A stretch of DNA of 64,000 nt from Gymnodinialimonas sp. 57CJ19 (GTDB taxonomy: Bacteria > Pseudomonadota > Alphaproteobacteria > Rhodobacterales > Rhodobacteraceae): positions 532,001 to 596,000 of the forward strand of contig NZ_CP151587.1 of assembly GCF_038396845.1 (NCBI RefSeq), in the 5' to 3' direction. Made by a program: the position numbers and the translations under genes. The notes beneath the pieces are model-generated. The model had not been told where the DNA came from. It made no database searches and saw only the letters and a program-made list of their open reading frames with translations. Below are positions 1 to 64,000 of this stretch, piece after piece (position 1 is the stretch's first letter; the number at the start of each line of letters is the position of its first letter).

Positions 1-2
1 TC

Positions 3-368
3 TACGCCGAGTTACACGCACGCCTGCCCGAGGTCGTGAGGGCGGGGTTTGACGCAAGGGTCTGGATCGTATCGCCCACCACCTGCATGGCCACGCTGAA
101 CACAATGCGGGCGGTGATGAAGGACGCAAGGATGCGCGAGCAGGCCGGAGAGATCCGCAAAGCCTTGAAGCAATTGCACCGCGATGTGGAGATTGTCGGC
201 GAGCGGGCGGGAAAGCTGGAAGCGCATTTGCGGCAGGCCGGGGACGACGTGGCCGGAATTTTGACCGCGTCGTCCCGGGCCGGGAAGCGGGCGGAGCGGC
301 TGGATAACTTTGACTTTGAAGAGATGGCTCCCGATGGCGCAGGTGTGGTGCCCTTGCCGAGAGGATGA
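3..368 (+). CDS. rmuC: RmuC-family DNA recombination protein, C-terminal part
   Basis: The open frame enters from the left edge, so the gene is 5'-truncated by the window. About 121 residues are visible, and they match the conserved C-terminal part of RmuC: an ARVWIVSPTTCMATLNTMR block, then a long charged helix ending in a DNFDFEEM-like tail. RmuC proteins are coiled-coil proteins with a nuclease-like core that limit recombination at inverted repeats. That makes the palindrome cluster just behind this gene a curious neighbour, though I infer no functional link. The gene converges with the sulfoxide reductase gene on the other strand. The call is by family resemblance of the tail only. Confidence 0.8.
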   Translation, partial: YAELHARLPEVVRAGFDARVWIVSPTTCMATLNTMRAVMKDARMREQAGEIRKALKQLHRDVEIVGERAGKLEAHLRQAGDDVAGILTASSRAGKRAERLDNFDFEEMAPDGAGVVPLPRG

Positions 369-380
369 CAGGGTGGCGGC

Positions 381-447
381 CCAGAGTTTTGCAAAACTCT
401 GGGAAAACTCTTGCAAGAGTTTTGGGGAATTCCTTGCAAGGAATTCC
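381..447. repeat. Cluster of three perfect palindromes with a TTGCAA/TTTGCAAA core
   Basis: Three perfect palindromes stand almost end to end: 381-402 (half-site CCAGAGTTTTG), 404-423 (half-site AAAACTCTTG) and 426-447 (half-site GGAATTCCTTG). All are centred on TGCA. The arms AGAGTTTT/AAAACTCT recur in the first two, so alternative pairing between them is possible. The block fills the gap between two convergent genes and could end transcription from both sides. I believe similar TTGCAA-centred palindromes are common intergenic elements in Rhodobacterales, but that is recollection, not a search result. Confidence 0.85.
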
Positions 448-456
448 ATGGCGCGG

Positions 457-909
457 TCAGGGGCAGGAGAAGGTGTCGGTCAGGATTGCTTGGAGGGCGG
501 TTGCGTCCTCGGCTTTGAAGGCATCGGGCTGATTGCTGTCGATATCGAGGACCGCGATGATGGTGCCGGAGGCGTCGCGGACCGGCAGGACGATTTCAGA
601 ACGGGTGGAGGAGGCGCAGGCGATGTGGCCTGGGAAAGCATCAACGTCTGCGACCAATTGCGTTTCACCGGTCCGGGCCGCCGCGCCGCAAACCCCCTTG
701 GAGAACGGGATTTGCAGGCAGCCGTGACCACCTTGGTAAGGACCGATTTTGAGCAGGTTCGGTTCCGTGACACGGTAGAATCCGGTCCAATCGAAGCGGG
801 GGTCTGCGTGGTGCAGCTCACACGCCACCGTGGCCATGAGGGCCACGGTGTCGGTTTCGCCTTCGGTGAGGGAGGCGATCGTTTTGGTAAGCGTTGCGTA
901 GTCGGCCAT
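457..909 (-). CDS. msrC: Free methionine-(R)-sulfoxide reductase, GAF-domain type
   Basis: This 150-residue protein is a single GAF domain of the fRMsr family, which reduces free methionine-(R)-sulfoxide in the cytoplasm using thioredoxin as electron donor. Visible motifs are FDWTGFYRV, a GPYQG turn and GHIACASSTRSEIVLPV. Cysteines at 64, 74 and 98 have the same 10 and 24 spacing as the three redox cysteines of the E. coli enzyme (84, 94, 118), which supports catalytic function rather than ligand sensing alone. It lies 33 bp downstream of the thiolase on the same strand and may be cotranscribed. The length is normal for the family. Confidence 0.88.
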   Translation of the reverse strand: MADYATLTKTIASLTEGETDTVALMATVACELHHADPRFDWTGFYRVTEPNLLKIGPYQGGHGCLQIPFSKGVCGAAARTGETQLVADVDAFPGHIACASSTRSEIVLPVRDASGTIIAVLDIDSNQPDAFKAEDATALQAILTDTFSCP

Positions 910-942
910 GGTGGGATTCGATATTTGAGAAAAGGTGAAGGG

Positions 943-2106
943 TTAGTCGCGCTCGATTGCGATGGCGGTGCCTTCGCCGCCGCCGATGCAGATGGCGGCG
1001 ATGCCTCGTTTCAGGTTACGTGCCTCCAGGGCGTGGAGCAGCGTGACGATGATCCGCGCGCCAGAGGCGCCGATGGGGTGGCCCAGGGCACAGGCGCCGC
1101 CGTTTACGTTTAGCTTTTCCCGAGGGACGTTCATTTCGTGCATGAAGGCCATAGGGACGACGGCAAAGGCTTCGTTCACTTCCCATAGGTCCACGTCCTC
1201 GGTTGTCCAGCCGATACGGTCGAGCAGTTGCTGAGTGGCCGGGACCGGGGCCGTTGGAAAGAGGGACGGCGCATGGGCATGGGAAGCGTGGCCAAGGATG
1301 CGAGCACGCACGGGCAGGCCTTGGGTCTTGGCCGCGGAGGCACGCGCCAGGGTGAGGGCAGCGGCGCCATCGGAGATCGAAGAGGAGTTGGCGGCAGTGA
1401 CCGTACCACCTTCGCGGAAGGCCGGTTTGAGTTGGGGAATCTTGTCAGGCCGCGCATTGCCCGGCTGTTCATCTGTTGTGACCTCGGTCGCGCCTTTACG
1501 GGTCTTGATCGTGATCGGGGTGACCTCGTTGGCGAAGGCGCCAGAGTTCAGTGCGGCCAGCGCGTTTTCCAGGGAGCCGAGCGCGTAGGCGTCCTGGGCT
1601 TCACGGGTGAACTGGAATGCTTCCGCGCAATCTTCCGCGAAAGTCCCCATGAGGCGGCCTTTGTCGTAGGCGTCTTCGAGACCATCGAGGAACATATGAT
1701 CCAGGGTCTTCTGATGGCCGATGCGCGCGCCGTTGCGCATGGAGGGCATCAAGTAAGGGGCGTTGGTCATGGATTCCATCCCGCCTGCCACGATCACATC
1801 CGCCTGCCCGAGGGCCAGCGCATCGTAGGCCATCATTGCCGCCTTCATGCCCGAGCCGCACATCTTGTTGAGGGTCGTCGCGGGGACGCTTTCGCCCAGT
1901 CCCGCGTGGAAACCTGCTTGCCGTGCGGGGGCCTGGCCCTGGCCTGCGGGAAGAACGCACCCCATCAGCAGCTCATCCACCTGTGCGCCTCCCAGCGCCG
2001 CTTTGATGGCCGCGCCGCCCAATTCGGCTGCGGTCACGGGTGAAAGTGCGCCTTGGAAACCGCCCATGGGCGTGCGTGCGGCTCCGGTAATGACAATCTG
2101 TTCCAT
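943..2106 (-). CDS. Acetyl-CoA C-acetyltransferase (thiolase)
   Basis: This 387-residue protein is a full-length thiolase. The nucleophilic cysteine is in NKMCGSGMK (Cys83), followed by the NEAF loop, the GHPIG histidine and the C-terminal CIGGGEGTA cysteine. These enzymes condense two acetyl-CoA to acetoacetyl-CoA, or run the reverse cleavage. They feed polyhydroxyalkanoate synthesis or fatty-acid and amino-acid breakdown. No phaB or phaC neighbour is present, so biosynthetic and degradative roles cannot be told apart here. The start at 2106 faces the divergent STAS gene across about 88 bp, which must hold both promoters. Confidence 0.93.
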   Translation of the reverse strand: MEQIVITGAARTPMGGFQGALSPVTAAELGGAAIKAALGGAQVDELLMGCVLPAGQGQAPARQAGFHAGLGESVPATTLNKMCGSGMKAAMMAYDALALGQADVIVAGGMESMTNAPYLMPSMRNGARIGHQKTLDHMFLDGLEDAYDKGRLMGTFAEDCAEAFQFTREAQDAYALGSLENALAALNSGAFANEVTPITIKTRKGATEVTTDEQPGNARPDKIPQLKPAFREGGTVTAANSSSISDGAAALTLARASAAKTQGLPVRARILGHASHAHAPSLFPTAPVPATQQLLDRIGWTTEDVDLWEVNEAFAVVPMAFMHEMNVPREKLNVNGGACALGHPIGASGARIIVTLLHALEARNLKRGIAAICIGGGEGTAIAIERD

Positions 2107-2194
2107 CGTTCCTCCAAATCGCAGCGGTGCGAAAACGAAATAGTAAGACTTGTTGCCTAGGTTCGTAGCAAATGCCGAGCACGAGGAACATGCG

Positions 2195-2542
2195 ATGAAT
2201 TTGACCTACACCCAACACGACACCGTAGGTGTTGTTCACATCGCGGAGCAGCGCCTCGACGCGAGCATTGCGATTCAGTTCAAGGAAACTTTTCGGACGC
2301 TCACTGCCGCCGGGGGGGACGTGATTCTTGACCTGAGTGAAGTCGAGTTTCTGGATTCGAGCGGTCTTGGCGCCATCGTGGCCGTCTACAAGGCGTTGGG
2401 CTCGGGCCGGCACATGGCCCTTGCCGGTCTGCAATCGCCTGTTGAAAAGGTGATGCTGCTGACCCGGATGAATTCGGTGTTCCCGATCTTCGCCAGCCTG
2501 GATGCAGCACTGGCGGCGGCCGGACCCACTGCCGCAGAATAG
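2195..2542 (+). CDS. STAS-domain anti-sigma factor antagonist
   Basis: This 115-residue protein is a single STAS domain of the SpoIIAA/RsbV type. The phospho-acceptor region is visible as LDLSEVEFLDSSGLGAIVAVY, with the DSSG serine that a partner kinase would phosphorylate. I chose the ATG at 2195 because ACGAGGA sits just upstream and the STAS fold begins there; the frame is open back to 2150. The next gene, 78 bp downstream, encodes a matching anti-sigma kinase, so the two form a partner-switching pair. No sigma factor or phosphatase is adjacent, so the target is unknown. Confidence 0.9.
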   Translation: MNLTYTQHDTVGVVHIAEQRLDASIAIQFKETFRTLTAAGGDVILDLSEVEFLDSSGLGAIVAVYKALGSGRHMALAGLQSPVEKVMLLTRMNSVFPIFASLDAALAAAGPTAAE

Positions 2543-2620
2543 TCTTGGAAGCTGTATCAGCCGCCGAATGCCCGAATCTTCCCACGGGGCACTGGGTTCG
2601 TCGCAATCAAGGACAGTCCG

Positions 2621-3088
2621 ATGACACACACCAAAGCGCCTGACGTTTTTCACCGATTCCAATCGGGGACGGTGCAAGTGCGTCATGCTCTGGACCGTGC
2701 CAGAAATGACGTGCGCGCGGCAAAGGTTGATTCTGTGACTTGCGACACGTCTCAGATCATTCTGGGAGAGGTTCTTAATAACGTGGTCGAACACGCCTAT
2801 GGGTTTGAGGAAGGCCACCCGATCGAGATGTCGATTTGGCTGCGCGACGACGGGCTTTGGTGTGAAATTCTGGATCACGGCGGCCCGATGCCCGACGGCG
2901 TGGCGCCCGCCGGACGACGTGCACAGTTCGTTCCCGAGAATCGGGACGATCTGCCCGAAGGGGGATTCGGTTGGGCGATGGTCCGTGAATTAACCCAAGA
3001 CCTGAACTATCGGCGCGCAAACGATACTAATGAACTGGTTTTTTTGATCCCCCATACGCAACCTTGGCCGGGGACTGGCGGGACATAG
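2621..3088 (+). CDS. RsbW-type ATP-binding protein (anti-sigma kinase-like)
   Basis: This 155-residue protein carries a stand-alone HATPase_c (GHKL) domain. The N box is EVLNNVVEHAYGF, the G1 box is DHGGPMPDG, and a glycine-rich lid, PEGGFGWAMV, follows. Proteins of this type bind a sigma factor or another target and phosphorylate a STAS antagonist. The gene follows the STAS gene in the same direction and is almost certainly its partner. No histidine-phosphotransfer domain is present, so it is not a conventional sensor kinase. The regulated process cannot be read from the window. Confidence 0.88.
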   Translation: MTHTKAPDVFHRFQSGTVQVRHALDRARNDVRAAKVDSVTCDTSQIILGEVLNNVVEHAYGFEEGHPIEMSIWLRDDGLWCEILDHGGPMPDGVAPAGRRAQFVPENRDDLPEGGFGWAMVRELTQDLNYRRANDTNELVFLIPHTQPWPGTGGT

Positions 3089-3521
3089 GGGTGTAGCGCT
3101 GGCTTGGCCTGTCCGATCCCCTCTCGCATTGCGAAACTTGCGCGTAGATCGAACGCGCTGACCCTCATTTATTCACAGACACTTACCGGCCCCTCGCCGC
3201 AGAATTGCAAGAGCCGTAGAATGGCTTTGGCCGTCCACCGGCCAAAAACCTCTGAGCTTGCAAAGGCCCTCGCACATTTTCCACGGTGTCAGGCTTCTCC
3301 GCCACACAAGTGCCTCATTTTCTCCCAACCGACGCCCCGTTGGACTATCATATCTGTTCTTGTAGCTGCAGAGGCTTCCCTCGGTGCCGAGCATTAATGC
3401 CCCCACCCAGTGCGCGATGCCGAGGCCCTCTGCAGCCACATCCCCCCCTCCGCTGAAACGCCCCCTTGCCCCCCACGCCTGTCGGCTTAGGGTTCGGGGT
3501 TCCAACAACACGAGGGCCAAG
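3089..3521. other. Intergenic region between the RsbW-like gene and ggt
   Basis: These 433 bases hold no ORF that I can support; short frames here lack homology signals and ribosome binding sites. The part near ggt contains a large nested inverted repeat (listed separately). The ggt promoter is presumably in this region, but I see no convincing -35/-10 pair. Confidence 0.6.
3365..3436. repeat. Large nested inverted repeat upstream of ggt
   Basis: Outer arms GCTGCAGAGG (3365-3374) and CCTCTGCAGC (3427-3436) are perfectly complementary. Inside them CCTCGG (3379-3384) pairs with CCGAGG (3420-3425). The loop contains the 10-base palindrome GCATTAATGC (3391-3400). The element ends 85 bases before the chosen ggt start and could be a leader structure or an operator. 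Confidence 0.65.
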
Positions 3522-5090
3522 ATGCGCGACTTTCACCAACCCGGACGATCCGCCGTTTACGCCGACCAAGGCATGTGTGCCACGTCGCATCCCCTGGCCG
3601 CACAAGCTGCAATTTTCGTTCTGCAAAAGGGCGGTAACGCTGTGGATGCCGCGATTGCGGGCGCGGTGCTGCTTGGCATTTGCGAACCGCAAAGCACTGG
3701 CATCGGCGGTGATATGTTCGCGCTGGTGGCGCAACCGGACGGAGAGATCATTGGCCTCAACGGCTCGGGGCGTGCGGCTGCGGGGCTGGATGCAGACGCT
3801 ATCCGCGCCCATCACGACACCATGCCGCTCTATGATATCAGCGCCGTCACCATCCCCGGCGCGGTAGATGGGTTCTGCCGCCTTCACGCCGATCACGGCC
3901 AGCTACCTTTGGCCGACGTTCTTGCCCCTGCCATCCATTACGCTGACGCCGGCGTGCCGATTGCCCCGCGTGTGGCCCTTGATTACGCAACCTCGGGCGA
4001 GGTGTTGCAGGGCGCGGGCCGCAAGCATTTTCTGCAAGACGACAAACCCCTGCCGATGGGCGCTCGGTTCAAGGCGCCCGGTCAGGCCGAGGTGCTGCGC
4101 CGGATCGCCGCCAAGGGACGCGCCGGATTTTATGAGGGAGAGGTTCTGGACGACATGTTGAGCAGCCTCAAGGCACTCGGCGGCACCCACACGGCCGAAG
4201 ACTTCGCCAAGACCGCTTGCGAATACGTGACGCCGCTACGCTCCACCTACCGCGACGCGGAACTGATCGAGCTGCCGCCAAACGGCCAAGGGGCGGCGGC
4301 GATGCTGATTCTGAACATGCTGGAAACCTACGCGCCGCAAGATGACCCCTTCGGCGCGCAACGGGCGCATCTGGAGGCGGAAGCAACGAAACTCGGCTAC
4401 GACGCCCGCGACCGGTTTCTGGCCGATCCCGGTCACGTCACCAAGCTGGATCACATGCTGTCCAAAGACACCGCCATGAGCCTTGCCGCGATGATTGACC
4501 CCGATGAGGCGATGGACGATCCCCGCGCCGCCTCGGACAACATCCACAAGGACACGGTCTATATCACCGTGGTCGACAAGGACCGCCGCGCCGTGAGCCT
4601 GATTTATTCGGTTTTCCATTCCTTCGGGTCGGGCTTTGCCTCGGACAAGTTCGGCATTCTGTTCCAGAATCGGGGCGGCGGCTTCACCCTGAAGAAGGGC
4701 CACCCGAATGAGGCCGGGCCGGGCAAACGCCCGATGCACACGATCATTCCCGGCATGTTGAAGCTGTCCGATGGCTCGCTCATGCCGTTCGGCGTCATGG
4801 GCGGCGCGTGGCAATCCACGGGCCACGCGCGATTCGTGTCCAACGTGGTGGACTACGGGATGAACCCACAAGCGGCGATCGACGCCCCCCGCGCCTTTGC
4901 CGAAGCCGGAGAGGTCAAGGTGGAGCGCGGCTACGGCCCCGAGATGCGCAGCGCGATGGAGGGCAAAGGCCACAAGCTGATGACGCCGGTGCAACCTATC
5001 GGCGGGGCGCAGGCGATCCGTATTCATCCCGATGGTTTGCTGGAGGGCGGCTCGGACCCGCGCAAGGACGGCATCGCGCTGGGGTATTGA
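3522..5090 (+). CDS. ggt: Gamma-glutamyltransferase family protein
   Basis: This 522-residue protein is an Ntn hydrolase of the gamma-glutamyltransferase family, which cleaves gamma-glutamyl bonds of glutathione and related compounds. It begins with SHPLAAQAAIFVLQKGGNAVDAAIA and GIGGDMFALV, both typical of the large subunit. Autocleavage would occur before Thr345 in DTVYITVVDKD, giving a small subunit that starts with the nucleophilic threonine. FGSGFAS and a GGAW glycine-rich loop follow. The frame is open upstream to 3384, but I chose 3522 because family homology starts there. No signal peptide is visible, suggesting a cytoplasmic enzyme. The gene converges with the penicillin-binding protein gene. 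Confidence 0.9.
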   Translation: MRDFHQPGRSAVYADQGMCATSHPLAAQAAIFVLQKGGNAVDAAIAGAVLLGICEPQSTGIGGDMFALVAQPDGEIIGLNGSGRAAAGLDADAIRAHHDTMPLYDISAVTIPGAVDGFCRLHADHGQLPLADVLAPAIHYADAGVPIAPRVALDYATSGEVLQGAGRKHFLQDDKPLPMGARFKAPGQAEVLRRIAAKGRAGFYEGEVLDDMLSSLKALGGTHTAEDFAKTACEYVTPLRSTYRDAELIELPPNGQGAAAMLILNMLETYAPQDDPFGAQRAHLEAEATKLGYDARDRFLADPGHVTKLDHMLSKDTAMSLAAMIDPDEAMDDPRAASDNIHKDTVYITVVDKDRRAVSLIYSVFHSFGSGFASDKFGILFQNRGGGFTLKKGHPNEAGPGKRPMHTIIPGMLKLSDGSLMPFGVMGGAWQSTGHARFVSNVVDYGMNPQAAIDAPRAFAEAGEVKVERGYGPEMRSAMEGKGHKLMTPVQPIGGAQAIRIHPDGLLEGGSDPRKDGIALGY

Positions 5091-5110
5091 GCACGTCGTC
5101 TCAATAGCCG

Positions 5111-5134
5111 CAGGGCGGGAACCAACCCGCCCTG
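5111..5134. terminator. Bidirectional hairpin between ggt and the PBP gene
   Basis: A perfect 9-bp stem, CAGGGCGGG against CCCGCCCTG, with a 6-base loop (5120-5125) lies between the two convergent stop codons. It can serve both strands, although neither side has a strong U-tract. Confidence 0.7.
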
Positions 5135-5157
5135 TGGTAAAATGCTGTCAGGCTGCC

Positions 5158-7452
5158 TTACTGGCGCGGGCCGAACAGTCGGTTCAGCACGTTGTTCACC
5201 GCATCCCCAATGTTTCCTTGGCCTTGGCCTTGGCCACCACCACCAATCGGCACCCGCGTGCCTTGCGGCGTGATCGGGCCACGGATCACACCATCGGCGT
5301 CGGTGCTTAGCACCTCTCCGGTATTGGGGTTGATCGGAACCTGCTGGCCGTTGCCATCAACAAAGAAGTCGGGTTGATCGGTCCGGGCCTCGGCGATGGG
5401 GTCGATCATCGGCAGGGGCCGCACGGGCAGATCCTCATGGATTTGCTCCATCGCTTGTCGCCAGATTTCCGCCGGAAGGCCACCGCCGGTCACGCCAGAC
5501 AGCGGGCGGTTATCGTCGTAGCCCATCCAGACACCCGCCACATAATCCGCCGAGAAGCCCACAAACCACGCGTCCCGCGCGCTGTTGGTGGTGCCGGTTT
5601 TACCCGCCACGGGACGATCCGGCAGCGCCGCACGTCGGCCCGAGCCATCGGCGACGACGCGGCTCATCATATAGGTCAGTTGCCGGGCCGAGGATTCCGA
5701 GATCACGCGCTCGCGGATACCCGTTTCCTGCTCGAACATCGGTTCGCTTTCGCCCATCAGGCGCAGTTCGGTCATGCCGTAGGGCCGCACGGCGGAACCG
5801 CCGTTCAGGATACCGGCATAAGCGCCCGTCATCTCGATCAAGGTGGATTCGGACGCGCCCAGTGCCAGGGCGGGGCCTGCGGCAAGGTCGCTTTCGATGC
5901 CGAAATCGCTTGCCACCTGGCGCACAAGATCGCGGCCCACTTCCTCGGACAGGCGCACGGCGGCGGTGTTGAGGGAGCTTTGCAAAGCCTCCGTCAGCGT
6001 CACCATGCCGTAGAACTGACGGGTGTAGTTTTCGGGGCAATATTGCCCAGATCCCGGGACGTTCAGGCAAAGCTCCGCATCAAGGATCATGTCGTCAAAG
6101 CGCCAGCCCAAATCCAGGGCGGTGGCATAGACGAACGGCTTGAACGCACTGCCCGGTTGCCGCACCGCTTGCACTGCCCGGTTGAACAGGCCGCCGCCGG
6201 AAAGCTCGCGGCCACCGACCATGGCCCGCACCGCGCCGTCCGCGCTCATCACCACAATCGCGGCTTCGGCTTCTGATCCTTCGCGCACCTGGTTGGCAAA
6301 GACGTTCTGGATCGAGGCTTCTGCCGCCGCCTGAATGGCGGGGTCGAAGGTGGTGCGGATAATCACGTCTTCGGTGGTGTCGCCGGTCAGGAAATCGGGG
6401 CCCACGGACATGATCCAATCGGCAAAGTACCCCCCGGTGTCTTGGGTCGCTGCCGCCGACAGGGTCGCGGGATTGGCACGGGCGCGGTCCGCAGACGCTG
6501 CACTCAAGTAGCCTTCGCGCTCCATCAGGTTCAGCACCACATTGGCCCGTTCCTGGCTGCGCTCAAGGTTGCGGGTGGGGGCGAACCGGGACGGGGCGGC
6601 CAGAAGACCCGCCAACATCGCCGATTGCTGCGGGTTCACCTCGGTCGAGGAAATGCCGAAATAGCGTTGCGACGCGGCCTCAAACCCACGCGAGCCGGCG
6701 CCAAGGTAGGCACGGTTCATATAGAGCGACAGGATCTCCGCCTTGGAATAGCGCAGTTCCAGCGCAAGGCTATAGGGCACCTCCTGGATCTTGCGCCACA
6801 GGGTCGTGCGTCGGCAATCGGCCTCATACTCGGCCTCTGTCTCAAATTCTTCAGGGTCATAGCCGTGACCGAGGCACAGAAGTTTCGCCACCTGCTGCGT
6901 GATGGTGGAGCCGCCATGGCCCGACAGGGGCCCCCGCCCTTCGCGCAGGTTGATCCGGATGGCCGACGCGATGCCGCGCGGCGAGACGCCCAGATGCCGA
7001 AAGAAGCGTCGGTCTTCCGTGGCAACAACGGCATTGACCAGATGTAATGAGGTATCAGTGGGCGCAATCGCCCCGCCGAATTGCTCTCCGCGCCAGGCGA
7101 AGGTCTCGCCGTAGCGGTCCAGCATGGTCACCGATCCCCGTTGACGGGCATCTTGCAGCGCGCCCACGTCCTCGGGCAGTTGCGTATAGTAGTAGCCCGT
7201 CGCGACGGCGAGGATCAGACCCACCACGACCGCACTGCGCCAGATCACGCTCCAGATCAGGCGGAAGATGAAGCGAATGATCCGGGCGAAAAAGCCCAGA
7301 ATACCGCCACGTTGGGGCGATTTGCGACGCGGCGCGGCACGTTTTCGGGGCTTTCGCGCGCCGCCACCTCCGTTGCTGCTTTTGCGCTTCGGAGTTGCGC
7401 TCGCACGTCGGTCGGCCACCAGTCGCCGCCTGCCATTACCAGAAGGGCTCAT
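5158..7452 (-). CDS. Class A penicillin-binding protein (PBP1 type)
   Basis: This 764-residue bifunctional peptidoglycan synthase has an Arg/Lys-rich cytoplasmic N-terminus (about 1-50), one membrane helix (about 60-90), a GT51 glycosyltransferase domain and a transpeptidase domain. The glycosyltransferase shows ATEDRRFF with the catalytic Glu146, GGSTITQQVAK, and RKIQEVPYSLALE. The transpeptidase shows the SxxK serine at 435 (SAFK), SLN at 493-495 and KTGTT at 618-622, so both active sites look intact. The C-terminus ends in a Gly/Gln-rich tail. It polymerises and cross-links peptidoglycan on the periplasmic face. It lies alone and is divergent from glnK. Confidence 0.95.
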   Translation of the reverse strand: MSPSGNGRRRLVADRRASATPKRKSSNGGGGARKPRKRAAPRRKSPQRGGILGFFARIIRFIFRLIWSVIWRSAVVVGLILAVATGYYYTQLPEDVGALQDARQRGSVTMLDRYGETFAWRGEQFGGAIAPTDTSLHLVNAVVATEDRRFFRHLGVSPRGIASAIRINLREGRGPLSGHGGSTITQQVAKLLCLGHGYDPEEFETEAEYEADCRRTTLWRKIQEVPYSLALELRYSKAEILSLYMNRAYLGAGSRGFEAASQRYFGISSTEVNPQQSAMLAGLLAAPSRFAPTRNLERSQERANVVLNLMEREGYLSAASADRARANPATLSAAATQDTGGYFADWIMSVGPDFLTGDTTEDVIIRTTFDPAIQAAAEASIQNVFANQVREGSEAEAAIVVMSADGAVRAMVGGRELSGGGLFNRAVQAVRQPGSAFKPFVYATALDLGWRFDDMILDAELCLNVPGSGQYCPENYTRQFYGMVTLTEALQSSLNTAAVRLSEEVGRDLVRQVASDFGIESDLAAGPALALGASESTLIEMTGAYAGILNGGSAVRPYGMTELRLMGESEPMFEQETGIRERVISESSARQLTYMMSRVVADGSGRRAALPDRPVAGKTGTTNSARDAWFVGFSADYVAGVWMGYDDNRPLSGVTGGGLPAEIWRQAMEQIHEDLPVRPLPMIDPIAEARTDQPDFFVDGNGQQVPINPNTGEVLSTDADGVIRGPITPQGTRVPIGGGGQGQGQGNIGDAVNNVLNRLFGPRQ

Positions 7453-7758
7453 ATCACTCTTGCCTCGTATCGGGGGCCCGATTGTCGCTTTCGCTGGGGC
7501 CTACCTCATTTAGCCATGACGATAGTCAAATTCTCGGGGAAAGCGAAGGGGTGGCGGAACCCTGCCCATTATTGCGCTGCACAAATAAAGGGCATCTCCA
7601 CAATATCGAGCAAAAAAAATGCAAAACCCGCGCTCAGCCCCCTTGGGAGCGGCCCGTTTCATTGCCCTCGTTGGGTCATAGGCCCTGTCTTATCCCCATA
7701 AGCGCCCCGCTTCCGCGGGCGTGAGGGACAGTCAACAACCGTAAAGGGGTGACAGACA
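7453..7758. promoter_or_regulatory. Divergent control region between the PBP gene and glnK
   Basis: These 306 bases carry the promoters for the PBP gene (leftward) and glnK-amtB (rightward). I looked for a sigma-54 site and an NtrC palindrome upstream of glnK and found no convincing match. A run of eight A (about 7612-7619) is the only strong compositional feature. An isolated TTATCCCCA (7690-7698) resembles a DnaA box with one mismatch, but it stands alone. Confidence 0.5.
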
Positions 7759-8097
7759 GTGAAACTCATCATTGCAGCAATCAAACCGTTCAAGCTGGAG
7801 GAGGTCCGCGAAGCACTGACCACCATCGGCGTGCGCGGCATGATGGTGACCGAGATCAAGGGCTTCGGCTCTCAATCGGGCCACACCGAAATTTATCGCG
7901 GCGCGGAATACGCCGTGAACTTCGTTCCAAAGGTGAAGCTGGAGATCGTCGTCGTGGCCTCCATGGCCGACCAGGTTGTGGAAACGATCCGGTCCACCGC
8001 CAAGACCGACAAGATCGGCGACGGCAAGATCTTCGTGCTCGACGTGGAAAGCGCCATGCGTGTGCGCACCGGCGAAACCAACGACGACGCGCTGTAA
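7759..8097 (+). CDS. glnK: Nitrogen regulatory protein P-II (GlnK)
   Basis: This 112-residue P-II signal protein carries the uridylylation target Tyr51 in the T-loop (RGAEYAVNFVPK) and a C-terminal GDGKIFVLDVESAMRVRTGE block that forms the ATP/ADP site. P-II trimers sense 2-oxoglutarate and energy charge and plug the ammonium channel AmtB when nitrogen is sufficient. The ammonium transporter gene starts 27 bp downstream, the classic glnK-amtB operon, which supports GlnK rather than GlnB. It is preceded by AAGGGG at a workable distance. Confidence 0.96.
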   Translation: MKLIIAAIKPFKLEEVREALTTIGVRGMMVTEIKGFGSQSGHTEIYRGAEYAVNFVPKVKLEIVVVASMADQVVETIRSTAKTDKIGDGKIFVLDVESAMRVRTGETNDDAL

Positions 8098-8124
8098 GTG
8101 CTGACGGGTAAGGGAACCAAACCT

Positions 8125-9432
8125 ATGAAAACCAAGTATCTTTTTCCAGCCATGGCGGCAGCAGCAATTGCGCTTCCCACCATGGCAGCGGCCCAGGATG
8201 AGGCCGCGCTACACACCTCTTATATCTTCACCACATTGCTGTTTCTGATCGGCGGCTTTCTGGTGTTCTGGATGGCCGCGGGCTTCGCGATGTTGGAGGC
8301 GGGCCTTGTGCGTTCCAAGAACGTGGCGATGCAGCTGACCAAGAACATCGCCCTCTTCTCAATCGCGGCCATCATGTACTGGCTGATCGGCTTCGGCATC
8401 ATGTATCCGGCCGACTGGCTGATCGAAGGTTGGCTGGGTCCCTTCTTTGCCATCACTTCGCTGGAGCCTGTTGGCCTTGCCGACACGGAAACCGCGCTGG
8501 ATTACGCCTCCGTGGGTTCGGACTTCTTCTTCCAGCTGATGTTCTGCGCCACGACGGCCTCCATCGTGTCCGGCACGCTGGCTGAGCGTATCAAGCTTTG
8601 GCCCTTCCTCATCTTCGTGGTTGTTCTGACAGGCCTGATCTACCCGATCGAAGCATCCTGGCAGTGGGGCGGCGGCTGGTTGTCCGAGGCGGGCTTCTCG
8701 GACTTCGCAGGCTCCACGCTGGTTCATGCCGCAGGCGGTTTCGCAGCGCTGGCCGGTGCCATCATCCTTGGGCCCCGTTTGGGCAAATACAAAGATGGCC
8801 GCGTAAACCCGATTCCCGGTTCCAATCTGGCGCTGGCAACTCTGGGTACGTTCATCCTGTGGCTTGGGTGGTTCGGCTTCAACGGCGCATCGCAACTGGC
8901 GATGGGCACGATTGCAGACGTGGCGGACATCTCTCGTATCTTCGCCAACACCAACATGGCTGCCGCCGCCGGTGCTGTCGCTTGCTTGATCCTGACCCAA
9001 ATCATGTACAGCAAGGTTGACCTGACGATGGTCCTGAACGGCGCGCTTGCCGGTCTGGTCTCCATCACCGCTGAGCCTCTGGCGCCATCGCTGTTTGCCT
9101 CGCTTCTTACCGGTGCTGTTGGCGGTGTGATCGTTGTCTTCACGGTGCCACTGCTCGACAAACTGAAGATCGACGATGTTGTGGGTGCGATCCCTGTTCA
9201 CCTCTTCGCTGGTATCTGGGGCACGCTGGCCGTGGCCTTCTACACCGGCAACTGGGGCGCACAGATCATGGGTATCGCAGCTATCGGCCTCTTCGTTTTC
9301 GTGATCTCCGCCGCTGTCTGGGCGATCCTCAAAGCGACCGTGGGCATCCGCGTCAGCGAAGAGGACGAGATCAACGGTCTCGACCTGGCAGAGCTTGGCA
9401 TGGAGGCCTATCCCGAGTTCTCCAAGGGCTGA
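8125..9432 (+). CDS. amtB: Ammonium transporter
   Basis: This 435-residue protein starts with a cleavable signal peptide (MKTKYLFPAM to about TMAAAQ) followed by eleven hydrophobic segments, the standard Amt/Rh architecture. The two pore histidines are visible in STLVHAAGG and GAIPVHLFAG. I chose the ATG at 8125 over the in-frame GTG at 8098 because it begins the signal peptide and has AAGGGA upstream. It conducts ammonium across the inner membrane and is gated by the GlnK protein encoded just before it. The cytoplasmic tail is short. Confidence 0.96.
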   Translation: MKTKYLFPAMAAAAIALPTMAAAQDEAALHTSYIFTTLLFLIGGFLVFWMAAGFAMLEAGLVRSKNVAMQLTKNIALFSIAAIMYWLIGFGIMYPADWLIEGWLGPFFAITSLEPVGLADTETALDYASVGSDFFFQLMFCATTASIVSGTLAERIKLWPFLIFVVVLTGLIYPIEASWQWGGGWLSEAGFSDFAGSTLVHAAGGFAALAGAIILGPRLGKYKDGRVNPIPGSNLALATLGTFILWLGWFGFNGASQLAMGTIADVADISRIFANTNMAAAAGAVACLILTQIMYSKVDLTMVLNGALAGLVSITAEPLAPSLFASLLTGAVGGVIVVFTVPLLDKLKIDDVVGAIPVHLFAGIWGTLAVAFYTGNWGAQIMGIAAIGLFVFVISAAVWAILKATVGIRVSEEDEINGLDLAELGMEAYPEFSKG

Positions 9433-9453
9433 TTTCGACCATAAAGTACGGCC

Positions 9454-9482
9454 AGGGGCGTCTCTAACGGGGCGCCCCTTTC
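9454..9482 (+). terminator. Terminator after amtB
   Basis: AGGGGCG (9454-9460) pairs with CGCCCCT (9473-9479) around a 12-base loop and is followed by a short T-rich stretch. It lies 21 bp after the amtB stop. Confidence 0.6.
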
Positions 9483-9512
9483 CATTTCTCATCGGCGGCC
9501 GGCAGGCGTTTC

Positions 9513-9538
9513 GGAACCTTTCGAGTGCAGCCCGCGTT
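9513..9538 (+). promoter_or_regulatory. Candidate ECF-sigma (EcfG-like) promoter upstream of the csbD-like gene
   Basis: GGAAC at 9513-9517 and CGTT at 9535-9538 are separated by exactly 17 bases. This matches the GGAAC-N16/17-CGTT pattern known for the alphaproteobacterial general stress sigma factor EcfG. The gene behind it is a CsbD-like protein, a common member of that regulon. The match is by eye, and no EcfG gene is in the window. Confidence 0.45.
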
Positions 9539-9629
9539 ACTCCCATGAACGACAGACCAACGGTGCCGATGCCGCTCATCGGTTTGCCGCGGACGTGCAG
9601 AAGCGCCGCGATCTACAAGGAGAATTCCC

Positions 9630-9809
9630 ATGGGTGAATTTGCAGACAAGGCCAAGGGTGCCGCCAACAAAGCCGCCGGTTCCGTCAAGGACAAGGTCGG
9701 CGACATGACTGACAACGAGAAGTTGCAGGCCGAAGGCAAGGCGCAGAAGCTGAAAGGCGAAGCGCAGCAGACCAAAGGTGAGGTCAAAGGCGCCATCGAC
9801 GACGCCTAG
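9630..9809 (+). CDS. CsbD-family small stress protein
   Basis: This 59-residue, highly charged protein reads MGEFADKAKGAANKAAGSVK and continues as short Lys/Ala/Glu repeats with GEAQQTKGEVKGAI near the end. That is the pattern of the CsbD family, whose members are induced by general stress and whose molecular role is unknown. AAGGAGA at 9617-9623 is a strong ribosome binding site and decides the start. It is monocistronic, with a terminator behind it and a candidate ECF promoter about 90 bp upstream. It likely adopts a simple helical bundle in the cytoplasm. Confidence 0.88.
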   Translation: MGEFADKAKGAANKAAGSVKDKVGDMTDNEKLQAEGKAQKLKGEAQQTKGEVKGAIDDA

Positions 9810-9835
9810 TCTCCCCGCGCTATATCGAAATTGAA

Positions 9836-9870
9836 AAGGCGACCTCGCTTCCGGCAGGGTCGCCTTTTTT
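9836..9870 (+). terminator. Rho-independent terminator after the csbD-like gene
   Basis: AAGGCGACC (9836-9844) pairs with GGTCGCCTT (9858-9866) and is followed by a run of T to 9870. The strand converges with senC, whose mRNA end is also here. Confidence 0.88.
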
Positions 9871-9894
9871 CTTGTGTCAAAGCGGCTGCGCGGT

Positions 9895-10527
9895 TCAGCG
9901 GGCCGCGTCGATGAAGCAGGCGGTGCGCTCGGCCATCTCGGCGGGGGTCACGTCGCGGTTGAAGAACTCCGCAAAGCCGGTTTCGGGCAGCATCAGGTAG
10001 GTGAAGGCCGTGTGATCCACGAGGTAGTAGGGATCACTGCCGTCATCATGGACCTGATAGTACACCCGGTACGCGCTGGCGGCTGCGTGGGTCTGCTCGG
10101 TTGTGCCGGTCAGCCCCACCATGCGGGGGTGGACGTTTTCCGTGAAGGCGGCCAATGCCTCGGGCGTGTCACGGCTTGGATCGACGGTCACAAAGGTGGG
10201 CAGGACGCTGTAGCCGCCCTCTTCCAGGATATCGACGGCCTCGGCGTTGCGCACCGCGTCGAGGGGGCAGACATCGGGGCAGAACGTATAGCCGAAGTAC
10301 ATCAGCGTAGGCTCGGTGATGACATCCGCATCTGTCACCGTTTCTCCGGTCTCTGAGACCAATTCAAACGGGCCGCCAATGGTGCCGCCGCCCCCTGCAA
10401 CAACCCCTTGGCGGCATTGCGCGAATTGGTCGTCATCTCCGGCGTTCGCCACAAGAATAGCAGCGCCTGTTCCAGCCAAAAGCACGCCGATCAGCGCAGC
10501 AGAGGCGAGGGCAAAGTTCCGTGTCAT
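9895..10527 (-). CDS. senC: SCO1/SenC/PrrC copper chaperone
   Basis: This 210-residue protein has one N-terminal membrane anchor and a thioredoxin-like domain with the copper ligands of the SCO family: CPDVC in TFCPDVCPLD and the downstream histidine in VDHTAFTYLM. SCO proteins load copper into the CuA/CuB centres of cytochrome c oxidase in the periplasm. In Rhodobacter the homologue influences the RegB/PrrB signal. I chose the ATG at 10527 rather than 10557 because GAGG precedes it at a usable distance and the hydrophobic anchor follows at once. It is divergent from regB, as in Rhodobacter. Confidence 0.9.
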   Translation of the reverse strand: MTRNFALASAALIGVLLAGTGAAILVANAGDDDQFAQCRQGVVAGGGGTIGGPFELVSETGETVTDADVITEPTLMYFGYTFCPDVCPLDAVRNAEAVDILEEGGYSVLPTFVTVDPSRDTPEALAAFTENVHPRMVGLTGTTEQTHAAASAYRVYYQVHDDGSDPYYLVDHTAFTYLMLPETGFAEFFNRDVTPAEMAERTACFIDAAR

Positions 10528-10615
10528 ATCAAAAAGCCTCGTGCAAGGAGAAGTCATCGCGTTGATTACCTAGCCAGACGCGCCTAACAATTCACAAGCG
10601 CGTAGATGTGACAGG

Positions 10616-12052
10616 ATGCCCTGCCCAATGGCGATCAGTGAACCCCTATTAGACCCAGCCTTGCGGTTGGTCCAGCAAGACAGCCGCGTCGATTGGGTAC
10701 GCCTGCGCACGCTGTTGGTTTTGCGTTGGTTGGCGATCCTGGGACAAACCGTGGCCGTGGTGACAGCGGCGTTCTATCTGGGCCTGAGGGTGGAGCTTGG
10801 CCTGTGCTTTCTGGCCATCGGAGCCAGCGTCGCGTCGAACCTCGTGGCGATGTATGTGTTCCCCGAAAACCAACGCCTCAGCGACCGGGACGCGATGCTG
10901 ACGCTGCTGTTCGACTTGGCGCAACTGTCGTTCCTGCTGTTTCTGACGGGCGGGCTGAACAACCCGTTCTCGTTGCTGATCCTTGCGCCCGTCACGATTT
11001 CGGCCACGGCGCTGACCATGCGCTCCACGGTGATCCTGGGCCTTCTGGCGATCTTTCTCATCACCTGCCTCGCCCTGTGGCATCTGCCGCTGGTCAGCCT
11101 GACCGGAGAGGTCTTGGTGCTGCCCGGCCTGTTCACCGTCGGCTTCTGGGTGTCACTGGTGATCGGCATCTTGTTCCTGTCCGCCTACGCCCGCCGGGTC
11201 GCGTCGGAAACCCACCGGATGAGCCAGGCCCTGCTGGCCACGCAAATGGCGCTGGCACGGGAACAGAAGTTGACCGACCTTGGCGGCGTTGTGGCCGCGG
11301 CCGCCCATGAATTGGGCACGCCCCTGGCGACGATCAAACTGACAGCGACCGAGTTGATGGACGACCTGTCGGACCAGCCTTTGTTGGCCGAAGACGTGGC
11401 CTTGATCCGCGATCAGACAGATCGGTGCCGCGATATCCTGCGCTCGATGGGGCGGGCGGGCAAAGACGATATCCACATGCGCCGTGCGCCCCTGGAAGCC
11501 GTGCTGCAAGAGGCCGCCGAACCCCATTCCGATCGCGGGATTGCCCTGCATTTCGACGTTGATCCAGTGGGCGACATCGACGATTCCACCCCCGCGCTCC
11601 AGCCGCAAATCTGGCGCAAGCCCGAGGTGATTCACGGCCTACGCAACCTTGTGCAGAACGCCGTGGATTTCGCGGAAGAGCAGGTCTGGATCGAGGCCGA
11701 TTGGGATGAAAACTACCTGATGGTTTCCATCACCGATGATGGGCCCGGCTTCCCCCCCGATCTGCTTGGCCGCCTGGGCGATCCGTTCCTGCGGCGGCGC
11801 GACCGCGCCCATAAAGATCTGCGCCCCGGCTATCAGGGGATGGGGCTGGGGCTTTTCATTGCGAAAACGCTTCTGGAACGCTCGGGCGCAGGTGTGCGCT
11901 TCATCAATGCCGCGGACCCGTTTTTGACCTCGGACGACACAAAGGGGCGCTCGGGTGCGCGGGTTCAGGTGACTTGGCCCAACGCTACGATTCTTGCCGA
12001 GAGCGCTCAGGCCAGCGGCGCATTGGGGCCCAATGTACCCATAATAGACTGA
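10616..12052 (+). CDS. regB: Redox-sensing histidine kinase RegB/PrrB
   Basis: This 478-residue kinase has six membrane helices (about 30-190), a dimerisation domain with His231 in AAAAHELGTPLATIKL, and an HATPase domain with DDGPGFP and GMGLGLFIAKTLL. Two RegB hallmarks are present: the quinone-sensing loop GGLNNPF (112-118) and the redox cysteine 271 in DRCRDILRSMGR. It would phosphorylate RegA when the quinone pool or oxygen state changes and control photosynthesis, respiration or fixation genes. The first ATG at 10616 has AGG directly before it; the ATG at 10628 is an alternative start. Its partner regA is about 11 kb away. Confidence 0.95.
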   Translation: MPCPMAISEPLLDPALRLVQQDSRVDWVRLRTLLVLRWLAILGQTVAVVTAAFYLGLRVELGLCFLAIGASVASNLVAMYVFPENQRLSDRDAMLTLLFDLAQLSFLLFLTGGLNNPFSLLILAPVTISATALTMRSTVILGLLAIFLITCLALWHLPLVSLTGEVLVLPGLFTVGFWVSLVIGILFLSAYARRVASETHRMSQALLATQMALAREQKLTDLGGVVAAAAHELGTPLATIKLTATELMDDLSDQPLLAEDVALIRDQTDRCRDILRSMGRAGKDDIHMRRAPLEAVLQEAAEPHSDRGIALHFDVDPVGDIDDSTPALQPQIWRKPEVIHGLRNLVQNAVDFAEEQVWIEADWDENYLMVSITDDGPGFPPDLLGRLGDPFLRRRDRAHKDLRPGYQGMGLGLFIAKTLLERSGAGVRFINAADPFLTSDDTKGRSGARVQVTWPNATILAESAQASGALGPNVPIID

Positions 12053-12169
12053 ACTATAAGGGCATTGTTTCCATTTTCGAAACGCCGTGCCTGATCCGCC
12101 GTTCAGCAATTAACTTGCCGTTAACCGTTTTGCGCCAAGCTACCCCTCGGGGCAAAGAACGGGGTACAT

Positions 12170-13825
12170 GTGTTGGACAACGCGACAACTCTTATTTTTA
12201 TAGTGATTTCCTTTGTCACTGCCGCCACGGCCGTGGCGCTGACGACCCGGCTCTTGGCCCGATATGGGCGTACGCCCGCCCCGGTTGGGGCGTCTCAAGG
12301 CGCGACGAGCGGCACCGACGTACTGCGCCGTTATCGGTTCCGAGAGGGGTATTTGCTTTCCGATGTGGACGCCGACGATGCCTTCCTTGAAGCTGGCATT
12401 GATCGAACCGCGGCCTATAAACGGCTTGTTGCCGCGCTTTTGCCCCTGAGCCCGGACCTGAAATCTCACCTCTCTGCCTTGCACGATCGCAGTGATCCCT
12501 TCTTGATTGACGGGCGCATTGGCAAGGATGCCGTGTTGATCGGCGGCCGGATGGAGGACGACGACGTTCTCACCCTCTCCATCGGGCCCGCCGATGAGAA
12601 GGACGGCCGCCATACGGTTGAAGCTGCCACACTGCACGCCCTCAAGTCCGAGCTCTCAGACCTGCGCGCGTCCCTCGACACGGGCGTTGTCCCGATGTGG
12701 AAAGAGGATGATAACGCCCGTGTCATCTGGGCGAACGCGCCGTATTTTGACTTGGTCGAACGGCTCCGCGATGGGGAAGCTCCGGGTTGGCCGCTGCCCC
12801 GCGTCTTTGCCTCGGAGCTGGATGTTACCCCGGCAGAGGGCACCGTTCGAAGATGCAAGATCGCAATGCCGGACCGGGATGAGCCGACGTGGTACGAAGT
12901 CAGCCGTGATCGGTTGCCCGGCGGTTCTGCCCTGTTCACCGCGCAACCTGCCGACCGCCTTGTGCGGGCCGAAGGCAGCCTGCGGCAGTTCCTGCAAACC
13001 ACCACCAAGACTTTCGCCGCTCTGCCCGTGGGCCTTGCCGTGTTTGACCGCAAACGTCAGCTTGTGACGTTCAATCCCGCGCTGGTGGCGCTTACTCAGG
13101 CGGGGCCGGAATTTTTGTCGGCGCGGCCCGATCTGCGCTCATTCCTCGATCAACTGCGTGAGAAAAAGCGGATGCCCGAGCCGCGCGATTACCGCAGTTG
13201 GCGCGATGAGATTGCCCAACTTGAAGAGGACGCCGAAAATGGCACCTACCGCCAGTTGTGGGAACTTCCCGAAGGCAAAACCTTCCGCGTGATGGGGCGC
13301 CCGCATCCTGACGGCGCGATTGCTTTCATGTTTGAGGACATCAGCGCAGAGGTCACCCTGACCCGGCAATTCCGCGCTGATCTGGAAATGTTTCAAGCCG
13401 TCCTGGATGCCGTGCCCGCCGCGATCGCTGTGTTCCAAGCCGATGGCGCAATGATCGGCGCCAATGAAGGCTATGGCAGGTTGTGGGGCCAGGATCCGCA
13501 AATCCTCGCGCAGATGCCACATCTGAACCAGGCCTGTCAGGAATGGGCGGACGGCTGTAAACCCAGCCCGGTTTGGGGCGATATCCGACAGTTTGTCGGC
13601 CATGAGGTAGAGCGTGCCCCTTGGGTGGAAGAGGTTGAAACAAAGGCTGGCCTGAGGCTGGCGGTGCGCATGGCGCCGACACGCGGCCGGGCCACGGTGG
13701 TCCAGTTCCTGCCCTTGGACGTCAGCCTGACGGACCCCCTGGCCGAGTTGGCCCCTGACACAGTCACGCCCCTGCTGGACGCCGCAAGATCACAGGTCCC
13801 CGAAGACACCAAACGCCGCGCGTAG
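12170..13825 (+). CDS. Membrane-anchored PAS-domain protein without a kinase domain
   Basis: This protein of about 551 residues has one N-terminal membrane helix (about 8-28). Several PAS-like segments follow, for example FAALPVGLAVFDRKRQLVTFNPALVAL near 285-310 and MFQAVLDAVPAAIAVFQADG near 405-425. That spacing resembles the sensory half of DivL/CckA-type kinases, but the sequence stops without an H box or HATPase domain. It may sense a small molecule or redox state and act through a partner protein. The start is a GTG at 12170 just after a GGGGTAC stretch; the following TTG is an alternative. It lies between regB and the tsaE operon. Confidence 0.7.
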   Translation: MLDNATTLIFIVISFVTAATAVALTTRLLARYGRTPAPVGASQGATSGTDVLRRYRFREGYLLSDVDADDAFLEAGIDRTAAYKRLVAALLPLSPDLKSHLSALHDRSDPFLIDGRIGKDAVLIGGRMEDDDVLTLSIGPADEKDGRHTVEAATLHALKSELSDLRASLDTGVVPMWKEDDNARVIWANAPYFDLVERLRDGEAPGWPLPRVFASELDVTPAEGTVRRCKIAMPDRDEPTWYEVSRDRLPGGSALFTAQPADRLVRAEGSLRQFLQTTTKTFAALPVGLAVFDRKRQLVTFNPALVALTQAGPEFLSARPDLRSFLDQLREKKRMPEPRDYRSWRDEIAQLEEDAENGTYRQLWELPEGKTFRVMGRPHPDGAIAFMFEDISAEVTLTRQFRADLEMFQAVLDAVPAAIAVFQADGAMIGANEGYGRLWGQDPQILAQMPHLNQACQEWADGCKPSPVWGDIRQFVGHEVERAPWVEEVETKAGLRLAVRMAPTRGRATVVQFLPLDVSLTDPLAELAPDTVTPLLDAARSQVPEDTKRRA

Positions 13826-13869
13826 GGTTTCGATTCAAATCCCCTGCGAACCGGTTTAGGCTGTGGCCG

Positions 13870-14400
13870 ATGACGCAGCCCATGATCTCTTTGCCGGAAA
13901 CCGATGCCCCCACGCTGCCCGATTGGGCCGTGATCGCCTCGGTTGATCTGCCCTCTCCCGATGCCACCGATGCCCTCGCGGCGCGGCTCTCGGCCTGCCT
14001 GCATGCGGGCGATACTTTGCTGTTGTCGGGCGGGCTGGGGGCCGGGAAAACTCACCTCGCGCGGGCCTTGATCCGGGCCTATCTGGGCAACCCGCTGGAG
14101 CCGGTGCCGAGCCCCACCTTCACCTTGGTGCAAACCTACGAAGGCGCGGGCGCCGCCCTGTGGCATTCTGATCTTTACCGTCTTGGCGATCCTTCCGAGA
14201 TCGACGAACTGGGCCTGCTGGAGGCCATGGAAGATGCCATTTGCCTGATCGAATGGCCGGACAGGCTGGCCCCCGACTGGCCCGAGATTGCCGCGCTAGT
14301 ACACCTTGATCGGCGCGGCGATGACACCCGCGAAGCAGCGCTTTATGGGCCTGAGGGCGCGGACCTCGCACGGCGACTTGCGGCGGTGCTTCCGGGATGA
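13870..14400 (+). CDS. tsaE: tRNA t6A biosynthesis ATPase TsaE
   Basis: This 176-residue protein is the P-loop ATPase TsaE of the threonylcarbamoyl-adenosine pathway. The Walker A is SGGLGAGKTHLARAL, followed by PVPSPTFTLVQTY, HSDLYRLGD and LIEWPDRL, the usual TsaE blocks. With TsaB and TsaD it modifies A37 of ANN-decoding tRNAs; tsaD is also in this window (33.2-34.2 kb). The stop codon overlaps the next start by 4 bases (ATGA), so translation is probably coupled. The family is about 150-170 residues, so the length is slightly long but normal. Confidence 0.95.
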   Translation: MTQPMISLPETDAPTLPDWAVIASVDLPSPDATDALAARLSACLHAGDTLLLSGGLGAGKTHLARALIRAYLGNPLEPVPSPTFTLVQTYEGAGAALWHSDLYRLGDPSEIDELGLLEAMEDAICLIEWPDRLAPDWPEIAALVHLDRRGDDTREAALYGPEGADLARRLAAVLPG

Positions 14401-15323
14401 GCCACGCCCCATTTCTTGCAAGCGCCGGGTGGGCGGACGCCACGTCTGTGCCCTTGGCGGGCGACGCCTCGACCCGGCGCTACCTGCGCCTGACCCTCGC
14501 GGAAAAGACCGCCATCTTGATGGACGCACCCACCGCCACGGAAGCGGAACGCGCCAGCTACGTCGCCTTTCGCACCATCCGCGCGCACCTGCGCAGCATC
14601 GGCCTGTCCGCCCCGCAAGAGTTTCACGCGGACCCCGCCAAGGGCCTCATCTTGATGGAGGATTTGGGCGACCTCAGCCTGTCGCGCCTGCTGGAAAACA
14701 CCCCCGATGCAGCCCGCGCGGCCTATGAGGCGACCGCGATCCTGATCGACCGCCTTTCGTCTGAAACGCCGGCAAACCTAGCCGCGCCCGACGCCGAGGC
14801 CATGGCGCAGATGACCGCGCTTACCTTTGATTTCGTCGAGAACAGCGACAGTTTGCGCGAAACGATATTGGCCGGGCTGACCGACGCGCTGAAGACCCAT
14901 GCAGCGGGCGCGCGCACCCTGTCCCTGCGCGATGTCCATGCGGATAACCTGATGTGGTTGCCGGGTCGCACCGGTGACGCGCGGGTCGGGTTGCTTGATT
15001 TCCAGGACGCGATGTTGCTGCCGCAGGGGTATGACCTTGCCTCTCTGCTTGACGATCCGCGCCGCGTAGTTCCCGAAGCGTGGCGGGCCGAGCTGATCGC
15101 CACCCACAGCACCCCCACCCGCATCGCCACGCTTTCGTTGCAACGCAACCTGCGCATTCTGGGCATCTTCCGGCGGCTTTCCACCGTCTATGGCAAGCCG
15201 TCCTACGCCACCTATCTGCCACGCACCCGCACCCTTGTGGCGCGGGCCGCCGACACCTTGCCCACCCTCCGGAAACCTGTGGCCGAGTTGCTCGACCGAA
15301 CAGCCCATTGGACCGCCCCATGA
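14397..15323 (+). CDS. amgK: Anomeric MurNAc/GlcNAc kinase-like phosphotransferase
   Basis: This 308-residue protein of the aminoglycoside-phosphotransferase fold shows the catalytic loop LRDVHADNLMW and the metal-binding LLDFQDAMLLPQGYDLASLL. AmgK phosphorylates MurNAc or GlcNAc at the anomeric carbon in a peptidoglycan recycling route that bypasses MurA and so tolerates fosfomycin. The next gene encodes the matching uridylyltransferase, and both overlaps (tsaE-amgK and amgK-murU) are 4 bases, so the assignment is strengthened by context. The gene order tsaE-amgK-murU is common in alphaproteobacteria. Confidence 0.88.
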   Translation: MSHAPFLASAGWADATSVPLAGDASTRRYLRLTLAEKTAILMDAPTATEAERASYVAFRTIRAHLRSIGLSAPQEFHADPAKGLILMEDLGDLSLSRLLENTPDAARAAYEATAILIDRLSSETPANLAAPDAEAMAQMTALTFDFVENSDSLRETILAGLTDALKTHAAGARTLSLRDVHADNLMWLPGRTGDARVGLLDFQDAMLLPQGYDLASLLDDPRRVVPEAWRAELIATHSTPTRIATLSLQRNLRILGIFRRLSTVYGKPSYATYLPRTRTLVARAADTLPTLRKPVAELLDRTAHWTAP

Positions 15324-16000
15324 GCCTGCCTTGCCTGATCCTCGCCGCGGGCTTTGGCACGCGAATGGGGGCGATGACCGCGACGCGTCCCAAACCCCTG
15401 ATCGAGGTCGCGGGGCGCAGCTTGCTGGATCACGCGCTGGACGCCGCAAGGGGCAGTGGCCCGATCACGGTGAACGCCCACTACCACGCCGATCAGATCG
15501 CCGCGCATCTGGCGGGCAAAAACGTGACGCTACAACTGGAAACGCCCCATATTCTTGACTCCGGCGGCTCGGTGAAACGGGCCGCGCAGCAGATGGCCGA
15601 CGGCCCCCTGGCAACGCTCAATGCCGACAACGTCTGGACCGGAGAGGCCCCAATCCAACAGCTCGAAGCCGCCTTTGACCCCGCCCGGATGGGCGCTCTG
15701 TTGCTACTGGTTCCCCGCGCCGAGGCCGTGGGCCGCATCGGCGGCGGGGATTTCGCCATGGACCCTGATGGGCGGCTGAGCTTCGACAAATCGCCGGATA
15801 CTTACGTCTATGTGGGGGCGCAAATCCTGGACCCCGGCCCTTGCCTATCGGACCCGCGCGATGTCTTCTCGTTGCGCGATATCTGGCAGGAATACGCAGC
15901 GCAGGGGCGCTTGTATGGACTGATCCACAAGGGCCGATGGGCCGATGTCGGACACCCTGACGGGATCACCTTGGCCGAGGAAATGCAGCATGTTGTTTGA
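15320..16000 (+). CDS. murU: MurNAc-1-phosphate uridylyltransferase-like nucleotidyltransferase
   Basis: This 226-residue sugar-nucleotide transferase begins with LILAAGFGTRMGAMTATRPKPLIEVAG, the nucleotide-binding signature with the catalytic Arg and Lys. It also has NADNVW for the metal-binding aspartate region. MurU makes UDP-MurNAc from MurNAc-1-phosphate made by AmgK, closing the recycling loop. I placed the start at the ATG at 15320, which overlaps the amgK stop by 4 bases; the frame is open further upstream but only as a shadow of amgK. The end overlaps the start of addB. Confidence 0.9.
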   Translation: MSLPCLILAAGFGTRMGAMTATRPKPLIEVAGRSLLDHALDAARGSGPITVNAHYHADQIAAHLAGKNVTLQLETPHILDSGGSVKRAAQQMADGPLATLNADNVWTGEAPIQQLEAAFDPARMGALLLLVPRAEAVGRIGGGDFAMDPDGRLSFDKSPDTYVYVGAQILDPGPCLSDPRDVFSLRDIWQEYAAQGRLYGLIHKGRWADVGHPDGITLAEEMQHVV

Positions 16001-18965
16001 GCCAACTCCCGATGCCCGCGTTTTTGCGACGCCCCTTGGCGTGGATTTCTGCGCCTCGCTCATCTCAGGGTTGGACGCGCTGCTGCACGGCCAAGGGCCC
16101 GAGGCGATTGCGCGGATCGAAATTCACGTGGCCAACGCGCGGATGCAGCGCCGGTTGCAGGCGCTTTATGCGTTGAAGGGGCCGGGGTTCCTGCCCCGCA
16201 TTCGCCCGGTGTTGGCGCTGGCCGAAACCGCTGATCTGGAAGGGCTGGCCCCCGCCATGACGCCCCTGGCATTGCGGCTGGAACTGGCGCAGCTGATCGC
16301 CAAACTGATCGACGCCAACCCCGACCTTGCCCCCCGCGCGGCGCTTTATGAGCTTGCCGACAGTCTGGCGGATTTCATGGGCGAGATGGTGGAAGAGGGC
16401 GTTACCCCTGACGAAATCGCCAACCTCGACATGGGCGACCATTCCGAACATTGGACCCGTGCGCGGGACTTTCTTGGCATCGCGCAACAGGTGATCGCGG
16501 CGGGCGACAGGCCCACGCCCGAGGCACGCCAAGCCATGGTCGTGGATCGCCTGATTGCCGAATGGCGGCGCAATCCGCCAAGCCATCCGGTGATCGTTGC
16601 GGGCTCTACCGGATCACGCCGCGCCACGTTCCGGCTGATGGAGGCGGTGGCGAAGCTGCCCCAAGGGGCGGTGATTTTGCCAGGCATCGACCGCGACATG
16701 CCAAGCGCCATTTGGAACGGCTTGCTGGACGGGCGGCGCAAGGGCTTGGCGGGCGAAGATCACCCTCAATTCCGGCTGGCGAAACTGCTTGATGCCATGG
16801 GGCTGGACCCGTCACAGGTGCCGGTTTGGGGGCAGGAAACCCCGGCCGAGCCGCACCGAAACGCCGTTGTCTCGCTGGCGCTACGCCCGGCGCCCGTCAC
16901 CAACCAATGGCGGACAGAGGGGCCGAGGCTTGCCGATGTGGGCGGGGCCATGGCCGGGGTGACACTGCTCGAGGCGCCCTCCCCCCAGATGGAGGCGACG
17001 GCCATCGCGTTGCGGATGCGAAAGGCGGTTCAGGACGGGCAGCGCACCGCCTTGGTGACCCCCGACAGGCGGCTGGCCCGCAAGGTCACGGCGCAATTGG
17101 ACCGCTGGAATATCACGCCCGATGACAGCGCCGGGCAGGTCTTGGCACAGACCGCACCGGGGCGTTTTCTGCGGCAGGTGGCCGAGGCGATGCACAGCCC
17201 TGTCACGTCCGAAGCGATGGTGGCGCTATTGAAGCACCCCCTGTGTCATTCCGGCACGGAGCGGGGCGAACATCTGCGCCGCACCCAGGATCTGGAGCTG
17301 CAAGTGTTGCGCCGTGGCCTTGCCTTTCCCACCCGCGATGCGTTGATGGACTGGGCCTGTGCCCGCGACAAAGACCCCGACGCGGTGGCTTGGGTGGACT
17401 GGCTGGCCACCAATTTGCTGGCCGAGGTGGACCGCACCCCCCTGCCCTTGGCCGAGCGTCTGGCCCTGCACAAGACCCGCGCCGACGCCTTGGCGGCGGG
17501 CACAGGGCAGCCCGACGCCGGAGAGCTATACGACAAGGAACCGGGCGTTGAGGCCGCGAAACTCCTGCGCAATCTGGAAGCCGATGCCCCTTCGGCGGGC
17601 GCAATGTCGGCGCGGGACTACGCCGATTTCTTCACCTCTCTCGCCCATGACCGGGAAGTCCGTTTTGCCCTGCGGCCCCATGCCGATGTGCTGATCTGGG
17701 GGACGCAGGAGGCGCGGGTTCAAGGGGCCGATGTCACCATCCTTGCCGGGTTGAACGAGGGCACATGGCCGCAAGCCGCCAGCGCCGATCCTTGGCTCAA
17801 CCGGCCCCTGCGCGACAAGGCGGGCATGCGTCTGCCCGACCGGGTGATCGGCCTGTCAGCCCATGATTTCCAGCAAGGCATCGCGGGCGGAGAGGTCTGG
17901 CTTTCACGCGCCAAGCGCGATGACGAAACGGACACGGTCCCGTCGCGTTGGTTGAACCGGTTGATGAACCTGCTTGGCGGGGCCAGCGCGACGGCCGCGC
18001 AAGCGTTGAAGGATATGCGCGAACGGGGCGACAAGTGGCTCGCGCTGTCTGAAACCCTCACCACTCCGGATGAGAAGGTGAACCCCGCCCCACGCCCCGC
18101 TCCGGCGCCGCAGAACATCACCCGCCTCACCGCGCTGTCGGTCACAGATATCGAGCGTTTGACCCGCGACCCCTACGCCATCTACGCCGCCCGCATGTTG
18201 CACCTCAGGCCGTTGGACCCGCTGCGGGCCAGCCCCGACGCCCGCCTGCGCGGCACCGTGTTCCACAGCATCCTAGAGCAATTCGTCAAAGCCACGCCCG
18301 AGACCCTCCCCCCCGACGCGAGCGCCGTGTTCATGGAGATCGCCACCGAGGTGCTGGAGCAACAGGCCCCCTGGCCCGCCGCCCGCTATCTTTGGCATCA
18401 ACGGATGCAGCGGCTTCTGCCTTGGTATCTAATGCAAGAGGCCGATTTCCGAGACATTGCCGAGCCTTGGCTGCTGGAAGAACGCAAAACATGGAATGTG
18501 CCGGGTCTGTCGCTAACCCTCAGCGGGATCGCGGACCGGATCGATGCATTGCCCGACGGGTCGGTGGCGATTTACGATTACAAGACTGGCAACTTGCCCA
18601 CCGACGGCATGGAAATCGCCTATAACAAACAACTGTTGCTCTTGGCGTTGATGGGTCAGGGCGGTGCCTTTGCCGAGCGTTCGCTGGACGTGGCGCGGCT
18701 GGCTTACGTGGGACTTGGGACCAAGCCCGAGGTGCGGGTGCAGGCGTTTGACGCCGCCCTTTTGGCCGAGACCCAGAAAGGCCTGACCGAGTTGATTACC
18801 CATTACCGGCAACCCGACGCCGGTTTCCCGTCGCGGCGGTCGCCTAAGAAAACCACCTACGGCGGCGATTACGACCACCTCGCCCGATTGGGGGAATGGG
18901 ACGAAACCAAAGAGGCCGAGGTAATCCGCGTCGGCGAACAACAAGGGGAGCGTGCCAATGGATGA
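15990..18965 (+). CDS. addB: Double-strand break repair protein AddB
   Basis: This 991-residue protein is the AddB subunit of the alphaproteobacterial AddAB helicase-nuclease, which resects DNA ends for RecA loading. It has an inactive helicase-like N-terminal half. A C-terminal RecB-family nuclease domain shows LRGTVFHSILEQF and a GIADRIDALPDGSVAIYDYKTG block carrying the D-x-K active-site pattern. I chose the ATG at 15990, which overlaps the murU stop by 11 bases, because homology starts at MLFEPTPDARVFATPLG; an in-frame start at 15945 would overlap further. The next gene, addA, overlaps its end by 8 bases. Confidence 0.94.
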   Translation: MLFEPTPDARVFATPLGVDFCASLISGLDALLHGQGPEAIARIEIHVANARMQRRLQALYALKGPGFLPRIRPVLALAETADLEGLAPAMTPLALRLELAQLIAKLIDANPDLAPRAALYELADSLADFMGEMVEEGVTPDEIANLDMGDHSEHWTRARDFLGIAQQVIAAGDRPTPEARQAMVVDRLIAEWRRNPPSHPVIVAGSTGSRRATFRLMEAVAKLPQGAVILPGIDRDMPSAIWNGLLDGRRKGLAGEDHPQFRLAKLLDAMGLDPSQVPVWGQETPAEPHRNAVVSLALRPAPVTNQWRTEGPRLADVGGAMAGVTLLEAPSPQMEATAIALRMRKAVQDGQRTALVTPDRRLARKVTAQLDRWNITPDDSAGQVLAQTAPGRFLRQVAEAMHSPVTSEAMVALLKHPLCHSGTERGEHLRRTQDLELQVLRRGLAFPTRDALMDWACARDKDPDAVAWVDWLATNLLAEVDRTPLPLAERLALHKTRADALAAGTGQPDAGELYDKEPGVEAAKLLRNLEADAPSAGAMSARDYADFFTSLAHDREVRFALRPHADVLIWGTQEARVQGADVTILAGLNEGTWPQAASADPWLNRPLRDKAGMRLPDRVIGLSAHDFQQGIAGGEVWLSRAKRDDETDTVPSRWLNRLMNLLGGASATAAQALKDMRERGDKWLALSETLTTPDEKVNPAPRPAPAPQNITRLTALSVTDIERLTRDPYAIYAARMLHLRPLDPLRASPDARLRGTVFHSILEQFVKATPETLPPDASAVFMEIATEVLEQQAPWPAARYLWHQRMQRLLPWYLMQEADFRDIAEPWLLEERKTWNVPGLSLTLSGIADRIDALPDGSVAIYDYKTGNLPTDGMEIAYNKQLLLLALMGQGGAFAERSLDVARLAYVGLGTKPEVRVQAFDAALLAETQKGLTELITHYRQPDAGFPSRRSPKKTTYGGDYDHLARLGEWDETKEAEVIRVGEQQGERANG

Positions 18966-21900
18966 CGCCACCCGCGCCCAGACCCGCGCCGCTGATCCCG
19001 GCACCTCCACGTGGTTGGGGGCCAATGCCGGGTCCGGCAAGACCCGCGTGCTGACCGACCGCGTGGCGCGGCTGTTGCTCGACGGGGTGCCGCCTGAACG
19101 CATCTTGTGCCTGACCTACACCAAGGCCGCCGCGATGGAGATGCAGAACCGCCTGTTCTCGCGTCTTGGCGCTTGGGCGATGAAGGATGACGCGGAATTG
19201 GCCGCGATGCTGGCCGCAATCGGCGTGCCGGACGCTCGGCTGGAGCCCACGCTTCTGGACGAGGCCCGCACGCTGTTTGCCCGCGCGATCGAGGCGCCGG
19301 GCGGGCTGAAGATCCAGACCATCCATTCGTTCTGCGCCTCGGTCCTGCGGCGTTTCCCGCTAGAGGCCCGCGTCAGCCCCGCCTTCACCGAAATCGACGA
19401 CCGCGTGCAAGTGCGCCTGTTGGCCGACCTTCTGGACGACATGGCGGAAACCGACGAGGGCCGCGAAGCGCTTGGCCATGTCGCGCCGTATCTGTCGGGC
19501 GACGATGGCGCGATGAGCTTGGCCCGCGCCGTTGCCGGCAAGGCCGAGGCCCTGAAACACCCCGCCGATTGGGATACGATCTGTGACTTCGCGGGGATTG
19601 ATCCGGGGCTGACCGAGGCCGATATCATCGGCGCGGTGATTGCCGGGGAGGAGGCCGAACTGGCCGCCCATGTCCTGCCGCATCTGGAGGCGGGAAGCCG
19701 CTCTACCGGGACCGCGCATCGGGTCTTGTCGCAGGTCAATTGGGACGCGCCGAGCCTTGCGGACCTCGCGCAGTTAGAAAGCGCGTTCCTGATGGGGCCC
19801 AAAACCAAAACCCCCTATGCGCCCAAAATTGACAAGATCGGCAATGCGGCAACCCGCAAGGCCATCGGCAGCGCGATGGAACCGCTGAACGCTTTGATGG
19901 AGCGCATCGCAGAGGCCCGCCCCCTGCGCACCGGGCTGGTGACGGCGCAAAACACCCACGCCTTGCACCAATTCGCGGCTCGGTTCCTGCCCCTCTACAC
20001 CCGCGCGAAAGAGGCGCGGGGGTGGCTCGACTTTGATGACCTGATCGACAAGACCCGGAATCTGCTGAACAATTCCAAGGTGGCGCAATGGGTGCTGTAT
20101 CGGCTGGACGGCGGCATTGACCATATTCTTGTGGACGAGGCGCAAGATACCTCGCCGCGGCAATGGGAAATCGTGCAGCGCTTGGCCGAAGATTTCGCCG
20201 CCGGGGAAGGCGCACGGGAAGACGTGCAGCGCACGATCTTTGTGGTCGGCGATAAGAAGCAATCCATCTATTCGTTCCAAGGCGCGGACCCGTCGGAATT
20301 TGACCGGATGCGCGACCATTTCGAAGCCCGCCTGCAAGAGATCAATGCCCCCTTTCAAGACGCTGCATTGATCCATTCGTTCCGCTCTGCCGCGCCGATC
20401 CTGGCGCTGGTGGACCGGGTCGCGGCAGGCCTTGGCGCACCGGGGTTGGGGGACCTGGTTGAACACCGCTCGTTCTTCGACACCAAGCCGGGGCGCGTGG
20501 ACCTTTGGCCCGCGATCGAGCAGATCAAAGGCGGAGAGAAGCCCGCGTGGGACGACCCGCAGGATTTGGTCAGCGAGGATCACCATTCCTCGGTTCTGGC
20601 GCAGACCGTGGCCGAGCAGATTGGCGCGATGATCAACACGCCGCCAATGATCGAGGTGGATGGCGAAACGCGCGCGGTCACAGCGGGCGATATCCTGATC
20701 CTCGTGCGCCGCCGCTCGCCGCTGTTTCACAAGATCATTGCGGAGTTGAAGCGGTCGGGGCTGCCTGTGGCGGGGGTTGATCGGTCGCAACTCACCTCGC
20801 CCTTGGCGGTGAAGGACCTGATGGCGCTGTGCCGGTTTCTGGCCACGCCCGAGGATGATCTGTCGCTGGCTTGCGTGTTACGCTCACCCCTGTGTGGGCT
20901 GTCGGAGGCGCAGCTTTACGACCTTGCCCACAATCGCCCCGGCTTCCTTTGGTCAGCGATGCGCGACCGCGCCGCCGACTTCGCCCAGGCCCACGCGATC
21001 CTGAAAGACCTGCGCGACAACGCCGACTTCCTGAAGCCTTACGACCTGCTGGAACGCGCGTTGATCCGGCACAAGGGACGCACCCGCCTGATTGCCCGCC
21101 TCGGCCCCGAGGCCGAAGACGCCATGGACGCGATGCTGGCCCAAGCCCTTGCCTATGAGGCGACCGAGGTGCCCTCGCTGACGGGGTTCGTGGGCTGGCT
21201 CGATTCGGGCGACGTGCAGGTGAAACGTGATCTGTCGCAAGCCACCGGGCAAATCCGGGTGATGACGGTTCATGGGGCGAAGGGGCTGGAAGCGCCCGTG
21301 GTGATCCTGCCCGATTGTGCGCAACCCAGTGGCGGCGGGGGCCGAGGCGTGCGGCTGTTGGAACCCGAGGGCGGGCCGGTGGTTTGGCAGCCAAGTAAGG
21401 GCAACGAAACCGATGCCGTTCTGGAAGCCGTGGAGGCCAAAAACCTCCGCGAAACGGAAGAGGCGAACCGGCTGCTCTATGTGGCGCTGACACGGGCCGA
21501 AAGCTGGCTGATCGTGGCCGCGTCGGGGCAGCTTGGGGCCGAAAGCAAACCGGCCTCGTGCTGGTACAAGATCGTGGCCGACGCGATGGACGGGATGGGG
21601 GCGGTGCCGCTGAATATCGCGGGCCTGCCCGAGACAGGCTTGCGCCTGCAATCGGGCGCTTGGCCCGACGGTAAGAAGCCCGAGGCCAGCGATCGGACCC
21701 GTGCCGTGTTGCCCGACTATGCCACCGCTGACGCGCCGCCCTCGGTCAAGGACAAGCCCGCACGCAAACCCTCGGACCTGGGCGGGGCCAAGGCGCTGCC
21801 CGGCGTGGGCGACGACACGCAAACCGCCATGTTGCGCGGCACAATCACCCATTTGCTGCTGGAACACCTGCCCCGCCTGCCCGAACCCGCTTGGCCCGCC

Positions 21901-22338
21901 GCCGCCCCCGGCATCGCGGCGCTGGAAGCCCCGGACCTGACGCCGGACGCGCTTTCTCCGATGTTGGAAGAGGCCACCCGCGTGCTGACCGACCCGGCGC
22001 TGTCGCATCTGTTTACCGATGCCTCCCTCGCGGAGGTGGAGGTCACGGGATATTCCGACGCGCTGCAATCGGACGTGATCGGCATCATCGACAGGCTGAT
22101 CGTAACGGACGAGCAGATCACCGCGGTGGATTTCAAAACCAACGCCACGGTGCCCGCCAGCGCGAGTGACACGCCCGAAGGGGTGCTGCGCCAGATGGGC
22201 GCTTATGCAGAGCTGCTGGCCACGATCTACCCCGACCGCGAAATCGCGACCGCGATCCTTTGGTCGCGCAGCGGCACATTGATGGCACTGCCACACGATA
22301 TCGTGTCTGACGCGCTCAAACGCGCAAGCAGTGCTTGA
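18958..22338 (+). CDS. addA: Double-strand break repair helicase-nuclease AddA
   Basis: This protein of about 1126 residues is a UvrD-like superfamily 1 helicase. Walker A is LGANAGSGKTRVLTDRVARL, and motif Ia is LCLTYTKAAAMEM. The Walker B is DHILVDEAQDTS, followed by VVGDKKQSIYSFQGADP and a late VMTVHGAKGLEAPVVILPD motif. The C-terminal nuclease shows IIDRLIVTDEQITAVDFKTNA. It is the motor and one nuclease of AddAB. The ATG at 18958 is preferred because AAGGGGAG lies 8-15 bases upstream; a GTG at 18952 is in frame. The coupled overlap with addB suggests equal expression. Confidence 0.95.
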   Translation: MDDATRAQTRAADPGTSTWLGANAGSGKTRVLTDRVARLLLDGVPPERILCLTYTKAAAMEMQNRLFSRLGAWAMKDDAELAAMLAAIGVPDARLEPTLLDEARTLFARAIEAPGGLKIQTIHSFCASVLRRFPLEARVSPAFTEIDDRVQVRLLADLLDDMAETDEGREALGHVAPYLSGDDGAMSLARAVAGKAEALKHPADWDTICDFAGIDPGLTEADIIGAVIAGEEAELAAHVLPHLEAGSRSTGTAHRVLSQVNWDAPSLADLAQLESAFLMGPKTKTPYAPKIDKIGNAATRKAIGSAMEPLNALMERIAEARPLRTGLVTAQNTHALHQFAARFLPLYTRAKEARGWLDFDDLIDKTRNLLNNSKVAQWVLYRLDGGIDHILVDEAQDTSPRQWEIVQRLAEDFAAGEGAREDVQRTIFVVGDKKQSIYSFQGADPSEFDRMRDHFEARLQEINAPFQDAALIHSFRSAAPILALVDRVAAGLGAPGLGDLVEHRSFFDTKPGRVDLWPAIEQIKGGEKPAWDDPQDLVSEDHHSSVLAQTVAEQIGAMINTPPMIEVDGETRAVTAGDILILVRRRSPLFHKIIAELKRSGLPVAGVDRSQLTSPLAVKDLMALCRFLATPEDDLSLACVLRSPLCGLSEAQLYDLAHNRPGFLWSAMRDRAADFAQAHAILKDLRDNADFLKPYDLLERALIRHKGRTRLIARLGPEAEDAMDAMLAQALAYEATEVPSLTGFVGWLDSGDVQVKRDLSQATGQIRVMTVHGAKGLEAPVVILPDCAQPSGGGGRGVRLLEPEGGPVVWQPSKGNETDAVLEAVEAKNLRETEEANRLLYVALTRAESWLIVAASGQLGAESKPASCWYKIVADAMDGMGAVPLNIAGLPETGLRLQSGAWPDGKKPEASDRTRAVLPDYATADAPPSVKDKPARKPSDLGGAKALPGVGDDTQTAMLRGTITHLLLEHLPRLPEPAWPAAAPGIAALEAPDLTPDALSPMLEEATRVLTDPALSHLFTDASLAEVEVTGYSDALQSDVIGIIDRLIVTDEQITAVDFKTNATVPASASDTPEGVLRQMGAYAELLATIYPDREIATAILWSRSGTLMALPHDIVSDALKRASSA

Positions 22339-22401
22339 CGCTCCGGGGGACCGTCCATAGGTTCAGTGCCCGACATAACCCCGCCTGGAGGGCACAAAGC
22401 C

Positions 22402-22722
22402 ATGGCTACCACTGCCGTTACCGACGCCACTTTTGACACCGAAGTGAAGCAGTCCGACATCCCCGTTGTTGTTGATTTTTGGGCCGAATGGTGTGGCCCC
22501 TGCAAACAGATCGGCCCCGCTCTGGAAGAGCTTTCCGACGAATATGAAGGCCGCGTGAAGATCGTGAAGATCAACGTGGACGAAAACCCCAACTCTCCCA
22601 TGCAACTGGGCGTGCGCGGCATTCCTGCGCTGTTCATGTTCAACGGCGGAGAGGTCGTTTCCAACAAAGTAGGTGCCGCCCCCAAAGCCGCCTTGCAAAA
22701 ATGGATCGACGAGGCCGTCTAA
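22402..22722 (+). CDS. trxA: Thioredoxin
   Basis: This 106-residue protein is a canonical thioredoxin with [15 protein letters not shown] and the cis-proline loop [12 protein letters not shown]. It reduces cytoplasmic disulfides and would supply electrons to the methionine sulfoxide reductase encoded near the left end. I chose the ATG at 22402, 10 bp behind GGAGGG; the frame is open to 22366. It follows addA by 63 bp, and a strong terminator separates it from regA. Confidence 0.97.
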
Positions 22723-22745
22723 GGCCCGTTTCGGCAATATTCTTG

Positions 22746-22783
22746 AAGGGCGTCCTGATCTTGCATCGGTGACGCCCTTTTTT
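22746..22783 (+). terminator. Rho-independent terminator after trxA
   Basis: AAGGGCGTC (22746-22754) pairs with GACGCCCTT (22771-22779), followed by a T run. It lies 24 bp after the trxA stop. Confidence 0.9.
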
Positions 22784-22876
22784 GTTGTGAATTGCCTGTT
22801 TGTACACCTGCGACGGTTTGACCATTTCTCCATTATTCCTATAACTTGGGGTCAGACCCCTCAGGAGACGACATAT

Positions 22877-23437
22877 ATGGCCACGAATGATCGCAACCTC
22901 CGGGAAATCGGGCCCGACAAGTCTCTGCTTCTCATTGATGATGATGAACCGTTTCTGCGCCGTCTGGAACGCGCGATGGAGAAACGCGGGTTCGAGGTTG
23001 AAGCCGCAGGGTCTGTCGCCGCTGGCACCGCCATCGCCACGGCCCGTCCCCCCGCCTACGCGGTGGTTGATCTGCGGCTGGAGGACGGCAACGGACTCGA
23101 CGTGGTGGAAACCCTGCGTGAAAAACGCCCCGATGCGAGGATCGTCGTGCTGACAGGCTACGGCGCGATTGCGACGGCTGTGGCGGCGGTGAAAATGGGC
23201 GCGACGGATTATCTGTCCAAACCTGCTGACGCCAATGACATCACCTCGGCCCTGCTGGCCGAAGAAGAGGAGATGCCGCCACCACCGGAAAACCCCATGT
23301 CCGCAGACCGGGTCCGGTGGGAACATATCCAACGGGTGTATGAGCTGTGCGATCGCAACGTCTCGGAAACGGCGCGACGGTTGAATATGCATCGCCGTAC
23401 GTTGCAACGCATCCTTGCAAAGCGCAGCCCCCGGTGA
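22877..23437 (+). CDS. regA: Redox response regulator RegA/PrrA
   Basis: This 186-residue protein has a receiver domain with the acidic pocket LLIDDDEP, phospho-acceptor Asp65 in VVDLRLEDGNGL, Thr93 and Lys115. A proline-rich linker (PPPP at 134-137) follows, and a Fis-type helix-turn-helix ends the protein (VSETARRLNMHRRTLQRIL). This is the exact layout of RegA/PrrA/ActR, the partner of the RegB kinase at 10.6-12.1 kb. The ATG at 22877 has CAGGAGA upstream, although the frame is open to 22673. It is unlinked from senC, unlike in Rhodobacter. A small lipoprotein gene overlaps its stop by 4 bases. Confidence 0.95.
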   Translation: MATNDRNLREIGPDKSLLLIDDDEPFLRRLERAMEKRGFEVEAAGSVAAGTAIATARPPAYAVVDLRLEDGNGLDVVETLREKRPDARIVVLTGYGAIATAVAAVKMGATDYLSKPADANDITSALLAEEEEMPPPPENPMSADRVRWEHIQRVYELCDRNVSETARRLNMHRRTLQRILAKRSPR

Positions 23438-23802
23438 GGGCGCTGTCGCTGCTGGCCGTCGCCTTGGTGGCGGGCTGTGTCGGCACAGGCGCGGCCCCCG
23501 TGGCCGAGGGGCCGGTGGTGCCGATCCGCTTTGACAGCGGCGGGATTGAGGCGGTTGGCACCGGCCAGCGCATCGACTTTGGCCGCGATCAGGCGGGCGT
23601 TCTGGAAACCATGACCCGCCTGCAAGGCCGCGCGCCCGTAGCGCTGCCCTGCGACCATTCGGCAAACACTGCGTTCCGTTGGCGCGATGGCCCGCTTCTG
23701 GTGTTTCGCAACGGCGCCTTCGCCGGGTGGAGTATTCCTGACCCCGCGCAATCGGCTGATGGCTCTACCCAATTCGGGCAGACCTGCGTGCCTTTGGGTT
23801 AA
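23434..23802 (+). CDS. Small predicted lipoprotein
   Basis: This 122-residue protein starts at a GTG that overlaps the regA stop (GTGA). Its N-terminus, VRALSLLAVALVAGC, is a short lipoprotein signal peptide with lipobox LVAGC. The mature part contains two further cysteines (in LPCDHSANT and GQTCVPLG) that could form a disulfide. I do not recognise the family. The overlap implies translational coupling to regA, so it may be part of the same regulatory unit or just a passenger. Its stop codon TAA shares the TTAA palindrome with the convergent next gene. Confidence 0.7.
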   Translation: MRALSLLAVALVAGCVGTGAAPVAEGPVVPIRFDSGGIEAVGTGQRIDFGRDQAGVLETMTRLQGRAPVALPCDHSANTAFRWRDGPLLVFRNGAFAGWSIPDPAQSADGSTQFGQTCVPLG

Positions 23803-24194
23803 TCCCGCCTGCGCGGGGCGCGTTTTTCCACAGACAGACCTTTGAGCGGCGATGACACGCCCGCCAGAAGGAAGCCGAACAGGTTGCTGAACCAGCTTTT
23901 GCGGGGCTGTTGGTAATCGTCTTCAGGGTCATCCACCAAGTCGCGCTGATCGTGGGGGATGATGGTGCCTTCAGCGATGGCATCCAACAGGGCGATAGCA
24001 TCGTCGTATTGCCGATCCAGCACGTAGATTTCCAACGGCCCGAACGCCAAAGAGTTCATCGGCAGGGTCGAGGTCGTCTCTAACCCCGGCGCGATGACGG
24101 TGAAATCCGCCCCCTCCAGCGCGGCAAGGGCCATGCGGATCTCCATCGGGTCAAAGCTGGCCGCGACACGGGTGAAGCCGTTGAAACGAGACAT
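23799..24194 (-). CDS. Putative signal-transducing protein, DUF2007-like
   Basis: This 131-residue protein begins MSRFNGFTRVAASFDPMEI and contains ALEGADFTVIAPG, LAFGPLEIYVLDRQYDDAIALLDAI. That resembles the DUF2007 domain, a small ferredoxin-like fold with no proven function. The C-terminal part has a hydrophobic patch (SNLFGFLLAGVSSPL) and a basic tail. I chose the ATG at 24194 because the domain starts there. It ends on the same TTAA as the convergent lipoprotein gene, and the LysR gene lies 14 bp upstream on the same strand, so the two may be cotranscribed. Confidence 0.65.
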   Translation of the reverse strand: MSRFNGFTRVAASFDPMEIRMALAALEGADFTVIAPGLETTSTLPMNSLAFGPLEIYVLDRQYDDAIALLDAIAEGTIIPHDQRDLVDDPEDDYQQPRKSWFSNLFGFLLAGVSSPLKGLSVEKRAPRRRD

Positions 24195-24208
24195 GGAAAA
24201 CCCTTGAT

Positions 24209-25114
24209 CTAGCTGGCACTGGCGATGCCGCCGCAATCGCGGCGCAGCCAAGTGACAAAGGTTTGCGCCCGGCGACTAAGGGGGCCGGGCAGATGCAGCA
24301 GATGATAAGCGTAGTCGGTATTCTCCTCCTCTGCCAGAACCTCCAACCGGCCATCGGCGATGTCGGTTTCCACCAACGCGTGGGGTTGCGCCGACACCCC
24401 GGCCCCGGCGCGGCAGGCGGGCAGGAGCAGGGCGTTTGACGGAAGCTCGGTGGTCACGAGGGTCTCTCGGTCGATGCCAAGGTTCAGCAGGCGTTTGTTG
24501 AACTCTGTATGGGATTGGTCGATCAGCCACGGCAAAGTCAGGACCCGGTCCCAGGCCGCCTGACTGGACAGGTCCGAAGGGCTTGGACCAAAGCGGCCGG
24601 GCTGGCCCACAACGACCATTTTCGCATGGGTCAGCACAATCCCTTCCAGGCCCGGCCAGGGTCCGGTGCCGTGGCGAATGACTAGGTCGATTCCTTCGCG
24701 GCGCAGGTCCACAACGTCTTGCGAGGTTTGAACGCTGAGCGGCACGTCGGGATGAGCGGACCAGAAAGCGGCGAGGCAGGGCATCAGCCAGTTTTCGGCG
24801 AAGCTCGGCGTGGTGGAGAGGGTGACGGGGCGATCCTCGCGCCCGCGCCTGAGCGACCTGACACCTGCGGCGATTTCCGCGAAGCCCGCGCCGAGGTCAC
24901 GGGCGAGTTCTGCGCCCATCTGCGTGGGCACCATGCCCCGGCCCGAGCGGCGCAGAAGGGGGTGGCCGAATTCGGTCTCCAAGGCGCGAACATGGGCCGC
25001 GATGGCGGCATGGGTCACGTTGAGCGCCCGGGCCGCCTCGGACAGAGAGCCAAGGCGGGCGGCGGCCTCGAACGCACGAAGGGCCGAGAGGGAGGGGATG
25101 TCACGCCAGTCCAT
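24209..25114 (-). CDS. LysR-family transcriptional regulator (GcvA-like)
   Basis: This 301-residue protein has an N-terminal winged HTH (LSALRAFEAAARLGSLSEAA, then LNVTHAAIAAHVRALE) and a C-terminal effector domain starting near PVTLSTTPSFAENWLMPCL. The LNVTHAAIAAHVR variant is typical of the GcvA-like branch. I placed the start at 25114 (MDWRDIPSLSAL), inside a frame open to 25180. The intergenic region in front of it also serves a divergent 53-residue ORF, the usual arrangement for a LysR regulator and its target. The effector is not identifiable. Confidence 0.9.
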   Translation of the reverse strand: MDWRDIPSLSALRAFEAAARLGSLSEAARALNVTHAAIAAHVRALETEFGHPLLRRSGRGMVPTQMGAELARDLGAGFAEIAAGVRSLRRGREDRPVTLSTTPSFAENWLMPCLAAFWSAHPDVPLSVQTSQDVVDLRREGIDLVIRHGTGPWPGLEGIVLTHAKMVVVGQPGRFGPSPSDLSSQAAWDRVLTLPWLIDQSHTEFNKRLLNLGIDRETLVTTELPSNALLLPACRAGAGVSAQPHALVETDIADGRLEVLAEEENTDYAYHLLHLPGPLSRRAQTFVTWLRRDCGGIASAS

Positions 25115-25209
25115 ATGATACCTCAGATAACATATCATCAGTATTGCGGATTCGGAGATGACACCGCAAGAGCGTATCAAGATGGCACAACCTTAGAAAG
25201 GAACGTGAC

Positions 25210-25371
25210 ATGTTTGGAATTCTCGCCAAAAGCCTGAAAGTCGCAAGCCGCACAGACCGCCCCTGGGGCGCACCCAATCATTGGGTGGAGCACGACCACC
25301 GCAGCCGCGCCCAGAAGGAGCGCGACAGCCAGGACCAGCGGCGGTGGCTGCGGCAGACAGGTATCATGTAA
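25210..25371 (+). CDS. 53-residue basic protein divergent from the LysR gene
   Basis: This short ORF starts MFGILAKSLKVASRTDRPWG and is rich in Arg, Gln, His and Trp (for example NHWVEHDHRS and QRRWLRQTG). An AAAGGAA ribosome binding site lies just upstream of the ATG, and the frame closes cleanly with TAA. I do not recognise a family. It lies 95 bp from the LysR start and in the opposite direction, so it is a candidate regulon member. It has no signal peptide or membrane segment apart from a weakly hydrophobic start. Confidence 0.55.
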   Translation: MFGILAKSLKVASRTDRPWGAPNHWVEHDHRSRAQKERDSQDQRRWLRQTGIM

Positions 25372-25443
25372 GTTTGAAATGGCATTGCGCGGAGCGACCG
25401 CGCGATGCCTGCCCCCCGTGCAAAAGGGGCGTTTAGCGGCGCG

Positions 25444-25923
25444 TCACAGGTCGTGCCGTTTGAGGATCTTGGTGACGATCGTGCCGTCGCCCATTTGGTA
25501 GCCTTCGATCTTGCCGTAATCCTCGAACCCGCGGGACTGGTAGTAGGCCAGCCCGCTGGTGTTATCGGCGCGAATGTTGGCGTTGATCCACGTGTACCCA
25601 AGGTTTTTGGCGGTTTCGCGCATGGCGTTGAACAGCTTGGACCCGATGCCGAGGCCTTGGCGGCCCGGTTTGGCGAAGGTGGCGATCTCGGCGGCTTCGG
25701 GCGGCAGGTAATCTCCGCCGGGCGCGATGTATTGGAAACCCAAGATCTCACCCTCCTCGGTTTCGGCGACCAGCCACGCGCCGTTCGGACGGCTCATCCA
25801 TCCAAGGATGTCTTCGCGGTTTATGTCACCGGTGATCGCGGTGGTGCCGCCAATGGCGATCACCTCACGCAGGAGAGCGGCGATTTCACCGGCGTCTAGG
25901 TCATGGGCGGGACGAATGATCAT
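25444..25923 (-). CDS. GNAT-family N-acetyltransferase
   Basis: This 159-residue protein shows the GNAT fold: an early acidic strand-helix, a mid-region AETEEGEILGFQYI, the acetyl-CoA loop KPGRQGLGIGSKLFNAM (a variant of the RxxGxG/A motif), and a late YYQSRGFEDYG. The substrate is unknown; small-molecule amines or protein N-termini are possible. Its start codon overlaps the stop of the upstream HD hydrolase gene by 4 bases (ATGA), so the two are coupled. Confidence 0.88.
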   Translation of the reverse strand: MIIRPAHDLDAGEIAALLREVIAIGGTTAITGDINREDILGWMSRPNGAWLVAETEEGEILGFQYIAPGGDYLPPEAAEIATFAKPGRQGLGIGSKLFNAMRETAKNLGYTWINANIRADNTSGLAYYQSRGFEDYGKIEGYQMGDGTIVTKILKRHDL

Positions 25924-26516
25924 AGGGACTCCAGCAGGGCTTTGTGGCGGGCGGTGAAATCCTGGCGGACGTCCGAGGGCGGGCGAAGGTGGAGGTGGAG
26001 GCCGTCGATGATGGTGGGGTCGGGGTGACCGAAGAACTTGTCGGCCTCGGCCGGGTCGAAACCGGCGAGTTGAGTGGCCTCGAGCCAGGCGGAGATCTTG
26101 TCGGCGCGTTTGATCAGGGCTTTCACCGATTTGGGCAGCACGGCAGGTAGGCCGAAGCGCAGGTGAATGGCGGCGGTCAGGCGGTCATCCAACGCGCCGT
26201 AGCCGGGGCCGACGGCGGCCTTCACGGGGGAAATCATATCGCCAATGACATATTCCGGCGCATCATGGAGCAGGGCCGCGAGTTGCCATTTGGCGGGGCC
26301 TTTGGGGGCAAGGCGGGCGTGGATGTCGGTAACGAGGATAGAGTGCTCGGCCACGGAATAGGCGAAATCTCCGCGGGTTTGACCGTTCCAGCGGGCCACG
26401 AAGGCGAGACCATGGGCGATGTCCTCGATCTCGATATCCATCGGCGTCGGGTCCAGCAGGTCTAGCCTGCGGCCTGAGAGCATACGTTGCCAAGCTCTCG
26501 GTTGTGATTTGGGCAT
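25920..26516 (-). CDS. HD-domain nucleotidase-like hydrolase (YfbR type)
   Basis: This 198-residue HD-domain protein shows SVAEHSILV for the first histidine, LLHDAPEYVIGD for the HD pair, and RADKISAWLEATQLAG with the distal aspartate. This set is typical of YfbR-like deoxynucleoside 5'-monophosphatases. I chose the ATG at 26516 with GGAG 8 bases upstream; a longer frame to 26798 only covers the ahcY leader. It forms a coupled pair with the GNAT gene. The N-terminus (AWQRMLSGRRLDLLDP) is also typical of the family. Confidence 0.86.
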   Translation of the reverse strand: MPKSQPRAWQRMLSGRRLDLLDPTPMDIEIEDIAHGLAFVARWNGQTRGDFAYSVAEHSILVTDIHARLAPKGPAKWQLAALLHDAPEYVIGDMISPVKAAVGPGYGALDDRLTAAIHLRFGLPAVLPKSVKALIKRADKISAWLEATQLAGFDPAEADKFFGHPDPTIIDGLHLHLRPPSDVRQDFTARHKALLESL

Positions 26517-26796
26517 GGGGTGCTCCGGCTTGTTGGTGGGGTGGTTGTAGCAAGTGTTGCTGCGGGGGCCAGCCCCCACACCCCCGGAGGTGTATGGCCA
26601 AGGTGAAAAGGGGCGGGGCGCGAGAGTTTCCAGGGACATGTGCTTCTTGGGGTCTGAGCGCAGGGTAATCTGGGTCGTGTATGTTCTGGTTTGGGGCGGG
26701 CAAGGGTGCCCAGGCACGCCGCATTGCCGGGACGCAAGGGGGCTGGTATGGGAGCGCCAAACATTGCTTTTGATGAATGCCCGAGGAGGCAACGAC
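26517..26796 (+). promoter_or_regulatory. ahcY leader and divergent promoter region with REP-like element
   Basis: These 280 bases separate the HD hydrolase gene from ahcY. Near 26560-26610 is a GC-rich block with GGGGGC-CA-GCCCCC and the CCCCCGGAGGTGT string, followed by an AAGGTGAAAAGG motif. It looks like a dispersed Rhodobacterales intergenic element. The rest is G-rich on the + strand. I searched by eye for an S-adenosylhomocysteine or SAM riboswitch core and did not find one. Confidence 0.5.
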
Positions 26797-28182
<1,386 letters not shown>

Positions 28183-28191
28183 GAGGCGGAT

Positions 28192-29133
28192 ATGGGACGC
28201 TCTCTAACTCTATGCTTTTTGCGAAAGCTGGAGCCCCCCGAGTCAGGGTCACATCTAATGCGCGCCAGACAACTGGCGCGCATTATGTCCGCTCATAGTA
28301 GTGATGCCCTGCAGGTTATTTCTCGATCGGTGATCACTCACAATCGCGCGCTCCGGGCGCTGTCCATATCTGCTCTACCGAACGATGTTGTGTTTATGGT
28401 GCCCAAGCAAGTTCTTTGGTACTGGACAGAGGCAGATTTCGAGAAACTGCACGCCAAGGCACGCGCTGTAATCGTGGACTACGTTGACAGCAACATCGAC
28501 GCGATGCACGCCTGTGGCATCGACGTACATCTATCTACATCGTTTGTTGGAGAGCAGGCTCTAACAAAGTGGATAGCTCAAACCAATGCCTCTGGCGTAG
28601 CGCGCACTCTGCTTCACAATGTAGATGAACGATTGCAACGCCTACCACCGAAGAACAACGCGGCCAGCCTGGAAATTCTCTATGTTGGCAGCCCACGCTC
28701 TACCCATCTACCCGACGCCGCCCGAACAAAGATGCGAGTGCTAGAGGGGGGCACGCCGAAAGAATTCGCCGCGGCGCGCATGGCGCTTACACAAGCGAAT
28801 GCACATTTCTGCGTGCGCCCTGATCCTAGCCACCTTCTTAGCCGCAAGTACAAGCCGTTCACGAAAGGCTTTACAGCGGCTTGGTGTGGTGCCTCAATGC
28901 TTGTGAACCGCTCTGTCGACGACGCCGAGCTCCTTCTTGGTTCCGACTACCCGTTTATGATCGACACCCCATCCGACAAGGACATCATCGAAGGGATTCA
29001 GCATATGGAAGACGCCGTGGGCGGTCCTGAGTGGTTGGAAGCGTTGGATCGAGGTAGAACTTTGGCAGATCGTGTCAGCCCTCAAAACCTGGCAGTCGAA
29101 TTAGAAAATATTGTAAGAGAGGTTGCTGCTTGA
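28192..29133 (+). CDS. Glycosyltransferase-like protein of unknown specificity
   Basis: This 313-residue protein is not one I can name. The start has SGSHLMRARQLARIMSAH, and the C-terminal half has HFCVRPDPSHLLSRKYKPF, then AAWCGASMLVNRSVDDAELLLG. The second pattern looks like the donor-site region of GT-B glycosyltransferases that act in capsule or O-antigen clusters. The base composition is visibly AT-richer than the neighbours, as in the next gene, so both were probably acquired together. It begins 10 bp after ahcY with AAGAGG as ribosome site. A perfect 13-bp hairpin lies within its first codons. Confidence 0.5.
   Translation: MGRSLTLCFLRKLEPPESGSHLMRARQLARIMSAHSSDALQVISRSVITHNRALRALSISALPNDVVFMVPKQVLWYWTEADFEKLHAKARAVIVDYVDSNIDAMHACGIDVHLSTSFVGEQALTKWIAQTNASGVARTLLHNVDERLQRLPPKNNAASLEILYVGSPRSTHLPDAARTKMRVLEGGTPKEFAAARMALTQANAHFCVRPDPSHLLSRKYKPFTKGFTAAWCGASMLVNRSVDDAELLLGSDYPFMIDTPSDKDIIEGIQHMEDAVGGPEWLEALDRGRTLADRVSPQNLAVELENIVREVAA
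28256..28285 (+). repeat. Perfect 13-bp hairpin in the 5' coding region after ahcY
   Basis: TAATGCGCGCCAG (28256-28268) pairs perfectly with CTGGCGCGCATTA (28273-28285) around the four-base loop ACAA. It lies 74 bp behind the ahcY stop, inside codons 22-32 of the next gene. It could mark a boundary or attenuate read-through from ahcY. Confidence 0.75.
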
Positions 29134-29876
29134 TGGCTTGGTTCAAAAAACAACGCGCGACGCGCGAAAAAATGCTTTACTCTGAAGGCTTCCCGACTGC
29201 GGAGCGTCCAAGTTATCGCGCCGTTCTGAGCGCTCTGGAAATGCAATTGCAAGCAGAGTGGTACCTTGAAATTGGCTCCCGAACCGGGACGTCTTTAGCG
29301 GACCGGACCTGTAATTTCATCGCTGTGGACCCAGATTTCTCACTGGGTAACAATGTCTTTAACAAATCGGAAACTCAGTTTTTCTTCCAAGAGGAAAGCG
29401 ACAAGTTCTTTGCCCGAGATTTTTTGAGCATCAACAAAATTGTCCCTGAACTTGCCTTTGTCGATGGTATGCACTTAATCGAATACATTCTTCGTGACTT
29501 CCGCAATGCGGAGGCTTCGATGTCTTCAGATGGTGTGATTGCATTACATGATATCTTGCCCTTCAATACTCGTATGACGACCCGTGACCTGACTGCCTTG
29601 GACAAGCTGGACGCGTGGACGGGTGATGTTTGGAAGATCATCCCAATCCTTCAACGCTGGCGTCCGGACTTAACTCTGGAAGTCATCGGCGCGTTTAAGA
29701 CTGGTCTGCTGGTTGTGCGGAATCTGGATCCGAATAATCGCGTTTTGTTCGATGCCGAGACAGACATTCTCGGCGCATTTCAGGGTACGGAGCTGTCTGA
29801 CTATGGCCCCAAGACCTTATTTGATTCTTTTGAACTAACCGCGCCCGCTACGTATATCGCCGCGATAGAAGGATAG
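29133..29876 (+). CDS. Class I SAM-dependent methyltransferase (Methyltransf_24-like)
   Basis: This 247-residue protein shows the SAM-binding loop WYLEIGSRTGTSLA and the distal FVDGMHLIEYILRDFRNAEASMSSDGVIALHDILP segment. Those match small-molecule or sugar methyltransferases found in surface polysaccharide loci. The ATG at 29133 overlaps the stop of the preceding gene by one base. The gene is AT-richer than the genome around it and contains rarer codons. Placement behind ahcY, which recycles the methyltransferase by-product, may be chance or may have been selected. Confidence 0.78.
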   Translation: MAWFKKQRATREKMLYSEGFPTAERPSYRAVLSALEMQLQAEWYLEIGSRTGTSLADRTCNFIAVDPDFSLGNNVFNKSETQFFFQEESDKFFARDFLSINKIVPELAFVDGMHLIEYILRDFRNAEASMSSDGVIALHDILPFNTRMTTRDLTALDKLDAWTGDVWKIIPILQRWRPDLTLEVIGAFKTGLLVVRNLDPNNRVLFDAETDILGAFQGTELSDYGPKTLFDSFELTAPATYIAAIEG

Positions 29877-30057
29877 CTCGGTCAAAACCGATTGCGTGTA
29901 CTCAACACTTGTTGCCCCATAACCGCAGGGGAGGCAGAGCAGGCTTTTCCCTGCAACTTCCCCTTTCTTGCAACCGCTGCCTAAGGTTAACCTCTGCCCG
30001 AGCCCCGCCCGAAGGCCGGGCGAAGGGCCTAAACGACCAATGGGGGACAACAGTCTT

Positions 30058-30399
30058 ATGGGAAAACGTGACGATCTGATCGCGCAATACGCCGACGACC
30101 TGCGCAACAAATGTGGCATGGAGCCTGATATGGCTCTGCTCGAAAAAGTAACAAAAGGCTGCGGCCCGGCGATTTACAATGCGGATGCGTCCACGGTGGC
30201 AGGCAGCCAGCCGGCAGAGCTGGAGACCGTGAAGAAGAACTTCCTGATGAAGAAGCTTGGCCTGCCCGACGGGCCAAACCTGATGGACGGCATCAACTCG
30301 GTCATCGAGACCTATGGCAAATCCGAGCGCAATAAATATCGCGCCGTTGTCTACTACATGCTGACCAAGCACTTCGGCAAGGAATCCGTCTACGGCTAA
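30058..30399 (+). CDS. DUF2853-family protein
   Basis: This 113-residue protein reads MGKRDDLIAQYADDLRNKCG and later CGPAIYNADASTVAG, then SERNKYRAVVYYMLTKHFGKESVYG. I recognise it as a small conserved Rhodobacterales protein of the DUF2853 family, whose function is unknown. It is all-helical by appearance, cytoplasmic and without metal motifs. The ATG at 30058 has GGGGGA about 12 bases upstream; the open frame extends to 29968, but conservation begins at this Met. A terminator follows. Confidence 0.82.
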   Translation: MGKRDDLIAQYADDLRNKCGMEPDMALLEKVTKGCGPAIYNADASTVAGSQPAELETVKKNFLMKKLGLPDGPNLMDGINSVIETYGKSERNKYRAVVYYMLTKHFGKESVYG

Positions 30400-30423
30400 G
30401 GCCTGACGGCGTTGCAAGGCAAG

Positions 30424-30452
30424 GGCCTGCCCGAGAGTGGGGCGGGCCTTTT
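30424..30452 (+). terminator. Rho-independent terminator after the DUF2853 gene
   Basis: GGCCTGCCC (30424-30432) pairs with GGGCGGGCC (30440-30448) with one G-U pair, and a T run follows. Confidence 0.88.
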
Positions 30453-30468
30453 TCGTAGGGAAGACAGC

Positions 30469-30782
30469 ATGTTAGAGCTGCGCCCGCATTGCGAATGGCG
30501 CGATGTGGATTTGCCGCCCGACAGCGCCGACACCCGCATTTGCAACTATGAATTCACCTATTGCGCCCGCTGCGTGGCGGCCGTGCTGCGCAACGTCTCC
30601 CCACCTGCGGCGGCGGTTTTGTGCCCCGGCCCATCCGCCCGAAACACGCCCATCGCGACGGGTTGAGCTTTTGGCTTGGGCATCACCCCGCCAGCACCAC
30701 ACGCAAACATTCGCGCTGGTCCGAGCCAGAGCTTCGCACGCTATGTGACCGTTTGGCTGATACGCCGCCGGACCAGCGTTAG
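30469..30782 (+). pseudogene. Frameshifted and degenerate DUF1272 gene
   Basis: The first frame reads MLELRPHCEWRDVDLPPDSA, then RICNYEFTYCARCVAAVLRNV, which matches the start of DUF1272 zinc-binding proteins. After about 30600 the expected PTCGGGFVPRPIRPKH continues in another frame (to the stop at 30780-30782). A single missing base near 30600 explains the switch: a TGCCCC codon pair expected there reads as TCCCC. Two expected zinc cysteines are also replaced (CEW for CEC and YEF for FEC). The gene therefore looks inactivated and decaying rather than misread. A ribosome site (GGGAAG) remains upstream. Confidence 0.78.
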
Positions 30783-31101
30783 ACTTTGCCTAAAATCCTC
30801 TGGGCAATTCTTTTGCGTTTCCGCGCACACACAGCGTATCACCCCAATGTCTGGCCAGCACGGCGGACCCATATTCTGATACACGAGCGGAGCGAGGCCG
30901 CGCGTGGGTGGATGGGGGGTCCTGAGGGGTCGGGATCCCCCATTTTCATTGCGAGCCTGTCTGTTCCAATTGCGAGCCTGTCTGGTCCAATAGAAGTCTG
31001 TCCGTCCTAAAAGGATCACGCGCGTCTGCCGTAGATGTGAGTAGCCTCAGGCAAAGGTGCTGGGGTAGCCTTCGGGAGATCAGTCCTATGGAGACAGACC
31101 A
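30783..31101. other. Intergenic region with a short tandem repeat
   Basis: These 319 bases hold no supported gene. A 21-bp tandem repeat (listed separately) is present. GGAGA at 31090-31094 is the ribosome site for the DM13 gene. Short frames on both strands lack recognisable features. Confidence 0.6.
30948..31007. repeat. 21-bp tandem repeat, two copies plus a degenerate third
   Basis: The unit ATTGCGAGCCTGTCTGTTCC+A occurs at 30948-30968 and, with one T to G change, at 30969-30989. A diverged partial copy (ATAGAAGTCTGTCCGTCC) follows to 31007. Copy number may vary between strains. Confidence 0.8.
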
Positions 31102-31530
31102 ATGCGCATTTTTCCCGTCCTTACCTTTTGCATGGGTCTTGCAGGGCTTGCCGGCTTGGCAGCGCCAGCCGATGCCCAAACCACAGCGACGGTCTTGAGC
31201 TCCGGCCAGCTTCAAGACGCCGACGCCCGCCATCAAGGGGCAGGCATCGCGGCCCTCGCCCAAACCGCAGATGGGCGCACGATCCTGCAATTCGCGGATT
31301 TTTCGGTCACCCCCGGCCCCGATCTGGAGGTGTGGCTGGTGGCCGCCGAAAATCCCGGCACCTCGGCGGCGGTTTTGGCCAGCGAGTGGGTCTCGCTTGG
31401 GTCGTTGTAGTCGCCAAACGGCACCCAGACCTATGAGATTCCCGCCAGTGTTGACGCCAGCACCTACGGCAGTGTCGTGATCTGGTGCGAGGACTTCAGC
31501 GTCTTGTTTGCAACTGCCACCTTGCGATAG
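31102..31530 (+). pseudogene. DM13-domain protein interrupted by an in-frame amber codon
   Basis: The frame starts with a signal peptide (MRIFPVLTFCMGLAGLAGLA, cleaved near ADA-QT). A DM13 domain follows, with LSSGQLQDADARHQGAG, ILQFADFSVTPGPDLEVWLV and WVSLGSL. A TAG stands at 31408-31410 (codon 103). The same frame then continues with SPNGTQTYEIPASVDAS and GSVVIWCEDFSVLFATATL to a second TAG at 31528-31530. These are the conserved last strands of DM13, including its redox cysteine. A single AAG to TAG change explains the break. DM13 is a secreted, possibly electron-transfer domain. Read-through is the alternative to a dead gene. Confidence 0.8.
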
Positions 31531-31568
31531 CAGCCAGCCGAAGGGGGGCGGCGGGCTAGAAGCCCTCC

Positions 31569-31982
31569 CTAAAACCCACCCATTGCGCAAACCAGCGCCC
31601 ATTCGGCGTCGGTCACCGGCTGAACCGATAGGCGAGAGTTCTTAACCAGCACCATCTCGGCCAACTCCTCCCGCGCCTTGATCTGATCGAGCGTGACGGG
31701 CGTGGGCAGGGCCTTCACCGCTTTGATATCCACGCAGTCCCATCGGTCATCGTCGGTGGTGCTGTCGGGATGGGCCTCGGCGATGACTTCCACGATCCCC
31801 ACCACGGCCTTTTCCGATTGCGAGTGGTAAAAGAACCCGAGGTCGCCCACTTCCATGTCCCGCATGAAATTGCGGGCCTGGTAGTTGCGCACGCCGTCCC
31901 ATTCCTCGCCCACATCGCCCTTGGCAACCTGGTCGGTCCAGCCCCAGACGCCGGGCTCGGATTTGAACAGCCAGTACGCCAT
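31569..31982 (-). CDS. EVE-domain protein
   Basis: This 137-residue protein starts MAYWLFKSEPGVWGWTDQVA and has WDGVRNYQARNFMRDMEVGDLGFFYHS, the signature of EVE domains. These are PUA-like folds thought to bind modified bases in nucleic acids; their role in bacteria is not settled. The ATG at 31982 is preferred over the longer frame to 32003 because family proteins begin with this block. It overlaps the stop of the YciI-like gene by one base, forming a coupled unit with that gene and probably with gpsA and tsaD. Confidence 0.92.
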   Translation of the reverse strand: MAYWLFKSEPGVWGWTDQVAKGDVGEEWDGVRNYQARNFMRDMEVGDLGFFYHSQSEKAVVGIVEVIAEAHPDSTTDDDRWDCVDIKAVKALPTPVTLDQIKAREELAEMVLVKNSRLSVQPVTDAEWALVCAMGGF

Positions 31983-32254
31983 TAGCCGATCACCTTTTTC
32001 CACTGTTCGATCCGCACCTTCTCGAACAGGCCCGCCTTGGCGTAGGGATCGTTGTCGGCGAAGTCGTAGGCCTCTTGCATCGTCTCGACCTCGATCACCA
32101 GAAGCGTGCCGGACATGCCGCCGTTTTCGTCAATGAACGGCCCGGCCATGACCAGTTTACCGCTGTCTTTGGCATAGGCCAGATGGGCGTCACGATTATC
32201 AAGGCGGGTTTGCAGGTGGCCGGGTTTGTCGGTGGCGATCAGGGCGCAAAGCAT
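31982..32254 (-). CDS. YciI-family protein
   Basis: This 90-residue protein has the YciI fold pattern: an N-terminal CALIATDKPG strand, RLDNRDAHLAYAKDSGKLVMAGPF with the conserved His and Asp, and an acidic YDFADNDPYAKAGLF near the end. YciI-like proteins are dimeric ferredoxin-like folds; a few have dehydrochlorinase-type activity, but most are uncharacterised. It sits 7 bp downstream of gpsA and upstream of the EVE gene. The order tsaD-gpsA-yciI-EVE is a compact operon read leftward. Confidence 0.93.
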   Translation of the reverse strand: MLCALIATDKPGHLQTRLDNRDAHLAYAKDSGKLVMAGPFIDENGGMSGTLLVIEVETMQEAYDFADNDPYAKAGLFEKVRIEQWKKVIG

Positions 32255-32261
32255 CGGGGGG

Positions 32262-33185
32262 TTACTCCGGTTTCAAAGGTCGTGACAGAAGGTGGCTGAG
32301 GGCGCCGTCAATGTCGAGGGTGCCGTCAGCCAGCGCCGCGACGGTATCGGCAATCGGCGTATCTTCCGGCGAGGCAGCCAGCTGCCGGGCCGTGTGAAGG
32401 CCCTCGACCGTGGTGCCTTCAGCCAGGCTTTCCCCGGTGGCGAGCGCGTGGCCAAAGCGGAAGTTCCGCGACTGGGTGGAGCCGCAGGTCAGCACCAGAT
32501 CGCCAAGGCCGGAAAGGCCGGTCAGCGTCTCGGACAGGGCGCCTTTGGCGGTGGCGTAGCGCGTCATTTCAGCAAAGCCGCGGGCAATCAGGGCGGCGCG
32601 GGCGCTGTCGCCCAACCCCTTGCCGATAACGGCTCCGGCAGCGATGGCGATCACGTTTTTCAAGGCACCGCCAAGCTCGGCCCCGACCACATCCTCGGTC
32701 CGGTAAAGGCGCAAGGCGGGCGTGCTCAGCGCCTCTTGCAGGCGTTCGCCTTGGGCGGTGTCAGCGCAAGCGATCGTCAGGGCGGTCGGCAGGCCGCTGG
32801 CGATATCCGCCGCAAAGCTCGGCCCGGTCAGCTGCGCCACAAAGGGCGCCGCATCTGCGAGGAGGGCCGTGGGACCACGGCCCGAGGAGCGGTCGATGCC
32901 CTTGGCGCAGGAGACGGCAACCTTTGCCTTCAGGGGCGTTTCAGCCGCGAAGCGGCCCATGCTTTGGGTTGGCACCGCGATCAGCGCGATGTCGGCGTCA
33001 CAGGCGCCCGCATCCCCCGTTACCCGCAGGTTGTCCGGGAACTTCTGCCCCGGCAGCCGAGGGCTTTCGCCCGCCGACAACGCGGTCGCATCCCGCGCCC
33101 AAAGCGCCACCTCAAGGCCCGCTTTGGCGTAGGCAATCGCCAGCCCGGTCCCAAACGCCCCTGCCCCGAAGACATCCAGCCTCAT
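32262..33185 (-). CDS. gpsA: Glycerol-3-phosphate dehydrogenase (NAD(P)+)
   Basis: This 307-residue enzyme makes sn-glycerol 3-phosphate from dihydroxyacetone phosphate for phospholipid synthesis. It shows the NAD-binding [34 protein letters not shown], the catalytic lysine in [15 protein letters not shown], and [12 protein letters not shown]. It is slightly short of the usual 330 residues but has all key blocks. Its start overlaps the tsaD stop by 4 bases. Confidence 0.95.
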
Positions 33186-34246
33186 GCCTTGGCCCCCTTC
33201 TTGCCCGAGCCGATCATCGGCGCGGCATCCGTATCCAGAGGCCAGCGCGGGCGGGCCGACAGGTCCATCCCATCCACCCGCCCGCCTTCAAATGCCAGAA
33301 GACCCGCGTAGGCGATCATCGCGGCATTGTCGGTGCACAGCGCCAGCGGCGGTGCGACGAAGGGCAGGTCGGTGACGGCCTCCAGCGCGGCTCGGAGCGT
33401 TTGGTTCGCCGCAACGCCGCCCGCCACGGCGAAGGCTGTGACCTCTCCCATCGCGAGGGCACGGCGCGATTTCTCGGCCAGCACATGGGCCACGGTTGCC
33501 TGGAACCCGGCGCAGATATCGGCGCGGTCTTGTTCGGTCAGCCCGCCATTTTCGGCGACCAACCCGTCACGCAGTCGCAAGACAGCGGTTTTCAGGCCCG
33601 AAAAGCTAAGGTCACACCCCGGACGATCCAACAGGGGACGGGGCAGTTTGAACCGTTTCGCGTCGCCTTCAAGCGCCGCTTTCTCGACCGAAGGGCCACC
33701 GGGTTGCGGCAGGCCCAACAGGCGGGCGACTTTATCAAACGCCTCTCCCGGCGCATCGTCGATGGTTCCGCCAAGGCGCGTGAAGCTTTCAGGCCCCTCC
33801 ACGCGCAGGAACTGGCAGTGACCGCCCGAGACCAGAAGCAGAAGGTAGGGAAACGCCAACCCATCGGTGAGTTGCGGCGTCAGGGCGTGTCCCGCCAGGT
33901 GGTTCACCCCCACCAGCGGTTTGCCCAGACCCAAGGCCAAGCCCTTGGCCGCCATCACCCCGGACAACACGCCGCCGATCAGCCCCGGCCCTGCTGTGAC
34001 GGCAATGGCATCCACATCGTGCAGGGCAATCCCCGCCGTCGTTACCGCCTCTTCCACCACCAGATCGAGCGTTTCGGCATGGGCACGGGCTGCAATTTCG
34101 GGAACCACGCCGCCGAAGGCCGCGTGCAGATCGGTTTGAGAGGACACCACGTTGGACAGGATCGCCACATCGCCCCCCGTGCCACGCAAAATCGCGGCGG
34201 CAGTGTCGTCGCAGCTGCTCTCGATACCTAGAATGGTCAGTGCCAT
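33182..34246 (-). CDS. tsaD: tRNA t6A transferase subunit TsaD
   Basis: This 354-residue ASKHA-fold protein transfers the threonylcarbamoyl group to A37 of tRNA together with TsaB and TsaE. Visible blocks are [12 protein letters not shown], the metal-binding [16 protein letters not shown], and [10 protein letters not shown]. The ATG at 34246 is the natural start; the frame is open much further upstream (to 34783) but only as a shadow of hemD. TsaE is encoded at 13.9 kb. It diverges from hemD over about 63 bp. Confidence 0.97.
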
Positions 34247-34309
34247 GACGCTCGTCCGACTAATTGGCCCGATTGTATGGCCGTTGCCTGCGAGGTAACA
34301 CTGCGGCCC

Positions 34310-35005
34310 ATGCAAGTCCACCAGACGCCCACGCTCCTGCTGACCCGCCCCCGCGCCGCTTCCGAGCGATTTGCCGAGGGATTGCAGGGCGCGACTGTCG
34401 TGATTGCCCCGTTGATGGAGATCGTTGCCACCGGGGAGAGCGTGTCGTTGGATAGGGTGCAAGGCGTGATCCTGACGTCCGAGGCGGCAGTAGCCTTTCT
34501 GCCGCCCGCGCGGCTTCCCGCCTATTGTGTAGGCCCCCGCACCGCGACCGCCGCGCAGGCTGTTGGACTCGCGGCCGAGGTTTGCGGCCCCGATGCCGAG
34601 GGGCTCGTGAACGCTTTGCGCAATCGGCACCTGAAGGGGCATTTGGTGCATGTGCACGGCACCCATACCCGAGGCGATATCGCCGGGCGGCTGACCTCTG
34701 ACGGATTGGTCGTGACCGGGATCGCGGCCTACGACCAACGCGCCACAAAGCCGCTGCCCACGTTCCATAAGGCGTTGGCGCAACCGGCGCTGGTTGTGCC
34801 GCTGTTTTCACCGCGCAGCGCGGGCCTGTTTGCGGAGGCCGCAGTGCAGCTTCGCAGCGACACGCAGATCCTTGCCCTCAGCCAAGCGGTGGCCGAGGCT
34901 TTGCCCTCGTCCATGCAGGACCAAACCCATGTGATCGCCCACCCTACGGGCGCGGAAATGCTTAGGGTCATGGAACGATATGGGGTGCAAAGGAATTCCC
35001 CCTAG
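34310..35005 (+). CDS. hemD: Uroporphyrinogen-III synthase
   Basis: This 231-residue protein resembles HemD, which cyclises hydroxymethylbilane to uroporphyrinogen III. Family traits are the opening [18 protein letters not shown], the mid-domain [30 protein letters not shown] and [17 protein letters not shown]. HemD sequences are poorly conserved, so context helps: the next two genes, mic60-like and hemY-like, form the usual alphaproteobacterial hemD-mic60-hemY order. The start may be 34277 or 34310; GAGG precedes the latter. Confidence 0.9.
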
Positions 35006-35106
35006 AAGCCTCCGCGGCGTCATGACAGTTTGGACCGGGCTGACTCGGCCCCTTCACCACGCTAAGTATGCGAGTGCGAGTAACATTTAGCAGGGGGCCA
35101 CCACCT

Positions 35107-36507
35107 ATGGCGAAAAAATCGTCTACCCGTACGGGACGCGAGAAATCCCAAGACGAGACTGTAACGCCAGAAAATGGCGCGGAAACCGATGGCGCGGGTG
35201 CGGGCGCGGGCGCAATGGGTGGCGATACGGTCTTGGTGGGCGATGACACCCTGGGCGAAGACAGTGTCGCGGCTGAACCTGCGGCCGGCGACCAGGTCAC
35301 GATTGAACCCGGCGACACGACAGCGGCAGAGGTCGATGCTGACGACCCGGCACAAACCGAGATCCTCGATGCGGAACCGAAGCCGGAACCGGCGGCAGAG
35401 GCTGCCTCTGATCCGGCGCCCGATACCGCCCCGAATACGGACGTGGCCCCCGTGCCTGCCCCCGTCATCCACAAACGCGGACCGGGTATCTTTGCCCTGC
35501 TGCTTGGCGGTGTGGTCACCGCGGCTTTGGGCTATGGCGCCGCGATTTACGGCTACATCGGCAACATGGACACCAGCGCCACCGATACGGCCCTGGCCGA
35601 GGCTTTGGCTGCGATTGATGCCCAAGAAAACACGATCACCGCGCTACAGGCGGAAGTCGCAACCCTTGCCGCAGCGGAGCCTCCGGCTGTCCCAGAGGTT
35701 GACCTTTCGGGTGTAGAAGGCGCGATTGCGGGCGTGGCCAGTGATGTGGCGGGTTTAAGCACCGGGGTCGAGGCGCTGACAGGCCGCGTCGTGGCCTTGG
35801 AGGAACGGCCGATTTTCACCGGTGAAGTCGCCGCAGATACCGCCGCAATGACCGAAGCGGTTGAGGCGCTGGAAGCCCGCGTTGCCGCCGAGCAAGCCGC
35901 CGCCGCAGAGGCCGTTGCCGCCGCAGAGGCCGCGCAAGCCGCCGCCGCACAAGAGGCGCAAGCCGCCGCCGATGCAGCCGCCGCCGCCGTGGCAGAGGCC
36001 GAGGCTAACGCCGCCGCCACCGCTGCCGCGACCCAGGCGCAGGCCGCGCTTAGCCGGGTCCAGGTTGCCATGGCCGCCGGGGGGCCGTTCGCCGATGCCT
36101 TGGCCGACATCCCGGCCGATGTGCCCGAGGCGCTGTCTTCCGTGGCCGAGACCGGGGTGCCGACGCTGGAAGACCTGCAAGCCAGCTACCCCGCCGCGGC
36201 CCGTGCCGCGTTGCCGATTGCGCTGCGCGAAACCGCTGGTGATAGCACCACGGACCGGGTCGGCGCCTTCTTGATGGGCCAGATCGGCGGACGCTCGGTC
36301 GAGCCGCGCGAGGGCGATGACCCCGATGCCGTGCTCAGCCGCGCGGAGGCCGCCGTGGCGGCCGGGGATCTGCCAGCGGCCCTGTCCGAGTTGACCGCGC
36401 TGCCAGAAGGGGCGCAGGCGATGATGAACGATTGGGTTGCGCAGGTCGAAACCCGCGTTGCCGCTGATGCTGCGCTGGCGGAGCTTTCTGCCGCGCTTGA
36501 AAACTAA
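35107..36507 (+). CDS. Alphaproteobacterial mitofilin (Mic60) homologue
   Basis: This 466-residue protein has an acidic, disordered cytoplasmic N-terminus and one membrane helix (FALLLGGVVTAALGYGAAIYG, about 120-145). A long Ala/Glu coiled coil in the periplasm follows, then a C-terminal mitofilin domain (GAFLMGQIGGRSVEPREGDDP, and LPAALSELTALPEGAQAMM). Bacterial Mic60 shapes intracytoplasmic membranes and is the ancestor of the mitochondrial cristae protein. The ATG at 35107 is preferred; CAGGGGG lies upstream. The extremely Ala-rich stretch near 265-330 reflects the coiled coil. Confidence 0.9.
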   Translation: MAKKSSTRTGREKSQDETVTPENGAETDGAGAGAGAMGGDTVLVGDDTLGEDSVAAEPAAGDQVTIEPGDTTAAEVDADDPAQTEILDAEPKPEPAAEAASDPAPDTAPNTDVAPVPAPVIHKRGPGIFALLLGGVVTAALGYGAAIYGYIGNMDTSATDTALAEALAAIDAQENTITALQAEVATLAAAEPPAVPEVDLSGVEGAIAGVASDVAGLSTGVEALTGRVVALEERPIFTGEVAADTAAMTEAVEALEARVAAEQAAAAEAVAAAEAAQAAAAQEAQAAADAAAAAVAEAEANAAATAAATQAQAALSRVQVAMAAGGPFADALADIPADVPEALSSVAETGVPTLEDLQASYPAAARAALPIALRETAGDSTTDRVGAFLMGQIGGRSVEPREGDDPDAVLSRAEAAVAAGDLPAALSELTALPEGAQAMMNDWVAQVETRVAADAALAELSAALEN

Positions 36508-36562
36508 GGGCCCTTCCACAGGCCACCCGCGCCCTCAGGGGCCCAATGAAGGATCGCGCCGA

Positions 36563-38086
36563 ATGCTCTGGTCGCTGCTAAAAATCATGGTTTTCATCCT
36601 CATTGTCGTGGGGGCGGTGTTCGGCATCACCTACCTGACAGAGCTGGATAACCTTGGCCTGCTCATCGTCCTTGGGCGGGAATTTGTCATCACACCTCTG
36701 CTTGCGGTGGTGGGCGCGCTGGTGCTGCTTCTTGCGGTATGGATCCTGTTCAAGGTTGTCGGCCTGATCGTCGCGACCCTGCGTTTCCTGAACGGCGATG
36801 AAACCGCCGTCAGTCGCTACTTCGACCGCCGCTCGGAGCGGAAGGGGTATGAGGCGTTGAGCGACGGCATGATGGCGTTGGCCGCCGGCGAAGGCCGCCT
36901 GGCAATCCGCAAGGCCGAACGCGCGGGCAAATACCTTGGGCGACCCGAGTTGACGAACCTTGTGGTGGCTCAGGGCGCGCAGATGGTGGGCGACAAGGCG
37001 CTGGCGACCGAAACGTTCAAGGCCATGGTCACTGACGAACGCACCCGCTTTGTCGGCGTGCGCGGTCTGATGCAGCAAAAGCTGGACGAGGGCGACACGG
37101 ATACGGCGTTGAAGCTGGCTGAAAAGGCCTTGGTGCTGCGTCCCAAAAACGCCGATGTGCAGACGACGCTGATCTCTTTGCAATCGCGCTCCGAAGACTG
37201 GCAAGGCGCCCGTGGAACGCTGGCTGCTGCCCTGAAAGCGGGCAACGTGCCGCGTGACCTGCACCGCCGCCGCGATGCGGTGCTGGCGCTGGCCCATGCC
37301 CGTGACGCCATGGCCGAAGGTCAGGTTGTCACCGCCACCCGCGACGTGGCCGAAGCCAACCGTCTGGCCCCCGGCCTTGTGCCAGCCGCCGTCATGTCGG
37401 CCCGGATCGACGTGGAAGCCGGGCGCAAACGCCAAGCCGTAAAAACCATCCGCAAGGCCTGGGATCAGGCCCCGCACCCGGACCTCGCTGCCGCTTTCGC
37501 ATTGATCGAGCCGGACGAGACCCCGGCCCTGCGCCTGCGCCGCTTCCGCCCGCTGCTGAACAAGCACCAGGGCCACGCCGAAGTGCGGATGCTGGAGGCC
37601 GAGTTGCACATCGCGAACGAGGATTTCCCCGCCGCTCGCAAGGCGCTGGGTGATCTGGCGGAAACTGCCCCTACGGCGCGGTCCCTGACGATCATGGCCG
37701 CCGTTGAGCGGGGCGAAGGCGCCCCCGACCGGGTGGTGCGCGGCTGGCTTGCCCGCGCCGTGACGGCGCCGCGCGGCAACCAATGGATGTGCAACAACTG
37801 TGGCCATGTCCACGAAGACTGGACCCCGGTTTGCGCCAATTGCGAAAGCTTCGACACGCTGGAATGGGCCGAGGCGCGTCAGTCGGAGGCCTCCCTCGCG
37901 GGGCCAACCCAGATGCTGCCCCTGATCGTGGGGGCGCTGGAGGACCGTAGCGAGGAAGAAGACGAAGAAGAAGCTGAGGTCCTGGCAGAGGAGCCCGCTG
38001 CCCCCCAGGACCCTGCCCTGTTTGACGCGGAAGACGCCGAAGTGGCCGAAAATCCGGATACCGAAGCCGTAGAATCGCGAAATTAG
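36563..38086 (+). CDS. hemY: HemY-like TPR membrane protein with C-terminal zinc ribbon
   Basis: This 507-residue protein begins with two membrane helices (LKIMVFILIVVGAVFGITYL and LLAVVGALVLLLAVWILFKVV) typical of the HemY N-terminal domain. Helical repeats of TPR type follow. Near the end it has MCNNCGHVHEDWTPVCANC, a CxxC-N12-CxxC zinc ribbon like the rubredoxin-type domain of LapB. An acidic tail ends the protein. HemY of this type is not an oxidase; its role near heme synthesis is unclear. It is the last gene of the hemD-mic60-hemY run. AAGGA precedes the start. Confidence 0.88.
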   Translation: MLWSLLKIMVFILIVVGAVFGITYLTELDNLGLLIVLGREFVITPLLAVVGALVLLLAVWILFKVVGLIVATLRFLNGDETAVSRYFDRRSERKGYEALSDGMMALAAGEGRLAIRKAERAGKYLGRPELTNLVVAQGAQMVGDKALATETFKAMVTDERTRFVGVRGLMQQKLDEGDTDTALKLAEKALVLRPKNADVQTTLISLQSRSEDWQGARGTLAAALKAGNVPRDLHRRRDAVLALAHARDAMAEGQVVTATRDVAEANRLAPGLVPAAVMSARIDVEAGRKRQAVKTIRKAWDQAPHPDLAAAFALIEPDETPALRLRRFRPLLNKHQGHAEVRMLEAELHIANEDFPAARKALGDLAETAPTARSLTIMAAVERGEGAPDRVVRGWLARAVTAPRGNQWMCNNCGHVHEDWTPVCANCESFDTLEWAEARQSEASLAGPTQMLPLIVGALEDRSEEEDEEEAEVLAEEPAAPQDPALFDAEDAEVAENPDTEAVESRN

Positions 38087-38130
38087 GTCTATTCAATCGC
38101 CGTGCGCCTTGCTATCAGCGCGCGCGATAC

Positions 38131-38206
38131 GCCGCAGTAGCTCAGCTGGTAGAGCACATCATTCGTAATGATGGGGTCGGGGGTTCGAGTCCCTTCTGCG
38201 GCACCA
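38131..38206 (+). tRNA. tRNA-Thr (anticodon CGT)
   Basis: The acceptor arms GCCGCAG and CTGCGGC pair perfectly. The D-arm is GCTCAGCTGGTAGAGC, the anticodon stem is CATCA/TGATG with loop TTCGTAA (anticodon CGT, reading ACG). The T-loop is TTCGAGT. The 3' CCA is encoded (38204-38206). The gene is single and follows hemY by 44 bp. Confidence 0.95.
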
Positions 38207-38533
38207 CTTTCCACTCCGGACATGGTCAGAGACATCCCATGGGTCCGCCGCGCGGGTGCCCGAGTGTATCGAAATACAACGGCGGCGTCGGGGTCGCTTG
38301 CAGGGACTGATGCTGTGCGCGCGCCCTGCTGTGCCTAAACAACGCCCCGTTCCCATCTGAAAAGCGCCATAGTTCCCACCTAGACATTAATGAACGAGGG
38401 CCCGTCCGAGCATTTGCCGACGCGCCATGTAACTTCGTAACGAGAGCATCCGATACGGCCAAACCCGTTTGGGAGCCGTTCAGATACTGAAAGTAACTTC
38501 CGAAGCTTAACTCATTGTCCGAGGTTCAAACCG
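38207..38533. other. Intergenic region after tRNA-Thr
   Basis: These 327 bases carry no ORF or RNA gene that I can support. No integrase or duplicated tRNA 3' end is visible, so there is no sign of an integrated element at this tRNA. The promoter of the receiver-domain gene should be at the right end. Confidence 0.55.
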
Positions 38534-38938
38534 ATGACCAATACATTGCCAAAGGTTCTTCACGTTGATGATGACCTCGACATCCTGGAAGTCTCCAGGT
38601 TGGCGTTGGAAACCGTCGGCGGTCTGGAAGTTGTTCAGTTTTCTTCCGGCTACAAAGCGGTGGAGAACGCTACGACCCTTCACCCGGATTTCTTCTTGCT
38701 GGACGTGATGATGCCCGGAATTGACGGGATCGAGACGTTGCAGAAGCTCCGCGGCATACCGGAGTTCAGCGGCACCCCGGCGGTTTTCATGACGGCCAAG
38801 GCTTCGCCCGATGACATTGCCGCCCTGCTTGAATGTGGCGCGGTGTCGGTTATCAAAAAGCCTTTCGATCCCATGACCTTGGCGGACGAGATTGTCGATC
38901 TGTGGCAGAACTCGCGCCAGAGCATCGCCGCCGCCTGA
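38534..38938 (+). CDS. Single-domain response regulator
   Basis: This 134-residue protein is a receiver domain alone. It has the acidic pocket HVDDDLDI, phospho-acceptor Asp57 in FLLDVMMPGIDG, Thr88 in FMTAK, and Lys108/109 in IKKPFDP. With no output domain it would act by protein contact or as a phosphate shuttle. The gene converges with a membrane histidine kinase 253 bp away, which lacks a receiver domain, so the two are candidate partners. A terminator follows. Confidence 0.93.
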   Translation: MTNTLPKVLHVDDDLDILEVSRLALETVGGLEVVQFSSGYKAVENATTLHPDFFLLDVMMPGIDGIETLQKLRGIPEFSGTPAVFMTAKASPDDIAALLECGAVSVIKKPFDPMTLADEIVDLWQNSRQSIAAA

Positions 38939-38957
38939 TCGCTGTAAACCACCACCG

Positions 38958-38991
38958 AAGGCCCCTTCCTTGGTTGAGAGGGGCCTTTTTT
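38958..38991 (+). terminator. Rho-independent terminator after the receiver gene
   Basis: AAGGCCCCT (38958-38966) pairs with AGGGGCCTT (38979-38987) and a T run follows. Confidence 0.88.
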
Positions 38992-39191
38992 GCGGCCCCG
39001 CGGCGCCGCCTTCAACGATCCCCGCAGCCCTGCGTGGGACCTGCTTTCCCTCCCCCTCCCCCCTGACAAGAGAGCACAGGCAGCAACGTGCCAATGCATC
39101 AAGGCCCGGTCGCGCGTTGGCGACGGGCCCTGCATTTTGCGATCTTGTTTGGCCAGACCAGGCGCACCGCAGTGCGACCACGCCAAAACCG

Positions 39192-40604
39192 TCAGGCGGC
39201 GTGGTCCAGCGGTTTCCCTGAAGGGTCGTCCGTAGCGTTGTCAACGTGCAGGCGGTCAAACTCCACGAAGAACGTGGTCCCGACCCCCAACTTGCTGACG
39301 TAGTCGATCGTCGCGTTGTGCCTCTCGACAATCTGCTTGCTGATATTAAGGCCAAGACCCGTGCCCCCTACCCGGCGAATGTTGGACGAATCCACTTGGC
39401 TGAACTTGCCAAAGACGCAATCCCGAGCGCCGCTTGGAATGCCCGAGCCTTCGTCTTGCACCGAGATGCGGACACGGTCGTCGATGGTCTCCACCCGCAC
39501 CTGCACCACGTCCCCCTCTTCCGAGAACTTCGCGGCATTGGACAGCAAGTTGCCCATCACCTGGATCAGACGGATTCGGTCGCCGGAAATCTTGCAATCC
39601 TCTTGGCAGAAGTCAGTTGTGACGCGAATGCCCAGTTTGCTGGCAAACCCTTCCGTGGATTCGACCGCATCTTGCACCAGGTCGTTCGCATCCACTGGTT
39701 TGAAGTGGAACTTCAGTTCTCCTGCTTCAATCTTCTGCATATCGAGGAGGTCTTCGATCAGGGCCGCAAGGCGTTGGCCGTTCTTGGTCGCAATACCCAC
39801 AACGGGTTTGAGGTTGGGGGGCAAAGTGCCGAGCTTGTCGTTGTTGATCAATTCAAGCGACCCGATGATCGACGTCAAAGGTGTGCGCAATTCGTGGCTG
39901 ACAGTCGCGAGAAACCGGGATTTTACCTCCAAGGCCGCTTTGGTGCGCTCGTTTTCTTCCCGGATCAGCTTCATCTGCTGAAGCCGCTCTTTGTAGCTAA
40001 GGTAAAACTTCGCCGAAATGTCGGCGATAAAGTAGAGCACGAAGATGATCGTGAAGAATTCCAACCAGATCGAGGAATCGAAAGACGGCATGAAACGCAC
40101 CACATCAAGGAACGCGATACATAGGAAAGCAACGGCATAGACCGACAGGCGAAGCAGAAGAATGCCAACCATTTGGCTGTTGTACATCGCCGCAAAGACA
40201 GAGGCCGAGAACAGGAAGAACAGAGGCGTGAAATGACCGGGCGACGTTTGCAGGAATGCAATGTTCACGATGAACAGGCCAATCGCGACGCTGCTTAAAA
40301 CCGTGTTGCGGGCGATGCGCCTTAGAATGCGCCCTCCCATGACCGGATCTTCGCCGTCCCATGACCGGGATTGACGCCCCAGAATCACATCAAGCATTTC
40401 GGTGATCGCCACCAAGGCGTAGCAGGTGAAGATCGCGTAGGGGTCAAAGTAGAGCGCCGTAAGAATTGCCGCCCCCAGAAAGCTGACCTGCCGCTGCCAA
40501 ACCAGTTGGTTTGCAAGGGTGATATAGTCCTTGATGTGCTGCTCACGGCCTTCAGAGTTGAACCAATCGCCCCTGTTTGCCCACATTGTTTTCAACTGCT
40601 GCAT
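39192..40604 (-). CDS. Membrane-bound sensor histidine kinase
   Basis: This 470-residue kinase has an N-terminal block of about six membrane helices (roughly 35-210), a short coiled coil, an HisKA domain with FLATVSHELRTPLTSIIGSLEL, and an HATPase domain with NLLSNAAKFS, DEGSGIP and GGTGLGLNISKQIV. It has no PAS or receiver domain. The membrane part presumably senses a lipid-soluble or membrane signal. It is convergent with the lone receiver gene. It reads toward that gene and away from the acyltransferase gene at 40.8-41.5 kb, which is on the same strand upstream. Confidence 0.92.
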   Translation of the reverse strand: MQQLKTMWANRGDWFNSEGREQHIKDYITLANQLVWQRQVSFLGAAILTALYFDPYAIFTCYALVAITEMLDVILGRQSRSWDGEDPVMGGRILRRIARNTVLSSVAIGLFIVNIAFLQTSPGHFTPLFFLFSASVFAAMYNSQMVGILLLRLSVYAVAFLCIAFLDVVRFMPSFDSSIWLEFFTIIFVLYFIADISAKFYLSYKERLQQMKLIREENERTKAALEVKSRFLATVSHELRTPLTSIIGSLELINNDKLGTLPPNLKPVVGIATKNGQRLAALIEDLLDMQKIEAGELKFHFKPVDANDLVQDAVESTEGFASKLGIRVTTDFCQEDCKISGDRIRLIQVMGNLLSNAAKFSEEGDVVQVRVETIDDRVRISVQDEGSGIPSGARDCVFGKFSQVDSSNIRRVGGTGLGLNISKQIVERHNATIDYVSKLGVGTTFFVEFDRLHVDNATDDPSGKPLDHAA

Positions 40605-40734
40605 AATGCTTCCACCTCTTTCGTAGGGTTAGAAGTACCTGAGAAATGCGACTAAATTTGTTCATTCGCGCGGCGGGACAGCGCCTTTTTACCCCGTTTG
40701 GGGCAGAGGCGTGGCAGATAAATCAACGAGACAT

Positions 40735-40773
40735 AGGCAAAGCACAGCCCCGGTCGGGGCCATGACTTTGCCT
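40735..40773 (-). terminator. Hairpin after the acyltransferase gene
   Basis: AGGCAAAG (40735-40742) pairs with CTTTGCCT (40766-40773), with an inner GCCCC/GGGGC stem (40747-40751/40756-40760). It lies 22 bp after the acyltransferase stop on the minus strand and separates that operon from the kinase gene. Confidence 0.7.
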
Positions 40774-40795
40774 TGAAAGGCGAACGCCAAGGCTA

Positions 40796-41485
40796 TCAGG
40801 CAGCCTTTGGATTCGCGATCCTGAAGGAAGGATAGATCCCGGCAAGCTCGGGGAATGCGATGTTGGCATGGGGCACCTCGTCCACCGGGCCGAACACCGG
40901 GGTGCGGGCAAGAACGGCCGCGCGCTGCTCTCGCACCTTGGCGGTGAGAAGCTGGATCGGCTTCTTCAGGCCCGGATAGCTGCGAGGTTCTGACACGATC
41001 TCGTACCCCAGGTACCGACGGTAAAACGCCGAATGCTCGGCCCGCACAGGGGCAAGGGCCAGGTCGATGTCATAGAACATCGTGGCAAGGAACGGGATGC
41101 GCAGCGCAAGAAAGTGCAACGGAACGCGGCGCTTGCGGGCGGCAGGGTCGATCACGAAACGGGTCGAATCCAGCGCCGTTTTACTAAGATTGATGTCGTC
41201 CATGATCTCGGGGAAGACTTCCAGCGTCGGAGAGGCATAGGAAAGCTGGGACAAAAGATGCAGCCGGACAGCGGCGAAGATCTCTCCGTCGTATTCAACC
41301 GCGACGTGGACGCAGTTCGGGGTTTCGTCGAACGGGTCCGTCATCATCTGCCGCTCATTCGCGGGAATGGACTTTTCGGCGCGGTAACAATTGTAGCGCA
41401 GGCGGTACACGTCCTCGAGGTCTTGGTCCGAGCTCAGCACCCGGTAGCGAGCGCGTTTGAGTGCTTCGATGACTTGATTATTCAT
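40796..41485 (-). CDS. N-acyltransferase of the FeeM/LuxI-like GNAT type
   Basis: This 229-residue protein carries the features of N-acyl amino acid synthases and, more distantly, acyl-homoserine-lactone synthases. YRLRYNCYRAEKS near 27-39 and TDPFDET at 49-55 stand for the substrate-binding loop. Next come GEIFAAVRLHLLS at 67-79 and DSTRFVIDP at 106-114, the counterpart of the ESRF block of LuxI. Such enzymes take an acyl chain from acyl-ACP. The ATG at 41485 is preferred because GAGG lies 6 bases upstream; 41491 is in frame. The preceding methyltransferase gene overlaps it by 8 bases. Its substrate is unknown. Confidence 0.68.
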   Translation of the reverse strand: MNNQVIEALKRARYRVLSSDQDLEDVYRLRYNCYRAEKSIPANERQMMTDPFDETPNCVHVAVEYDGEIFAAVRLHLLSQLSYASPTLEVFPEIMDDINLSKTALDSTRFVIDPAARKRRVPLHFLALRIPFLATMFYDIDLALAPVRAEHSAFYRRYLGYEIVSEPRSYPGLKKPIQLLTAKVREQRAAVLARTPVFGPVDEVPHANIAFPELAGIYPSFRIANPKAA

Positions 41486-42272
41486 GGTCATCCTCGCCCG
41501 TGCCTACCGGTGCCCGGCACACCAAAAGGTCGCTGTAGCCGCGATACACCGTGTCTTCGCGGTGGATTTCAAACCCCGCCGCCGTGACAGCCGACGCGAG
41601 TTCTTCCGCACTATGGGTCCAGTAGACACCCTTTTGTTGCGCGTCGTAGATCGCGGAATTCTGCTTGGCGATTTCGCGCCCTTGCCAGAAAATCCGCAAA
41701 GCGCCCAACAAGCCGTGCTTGGCCTTGATGCTGCGAAACAGGTAGCGGCGCCAATCGGCCACATCCATGTCGCGCCCCAGGTCCACAAGGAACAGCCAAC
41801 CGCCGGGCCGGAGCAATCGGCGCAGATCCTTCAGGCGCTGTTGCGGATTTGGCATCGCGTAGATCGCGTGAACGCAAACGATCAGGTCCGCCTGATGGGA
41901 TGGCGAATAACTTTCGAGCGCGACATTGTCGTAGGTGATATTTGGATGCGCCGACATTTTGGCTTTTGCCGCGGCAATCATGCCGGGATCGGGTTCGGCC
42001 AGATGTATTTCGGCGTCGGGGCAGGCAATCGCCGCCCTTTCGGTGTAATTTCCCGTGCCCCCGCCAATGTCATAAATCAGCTTTGGCGTTTCAATTGAGG
42101 CGAGGAATGTATCGAACGATGCAAGGATCGCCTGATACTCTGGATTGTGTTCAGACAGCAGATCATATGCCGTGGCATAGGCGCTCCAATCGGCCCGCAC
42201 CGATTGGTCTGCTGTTTCTGATTGATAGACGTCAAGGGGCATTGCCCCGTCAGCGTGAGCGCGTGACGGCAT
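41478..42272 (-). CDS. Class I SAM-dependent methyltransferase
   Basis: This 264-residue protein has the SAM-binding motif LIYDIGGGTGNYTERAA, an acidic LAEPDPGM at the end of the second strand, and LRRLLRPGGWLFLVDLG. The ATG at 42272 (GGAG 9 bases upstream) is chosen over a TTG at 42287. It overlaps the acyltransferase start, so the two are translationally coupled and probably modify one product. The likely substrate is small, because the family (UbiE/Methyltransf_11 type) acts on quinones, lipids and natural products. Confidence 0.85.
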   Translation of the reverse strand: MPSRAHADGAMPLDVYQSETADQSVRADWSAYATAYDLLSEHNPEYQAILASFDTFLASIETPKLIYDIGGGTGNYTERAAIACPDAEIHLAEPDPGMIAAAKAKMSAHPNITYDNVALESYSPSHQADLIVCVHAIYAMPNPQQRLKDLRRLLRPGGWLFLVDLGRDMDVADWRRYLFRSIKAKHGLLGALRIFWQGREIAKQNSAIYDAQQKGVYWTHSAEELASAVTAAGFEIHREDTVYRGYSDLLVCRAPVGTGEDDHE

Positions 42273-42854
42273 GGGAAGAGTCTCCAAAATTCAACTGCGT
42301 GCGAATGAATATGCGACTCGTTACCCTGCCCAAAATGTGCCTTCAGATTGCCACATTTGCAAGGCCATTTCAGGGGCGCGCGTCCTTTTGGTCGCTGATT
42401 TTACTCAATAAATGATGAGTCAGCAAAATAGGAAACCCGCAAATATCACAGCGTTTCCTGGTGTTTTCGAAGGAAAAGACGCGCGGACCTCGACGTCGCA
42501 AAACGTGGCGTAAAAATGGCAAAATTGTCAAAAATTAGGCAATATTTTCATCGACGGGCCGGAAAACAGCCCCATTTATCGGAGAGCAATGAGGCAGCGC
42601 GATGGGCGCAGCAACGTTGGAGTCGGTATGAAAGTCGAATCTATCTATGGGGATCCGGTCACTCTGTATCTTATCGCTCATTTCGTGGGCTTCGCCCCTC
42701 ATGACAACGTCAACGCCGCCCCTTCCAACCGCGTGATACATGCAATGCGCCGCAAGGCCGCGAAGGAATAGGTCGCGCCCTTCGCCAAAGAATTCTGCGC
42801 CAGATGCGCGGCGTACTTTACAGAAGCGATCACGACAGGCTCTAATCGGGGTCA
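42273..42854. promoter_or_regulatory. Divergent control region of the two biosynthetic operons
   Basis: These 582 bases separate the methyltransferase-acyltransferase operon from the flavoprotein-PKS operon. The centre (about 42410-42560) is clearly AT-richer than the surroundings and contains AATTGTC and AATATTTTC strings. Two short frames (42516-42704, 42589-42771) look accidental. The length is unusual for two small operons and leaves room for regulator sites or a small RNA, but I cannot assign any. Confidence 0.5.
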
Positions 42855-44093
42855 ATGGAAGACCCACCAAACCCGCCCCAGACCTGCGATGTCGTCATTA
42901 TTGGCGGCGGTCCGGCTGGGTCGACCATGGCCGCCCGACTGGCGGAAATGGGGCTGGATGTCGTGCTGTTCGACAAAGACGTGCACCCAAGGTTCCACAT
43001 TGGCGAAAGCCTTTTGCCCCGAAACCTGCCGATTCTTTCGCAGCTTGGCGTGCTAGACGCGGTCGAGGCGATCGCGGTCAAGAAGTTTGGGGCCGACCTT
43101 GCCCTGCCCGACCGCGAAGATTACCGAAAGTTCGAATTCGCCGAGGCCAACCCAAGTCACCCCCACGCTTTTCAGGTCAAGCGGGCAGAGTTTGACCACC
43201 TGCTGCTGCAAAACGCCCGCAAGGCCGGGGCCCGGGTCATGGAAGGGGTTCGGGTTAAGGACATTAACTTTGAGCCGGCTGAAAGCGTTAACGTGACAGT
43301 AGATGGGGCCAAGCCCGTTTGGCAGGCGCGGTTCGTGGTGGATGCCAGCGGGCGGGACACGTTTCTGGCCGCACGCATGAAGACGAAAGAGCGCGACCCA
43401 AACCACAACAGCGCCGCCGTGTTTGCCCACTACCAAGGCGTGCAAAGACGCCCCGGAACCGACGCAGGCAACACCAGTGTCACCTGGTTTGAGAACGGGT
43501 GGTTCTGGACGATCCCGCTGTCGGAAGGTGTCGATAGCGTGGGGGTCGTGTGTGACCCGGAATTCCTGAGGACCCGCAAAGGCCCCTTGGACGAGTTTCT
43601 GTCTGAAACCATCGCCTCTTGCCCGCAGATGCGCCACCGGATGGCCGACGCACATCCGATCTCCATGGCGCAAGCGGCGGGCAACTTTTCGTACAAATCC
43701 AATAGGATGCATGGAGACCGTTACCTGTTGATCGGCGATGCCTACGCCTTCTTGGACCCGATGTTCTCCACAGGTGTATATTTGGCGATGGAAAGCGCGA
43801 TGCGGGGGGCAGAGGCCGTGCATACCTTCCTGACAGAGCCCGAAACAGGTCGCCTGAAGCTCGACGCGCATGTCATCAGCATGGAGCGCGGCTTGGGGCG
43901 GTTGTCGTGGTTTATCTACAAGTTCAACACGCCTGCGACGCGGAAACTTTTCATGTCGCGTCTCAACCCCCTGAACATGCGCAGAGAGGTCATCAGCCTG
44001 CTGGCCGGCGATGTCTTTGGGCGCAGGTCCGGCGGTATCGGGGTGCCCGCTTTCAAGCTGGCTCATCGGTTACTCAGCGTCGTGTTGCGATAG
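42855..44093 (+). CDS. FAD-dependent oxidoreductase with halogenase-type motifs
   Basis: This 412-residue flavoprotein has the FAD loop VVIIGGGPAGSTMA (residues 13-26), GESLLPRN (50-57), and VKKFGA (75-80), which may hold the lysine that carries halide in flavin halogenases. WFWTIP follows at 216-221, a full WxWxIP motif, and GDAYAFLDPMFSTGVYLAM (294-312). Tryptophan-halogenase-like enzymes share these, but some relatives are hydroxylases or reductases. The type III PKS gene begins 121 bp downstream, so a role in tailoring its phenolic product is likely. Halogenation is a hypothesis; hydroxylation, as in known phenolic lipid flavoproteins, is the alternative. Confidence 0.78.
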   Translation: MEDPPNPPQTCDVVIIGGGPAGSTMAARLAEMGLDVVLFDKDVHPRFHIGESLLPRNLPILSQLGVLDAVEAIAVKKFGADLALPDREDYRKFEFAEANPSHPHAFQVKRAEFDHLLLQNARKAGARVMEGVRVKDINFEPAESVNVTVDGAKPVWQARFVVDASGRDTFLAARMKTKERDPNHNSAAVFAHYQGVQRRPGTDAGNTSVTWFENGWFWTIPLSEGVDSVGVVCDPEFLRTRKGPLDEFLSETIASCPQMRHRMADAHPISMAQAAGNFSYKSNRMHGDRYLLIGDAYAFLDPMFSTGVYLAMESAMRGAEAVHTFLTEPETGRLKLDAHVISMERGLGRLSWFIYKFNTPATRKLFMSRLNPLNMRREVISLLAGDVFGRRSGGIGVPAFKLAHRLLSVVLR

Positions 44094-44214
44094 GGCGCCC
44101 GGATGCAGAACCCGCCAAGACCCAAGGAAAGCTGGCTAATTTTCGATTTGCTGTTAACGCTTGAAGGGTAACGGGCATTTCCCCAAGCGACCCGAACCCC
44201 ACGAAGGGCCCTTC

Positions 44215-45279
44215 ATGACGACACCCTATCTGCACGGCCTTTCTACCGCACTTCCGCCCCATTGCCTGTCGCAAGACGATGTGCGCGAACGCGCTGCGAT
44301 TATTTTTGGCGGCAAATACCCGCAGTTTGACCGCCTCGCGAAATCCTTCGAGACGGCGGGCATTGACCAGCGCCACTCTGTCGTTCCGATCGACTGGTTC
44401 TCGGAGGATCACGGGTGGGAGGACCGCAATGCCGCTTTCATGGTTGGGGCGAAGGCAATGTATATCGAGGCCGCGCGACGCGCCCTTGACGCGGCGGGCT
44501 GGCAGGGTGCGGATGTGGATTGCGTCGTGTCCGTATGCTCGACCGGTTTGGCCACGCCGACGCTGGACGCTCAGGTCTTTTCAGACATGGGATTTCGCCA
44601 GGATATCATGCGCGTGCCGCTATTTGGCCTGGGCTGTGCGGGGGGCGTTTCGGGCCTGTCGGTGGCGCAATCCATCGCGGCGGGAAAGCCCGGCGCAAGG
44701 GTGCTGCTTGTGGTGGTCGAGACCTGCTCTCTCTCGTTTCGGGCGGACCGATTGCAGAAGGCAGACATCATCGCGGCGGTCCTGTTTGGCGACGGGTCTG
44801 CGGCGGCCTGCGTCAGCACGGAAAAGCCAAAGAACGGCAGCGTTATCGCGCTTGGGCAGGGGCATCAGACGATGTGGCCCGACACGCTTGGAATCATGGG
44901 GTGGGACGTGGACGAAACTGGTTTTGGCGTGGTCTTTGACCGCTCCATCCCCGGTTTCGTGACCGAGGAATTTGCCGAAGCCGCGCAGGGCGCATTGACC
45001 GCCGCAAACCTGACCCATGATCAGATTGACCGCTACGTCTGCCACCCCGGCGGGGCGAAGGTCGTGGAGGCCATTGAGGGCGCGTTGAACTTACCACAAG
45101 GCTCGCTGGTGGCGGAGCGGGAGACTCTGCGCGCTGCCGGAAACATGTCGGCGCCCACGGTGATGTTCGTGCTGCAATCGGTGCTGGACGCTGGCACCAC
45201 GGGGCAAATGATGGCCTGCGCGTTGGGCCCCGGCTTCACGGCGTCATTCCTGCCGTTTCAGGTGGAGGCCGCCGCGTGA
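44215..45279 (+). CDS. Type III polyketide synthase
   Basis: This 354-residue protein is a chalcone/stilbene-synthase-like type III PKS. The catalytic triad is intact: Cys141 in GLGCAGGVSG, His277 in CHPGGAKVVE and Asn310 in AAGNMSAPTV. Bacterial enzymes of this type extend fatty acyl starters with malonyl-CoA to alkylresorcinols or alkylpyrones. The ATG at 44215 is chosen with CGAAGGG just upstream; the frame extends to 44161. The last bases overlap the next gene, a membrane methyltransferase, by 4 (GTGA), as in the BpsA-BpsB and SrsA-SrsB pairs. Confidence 0.93.
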   Translation: MTTPYLHGLSTALPPHCLSQDDVRERAAIIFGGKYPQFDRLAKSFETAGIDQRHSVVPIDWFSEDHGWEDRNAAFMVGAKAMYIEAARRALDAAGWQGADVDCVVSVCSTGLATPTLDAQVFSDMGFRQDIMRVPLFGLGCAGGVSGLSVAQSIAAGKPGARVLLVVVETCSLSFRADRLQKADIIAAVLFGDGSAAACVSTEKPKNGSVIALGQGHQTMWPDTLGIMGWDVDETGFGVVFDRSIPGFVTEEFAEAAQGALTAANLTHDQIDRYVCHPGGAKVVEAIEGALNLPQGSLVAERETLRAAGNMSAPTVMFVLQSVLDAGTTGQMMACALGPGFTASFLPFQVEAAA

Positions 45280-45764
45280 CCGCAACATATCTGTTCCTCG
45301 GCTTCATCATCCTGCAACGCCTGAGCGAGCTGTTCATCGCCAAACGCAATACCGCGCGTCTTCTGGCACGAGGCGCCTATGAAGTGGGGGCCGCGCATTA
45401 CCCTGCCATGGTCGCCATGCATTCGGCCTGGATCATCTGCCTTGTTGTCTTTGGCTATGACAATTCGGTGGCTTACGGCTGGCTGGCCATCTTCGCGGTG
45501 CTACAGGTCTTGCGGGTGTGGATCTTGGGCAGTTTGGGCAGTCGCTGGACCACAAGGGTCATCATCTTGGAAGAGCCATTGGTCGTGCGCGGGCCGTTCA
45601 AATACGTGTCGCATCCCAACTACATGCTTGTGGTGGCCGAGATCATCGTCGCACCGATGGTACTGGGCCTGCCATGGGTAGCGCTGGTGTTCACCGTTCT
45701 GAACGCCGCGATGCTGTGGGTGCGGATCGGGGTGGAGCACAAGGCCCTCGCGCCCCTACGCTAG
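45276..45764 (+). CDS. Isoprenylcysteine-methyltransferase-like membrane protein
   Basis: This 162-residue membrane protein has about four hydrophobic segments and the ICMT/PEMT-type SAM motif RGPFKYVSHPNYMLVVAE. Relatives next to type III PKS genes (BpsB of Bacillus, SrsB of Streptomyces) O-methylate alkylpyrones or alkylresorcinols. The GTG start overlaps the PKS stop by 4 bases. The substrate here is inferred from this context. Confidence 0.86.
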   Translation: MTATYLFLGFIILQRLSELFIAKRNTARLLARGAYEVGAAHYPAMVAMHSAWIICLVVFGYDNSVAYGWLAIFAVLQVLRVWILGSLGSRWTTRVIILEEPLVVRGPFKYVSHPNYMLVVAEIIVAPMVLGLPWVALVFTVLNAAMLWVRIGVEHKALAPLR

Positions 45765-45841
45765 AGACGCGCGATGCGCCGTTGCACGGGCGCGGGCTTT
45801 GCCGCAAACAAGCAACGACACCGCAGGGGAGGGAACACCGC

Positions 45842-46192
45842 ATGGCTGTAAAACGATTGCTGACGGAATTTGGCATGGGCAGTTCGCTGCGCCGCCAAGA
45901 TTACACCCAAGCCGCTGAACGCGCTGTCAAAGGTGCTTTGTGGCACAACTCCATCAATCTGGCAGAGCTGTTCGGGAAGCAGAAGGAAGAGATGCAGATC
46001 ACCGTAGAAGTCGGCGTTCAGAACCCCGATGCGTTGGAGACCGACAAGATCGCCGCGATCTTCCCCTATGGGCAGGTGACAGTCATTCCAAGACAGGGCG
46101 GGTTGGACGTGCCCCGCAATGATGGCGGCAAACCAACGGTCATCGCCAACGTCGCGATCTCTGTTGCCTTGGAACTGGGAGAAACCCCATGA
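45842..46192 (+). CDS. Lin0512-family protein, first copy
   Basis: This 116-residue protein reads LLTEFGMGSSLRRQDYTQAAERAVKGALWHNSI, then QITVEVGVQNPDAL and IFPYGQVTVIPRQGGLDVP, the pattern of the Lin0512 family, whose function is not known. It has no signal peptide. It starts with an ATG 78 bp after the ICMT-like gene, behind GGGAGGG. Its last bases overlap the start of a second, similar protein. The two share the RQDYT/GQDYT and GGLDV blocks, so they arose by tandem duplication and may form a heteromer. Confidence 0.8.
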   Translation: MAVKRLLTEFGMGSSLRRQDYTQAAERAVKGALWHNSINLAELFGKQKEEMQITVEVGVQNPDALETDKIAAIFPYGQVTVIPRQGGLDVPRNDGGKPTVIANVAISVALELGETP

Positions 46193-46545
46193 GCGAGCAG
46201 CGTTTCATCATCGAAATGGGCATGGGCAACGATCAATATGGCCAAGATTACACCAAGGCTGCCGCCCGCGCGATTGAAGATGCCATCCGCCATTCCGCCA
46301 TCCCGATGTTCGAGGCAACGGGCCTGTCGTCGGACCAGATGCGGGTGCAGGTCACGGTGGGGGTGCAGGCGCCCGAGCGTGTCGATTGCGCGGCGCTGGC
46401 CGAGAACCTGCCACGGGGCCAAGCGACGGTGACAGCGGTGCAAGGTGGGTTGGACGTGACGAACCCTGACACCGGCAAGGTGTTGGTCATCGCCTCTGCC
46501 GCGGTAGAGGCGTTCTTGCCGAAACAGGCCGAGAAGGCCTCCTGA
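46189..46545 (+). CDS. Lin0512-family protein, second copy
   Basis: This 118-residue paralogue of the preceding protein reads FIIEMGMGNDQYGQDYTKAAARAIEDAIRHS, then VQVTVGVQAPERV and ATVTAVQGGLDVT. Length and order of blocks match copy one. The start overlaps the stop of copy one by 4 bases, implying coupled translation. The TetR-family gene follows 33 bp downstream in the same direction. Confidence 0.82.
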   Translation: MSEQRFIIEMGMGNDQYGQDYTKAAARAIEDAIRHSAIPMFEATGLSSDQMRVQVTVGVQAPERVDCAALAENLPRGQATVTAVQGGLDVTNPDTGKVLVIASAAVEAFLPKQAEKAS

Positions 46546-46578
46546 GAGGGGGAAGCCGCGCCTGTTGACAGAACGACA

Positions 46579-47169
46579 ATGGGCGTGAATATGTCGCCCA
46601 TGACCACCAGACTGTCCGAAAAAGAACGCCAGATTGCCGCCGCCGCCCTGCGTGTGTTCACGCGTTATGGCCTGAAGCGGACGACGATGAGCGATGTCGC
46701 GGAAGAAGCCGGTGTTGTGCGCCAGACGCTCTATAACGTCTTTGCGAATAAGGACGAAGTGATCCACGGGACGTTGCTGTATTACACGGAAATGCTCCGC
46801 AAAACGACGTTGGACGCCTGGAAGGGCGAAAGCGATCTTTCAATCAAGCTCGACCTATTGTTCGAGCATTATATCGTCGCATCTTGGGATGCGGTCCGGG
46901 CGACGCCCGACGCCGGAGACCTCGAATCCGGTTCTCACGCAGCGGCCGAGCGGGCCATGGTCGCCGCAGAAGCTGCGCTTGATAACATGCTGGCCGATCT
47001 GTTCGCCCCCCATGCCGACGCCTTGGCGCGGAATGGGCAGAACGTGGCGGATTTCGCCCCGTTCGTACGCGCGGTCCTGATGGGGTTCAAACACAAGACG
47101 AGGGACCGCGATGCCCTCCTGAAAAATCTGGCGGCGTTCAAGGCCCTGGTCGTACTCTCCACCACCTGA
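46579..47169 (+). CDS. TetR-family transcriptional regulator
   Basis: This 196-residue protein has an N-terminal TetR HTH: ERQIAAAALRVFTRYGLKRTTMSDVAEEAGVVRQTLYNVFANKDEVI in order. An all-helical ligand domain follows. The start could be at 46579 or 46591 (both ATG). It reads toward the iorAB genes, and a palindrome within the iorA promoter is a candidate operator, so regulation of the molybdenum hydroxylase is the best guess. The ligand is unknown. Confidence 0.92.
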   Translation: MGVNMSPMTTRLSEKERQIAAAALRVFTRYGLKRTTMSDVAEEAGVVRQTLYNVFANKDEVIHGTLLYYTEMLRKTTLDAWKGESDLSIKLDLLFEHYIVASWDAVRATPDAGDLESGSHAAAERAMVAAEAALDNMLADLFAPHADALARNGQNVADFAPFVRAVLMGFKHKTRDRDALLKNLAAFKALVVLSTT

Positions 47170-47187
47170 CAAGCAATTTTACACTTC

Positions 47188-47216
47188 TTGACTATTTGTC
47201 CAAATCGGGCAATATC
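47188..47216 (+). promoter_or_regulatory. Candidate promoter and operator of iorAB
   Basis: TTGACT (47188-47193) and AATATC (47211-47216) are separated by 17 bases, a good sigma-70 pattern. The spacer contains the palindrome ATTTG-TC-CAAAT (47194-47205), placed where a TetR-type repressor would block RNA polymerase. Confidence 0.55.
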
Positions 47217-47238
47217 GCGCCAACTTTTGGAGGTCGAT

Positions 47239-47697
47239 ATGCGCTTGAACGTGAACGGTGAGGTAAAAGAGGTCGATGTCGCGCCAGACATGCCGCTTCT
47301 GTGGGTCTTGCGCGAAGAACTGAACATGCCGGGCACGCGCTATGGCTGCGGCGTCGCGCAATGTGGCGCTTGTACGGTTCATATCGACGGGCAAGCCATG
47401 CGGTCCTGTCAGATGCCAGTGGGCGACCTGGAAGGGGCGCAGATCACCACCGTGGAGGGGTTGGCACAGGCCGACACGCTGCACGCCGTGCAACAGGCCT
47501 GGATTGACCATCAGGTGGCCCAATGCGGCTACTGTCAAAGCGGGCAGATCATGCAGGCCGCCGACCTGCTGTCCACCACGCCGAACCCGACCGACGAAGA
47601 TATTGATTTCGCCATGTCCGGCAACCTGTGCCGATGCGGCACCTACCCGCGTATCCGTGCTGCGATCCACGCCGCCGCCCGCGCGATGGAGGGTTAA
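47239..47697 (+). CDS. iorA: [2Fe-2S] subunit of a periplasmic molybdenum hydroxylase (IorA type)
   Basis: This 152-residue subunit binds two [2Fe-2S] clusters. The plant-type site uses Cys37, 42, 45 and 57 ([14 protein letters not shown]), and the second uses Cys96, 99, 131 and 133 (CGYCQSGQ and NLCRCGTY). It transfers electrons from the molybdenum site of the large subunit to a carrier. The ATG at 47239 has GGAGG directly upstream. It lacks its own signal peptide; partner IorB carries a Tat signal and would export the complex. IorB starts 3 bp after the stop. Confidence 0.94.
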
Positions 47698-47700
47698 GGG

Positions 47701-49941
47701 ATGAGCAAGCTCAAGACCTTCACCCGCCGCGCCTTCCTTGTCGGCTCTGCCGCTGTTGCAGGGGGCGTCGCCTTTGGCGCGTATCTGGTTGTTCGCGATC
47801 CAGAAAACCCAAACCTTCAGAACCTGCCCGAGGGGGCCGCGTCGTTCAATCCATGGGTGCGCATTGACGCCTCTGGCGTGACGCTAATCACCCCGCACGT
47901 CGATATCGGGCAAGGGGCCGTGTCCATGCAGGCCGCCTTGATTGCCGAAGAAATGGATCTGGAATGGGGCGGGTTCAATGTCGATTTCGGCCGCCCTGCC
48001 CCGGCCTATTGGAACACGGCCATGGCCGCAGATGGCGCGCCGGTTCTGCCTTGGGATGACAGCTTTGGCGCACGTGCCATGCGATCTACGATGGGCGGTC
48101 TGCTGAAGGTTATGGGGATGCAGGGCACCGGCGGCTCGTCCTCTACGCCCGATAGTTTCGTGAAACTGCGTGAAGCTGGCGCGATGGCCCGCGAGACGCT
48201 GAAAAGCGCGGCCAGCGCGCGCACGGGCGTTGCCGTGGCTAATCTGCGCACCGAAGCGGGGGCGGTTCACCTGCCCGACGGCACGGCGATTTCTTATACC
48301 GACCTTGCCGCTGAAGCCGCGCAGATTGATCCGGTGCAAGACACGCCGCTGCGCGACCCATCCACGTGGCGCCTGATCGGCCATGATATGCCGCGCCTTG
48401 ATATTGAAGCGAAATCCACCGGCCAGCCGATGTATGGCATCGACCTGGAGCTACCGGGCATGGTGCGGGCCAGCGTGCGGGTGAACCCGCGCAAGGGGGG
48501 CTCCCTGAACGGGTTTGACGCCACGGCGGCCGAGGCGATGCCCGGCGTGGAGCAGATCCTGGAGATCCCCGGCGGCGTTGCGGTGATTGCCACCAATACG
48601 TGGTACGCCATGCAGGCGCTCGATGCGATTTCCTACGACTGGGGCCCTGCTGATTATCCGGCAGAGCAAGCCGCCCATTGGGCAGCTCTGGAGGATAGTT
48701 TCACCGAGGAAACCCTCGACAAGGAATGGCTCAACAGCGGCGATGTGGAGGCCGATATGCCCGGCGCCGAGGTGCTGGAGGCCGAATACCGCGCCCCCTA
48801 TGTGGCACACCAACCACTAGAGCCGCTGAACGCCATCGTGCTGGTGGAAGACGACAGCGTGCAGGTCTGGACCGGCCACCAGATGCCCCGCTTCCTGCAA
48901 CAACAGGTGGCCGCCATTACCGGCCATGACGCGGACCAAGTGGTATTCCACAACCAATATGCGGGCGGCTCGTTCGGACATCGACTGGAGTTTGACTACG
49001 TCAAACAGGCCACCCGTGTTGCGATGCAGCTACGTGGCACCCCAGTTAAGATTATTTACAGTCGAGAATCGGATTTCGCACAAGATTTTCCAAGGCAAAT
49101 CACCATGGGCCGTGCCCGAGGTGCGGTGCGCGATGGGCAGGTCATCAGCTACGACACGCAGATCGCGGCCCCTTCTGCCATGCGCTCGCAGATGGCCCGC
49201 CTCGGCCAGCCGCTGCCCGGGCCTGATGGCCAGCTTGCTGCTGGTATCTGGCAGCAGCCCTACGGGTTTGAGAATGTGCGCATGCGCGGCTACGCGGTCG
49301 AGGGGCTTTCGCCCGTCTCGTCGTGGCGGTCGGTCGGGGCCTCGGCCAACGGCTTTGTCGGCGAAGGCTTTCTGGATGAGTTGATCCACGCCGCCGGGGC
49401 CGACCCGCTGGCAGAACGCATACGTCTTTGCACCTTGGACGACGTGAGCCGCCGCGTTCTGGAAGCCGTCGGAGAGATGTCCAACTGGGGCGAGGCACTG
49501 CCCGAAGGCACGGGCCGCGGCGTTGCTCTGGTGCATTCCTTCGGCGTTCCCTGCGCCGAGGTGGTCGAGGTGACCAACACCGAAAACGGCATCCGCCTGG
49601 ACCGCGTCTGGGTCGCCGCAGATGTGGGCCGTGTCGTGGACCCGGTGAACTTCGAAAACATCGTGAAGGGCGGCGTCATCTGGGGCCTTGGCCACGCGAT
49701 GAACTGCGAGATCACCTACACTGACGGCATTGCGGATCAGACGAATTTCCATTCTCACGAGGGGATGCGGATGCATCAGGTGCCCGAAATCTTCGTGCGT
49801 GGGTTGGAAAACGGCGGTGTGCGCGGGATCGGAGAACCCCCTGTTCCGCCTGCTGCCCCTGCCCTGGCGAACGCGATTTTTGCCGCCACCGGGCAGAGGT
49901 TGCGGGAAATGCCGTTCTGGAACCACGTCGATTTCGTCTGA
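47701..49941 (+). CDS. iorB: Molybdopterin-binding subunit of an isoquinoline-1-oxidoreductase-like enzyme
   Basis: This 746-residue protein starts with a Tat signal (TFTRRAFLVGSAAVAGGVAFGA) and belongs to the xanthine dehydrogenase superfamily, IorB branch. Visible blocks include the substrate and cofactor segments PHVDIGQGAVSMQAALIAEE, GGSFGHRLEFD, and near the end GVRGIGEPPVPPAAPALANA, whose glutamate is the likely catalytic base. It hydroxylates an N-heterocycle or aldehyde in the periplasm. No FAD subunit gene is present, which fits the IorAB type that passes electrons to a cytochrome. The substrate cannot be told. Confidence 0.92.
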   Translation: MSKLKTFTRRAFLVGSAAVAGGVAFGAYLVVRDPENPNLQNLPEGAASFNPWVRIDASGVTLITPHVDIGQGAVSMQAALIAEEMDLEWGGFNVDFGRPAPAYWNTAMAADGAPVLPWDDSFGARAMRSTMGGLLKVMGMQGTGGSSSTPDSFVKLREAGAMARETLKSAASARTGVAVANLRTEAGAVHLPDGTAISYTDLAAEAAQIDPVQDTPLRDPSTWRLIGHDMPRLDIEAKSTGQPMYGIDLELPGMVRASVRVNPRKGGSLNGFDATAAEAMPGVEQILEIPGGVAVIATNTWYAMQALDAISYDWGPADYPAEQAAHWAALEDSFTEETLDKEWLNSGDVEADMPGAEVLEAEYRAPYVAHQPLEPLNAIVLVEDDSVQVWTGHQMPRFLQQQVAAITGHDADQVVFHNQYAGGSFGHRLEFDYVKQATRVAMQLRGTPVKIIYSRESDFAQDFPRQITMGRARGAVRDGQVISYDTQIAAPSAMRSQMARLGQPLPGPDGQLAAGIWQQPYGFENVRMRGYAVEGLSPVSSWRSVGASANGFVGEGFLDELIHAAGADPLAERIRLCTLDDVSRRVLEAVGEMSNWGEALPEGTGRGVALVHSFGVPCAEVVEVTNTENGIRLDRVWVAADVGRVVDPVNFENIVKGGVIWGLGHAMNCEITYTDGIADQTNFHSHEGMRMHQVPEIFVRGLENGGVRGIGEPPVPPAAPALANAIFAATGQRLREMPFWNHVDFV

Positions 49942-50007
49942 ACGCTTTAGCTTTGCCCGAATCGACTTGTCTGTAAGGCTGCTGTTGGGACAATCAACGG
50001 GACCTTT

Positions 50008-50946
50008 ATGAAGCCAGAAATTCGCACGGCGCTGCAATCCGTCGGGTGCGCCGTGGCCTTCAACGACGGCGACCTGCTGCGCGAAAAGGGTGCTTTCGTG
50101 CCCGATATGCTGCTGATTACCAGCGGTCAGGTCGATTGCGTCGTGTCCGAGGCGGACGCGGTTCATTACACGGTCGGTCCCGGCACGATTGTGGGAGAAA
50201 TCGGGTTTCTGACCGGGCAAGGGGCCACCGCCACGCTGCGCGCTGTCGGCCCGGTCAAGGCGCTATCGCTGAACGCGCGGTCCTTGCAACGGCTCCGCCA
50301 GAACTCTCCGACCATAGCGGCCGAGGTTCTGCGCCATCTTGCAACGCTTCTGCAAGAACGCGCCGCCCAGAACGAGGCGTTGATTGCAGAGGTTGAAGGT
50401 GGCTCTGACAAGATCGAGGTCGTGCGCTGCTCGACGCTGGATCAACGGCGCACAGCGCAAAGGGTGCGCTATGATGTGCATTGTCTGGAACGGGGGCTGG
50501 CCTGTGCATCGGCCGATGACGCAGAGGGGATCATCACCGACGCGTTTGATGTAACGGGCACGTCTTTCATTGCCTTCACCGGGGTCCAGGCGATCGGGAT
50601 GATGCGGGTGAACGCGGGGCCGGATTGTGATGAGTCGTTGCGACGTTTTCACGGGCTTTCCCACGATGCCGATGCGGCACAAAACAGCACGATCATCACG
50701 GCAAGTGCGATCCACGAAGCCTATAAAAACGCAGAACTTTTCAGCCAGTTCATTGCCGCCATCGCGACCTTCGCGCAGGCTTCTGACGCGACACGGCTTT
50801 GCGCCGATTGCCCCCCCGGCGCCGAGGCCCATTATTTCGCCTTGGGGTTCCAGCGCAGCGGTCCCGACGCGCCCTTGCCCGAGCTTGGCTTGTCAGTGCC
50901 CCTGATTCTGACGGCACTTTCCGATGCGGAAATTGGGAGCGGTTAA
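50008..50946 (+). CDS. CNB-domain protein fused to a FeeM-like acyltransferase
   Basis: This 312-residue protein has an N-terminal cyclic-nucleotide-binding-like domain (about 1-125) with GEIGFLTGQGATATLRA in place of the phosphate-binding cassette. The usual Arg of that cassette is missing, so a cNMP ligand is doubtful. The C-terminal part (about 140-305) resembles the FeeM/LuxI-like GNAT domain: AQRVRYDVHCLERGL, TDAFDVTGTSFIAF, IGMMRVNAG, and STIITASAIHEAYK. The layout recalls mycobacterial CNB-GNAT acetyltransferases but with a different acyltransferase branch. It is related to the acyltransferase at 40.8 kb. Confidence 0.68.
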   Translation: MKPEIRTALQSVGCAVAFNDGDLLREKGAFVPDMLLITSGQVDCVVSEADAVHYTVGPGTIVGEIGFLTGQGATATLRAVGPVKALSLNARSLQRLRQNSPTIAAEVLRHLATLLQERAAQNEALIAEVEGGSDKIEVVRCSTLDQRRTAQRVRYDVHCLERGLACASADDAEGIITDAFDVTGTSFIAFTGVQAIGMMRVNAGPDCDESLRRFHGLSHDADAAQNSTIITASAIHEAYKNAELFSQFIAAIATFAQASDATRLCADCPPGAEAHYFALGFQRSGPDAPLPELGLSVPLILTALSDAEIGSG

Positions 50947-51000
50947 ACCTCTGTTCACGTCGATGTCGTAAGCCTTCTCTGACCTTTGAGGAGCATGGCC

Positions 51001-51255
51001 ATGGCGGACGACGACCTTCGCCCGATTATCATCAAGAAAAAGAAGGTGATCTCTGGCGGGGGGCACCATGGTGGCGCGTGGAAAGTTGCCATGACGTCCC
51101 TTTCCTTAGATTCAATAGCGTGCGTTTTTCACGCTGTTCACGATCCGACGCCCAGTTTGGGGCATCGATTGAAACGTCATTCTGACGGGTGTGGCCCGGT
51201 GGTTTGGACCACGCCACCTCATTGGGTGCGGGTTCTTTTTGGGGGCAAAGACTAA
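51001..51255 (+). pseudogene. motB: Truncated motB, first about 31 codons only
   Basis: The frame starts MADDDLRPIIIKKKK and reaches GGGHHGGAWKVA, the hallmark N-terminus of MotB-type stator proteins. A YADFVTAMMAFFL membrane helix should follow, but the sequence changes abruptly to MTSLSLDSIACVF. The frame then runs through unrelated sequence to a TAA at 51253-51255. The ribosome site GAGGAG is still in place. A deletion or rearrangement with a breakpoint near 51091-51094 removed the membrane helix and the peptidoglycan-binding domain. The remains cannot act as a stator. Confidence 0.8.
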
Positions 51256-51308
51256 ACAACATCCTAATCGCCCTGCCCCCATTGCAAACGATTTGAACTG
51301 ACTTCGAT

Positions 51309-51653
51309 CTAGCGCCGCACGACCGAGCCGGAGGGCGCCGGAGCACCCTTCTGGCTTTGGCCATCAGCGCCATAAGTCGTGAGCTGCGACGATCGGGCCG
51401 ACTGCAAATGCGCGCGCGCCGTCGCAACCCCTGCTTGTGCCGCCATGAGAAGGCGCGCGTTGCGGGCAGCTGCGCCCTGAATGCCTGTGACAACTTCCAG
51501 ATCACCGCCTTCCCGGCGCAATCGCTCAAACGCGCGAGACAGCTTCGGCGCCATCTTCCCCAAGGCGTCCAAGTCACCGGCCAACAGCGCATGGTGTTGC
51601 TGGTCCAACATATCCGCGACCGTTTTGGCCGCATTCTTGCGAAGGCCGATCAT
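51309..51653 (-). CDS. flgN: FlgN-like flagellar chaperone
   Basis: This 114-residue helical protein reads MLDQQHHALLAGDLDALGKM near the N-terminus and is rich in Ala and Arg. FlgN chaperones of hook-associated proteins have this pattern, but conservation is low. The call rests largely on context: its start overlaps the stop of the flgJ-type gene by 4 bases, and fliK and flgD are next to it. No hook-associated protein gene (flgK or flgL) is in the window. Confidence 0.6.
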   Translation of the reverse strand: MIGLRKNAAKTVADMLDQQHHALLAGDLDALGKMAPKLSRAFERLRREGGDLEVVTGIQGAAARNARLLMAAQAGVATARAHLQSARSSQLTTYGADGQSQKGAPAPSGSVVRR

Positions 51654-51967
51654 TGGGCAGCCTCCGCACGGCGAACGAGAGAGTCGAAGATGGATTCCGC
51701 CAAGCCAAGCCCGCCTTGCGCCGACAGCGCGTTGGCATGTTCGGAACGGAGCATGGAGCTGAATTGCTCCTCCCCTATACCGCCGCCAAAACTGTTGTCG
51801 TCTCGCGCTTCGCCAAAGCCCGCGTGTTTCAACATCTCGGCCAGGAAGGCCGCTTCAAGATCTTCGGCCACGGTTCGCAATTCTGCGTGGGGGTCCACGG
51901 CGGCGGGCATTTCTTGCGGTGTCAGTGTCGTAGAGGGAATCGGTAGGGTCATGGAAGTATCTCGCAT
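51650..51967 (-). CDS. flgJ: Rod-binding protein (FlgJ N-terminal type)
   Basis: This 105-residue protein contains ELRTVAEDLEAAFLAEMLKHAG and IGEEQFSSMLRSEHANALSAQGGLGLAESIF, typical of the rod-binding domain of FlgJ (CheL-like in alphaproteobacteria). The muramidase domain of enterobacterial FlgJ is absent, which is normal for this group. Start may be 51967 or the ATG at 51952. It diverges from fliK over about 97 bp. Confidence 0.82.
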   Translation of the reverse strand: MRDTSMTLPIPSTTLTPQEMPAAVDPHAELRTVAEDLEAAFLAEMLKHAGFGEARDDNSFGGGIGEEQFSSMLRSEHANALSAQGGLGLAESIFDSLVRRAEAAQ

Positions 51968-52064
51968 TCGAGGGATTTCTTTGAAGTTGGCAGATGCGCG
52001 TAAACAAATCGTAAGGGGATTGGGCGTAGACAGGGGACGTCAACAACAATGACGGACAGCCAGA

Positions 52065-54086
52065 ATGGATGATCTGCTCCAAAGCCCCCTTATGTCGGGG
52101 CAAGGTACATTTGCCTTCACCCGCCCTGATTCTGAGGTCACCGCCCTTGAAGGCGCGGCCTTTGGGGCGACTTTCGATGCACTGCTTACAGGGCCCGTCG
52201 CGCCTGTTCCGCATTTCCCGGACTCGATCGCGCTTTATCCTCAGTTGGATGTCGCTGCGCCGGGACCATCGGAGGGCACGATTGAAACGCCGCTCATGTT
52301 GGCTTCCGAAAGAACGACCCTGGCATCCGACGAGACGCCTATCCTTCCGATGGGCGTTCCGGTTGATCCTGCCACCGACCCCATCCTGAAAGGCGCGACG
52401 GCGGCTGATCTCGCCTTCAACGCGCAGATTGCTGGGGGAGCGTTCGTCGCCGACACAGGTGACGCGCCCCTTCGCACACTGCCGATGGCTGCGCCTGTCA
52501 TTCCCGCTAGTCCTGCGCCACATCAACCCGTGTCCGTCGTGCAGAGTGTTGTGAACCAACCTCCTCCGACGAGCAGTAACACCGTTGCCGCCCCTCATGT
52601 GGCTGAGCTTTCTCAGGCGGTGCCGGTGGCTAAAGCAACCGGCCAAATGCCGCCCCTGGCCCCCACCACGACTGAGGCCACACGTGCGCCGCAGGTCAAC
52701 GCGCAGGGGCTGCCAGCTGCGGCATCGCCTGAACCTCAAACCCTCCCCGTCGGGCCGGAACGCCCTGGTCGCGCGACTATGACGGGGCCGCTGACGATCC
52801 CTGATGTCGCACGGGTAAGCCCTCAGACGGCACCGCTCACGGTTCCCCCCGCGGCCCGGGAGGCAGTGCAACCGGGGCCGCAAACGCTACCCGGTGTGGA
52901 GCGTTCGACCCCGCAAGTCATGCCGCAGACACTGCCCGCGGATAGAAGCACAATGCTACAGAACCCTCCCCTCGTGCATCCCGTTGCAGACCCCGCTCCG
53001 CGCGACCATCGTGCGCCCGGTTTTGCCGGGCCAATCCCTCAATCGGAACGAACCGCTGTTGTGATTTCGGGCCCGCAGGCGCGTCCCGCAACGACGGAAC
53101 AGCCTGCCGTACTACGCAATCACCCGGCACCCGTTTTGCCGCCTCAATCCTCGGGGCCGCAAACCTATAGCCCGCCACAGCAGGCGCCATCTGCGCAGCC
53201 CGCTGAGGCGATGAGGTGGCAGAGCCTGCCCCAGAGCCTGTCGCAAAGCCGGACGGCGCCTCCGCCCAATGTCCAACCGCAACCAATGCAACCGATTGAG
53301 CAGATGGCGCCCGCCGCCATCCAGCGCGGCTATTCGGCGGCCACCGTCACACTCGCGTCTCAGGCCGCGCCACTGACCAGCCCAACCGGAGCCCCCACCT
53401 CGGTTCCCACAACCCTAACCGGCCAAGAATCCCCCAAGGAAGCGGCCACAATCCGCGTGGGCGGTTGGACAGTTCCCGCCGCGCGTACGCCTTCACCCTA
53501 CGTTGTGGTTCCGCAGCAAGCCGCAATCACAACACCCGCGGCGCCGCAAACGCTGACGGGCGGTGCAGATTTACCGATGGATGCTTTACCCGATTTCGAT
53601 AGCGCCCTTCAGCCGCTGCTGACGCCCGCCTCTTCCACCGCGCTTACGCCCACAACATCGCTTTTGGCCCATGCGCCCTCTACCACCGCGCAGGTAATCG
53701 CGCAGCAGATCGCCACGGCGCTTGCCAACCCCTCGGCTGAGGGTGACGCACCACTGGAACTGGCGCTTGATCCGCCGGAATTAGGGCGCGTGCGGATGCA
53801 AATGGCAGAAATCGCGGGGGTGATGACCCTGACCATTCAAGCAGAACGGCCCGAAACCGCTGACCTGATGCGCCGCCACCTCGACCTTTTGGCGCAGGAA
53901 TTCTCGGACGCCGGCCTTGATTCGCCTTCCGTCCACATCTCGCAGGATGGGGCGGAACATCAGGGGCGCGATGACGGCGATACCCCAACTCAGGCTTCTG
54001 CCGCCCCCACCGCCTCTACACCGGATGACGAGGCCTTGCCTCGGCCAAGCCGTACCGCCGCTGGCGGCTTAGACCTTAGATTATAG
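52065..54086 (+). CDS. fliK: Flagellar hook-length control protein
   Basis: This 673-residue protein has a very long Pro/Gln/Ala-rich, low-complexity N-terminal part and a conserved C-terminal domain with LELALDPPELGRVRMQMAEI and LTIQAERPETADLMRRHLDLLAQEFSDAGL, as in FliK. FliK measures the hook and switches the export apparatus from hook to filament substrates. The flgD gene follows 10 bp downstream. It is intact here although motB next door is broken. Confidence 0.92.
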   Translation: MDDLLQSPLMSGQGTFAFTRPDSEVTALEGAAFGATFDALLTGPVAPVPHFPDSIALYPQLDVAAPGPSEGTIETPLMLASERTTLASDETPILPMGVPVDPATDPILKGATAADLAFNAQIAGGAFVADTGDAPLRTLPMAAPVIPASPAPHQPVSVVQSVVNQPPPTSSNTVAAPHVAELSQAVPVAKATGQMPPLAPTTTEATRAPQVNAQGLPAAASPEPQTLPVGPERPGRATMTGPLTIPDVARVSPQTAPLTVPPAAREAVQPGPQTLPGVERSTPQVMPQTLPADRSTMLQNPPLVHPVADPAPRDHRAPGFAGPIPQSERTAVVISGPQARPATTEQPAVLRNHPAPVLPPQSSGPQTYSPPQQAPSAQPAEAMRWQSLPQSLSQSRTAPPPNVQPQPMQPIEQMAPAAIQRGYSAATVTLASQAAPLTSPTGAPTSVPTTLTGQESPKEAATIRVGGWTVPAARTPSPYVVVPQQAAITTPAAPQTLTGGADLPMDALPDFDSALQPLLTPASSTALTPTTSLLAHAPSTTAQVIAQQIATALANPSAEGDAPLELALDPPELGRVRMQMAEIAGVMTLTIQAERPETADLMRRHLDLLAQEFSDAGLDSPSVHISQDGAEHQGRDDGDTPTQASAAPTASTPDDEALPRPSRTAAGGLDLRL

Positions 54087-54096
54087 GAGCCACCCC

Positions 54097-54765
54097 ATGG
54101 AAATCCTCTCTGCGCTGCAAAGCGCCGCGACCCCCGCTGCCGTGCCGGAACAGCAGACCTCAAGCATCGCGTCGATCACCTCGGACTTCGACATGTTCTT
54201 GCGACTTCTGACGACGCAAATGCAGAATCAAGATCCCTTGGACCCGGCTGATTCCACGGAATACACCGCGCAGCTCGCGACCTTTTCGGGGGTCGAACAG
54301 CAGGTGGAAACCAACAATCTCCTGCGTGACCTGCAGGCCAGTTTCGCCTCCATGAACATGGGCCAGCTTTCGGGCTGGATCGGGATGGAGGCGCGGGCAG
54401 AAGTGCCGGTGAACTTCACCGGGCAGACCACCATGGTGCAGGTTGCCCCCCATGCCCTGGCCGACCGGATGGAACTGATCGTACGCAACGCCGCGGGCGA
54501 CGTGGTGGCCAACGTGCCCGCCGTTTTAAGCGATGAACCCTTCGCCTGGAACGGTGAGGGCGGCGATGGCACCCCGCTTCCCCATGACACCTATTCCCTG
54601 TCCGTCCAAAGTTGGAGCGGGGAGGACATCCTCGAAGAGCGCTCCGCCTTCGTTTACGGCGAAATAACCGAAGCGCAGACCCTGGCGGGAGAGGTTTGGG
54701 TCACCATGGAAAACGGCGTCAGCCTGCCCGCAGAAAACGTCCAAGGCCTGCGTCGCATCCCGTAG
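54097..54765 (+). CDS. flgD: Flagellar hook capping protein
   Basis: This 222-residue protein has the FlgD N-terminal signature DMFLRLLTTQMQNQDPLDPADSTEYTAQLATFSGVEQQ and a C-terminal beta domain. FlgD caps the growing hook and is discarded later. It follows fliK with AGGAG upstream of the start. It is the last flagellar gene in the window; the ubiB gene begins right behind it on the other strand, so the usual downstream hook gene flgE is not here. Confidence 0.95.
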   Translation: MEILSALQSAATPAAVPEQQTSSIASITSDFDMFLRLLTTQMQNQDPLDPADSTEYTAQLATFSGVEQQVETNNLLRDLQASFASMNMGQLSGWIGMEARAEVPVNFTGQTTMVQVAPHALADRMELIVRNAAGDVVANVPAVLSDEPFAWNGEGGDGTPLPHDTYSLSVQSWSGEDILEERSAFVYGEITEAQTLAGEVWVTMENGVSLPAENVQGLRRIP

Positions 54766-54768
54766 GCC

Positions 54769-56298
54769 CTAGAACAGCGATAGAACCCCGGCGACACCCA
54801 AGCCAATCACCAGACCACCTAGGCCAACGGCCATACGTTCGGGCCAACGGCTCGGTGGGATTGGCTTTACCGGATGGGCCTGCGCGATCAGCGCGGCTTC
54901 GGCCAGTTGCGGCAAGCGTGGACCGAAGCGCGACAGCACCATCGCCGTGCGCGCCAGATCGCGCATCATGGCTTGCGGGCCGATGGACTTGGCAATGTAG
55001 GTCTCTACCTCGGGTCGCGCCACGGCCCAGATGTTCAGGTCCGGGTCCAGGGATCGGCCTACGCCTTCCACAACCACCATGGTGCGTTGCAGCAAAATCA
55101 GCTCGGTCCGCGTTTCCATCCCGAAACGTTCCGTCACTTCAAACAGATACGACAACAAGTGCCCCATGGATATCCGAGAGGCTTCCATGCCGAAAATCGG
55201 CTCTCCGACACTGCGCAGGGCTTGGGCGAACTCTCCGATATCGCGGTCAGCGGGGACGTAGCCCGCCTCAAAATGCACCTCTGCCACGCGGCGGTAATCC
55301 TTGCGGATAAAGCCCATCAGGATCTCGGCGTAGACTCGGCGGGTGAACTCATCAATCCGCCCCATGATCCCGAAGTCGAGCGCCACCACATCGCCGTTGG
55401 GCGCCACCTTCAGGTTCCCCTGATGCATATCCGCATGGAAATACCCATCACGCAGGGCGTGGCGCAGGAACATCTGCAACACCGTTGCACCAAGTTTGCG
55501 ACGATCATGACCCGCTGCGTCAATCGCGGTCAGGTCTGACAGCGGCAGGCCCTCGGCCCACCCCAGCACCATCATACGGCGGGTGGACATGCTCCATTCC
55601 ACGGCTGGCACAGTGAACCCGTCATCCTCTTGGGTGTTAGCCGCAAATTCCCCCGCGGCCGAGGCTTCGATCCGCAGGTCAAGCTCTTGCAGCACGACCC
55701 CTTCGAAGTGATCGACCACATCGCGCGGACGCAATCGCCGCGACGCCGGAGACAGCGTTTCCACCAGAGAGGCGATCAGGTGGAAGGCGTCCACGTCCTT
55801 GCGAAACGCCCGCTCAATCCCCGGACGCAGGATTTTCACGGCCACTTCCCGGCCCGTTTCCGCCAGCGTAGCGCGGTGAACCTGCGCGATAGAGGCCGCC
55901 GCGATGGGATCAGAGAAGGCGCTGAAGGTGGCCTCCAGCGGGCCATTCAATTCCTCGGCCACGACCTTGCGGGCGACCTCCACCGGGAAGGGCGGCAGCT
56001 TGTCCTGCAAGACCTGCAATTCCAGCGCCATATCCGGGCCGACGACGTCGGGGCGGGTGGACAGGATTTGCCCGAACTTGATGTAGGCCGGTCCCAACGC
56101 CGTCAGGGCGCGGGGCACCGGCGGCACGTTCGGGTCACCCTTCAGTCCCAACCATTTGAACGGCCACCCCACCACACGGGCAGCCACGCGGATCGGGCGC
56201 GGCGCGTCCAACGCCTCTAGCACTGCGCCCATGGCACCGGTGCGTTCAAACGTGGCGCCGGTGCGGACCAGCCGCCAAATGTTATGAGGGCCGCGCAC
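54769..56298 (-). CDS. ubiB: Ubiquinone biosynthesis kinase-like protein UbiB
   Basis: This 509-residue protein is an ABC1/ADCK/UbiB atypical kinase. It shows the KxGQ motif (AYIKFGQILSTRPD), the nucleotide lysine in EVAVKILRPG, the HADMHQGNLKV loop and VALDFGIMGRI. Two membrane helices stand at the C-terminus (LGGLVIGLGVAGVLSLF at the very end). UbiB helps coenzyme Q synthesis, perhaps by extracting lipid intermediates. Its start is directly behind the ubiE stop, so both form one operon. Confidence 0.95.
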   Translation of the reverse strand: MRGPHNIWRLVRTGATFERTGAMGAVLEALDAPRPIRVAARVVGWPFKWLGLKGDPNVPPVPRALTALGPAYIKFGQILSTRPDVVGPDMALELQVLQDKLPPFPVEVARKVVAEELNGPLEATFSAFSDPIAAASIAQVHRATLAETGREVAVKILRPGIERAFRKDVDAFHLIASLVETLSPASRRLRPRDVVDHFEGVVLQELDLRIEASAAGEFAANTQEDDGFTVPAVEWSMSTRRMMVLGWAEGLPLSDLTAIDAAGHDRRKLGATVLQMFLRHALRDGYFHADMHQGNLKVAPNGDVVALDFGIMGRIDEFTRRVYAEILMGFIRKDYRRVAEVHFEAGYVPADRDIGEFAQALRSVGEPIFGMEASRISMGHLLSYLFEVTERFGMETRTELILLQRTMVVVEGVGRSLDPDLNIWAVARPEVETYIAKSIGPQAMMRDLARTAMVLSRFGPRLPQLAEAALIAQAHPVKPIPPSRWPERMAVGLGGLVIGLGVAGVLSLF

Positions 56299-57045
56299 TT
56301 AGATTTTCCATCCCGAATGCAGGGCTGCAATGCCCATCGACAGGTTGCGGTATTTCACCTGCTCAAAGCCCGCATCGCGAATCATCCCGGCGAAGGTGTC
56401 CTGATCGGGGAATTTACGGATCGATTCGACCAGATATTGATACGAGTCGCGATCCCCCGCGATCAGCTGCCCCATGCGCGGGATCACGTTGAAGGAATAC
56501 AGATCATACAGCTTTTGCATCCCGTCATTGGGAAGCTGGCTGAACTCCAGCACCATCAAGCGTCCGCCGGGGCGCAAGACGCGGTAAGCCTCGGACAGGG
56601 CCTCGTTTGTGCGGGTCACGTTTCGGATGCCGAAGCTAATCGTGTAAACGTCGAAGGAATTGTCAGCGAAGGGCAGCGCCATGGCGTCACCGCAGACCCA
56701 ATCCAGATGATCTGCCAAAGCCTCGGCCTCGGCACGTTTTTCGCCCTCATCCAGCATCGACTGGGTCATATCGAAAACGGTGGCATGGGCACCGGGCGCC
56801 CGCTTGAGGAACCGGAAAGAGATATCGCCCGTGCCGCCCGCCACATCCAGCAGCTTCTGGTCATCACGCGGGGCCAGCCAATCCATCATCGCGTCTTTCC
56901 AAACGCGGTGGATGCCGACACTCATCACGTCATTCATCACATCGTATTTTGACGCGACATTGGTGAACACACCGTGCACCATCCCGGCCTTCTGATCTTC
57001 GGCCACATCCTGAAAACCGAAGTGAGTCGTTTGATCGTCTGCCAT
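56299..57045 (-). CDS. ubiE: Ubiquinone/menaquinone methyltransferase UbiE
   Basis: This 248-residue SAM methyltransferase performs the C-methylation in ubiquinone synthesis. It shows [40 protein letters not shown] and [14 protein letters not shown]. The ATG at 57045 is chosen from a longer open frame because UbiE proteins begin near here ([23 protein letters not shown]). It diverges from mutM over about 88 bp and is followed directly by ubiB. Confidence 0.96.
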
Positions 57046-57133
57046 AGGGCTTGTCCTTTTGTCGCGCTGCCCCCTCTTATAGGGCGTAGCCAAGAGGTTA
57101 CAGCACCCCTTCGCCCCATAAGGAAAGAGCGAT

Positions 57134-57985
57134 TTGCCCGAACTTCCAGAGGTAGAGACAGTGCGTCGCGGCCTGGCCCCGGTTCTCGAGGGCGCGCGGA
57201 TCGTGAAAGCAGCGGTAAACCGCCCCGATTTGCGCTGGCCGTTCCCCGAAAACATGGCCGCACGGCTAGAGGGGGCGACGGTCAAGGCGCTGCGGCGGCG
57301 GTCGAAATATATTCTGGCGGATCTGAGCACCGGGGAAACACTGCTGGTGCATCTGGGCATGTCGGGGCGGATGCAGATATCGGGCGAGGTGGTGGGCAGT
57401 TTTCATCATACGCACCCCGCCGCGCAGAAGCACGATCATGTCGTGCTGGATACGGACGCGGGGGCACGGATCACCTTCAACGATGCCCGCCGCTTTGGCG
57501 CGATGGACCTGATGGACACAGCGACACAGGACCAACATTGGTTGATCCGTGATCTGGGGCCAGAACCGCTTGGCAACGGCTTTGACGAAGCGCATCTGAT
57601 TGCCGCGTTCAAAGACAAGCGGTCCCCGGTGAAAACGGCGCTTCTGGATCAGCGCATCGTGTCAGGCCTTGGCAATATCTACGTGTGCGAGGCCCTGTGG
57701 CGCGCCGGGATTTCGCCGCTGCGTCAAGCGGGCAAGATCAGCGCCCCGCGAGTCGCGAAACTGGTGCCGATTATCCGAGATGTCCTAAGGGAAGCGATCG
57801 AGGCGGGCGGCTCCAGCCTGCGCGATCATCGGCAAGCAAGTGGCGAACTGGGATATTTTCAACACACCTTTAGGGCCTATGGCCGAGAGGGCGAACCCTG
57901 CCAAGCCCCAGACTGTGCAGGGAAAATCAACCGCAAGGTGCAATCGGGCCGTTCCAGCTTCTACTGCCCGGCCTGTCAGAGATAA
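57134..57985 (+). CDS. mutM: Formamidopyrimidine-DNA glycosylase
   Basis: This 283-residue enzyme removes 8-oxoguanine. After a TTG start it reads [13 protein letters not shown], with the catalytic Pro2 and Glu3 (the initiator Met is removed). RRRSKYIL holds the conserved lysine, and the H2TH region shows [16 protein letters not shown]. The zinc finger at the C-terminus has four cysteines (CQAPDCAGK and YCPACQR). AGGAAAG precedes the start. All key residues look intact. Confidence 0.96.
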
Positions 57986-58050
57986 CTTGAACCCTCCGAT
58001 GGCGGTGCTAACCCTCGGGGGTCTAATGAAACAGCGGATGAGCACATTCC

Positions 58051-58827
58051 ATGGCCTATGAGACCCTGATCGTCGATGTTGAAGATCATATCTGCCTCAT
58101 AAAACTAAACCGTCCCGACGCGCTGAATGCGCTCAATGGGCAACTGCTGGAGGAGTTGGGCAAAGCCCTGCGGACCGCTGACGCAAACGACAAGGTGCGG
58201 TGCATCGTGCTGACCGGGTCCGACAAGGCCTTCGCCGCTGGCGCTGATGTGACCGAGATGGCAGGCAAGAGCTTTGCCGACGTCGTGTTTGAGGACATGT
58301 TCGCCAAGGACGAGCGCGCCATTGGTGCGGTCCGCAAGCCGATCATCGCTGCCGTTGCAGGCTATGCGCTTGGCGGCGGTTGCGAACTGGCCATGGCCTG
58401 CGATTTCATCATCGCCGCCGAGAACGCCAAGTTCGGCCAGCCCGAAATTAATCTGGGCGTCATTGCCGGCATGGGCGGCACCCAGCGACTGACCAAGTTG
58501 GTGGGCAAATCCAAGGCGATGGACATGCACCTGACGGGCCGCTTCATGGCCGCCGAAGAAGCCGAGCGTTCTGGCCTCGTGTCGCGGGTCGTGCCCGTGA
58601 AGAAGCTGGTGGAAGAGGCGATGGCCGCCGCTGCCAAGATCGCCGAGAAATCCGCCATCGCCACCATGGCCGCGAAAGAGGCTGTGAACCGGGCCGAGGA
58701 AGTCTCTCTTTCTGAAGGGCTGCTCTTTGAACGCCGCGTGTTCCATTCGCTCTTTGCGACAGACGACCAGAAAGAAGGCATGAACGCCTTTGTTGAGAAG
58801 CGCGAACCTCAGTTCCGAGACAAGTAA
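58051..58827 (+). CDS. Enoyl-CoA hydratase
   Basis: This 258-residue crotonase-fold protein shows the oxyanion and catalytic residues in [16 protein letters not shown] and [20 protein letters not shown], so it carries the two glutamates of true enoyl-CoA hydratases. It hydrates trans-2-enoyl-CoA in beta-oxidation. In Rhodobacterales it is commonly found between mutM and rpsT. The start at 58051 has ATG after AGCACATTCC with only a weak ribosome site. Confidence 0.93.
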
Positions 58828-58840
58828 GACCAATTTGGGT

Positions 58841-58888
58841 GATTTAGGGATAAAGAGTCTTCCCTTTCGGGCGCTCTTTCCCTAAATC
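58841..58888 (+). terminator. Long interrupted hairpin between ech and rpsT
   Basis: GATTTAGGG (58841-58849) pairs with CCCTAAATC (58880-58888), and AAAGAG (58852-58857) pairs with CTCTTT (58874-58879), leaving a two-base bulge. It starts 13 bp behind the hydratase stop. There is no T run, so it may be an mRNA-end structure or a leader element of rpsT. Confidence 0.6.
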
Positions 58889-59012
58889 CCCGAACAGACA
58901 TGCGTGAGAGGCCCGCTTTGGCCAGATTCGTCCGGTACAGAACCCGGAGACGGGACCCCCCGCGCGTTAGATATTGTATACGCCCAAGTCAGGGCCCCGA
59001 AAGGATCACACC

Positions 59013-59279
59013 ATGGCAAATTCGCCCCAAGCTAAAAAACGCGCTCGCCAGAACGAGCGTCGATTCGCAATCAACAAAGCACGTCGTTCGCGCATCCGCA
59101 CGCACCTGCGTTCCGTTGAAGAAGCCATCGAATCTGGCGACCAGGCTGCCGCTACGGCAGCTTTGAAAGCGGCTCAGCCCGAGCTGATGCGCGGCGTCAC
59201 CAAAGGTGTGATGCACAAAAACACCGCTTCCCGGAAAATGTCGCGTTTGGCATCTCGGGTAAAAGCGCTCGGCGCGTAA
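59013..59279 (+). CDS. rpsT: 30S ribosomal protein S20
   Basis: This 88-residue basic protein reads [20 protein letters not shown], then [22 protein letters not shown], the standard S20. It binds 16S rRNA in the small subunit. AAAGGA at 59000-59005 sets the start at 59013. In other bacteria S20 represses its own translation, so the structured region upstream may matter. It is monocistronic. Confidence 0.98.
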
Positions 59280-59818
59280 GGGCCTTTCGAAGGTCTGTAA
59301 ATTAGGGGCGTTCCTTCACGGGGGCGCCTTTTTTCGTGTCTAAATAGTTAACGGTCTCAACGCCATAATTGGGCGGGAGAGATTCGATTTCGGGAAGGTT
59401 GCGAGTCAAGCGCGAAGACCTGTTGCGACGTAAGAGCGACTCCCGATAACTTGTTCTTGCGAGTCATACGCCTTGGGGGTGGATGAGAGGCACCAAGCCT
59501 CTATTTGATATGCGACGCGGCCCGGATGCGGACACATCCGGTGCCATTGGCGGTTTCGTCAGTGCATATCAAATGGAGGCCAAACGGGAGGAAACGCACA
59601 TCGAAAATGTGCCGCCGCCCATTAACGGTGCTTTAACTTCACCTCGTGATCATACCCTGTGGGACGTGCTTTCAGCACCGCTGGCAAACCGGTGGGCCGA
59701 AACGCGTTTGACGCCATGATCATGCCCAATGTTACGGGTAGGATGCCTTGCGACGCAGATACTGGTGAGGAACCGGCCCACGAAAAGGCGCCGGGCGAGA
59801 ATAGGACGGGACAAAGGC
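59280..59818. promoter_or_regulatory. rpsT-dnaA intergenic region
   Basis: These 539 bases precede dnaA. A weak terminator-like hairpin (GGGGCG near 59305, CGCCTT near 59326, then T) ends rpsT. Two copies of TTGCGAGTCA lie at 59399-59408 and 59457-59466. A large nested inverted repeat is listed separately. I see no cluster of TTATCCACA boxes, so I do not call an origin here. The dnaA promoter should be in the right part. A 78-codon frame at 59483-59719 has no recognisable features. Confidence 0.55.
59499..59578. repeat. Nested inverted repeat upstream of dnaA
   Basis: Outer arms 59499-59513 and 59564-59578 share 14 of 15 pairs, with a perfect core ATTTGATATGC/GCATATCAAAT. Inside, CCGGATG (59522-59528) pairs with CATCCGG (59535-59541). 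The element begins 320 bp before the dnaA start. Confidence 0.75.
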
Positions 59819-61240
59819 ATGACGAACGACACATGGAATAATGTGCGCCAAGAGCTGTTGAAGGTTGTCGGTAAGAACAACTTCTCGGCATGGATTGAAC
59901 CGATCGCATTCGATCGCGTTGATGAGCGGACGGCACATTTCCACGTTCCCACGAACTTCATTGGCTCCTGGGTCACGAACAACTTTGGCGACCTGATTCT
60001 GCGCCATCTGTCCGCCCACGGTGCCTCGGCCGACCGTGTCGTGTTTACCGTGGCTCCGCGTGGCTCGGCTGCGGCAGCGGCACCGGCGAACACCCCAGCC
60101 CCCACACCGGTTGAGCCTGTTGCAGCCCCCGCTCCCGTCGCGGCGCCTGCACCTGTGGCGGCGCCAACCCCTGCCCCGGCGACCACCGCCGCGCGCGAAA
60201 TTTCCGGCACCAATCTGAACCCGAACTTCACCTTCGCCAACTTCGTTGTCGGCAAACCGAACGAGCTGGCCCATGCCGCCGCCCGTCGCGTCGCCGAAAC
60301 GCTGGACGTCACATTCAACCCGCTGTTTCTTTATGGCGGCGTCGGCCTTGGTAAAACGCACCTGATGCACGCAATCGCCTGGGATCTTCAGTCGCGATTC
60401 CCCGATGCGAAAATACTCTATCTTTCGGCAGAGCAATTCATGCACCGTTTCGTGCGCGCCCTGCGGGAACAGGATACGTTCAATTTCAAGGAAACCTTCC
60501 GCTCGGTCGATATTCTGATGGTCGATGACGTTCAGTTCATCGCCGGCAAAACCTCGACCCAGCAGGAATTCTTCCACACGTTCAACGCCCTTGTCGAAAT
60601 GGGCAAACAGATCGTCATCTCAGGCGACCGCGCCCCCGTTGATATGGAAGAGTTGGACAACCGGATCGCGTCACGCCTGCAATGTGGCCTTGTCGTGGAT
60701 ATCCACCCCACCGATTATGAACTCCGCCTGAGCGTTTTGCAGCACAAGGCCGAGATCATGGGCGCGAAGTATCAGCACATCACGTTTGCCGATGGCGTGC
60801 TGGAATATCTGGCCCAGAAAATTTCGTCGAACGTACGGGTTCTGGAAGGGGCACTGACGCGGCTTTATGCCTTTGCCGACCTGGTGCGCCGCGAAGTGAC
60901 GGTTGATCTGGCCAAGGAATGTCTGACCGACGTTTTGCGGGCGACCGACAAGAAGGTCACCATGGACGAGATCCTGAAAAAGACCTGCGAGTATTATAAA
61001 ATCCGCCAGGTCGACATGATCAGCCAGAACCGCCAGCGGGTGATTGCGCGGCCGCGCCAGATGGCGATGTACCTGTGCAAGCGGCTGACCACCCGCTCCC
61101 TGCCCGAGATCGGCAAGAAGTTCGGCGGACGCGATCACACCACGATCCTTTATGGCGTGCGCAAGATTGAAGAACTGATGCAGGCCGACAGCCAGATTGC
61201 AGAAGATGCAGAACTGTTGCGCCGCACGCTGGAAGCCTGA
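59819..61240 (+). CDS. dnaA: Chromosomal replication initiator DnaA
   Basis: This 473-residue AAA+ protein has an N-terminal domain (WNNVRQELLKVVGKNNFSAW), a Pro/Ala-rich linker (about 85-140), the ATPase core with FLYGGVGLGKTHLMHAIAW and ILMVDDVQFIAGK, and the DNA-binding domain with the signature GGRDHTTILYGVRKI. The ATG at 59819 follows GACAAAGG; the frame is open to 59729. It opens the origin and also regulates transcription. The dnaN gene starts 125 bp downstream. Confidence 0.98.
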   Translation: MTNDTWNNVRQELLKVVGKNNFSAWIEPIAFDRVDERTAHFHVPTNFIGSWVTNNFGDLILRHLSAHGASADRVVFTVAPRGSAAAAAPANTPAPTPVEPVAAPAPVAAPAPVAAPTPAPATTAAREISGTNLNPNFTFANFVVGKPNELAHAAARRVAETLDVTFNPLFLYGGVGLGKTHLMHAIAWDLQSRFPDAKILYLSAEQFMHRFVRALREQDTFNFKETFRSVDILMVDDVQFIAGKTSTQQEFFHTFNALVEMGKQIVISGDRAPVDMEELDNRIASRLQCGLVVDIHPTDYELRLSVLQHKAEIMGAKYQHITFADGVLEYLAQKISSNVRVLEGALTRLYAFADLVRREVTVDLAKECLTDVLRATDKKVTMDEILKKTCEYYKIRQVDMISQNRQRVIARPRQMAMYLCKRLTTRSLPEIGKKFGGRDHTTILYGVRKIEELMQADSQIAEDAELLRRTLEA

Positions 61241-61365
61241 GGTTTCGCTATTTGCTGCCCGCTTGCCACTTGACGCTGGCACGCGGGGGCGCAGTATCTT
61301 ATTCAACTTGTGAATATCTGGGGTCCGAGTAATCTCGCGGCCCCACACTCTGTCGGAGCGAAGCT

Positions 61366-62484
61366 ATGAAACTCTCCATCGAACGCGCCACTTTGCTGCG
61401 CGCTGTCTCTCAGGCGCAATCCGTGGTGGAGCGTCGGAACACCATTCCGATCCTTGCCAACGTGCTGATCGAGGCCGAAGGCGACACCGTCAGCTTCCGC
61501 GCCACGGACCTTGATATCGAGGTCGTCGACAAAGCCCCCGCGCAAGTGGAACGCGCCGGTGCCACCACGGTATCCGCCGTGACCCTGCACGAGATTGTGC
61601 GGAAACTACCCGACGGCGCATTGGTATCGCTGACAGAAGATTCGACCGCCGCTCGGTTGACGATTGAGGCGGGGCGTTCCTCGTTCCAGTTGGCGACCCT
61701 GCCGCGCGAAGATTTCCCGGTGATGGCATCGACCGATTACACCGCCAACTTCTCGGCCAAAGCGCCCGAGCTGCGGCGGTTGTTCGACAAGTCCAAGTTC
61801 GCAATTTCCACGGAAGAGACACGCTATTACCTGAACGGCGTCTATTTCCACATCGCCGATGGCGACAACGGCAAGGCTTTGCGGGCCGTTGCCACCGATG
61901 GGCACCGCTTGGCGCGGATCGATTCCGCGCTGCCCGATGGGGCGCAAGAGATGCCCGGCGTGATCGTACCACGCAAAACCGTGGGTGAGTTGCGCAAGCT
62001 GCTGGACGACGACGACGCCCAGATCGCCGTGTCTGTGTCGGAAACAAAGATCCGCTTTGCCACGCCTGAAATCACCCTGACGTCCAAGGTTATTGACGGC
62101 ACCTTCCCCGACTACACACGCGTGATCCCCACCGGGAATACCCGCCGCATGGAAGTGGACGCAGGCGATTTTGCCAAGGCGGTTGATCTGGTGGCCACGG
62201 TGTCATCGGAGCGTTCCCGCGCGGTGAAAATGGCCTTGGATGAGGACCGTTTGGTTCTGTCTGTGAATGCCCCTGATAGCGGAAACGCCGAAGCGGAGCT
62301 GGTTGTGGCCTATGCCGACGAGAAGCTGGAGATTGGTTTTAACGCCAAGTACCTGCTGGAGATCGCCAGCCAAGTGGACCGGGAGAACGCAGTTTTCATG
62401 TTCTCCAGCCCAGCCGAACCGACGCTGATGCGCGAAGGCAATGATGACAGCGCGATCTACGTCGTCATGCCGATGCGCGTGTAA
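61366..62484 (+). CDS. dnaN: DNA polymerase III beta subunit
   Basis: This 372-residue sliding clamp is complete, with three repeated domains. It opens with MKLSIERATLLRAVSQAQSV and ends in the conserved VVMPMRV (the usual clamp C-terminus is MPMRL). It tethers polymerases and mismatch-repair proteins to DNA. The order dnaA-dnaN-recF is the classical replication cluster. Confidence 0.98.
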   Translation: MKLSIERATLLRAVSQAQSVVERRNTIPILANVLIEAEGDTVSFRATDLDIEVVDKAPAQVERAGATTVSAVTLHEIVRKLPDGALVSLTEDSTAARLTIEAGRSSFQLATLPREDFPVMASTDYTANFSAKAPELRRLFDKSKFAISTEETRYYLNGVYFHIADGDNGKALRAVATDGHRLARIDSALPDGAQEMPGVIVPRKTVGELRKLLDDDDAQIAVSVSETKIRFATPEITLTSKVIDGTFPDYTRVIPTGNTRRMEVDAGDFAKAVDLVATVSSERSRAVKMALDEDRLVLSVNAPDSGNAEAELVVAYADEKLEIGFNAKYLLEIASQVDRENAVFMFSSPAEPTLMREGNDDSAIYVVMPMRV

Positions 62485-62531
62485 CATCGGTCCGATTGAG
62501 TTGTATTTGCCAAGATGAATGAGGGAGCGAG

Positions 62532-63623
62532 ATGAGCCGCGTGTTTGTCTCGTCGTTGGTGTTGTCGCATTTCCGGTCGCACCGGCGCGCGCGCATGGCA
62601 TTGGATGGGCGCCCGGTGGCGTTGTTCGGCCCCAATGGCGCGGGCAAGACGAATCTAATGGAAGCCGTTTCGTTGCTGTCACCCGGGCGCGGGTTGAGGC
62701 GGGCGCAGGCGGAAGAGATCATTCGCAGGCCCGAGGCGATAGGCTGGAAGGTGGCAGCGGAGGTCGCGGGGCCGGGGGTTGGCCACGAGATCGCATTGAC
62801 CGCAGAGCCGGGGCAGCCGAGGGCAACTCAGGTCGATGGCAAGAGCGCGCCGCAGGTGGCTTTGGCGAAGTTGTTGCGGATTGTTTGGCTGGTGCCGTCC
62901 CAAGACAGGTTATGGAGTGAAGGGGCCGAGGGGCGACGGCGGTTTTTGGACCGGATCACGTTGAGCTTTCTGCCCACCCATGCGGAAGCCGTGCTGAGTT
63001 ACGAGAAGGCGATGCGGGAAAGGAACCGGCTGTTGCGCGATGACGTACGCGATCCCGCCTGGTATCGCGCGTTGGAGGCGCAGATGGCGGAAGCGGGCGC
63101 ACGGATTGTGGCGGGCCGGCAAGACGCGTTGCAACGGATCAGTGCGGCGCAGGAGGGGGCAGCGACGGCTTTTCCAGCGGCCGATCTGGGAATTGTGACC
63201 GAGGTATCTTGCGAGAGTGTAGAGGATTTCACCCTGGCTTTCGCAGAGAGCCGCCCACGGGACTTGGCGGCGGGGCGCACCCTTGTGGGGCCGCATCGGG
63301 CGGATATGTCGGCGATCTATCGAGACAAGGGCGTGCCGGCGAAGCAATGCTCCACCGGGGAGCAGAAGGCATTGCTGATCTCCTTGATCCTTGCGAATGC
63401 GAGAGCGTTGAAGGCGGACACCGGGGCCGCCCCCTTGGTGTTGTTGGACGAGGTGGCCGCGCATCTGGACGCGACCCGCCGCGCCGCGCTGTTTGATGAG
63501 ATCTGCGCGTTGGAGGCTCAGGCTTGGATGACCGGCACGGGGCCTGAGTTGTTCACGGAACTGGGCGAGAGGGCGCAGCAGTTTGAGGTGACGGAAGCAG
63601 ACGGCGAAAGCGTGGTCGCATGA
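62532..63623 (+). CDS. recF: DNA replication and repair protein RecF
   Basis: This 363-residue SMC-like ATPase has Walker A in LFGPNGAGKTNLMEAV, the signature CSTGEQKALLISLILA and Walker B in APLVLLDEVAAHLDATRR. It loads RecA at gaps together with RecO and RecR. It follows dnaN by 47 bp. Length and motifs are normal. Confidence 0.96.
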   Translation: MSRVFVSSLVLSHFRSHRRARMALDGRPVALFGPNGAGKTNLMEAVSLLSPGRGLRRAQAEEIIRRPEAIGWKVAAEVAGPGVGHEIALTAEPGQPRATQVDGKSAPQVALAKLLRIVWLVPSQDRLWSEGAEGRRRFLDRITLSFLPTHAEAVLSYEKAMRERNRLLRDDVRDPAWYRALEAQMAEAGARIVAGRQDALQRISAAQEGAATAFPAADLGIVTEVSCESVEDFTLAFAESRPRDLAAGRTLVGPHRADMSAIYRDKGVPAKQCSTGEQKALLISLILANARALKADTGAAPLVLLDEVAAHLDATRRAALFDEICALEAQAWMTGTGPELFTELGERAQQFEVTEADGESVVA

Positions 63624-63645
63624 GCGCTCAACCGGAGCCACGGCC

Positions 63646-64000
63646 ATGACCCTCACCCTCAGCCAACTGACGCTTTATGCGGGCGCCCTGTTCGTGATGT
63701 TCCTGACGCCGGGCCCCGTATGGCTGGCCACGGCGGCGCGGACGTTGGCCCATGGGTGGGTCGCCGCGATTCCGCTGATCCTGGGCGTGGCCTTCGGGGA
63801 TCTGGTCTGGTCGCTGCTGGCGGTCTTCGGGCTGGCCTGGGTTGTTGGCCTCTACCCCTGGATCATGGTGGCATTGCGCTGGATTGCCGTGGCCGTTTTC
63901 GCGCTGATGGGGGCTTTGCTGATCCGCTTTGCAGCGCGCCCGATCGCAAGCGACAGCTCCCTCAATCGCGCCGGGGCCTGGACGGGGTTTCTTGCGGGCC
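63646..64000 (+). CDS. LysE/RhtB-family exporter, N-terminal part
   Basis: The frame starts MTLTLSQLTLYAGALFVMFL and continues TPGPVWLATAARTLAHGW, the N-terminal signature of LysE/RhtB amino-acid exporters (the TPGP motif). Three membrane helices follow before the window ends in LNRAGAWTGFLAG. About 118 residues are visible, so the gene is 3'-truncated by the window. It exports small amino acids or related compounds; the substrate is unknown. It begins 22 bp after recF. Confidence 0.88.
   Translation, partial: MTLTLSQLTLYAGALFVMFLTPGPVWLATAARTLAHGWVAAIPLILGVAFGDLVWSLLAVFGLAWVVGLYPWIMVALRWIAVAVFALMGALLIRFAARPIASDSSLNRAGAWTGFLAG

What the first reader, a model, noticed from the sequence alone, without database searches (positions are those of the whole stretch)
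42855..45764. Three-gene type III PKS operon with flavoprotein and ICMT-like methyltransferase
A flavoprotein gene, a type III PKS with Cys141-His277-Asn310 and an ICMT-like gene follow each other, the last two with a 4-base overlap. The set matches the known logic of SrsA-SrsB-SrsC (alkylresorcinol synthase, methyltransferase, flavoprotein) and BpsA-BpsB. I infer a methylated and oxidised or halogenated phenolic lipid. Such lipids are little described in marine Rhodobacterales.
Basis: partly seen in the sequence, partly recalled or inferred. Interest (0 to 1): 0.75.

Follow-up and report, generated by a model that had tools for sequence, protein, structure and literature searches.

The report
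Lipid polyketide operon with recruited halogenase
A marine bacterium carries a two-gene recipe for a methylated fatty phenol or pyrone, to which one group of bacteria has attached a rare extra enzyme that most likely adds chlorine or bromine; a modest new twist on a known kind of pathway.

Summary
They are not one conserved unit. PKS-ICMT is the core: of 394 sampled genomes of the same family, 21 carry the PKS and 19 of these have the ICMT gene beside it (one has a truncated PKS, one locus ends too soon). The flavoprotein is a local addition: in that sample only the window's own genome has a close copy; one congener of 12 has the whole trio, and six database contigs appear to. The flavoprotein tree fits a single recruitment; the PKS tree neither shows nor excludes it. 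The flavoprotein keeps the catalytic lysine, WxWxIP and FxxPxxSxG signatures of FAD-dependent halogenases, its model matches halogenases best, and its wider family sits mostly in aryl-polyene (xanthomonadin/arcuflavin-type) clusters, where it is called a halogenase. Best reading: an alkylpyrone/alkylresorcinol synthase plus O-methyltransferase (bpsA-bpsB-like pair) whose product is halogenated. Halogenation, methylation and ring type are inferred, not shown. New variant of a known kind; moderate interest.

The parts
42288..42854 (.). 567-bp AT-richer gap between the divergent methyltransferase gene and the flavoprotein gene; presumed promoter region
   Evidence: GC 0.513 against 0.62 for the window; the sigma-70 consensus scan lists no site in this gap. 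Role inferred.
42855..44093 (+). FAD-dependent halogenase-like flavoprotein, 412 aa (K77, W216xW218xI220P221, F299xxP302xxS305xG307)
   Evidence: Pfam Trp_halogenase 104.9 bits; NCBIfam best CmlS 217 bits, QhpG 194 bits, both below cut-off; PDB best Mpy16 (5buk), FasV (8zop), ChlB4, PltA, CmlS; motif columns invariant or nearly so in 35 rows; AF2 model pLDDT 88.9, best fold matches mostly halogenases
44094..44214 (+). 121-bp spacer between flavoprotein and PKS; same length in the congener G255
   Evidence: window; in L048 the flavoprotein match ends at 11179 (stop codon to 11182) and the PKS begins at 11304
44215..45279 (+). type III polyketide synthase, 354 aa, Cys141-His277-Asn310
   Evidence: Pfam PF00195/PF02797; nearest solved relative Mycobacterium Pks11, an alkylpyrone synthase, 181.8 bits; triad
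45276..45764 (+). ICMT-family (membrane) methyltransferase, 162 aa, GTG start, 4-base overlap with PKS
   Evidence: Pfam PF04140 74.2 bits; found in the same 15 of 248 family genomes as the closer PKS, plus one remote 30% match

Best explanation
A bpsA-bpsB-like lipid polyketide pair with a recruited halogenase. Step 1 (inferred from family): the PKS loads a fatty-acyl starter on Cys141, extends it two or three times with malonyl-CoA and releases an alkylpyrone or alkylresorcinol. Step 2 (inferred): the membrane-embedded ICMT-like enzyme O-methylates a ring hydroxyl. Step 3 (inferred): the flavoprotein, supplied with FADH2 by a flavin reductase encoded elsewhere, makes HOCl/HOBr, relays it over Lys77 and halogenates the electron-rich ring. 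Shown here: the pair is the conserved core; the flavoprotein is confined to one group; it carries halogenase signatures and halogenase fold neighbours, and most of its more distant relatives examined lie in aryl-polyene pigment clusters.
Confidence: 0.5

Rival explanations
1. The flavoprotein is a halogenase-fold hydroxylase: it oxidises the methylated ring and the end product is a methoxy-(hydro)quinone lipid, as in the srs logic. Same genes, different chemistry.
For: QhpG is a hydroxylase with a structure like the halogenases and its NCBIfam model scores 194 bits on the window protein against 217 for CmlS. Methylated polyketide quinones from a cluster homologous to the srs operon are known in Mycobacterium smegmatis (PMC5916927 passages).
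Against: Lys77 and the WxWxIP and FxxPxxSxG signatures are kept in all or nearly all of 35 rows; the best-scoring named enzymes are halogenases by sequence and by fold.
Confidence: 0.25
2. The flavoprotein is a neighbour only: it works on some other aromatic substrate and the lipid pathway is the plain PKS-ICMT pair.
For: The pair occurs without it in nearly all genomes seen; relatives at 62-73% stand without a PKS; 121-bp spacer.
Against: Same strand, same order and spacing in G255 and probably six more contigs.
Confidence: 0.17
3. A member of the srsABC/hidABC type: PKS, methyltransferase and FAD hydroxylase inherited together.
For: The same three broad enzyme classes are present.
Against: Gene order and both partner families differ from a PKS - Rossmann methyltransferase - FAD_binding_3 layout that exists in the same family with a 31-32% PKS (L036); the flavoprotein does not travel with the PKS.
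Confidence: 0.05

Closest known systems
bpsA-bpsB of Bacillus (alkylpyrone synthase + methyltransferase)
   Same: Two-gene operon with a type III PKS; alkylpyrones with and without a 4-O-methyl group are its products (PMC5686519 passages). That BpsB is an ICMT-like methyltransferase is recalled.
   Different: No halogenase-type flavoprotein is named in the passages; no BpsA or BpsB sequence could be compared here.
hidABC (hierridins) and the Planctomycetota three-gene operon
   Same: Methyltransferase, oxidoreductase and type III PKS in one operon; hierridin C is chlorinated by an unknown mechanism (PMC8086630; PMC10896814).
   Different: Order methyltransferase-oxidoreductase-PKS (or hidC first) instead of flavoprotein-PKS-ICMT; no halogenase in the operon is named in the passages read.
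Aryl-polyene cluster halogenase (ArcA of arcuflavin, halogenase of xanthomonadin clusters)
   Same: Flavoproteins of about 42-51% identity lie in such clusters; P0224 from Azoarcus olearius is 50% identical.
   Different: No aryl-polyene ketosynthase, MMPL or FabG relative in the window at E 1e-6; here it sits with a type III PKS. That P0224 is ArcA itself was not checked.
DIF-1 pathway of Dictyostelium (StlB, ChlA, DmtA)
   Same: Polyketide synthase with a chalcone-synthase part, flavin-dependent halogenase and methyltransferase act on one molecule (PMC7259674 passages; PMC9489281 abstract start).
   Different: Eukaryotic; that the genes are unlinked and the methyltransferase of another class is recalled.
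Mycobacterium Pks11
   Different: 28-29% identity; other type III PKSs tie in fold.

Membership tests
Type III polyketide synthase | Chalcone-synthase fold domains with Cys-His-Asn triad | tested here: met
bpsA-bpsB-type PKS + ICMT-like pair | PKS gene followed directly by an ICMT-family gene, conserved as a pair | tested here: met
   19 of 21 family genomes with the PKS; both genes in the same 15 of 248 genomes
bpsA-bpsB-type PKS + ICMT-like pair | Product is an alkylpyrone/alkylresorcinol methyl ether | not testable with these tools
   needs expression and mass spectrometry
bpsA-bpsB-type PKS + ICMT-like pair | Sequence orthology with Bacillus BpsA/BpsB | not tested
   no reference sequence obtained
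srsABC / hidABC-type operon | Flavoprotein of the FAD_binding_3 hydroxylase class (class recalled) without a Trp_halogenase match | tested here: not met
   window protein has Trp_halogenase, 104.9 bits, as best Pfam match, with FAD_binding_3 second at 74.9; the L036 flavoprotein has no Trp_halogenase match. SrsC and HidB themselves were not compared.
srsABC / hidABC-type operon | Flavoprotein travels with PKS and methyltransferase | tested here: not met
   1 of 21 PKS genomes in the 394-genome sample
FAD-dependent halogenase | GxGxxG, WxWxIP, FxxPxxSxG and catalytic Lys | tested here: met
   motifs as named in PMC10377541
FAD-dependent halogenase | Score above the curated cut-off of a halogenase model | tested here: inconclusive
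   best NCBIfam CmlS 217.1 bits, cut-off 900; Pfam Trp_halogenase is above its cut-off
FAD-dependent halogenase | Halide-dependent halogenation with FADH2 | not testable with these tools
   needs an enzyme assay
Aryl-polyene cluster | Ketosynthase, chain-length factor, MMPL and FabG beside the halogenase | tested here: not met
   no relative of these in the 64-kb window at E 1e-6 with L052/L053 proteins as queries

The most novel reading that the evidence does not exclude
A bacterial operon for halogenated, O-methylated alkylpyrone or alkylresorcinol lipids, made by splicing an aryl-polyene-type phenol halogenase onto a mobile PKS-ICMT pair: a prokaryotic counterpart of the DIF-1 enzyme set and a candidate source of brominated or chlorinated phenolic lipids in sea water.
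Probability: 0.4. Interest if true: 0.58.

Novelty: new variant of a known kind. Interest (0 to 1): 0.42.

Why it matters
If true, it shows how a marine bacterium can diversify a common two-gene lipid pathway by adding one halogenase, and it gives a compact three-gene set for testing which enzyme can halogenate type III PKS products, a step given as unknown for hierridin C (PMC8086630). The natural contrast between genomes with the pair and genomes with the trio makes the halogenase's part directly testable.

Tried and rejected
srsABC membership: rejected for flavoprotein class and lack of co-inheritance, and for layout against L036. Recent clean insertion between conserved flanks: not shown; in congener G248 the right flank (two Lin0512 genes, TetR, 2Fe-2S, large oxidoreductase) is conserved while none of the window genes to its left, from 36530 on, matches in the 9.9 kb read, so no empty site was found. 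Base composition gives no sign of a foreign segment: GC 0.60, 0.63, 0.60 for the three genes against 0.62. Ring type (pyrone or resorcinol): not decidable; Pks11 is nearest by sequence but ties with other PKSs by fold, and the PKS model is middling (pLDDT 77.5). A link with the divergent FeeM-like/methyltransferase pair: those genes were not matched in the 16 other family PKS loci examined. The promoter/terminator scan gave nothing useful. Original papers on SrsB and BpsB are not held; what I say of the SrsC and BpsB classes is recalled.

Limits and rows dropped. PKS tree: 69 of the 120 listed database hits, 14 family loci and 3 plasmid loci; L024 (stops), L038 (fragment) and G255 left out. 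Flavoprotein tree: 41 of 120 listed hits; L040, L044, L068, L070 and G255 left out (L068 and L070 because another ORF masked the gene in my gene picking). Its 'one change, 100% of 200 bootstrap trees' line compares the trio with the nine aryl-polyene rows only; 41 ungrouped rows were not counted. P0001 and P0121 were labelled trio by closeness to the window (96 and 93%), not by a shared contig length. P0002 and P0005 (PKS tree) and P0123 (flavoprotein tree) lie among the trio rows; the contigs of P0002 (1839 bases) and P0123 (1328) are too short for both whole genes and that of P0005 (3665) may be cut, so they are undecided. For the seven PKS loci added only about 1.5 kb each side was read; absence of the flavoprotein there rests, which scored at most 4 candidates a genome. 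One search reports one stop inside the G107 PKS match; tblastn shows none in its matched part. My Lin0512 query 'Lin1' was out of frame; the right frame is 45842-46192.

Full report
What is there. The window holds three same-strand genes at 42855-44093, 44215-45279 and 45276-45764. The first is a flavoprotein whose best Pfam match is Trp_halogenase (104.9 bits), the second a type III PKS (PF00195, PF02797), the third an ICMT-family methyltransferase. The PKS read from ATG 44215 has Cys141, His277 and Asn310, invariant in 32 aligned rows. The ICMT gene begins with GTG inside the PKS stop (GTGA); 121 bp separate the flavoprotein stop from the PKS start.

The conserved core is PKS plus ICMT. In 248 genomes of the same family the PKS was found in 17 (E <= 1e-20), two of them only 32% identical; the ICMT protein was found in 16, of which 15 are exactly the 15 genomes with the closer PKS and one is a remote 30% match. 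In all 15 the two are adjacent (the window for the own genome; in G018 the PKS is a fragment). A wider draw of 394 genomes gave 21 with the PKS at E <= 1e-40; the ICMT gene is adjacent in 19 of 21, the exceptions being a truncated PKS in G681 and G762, where the locus stops 58 bases after the match, presumably at the contig end. The G018 fragment is below that threshold and not among the 21. The pair also occurs on plasmids: Sulfitobacter indolifex pDSM14862_d, Marinovum algicola pMaD4, Phyllobacterium sp. 628 and Rhizobium sp. BG4; in R. etli p42d no ICMT neighbour is listed, in a gene table known to be incomplete. Four copies are decaying: G188 has two stops in the PKS and one in ICMT, G066 two in ICMT, G018 a PKS fragment, G681 a truncated PKS.

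The flavoprotein is a local addition. In the 394-genome sample only the window's own genome has a close copy; three others match at 37-41%. Of the 13 other intact or nearly intact PKS loci read over 12-13 kb, none has it as a neighbour. Within the genus, 2 of 13 genomes (own and G255) have the PKS and the same 2 have the flavoprotein; in G255 the whole order is intact at 96-97% identity. Among global hits (best 120 listed of each), six pairs of PKS and flavoprotein entries share the exact length of their longest contig, which I read as six more trio contigs; I did not see those contigs. In the flavoprotein tree the eight trio rows and P0123 form a fork of 89/92, inside an 11-row fork of 100/100 whose other members are P0129 and P0130 (about 73%); P0130 has the contig length of L044, where no PKS was found. 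Next come rows that include L045 (Hyphomicrobiaceae MAG) and L046, and the aryl-polyene rows lie outside. In the PKS tree all eight trio rows lie in one 10-row group (87/84) that also holds P0002 and P0005; counted strictly the label needs three changes, starred branches force two, and no bootstrap tree has one. A single recruitment fits the flavoprotein tree; the PKS tree allows it only if P0005 belongs to the trio or lost the flavoprotein.

What kind of flavoprotein. K77, W216-x-W218-x-I220-P221 and F299-x-x-P302-x-x-S305-x-G307 are invariant in 35 aligned rows except P221, which is Ala in two. These are the features named for halogenase RadH (PMC10377541, passages), and Lys87 of the phenol halogenase PltM is essential (PMC6424973, passages). 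Printed alignments put K77 on a lysine of Mpy16, PltA and ChlB4. The AlphaFold2 model (pLDDT 88.9) matches FasV 47.2, 3nix 46.9, Bmp2 46.6, ChlB4 45.8, PltA 45.5, Mpy16 44.7, CndH 41.0, RadH 40.8, then hydroxylases HspB 38.4 and PnpA 37.6, CmlS 37.0 and PHBH about 35.8. Against: 3nix has no stated activity, CmlS ranks among hydroxylases, QhpG is a hydroxylase of similar structure with two tryptophans in the channel (PMC7876137, passages), and no NCBIfam cut-off is reached. So a halogenase is likelier than a hydroxylase but not certain.

Where its family lives. Of 385 alphaproteobacterial genomes, 12 matched at E <= 1e-60, the own one included. Of the other 11 loci (42-51% identity), 8 hold ketosynthase, chain-length-factor and/or MMPL relatives of annotated aryl-polyene-type loci, one (L072) only a glycosyltransferase relative, two (L071, L075) none; no picked ORF in them had the window's PKS or ICMT as best match in the 9-16 kb read. 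Annotated plasmid loci of Azospirillum ramasamyi and Roseomonas haemaphysalidis show ketosynthase, chain-length factor, FabG and MMPL genes around it, and Polaromonas L047 ketosynthase, chain-length factor and FabG. I call these aryl-polyene-type by gene content; no call typed them. In Azoarcus BH72 such a cluster lists arcA as halogenase (PMC3949708, passages; the passages do not say that arcuflavin is halogenated); xanthomonadin clusters of two Xanthomonas species carry a halogenase gene and the pigments have 0-2 Br (PMC3691225, passages). The window has none of these partner genes.

Mechanism. Inferred: a fatty-acyl starter is extended by the PKS to an alkylpyrone or alkylresorcinol (nearest solved relative the alkylpyrone synthase Pks11), O-methylated by the ICMT-like enzyme as in bpsA-bpsB, where methylated and unmethylated alkylpyrones are made (PMC5686519, passages), and halogenated on the ring. 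Flavin reductase would come from elsewhere: four Flavin_Reduct matches, none in the window. Precedents for halogenases acting on type III PKS products are PltM on phloroglucinol (PMC5395296, passages) and ChlA in DIF-1 (PMC7259674, passages).

Compared with what is known. A PKS - Rossmann methyltransferase - FAD_binding_3 flavoprotein layout with 4-base overlaps exists in this family (G047, L036; PKS 31-32%), and a similar one in G229 (L037). The window's trio is a different assembly. hidABC and the Planctomycetota operon (PMC8086630, PMC10896814, passages) differ in order and, as far as the passages tell, have no halogenase in the operon. In my searches of the open-access library no listed title or abstract start describes a type III PKS - ICMT - halogenase-type flavoprotein operon (the listings were capped); subscription papers, MIBiG and antiSMASH were not available.

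Verdict. New variant of a known kind, interest 0.42.

Noticed in passing
40796-42287 (-): A FeeM-like N-acyl amino acid synthase (PF21926, 136 bits) and a SAM methyltransferase overlap on the minus strand, divergent from the flavoprotein gene; both conserved beside the trio in G255. A second acyl-lipid pathway next door is possible.
   Followed up: partly
L036:2963-5900 and L037:5941-8872: Distant type III PKS (28-32% identical) with a methyltransferase domain and an FAD_binding_3 or FAD oxidoreductase protein in two genomes of the same family: srs/hid-like layout.
   Followed up: partly
L024, L026, L038, L103: PKS or ICMT copies with internal stops or truncation in four family genomes: the pair is decaying there.
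   Followed up: partly
45842-49941: Two tandem Lin0512-family genes, a TetR regulator, a 2Fe-2S protein and a large oxidoreductase follow the trio; the block is conserved without the trio in congener G248 (L092), and a Lin0512 gene occurs in 11 of 13 genomes of the genus, the own one counted.
   Followed up: partly
L039:5935-11772: A family member (G004) has a 41% flavoprotein relative near a ketosynthase-like gene, possibly a rare aryl-polyene-type cluster in this family.
   Followed up: no
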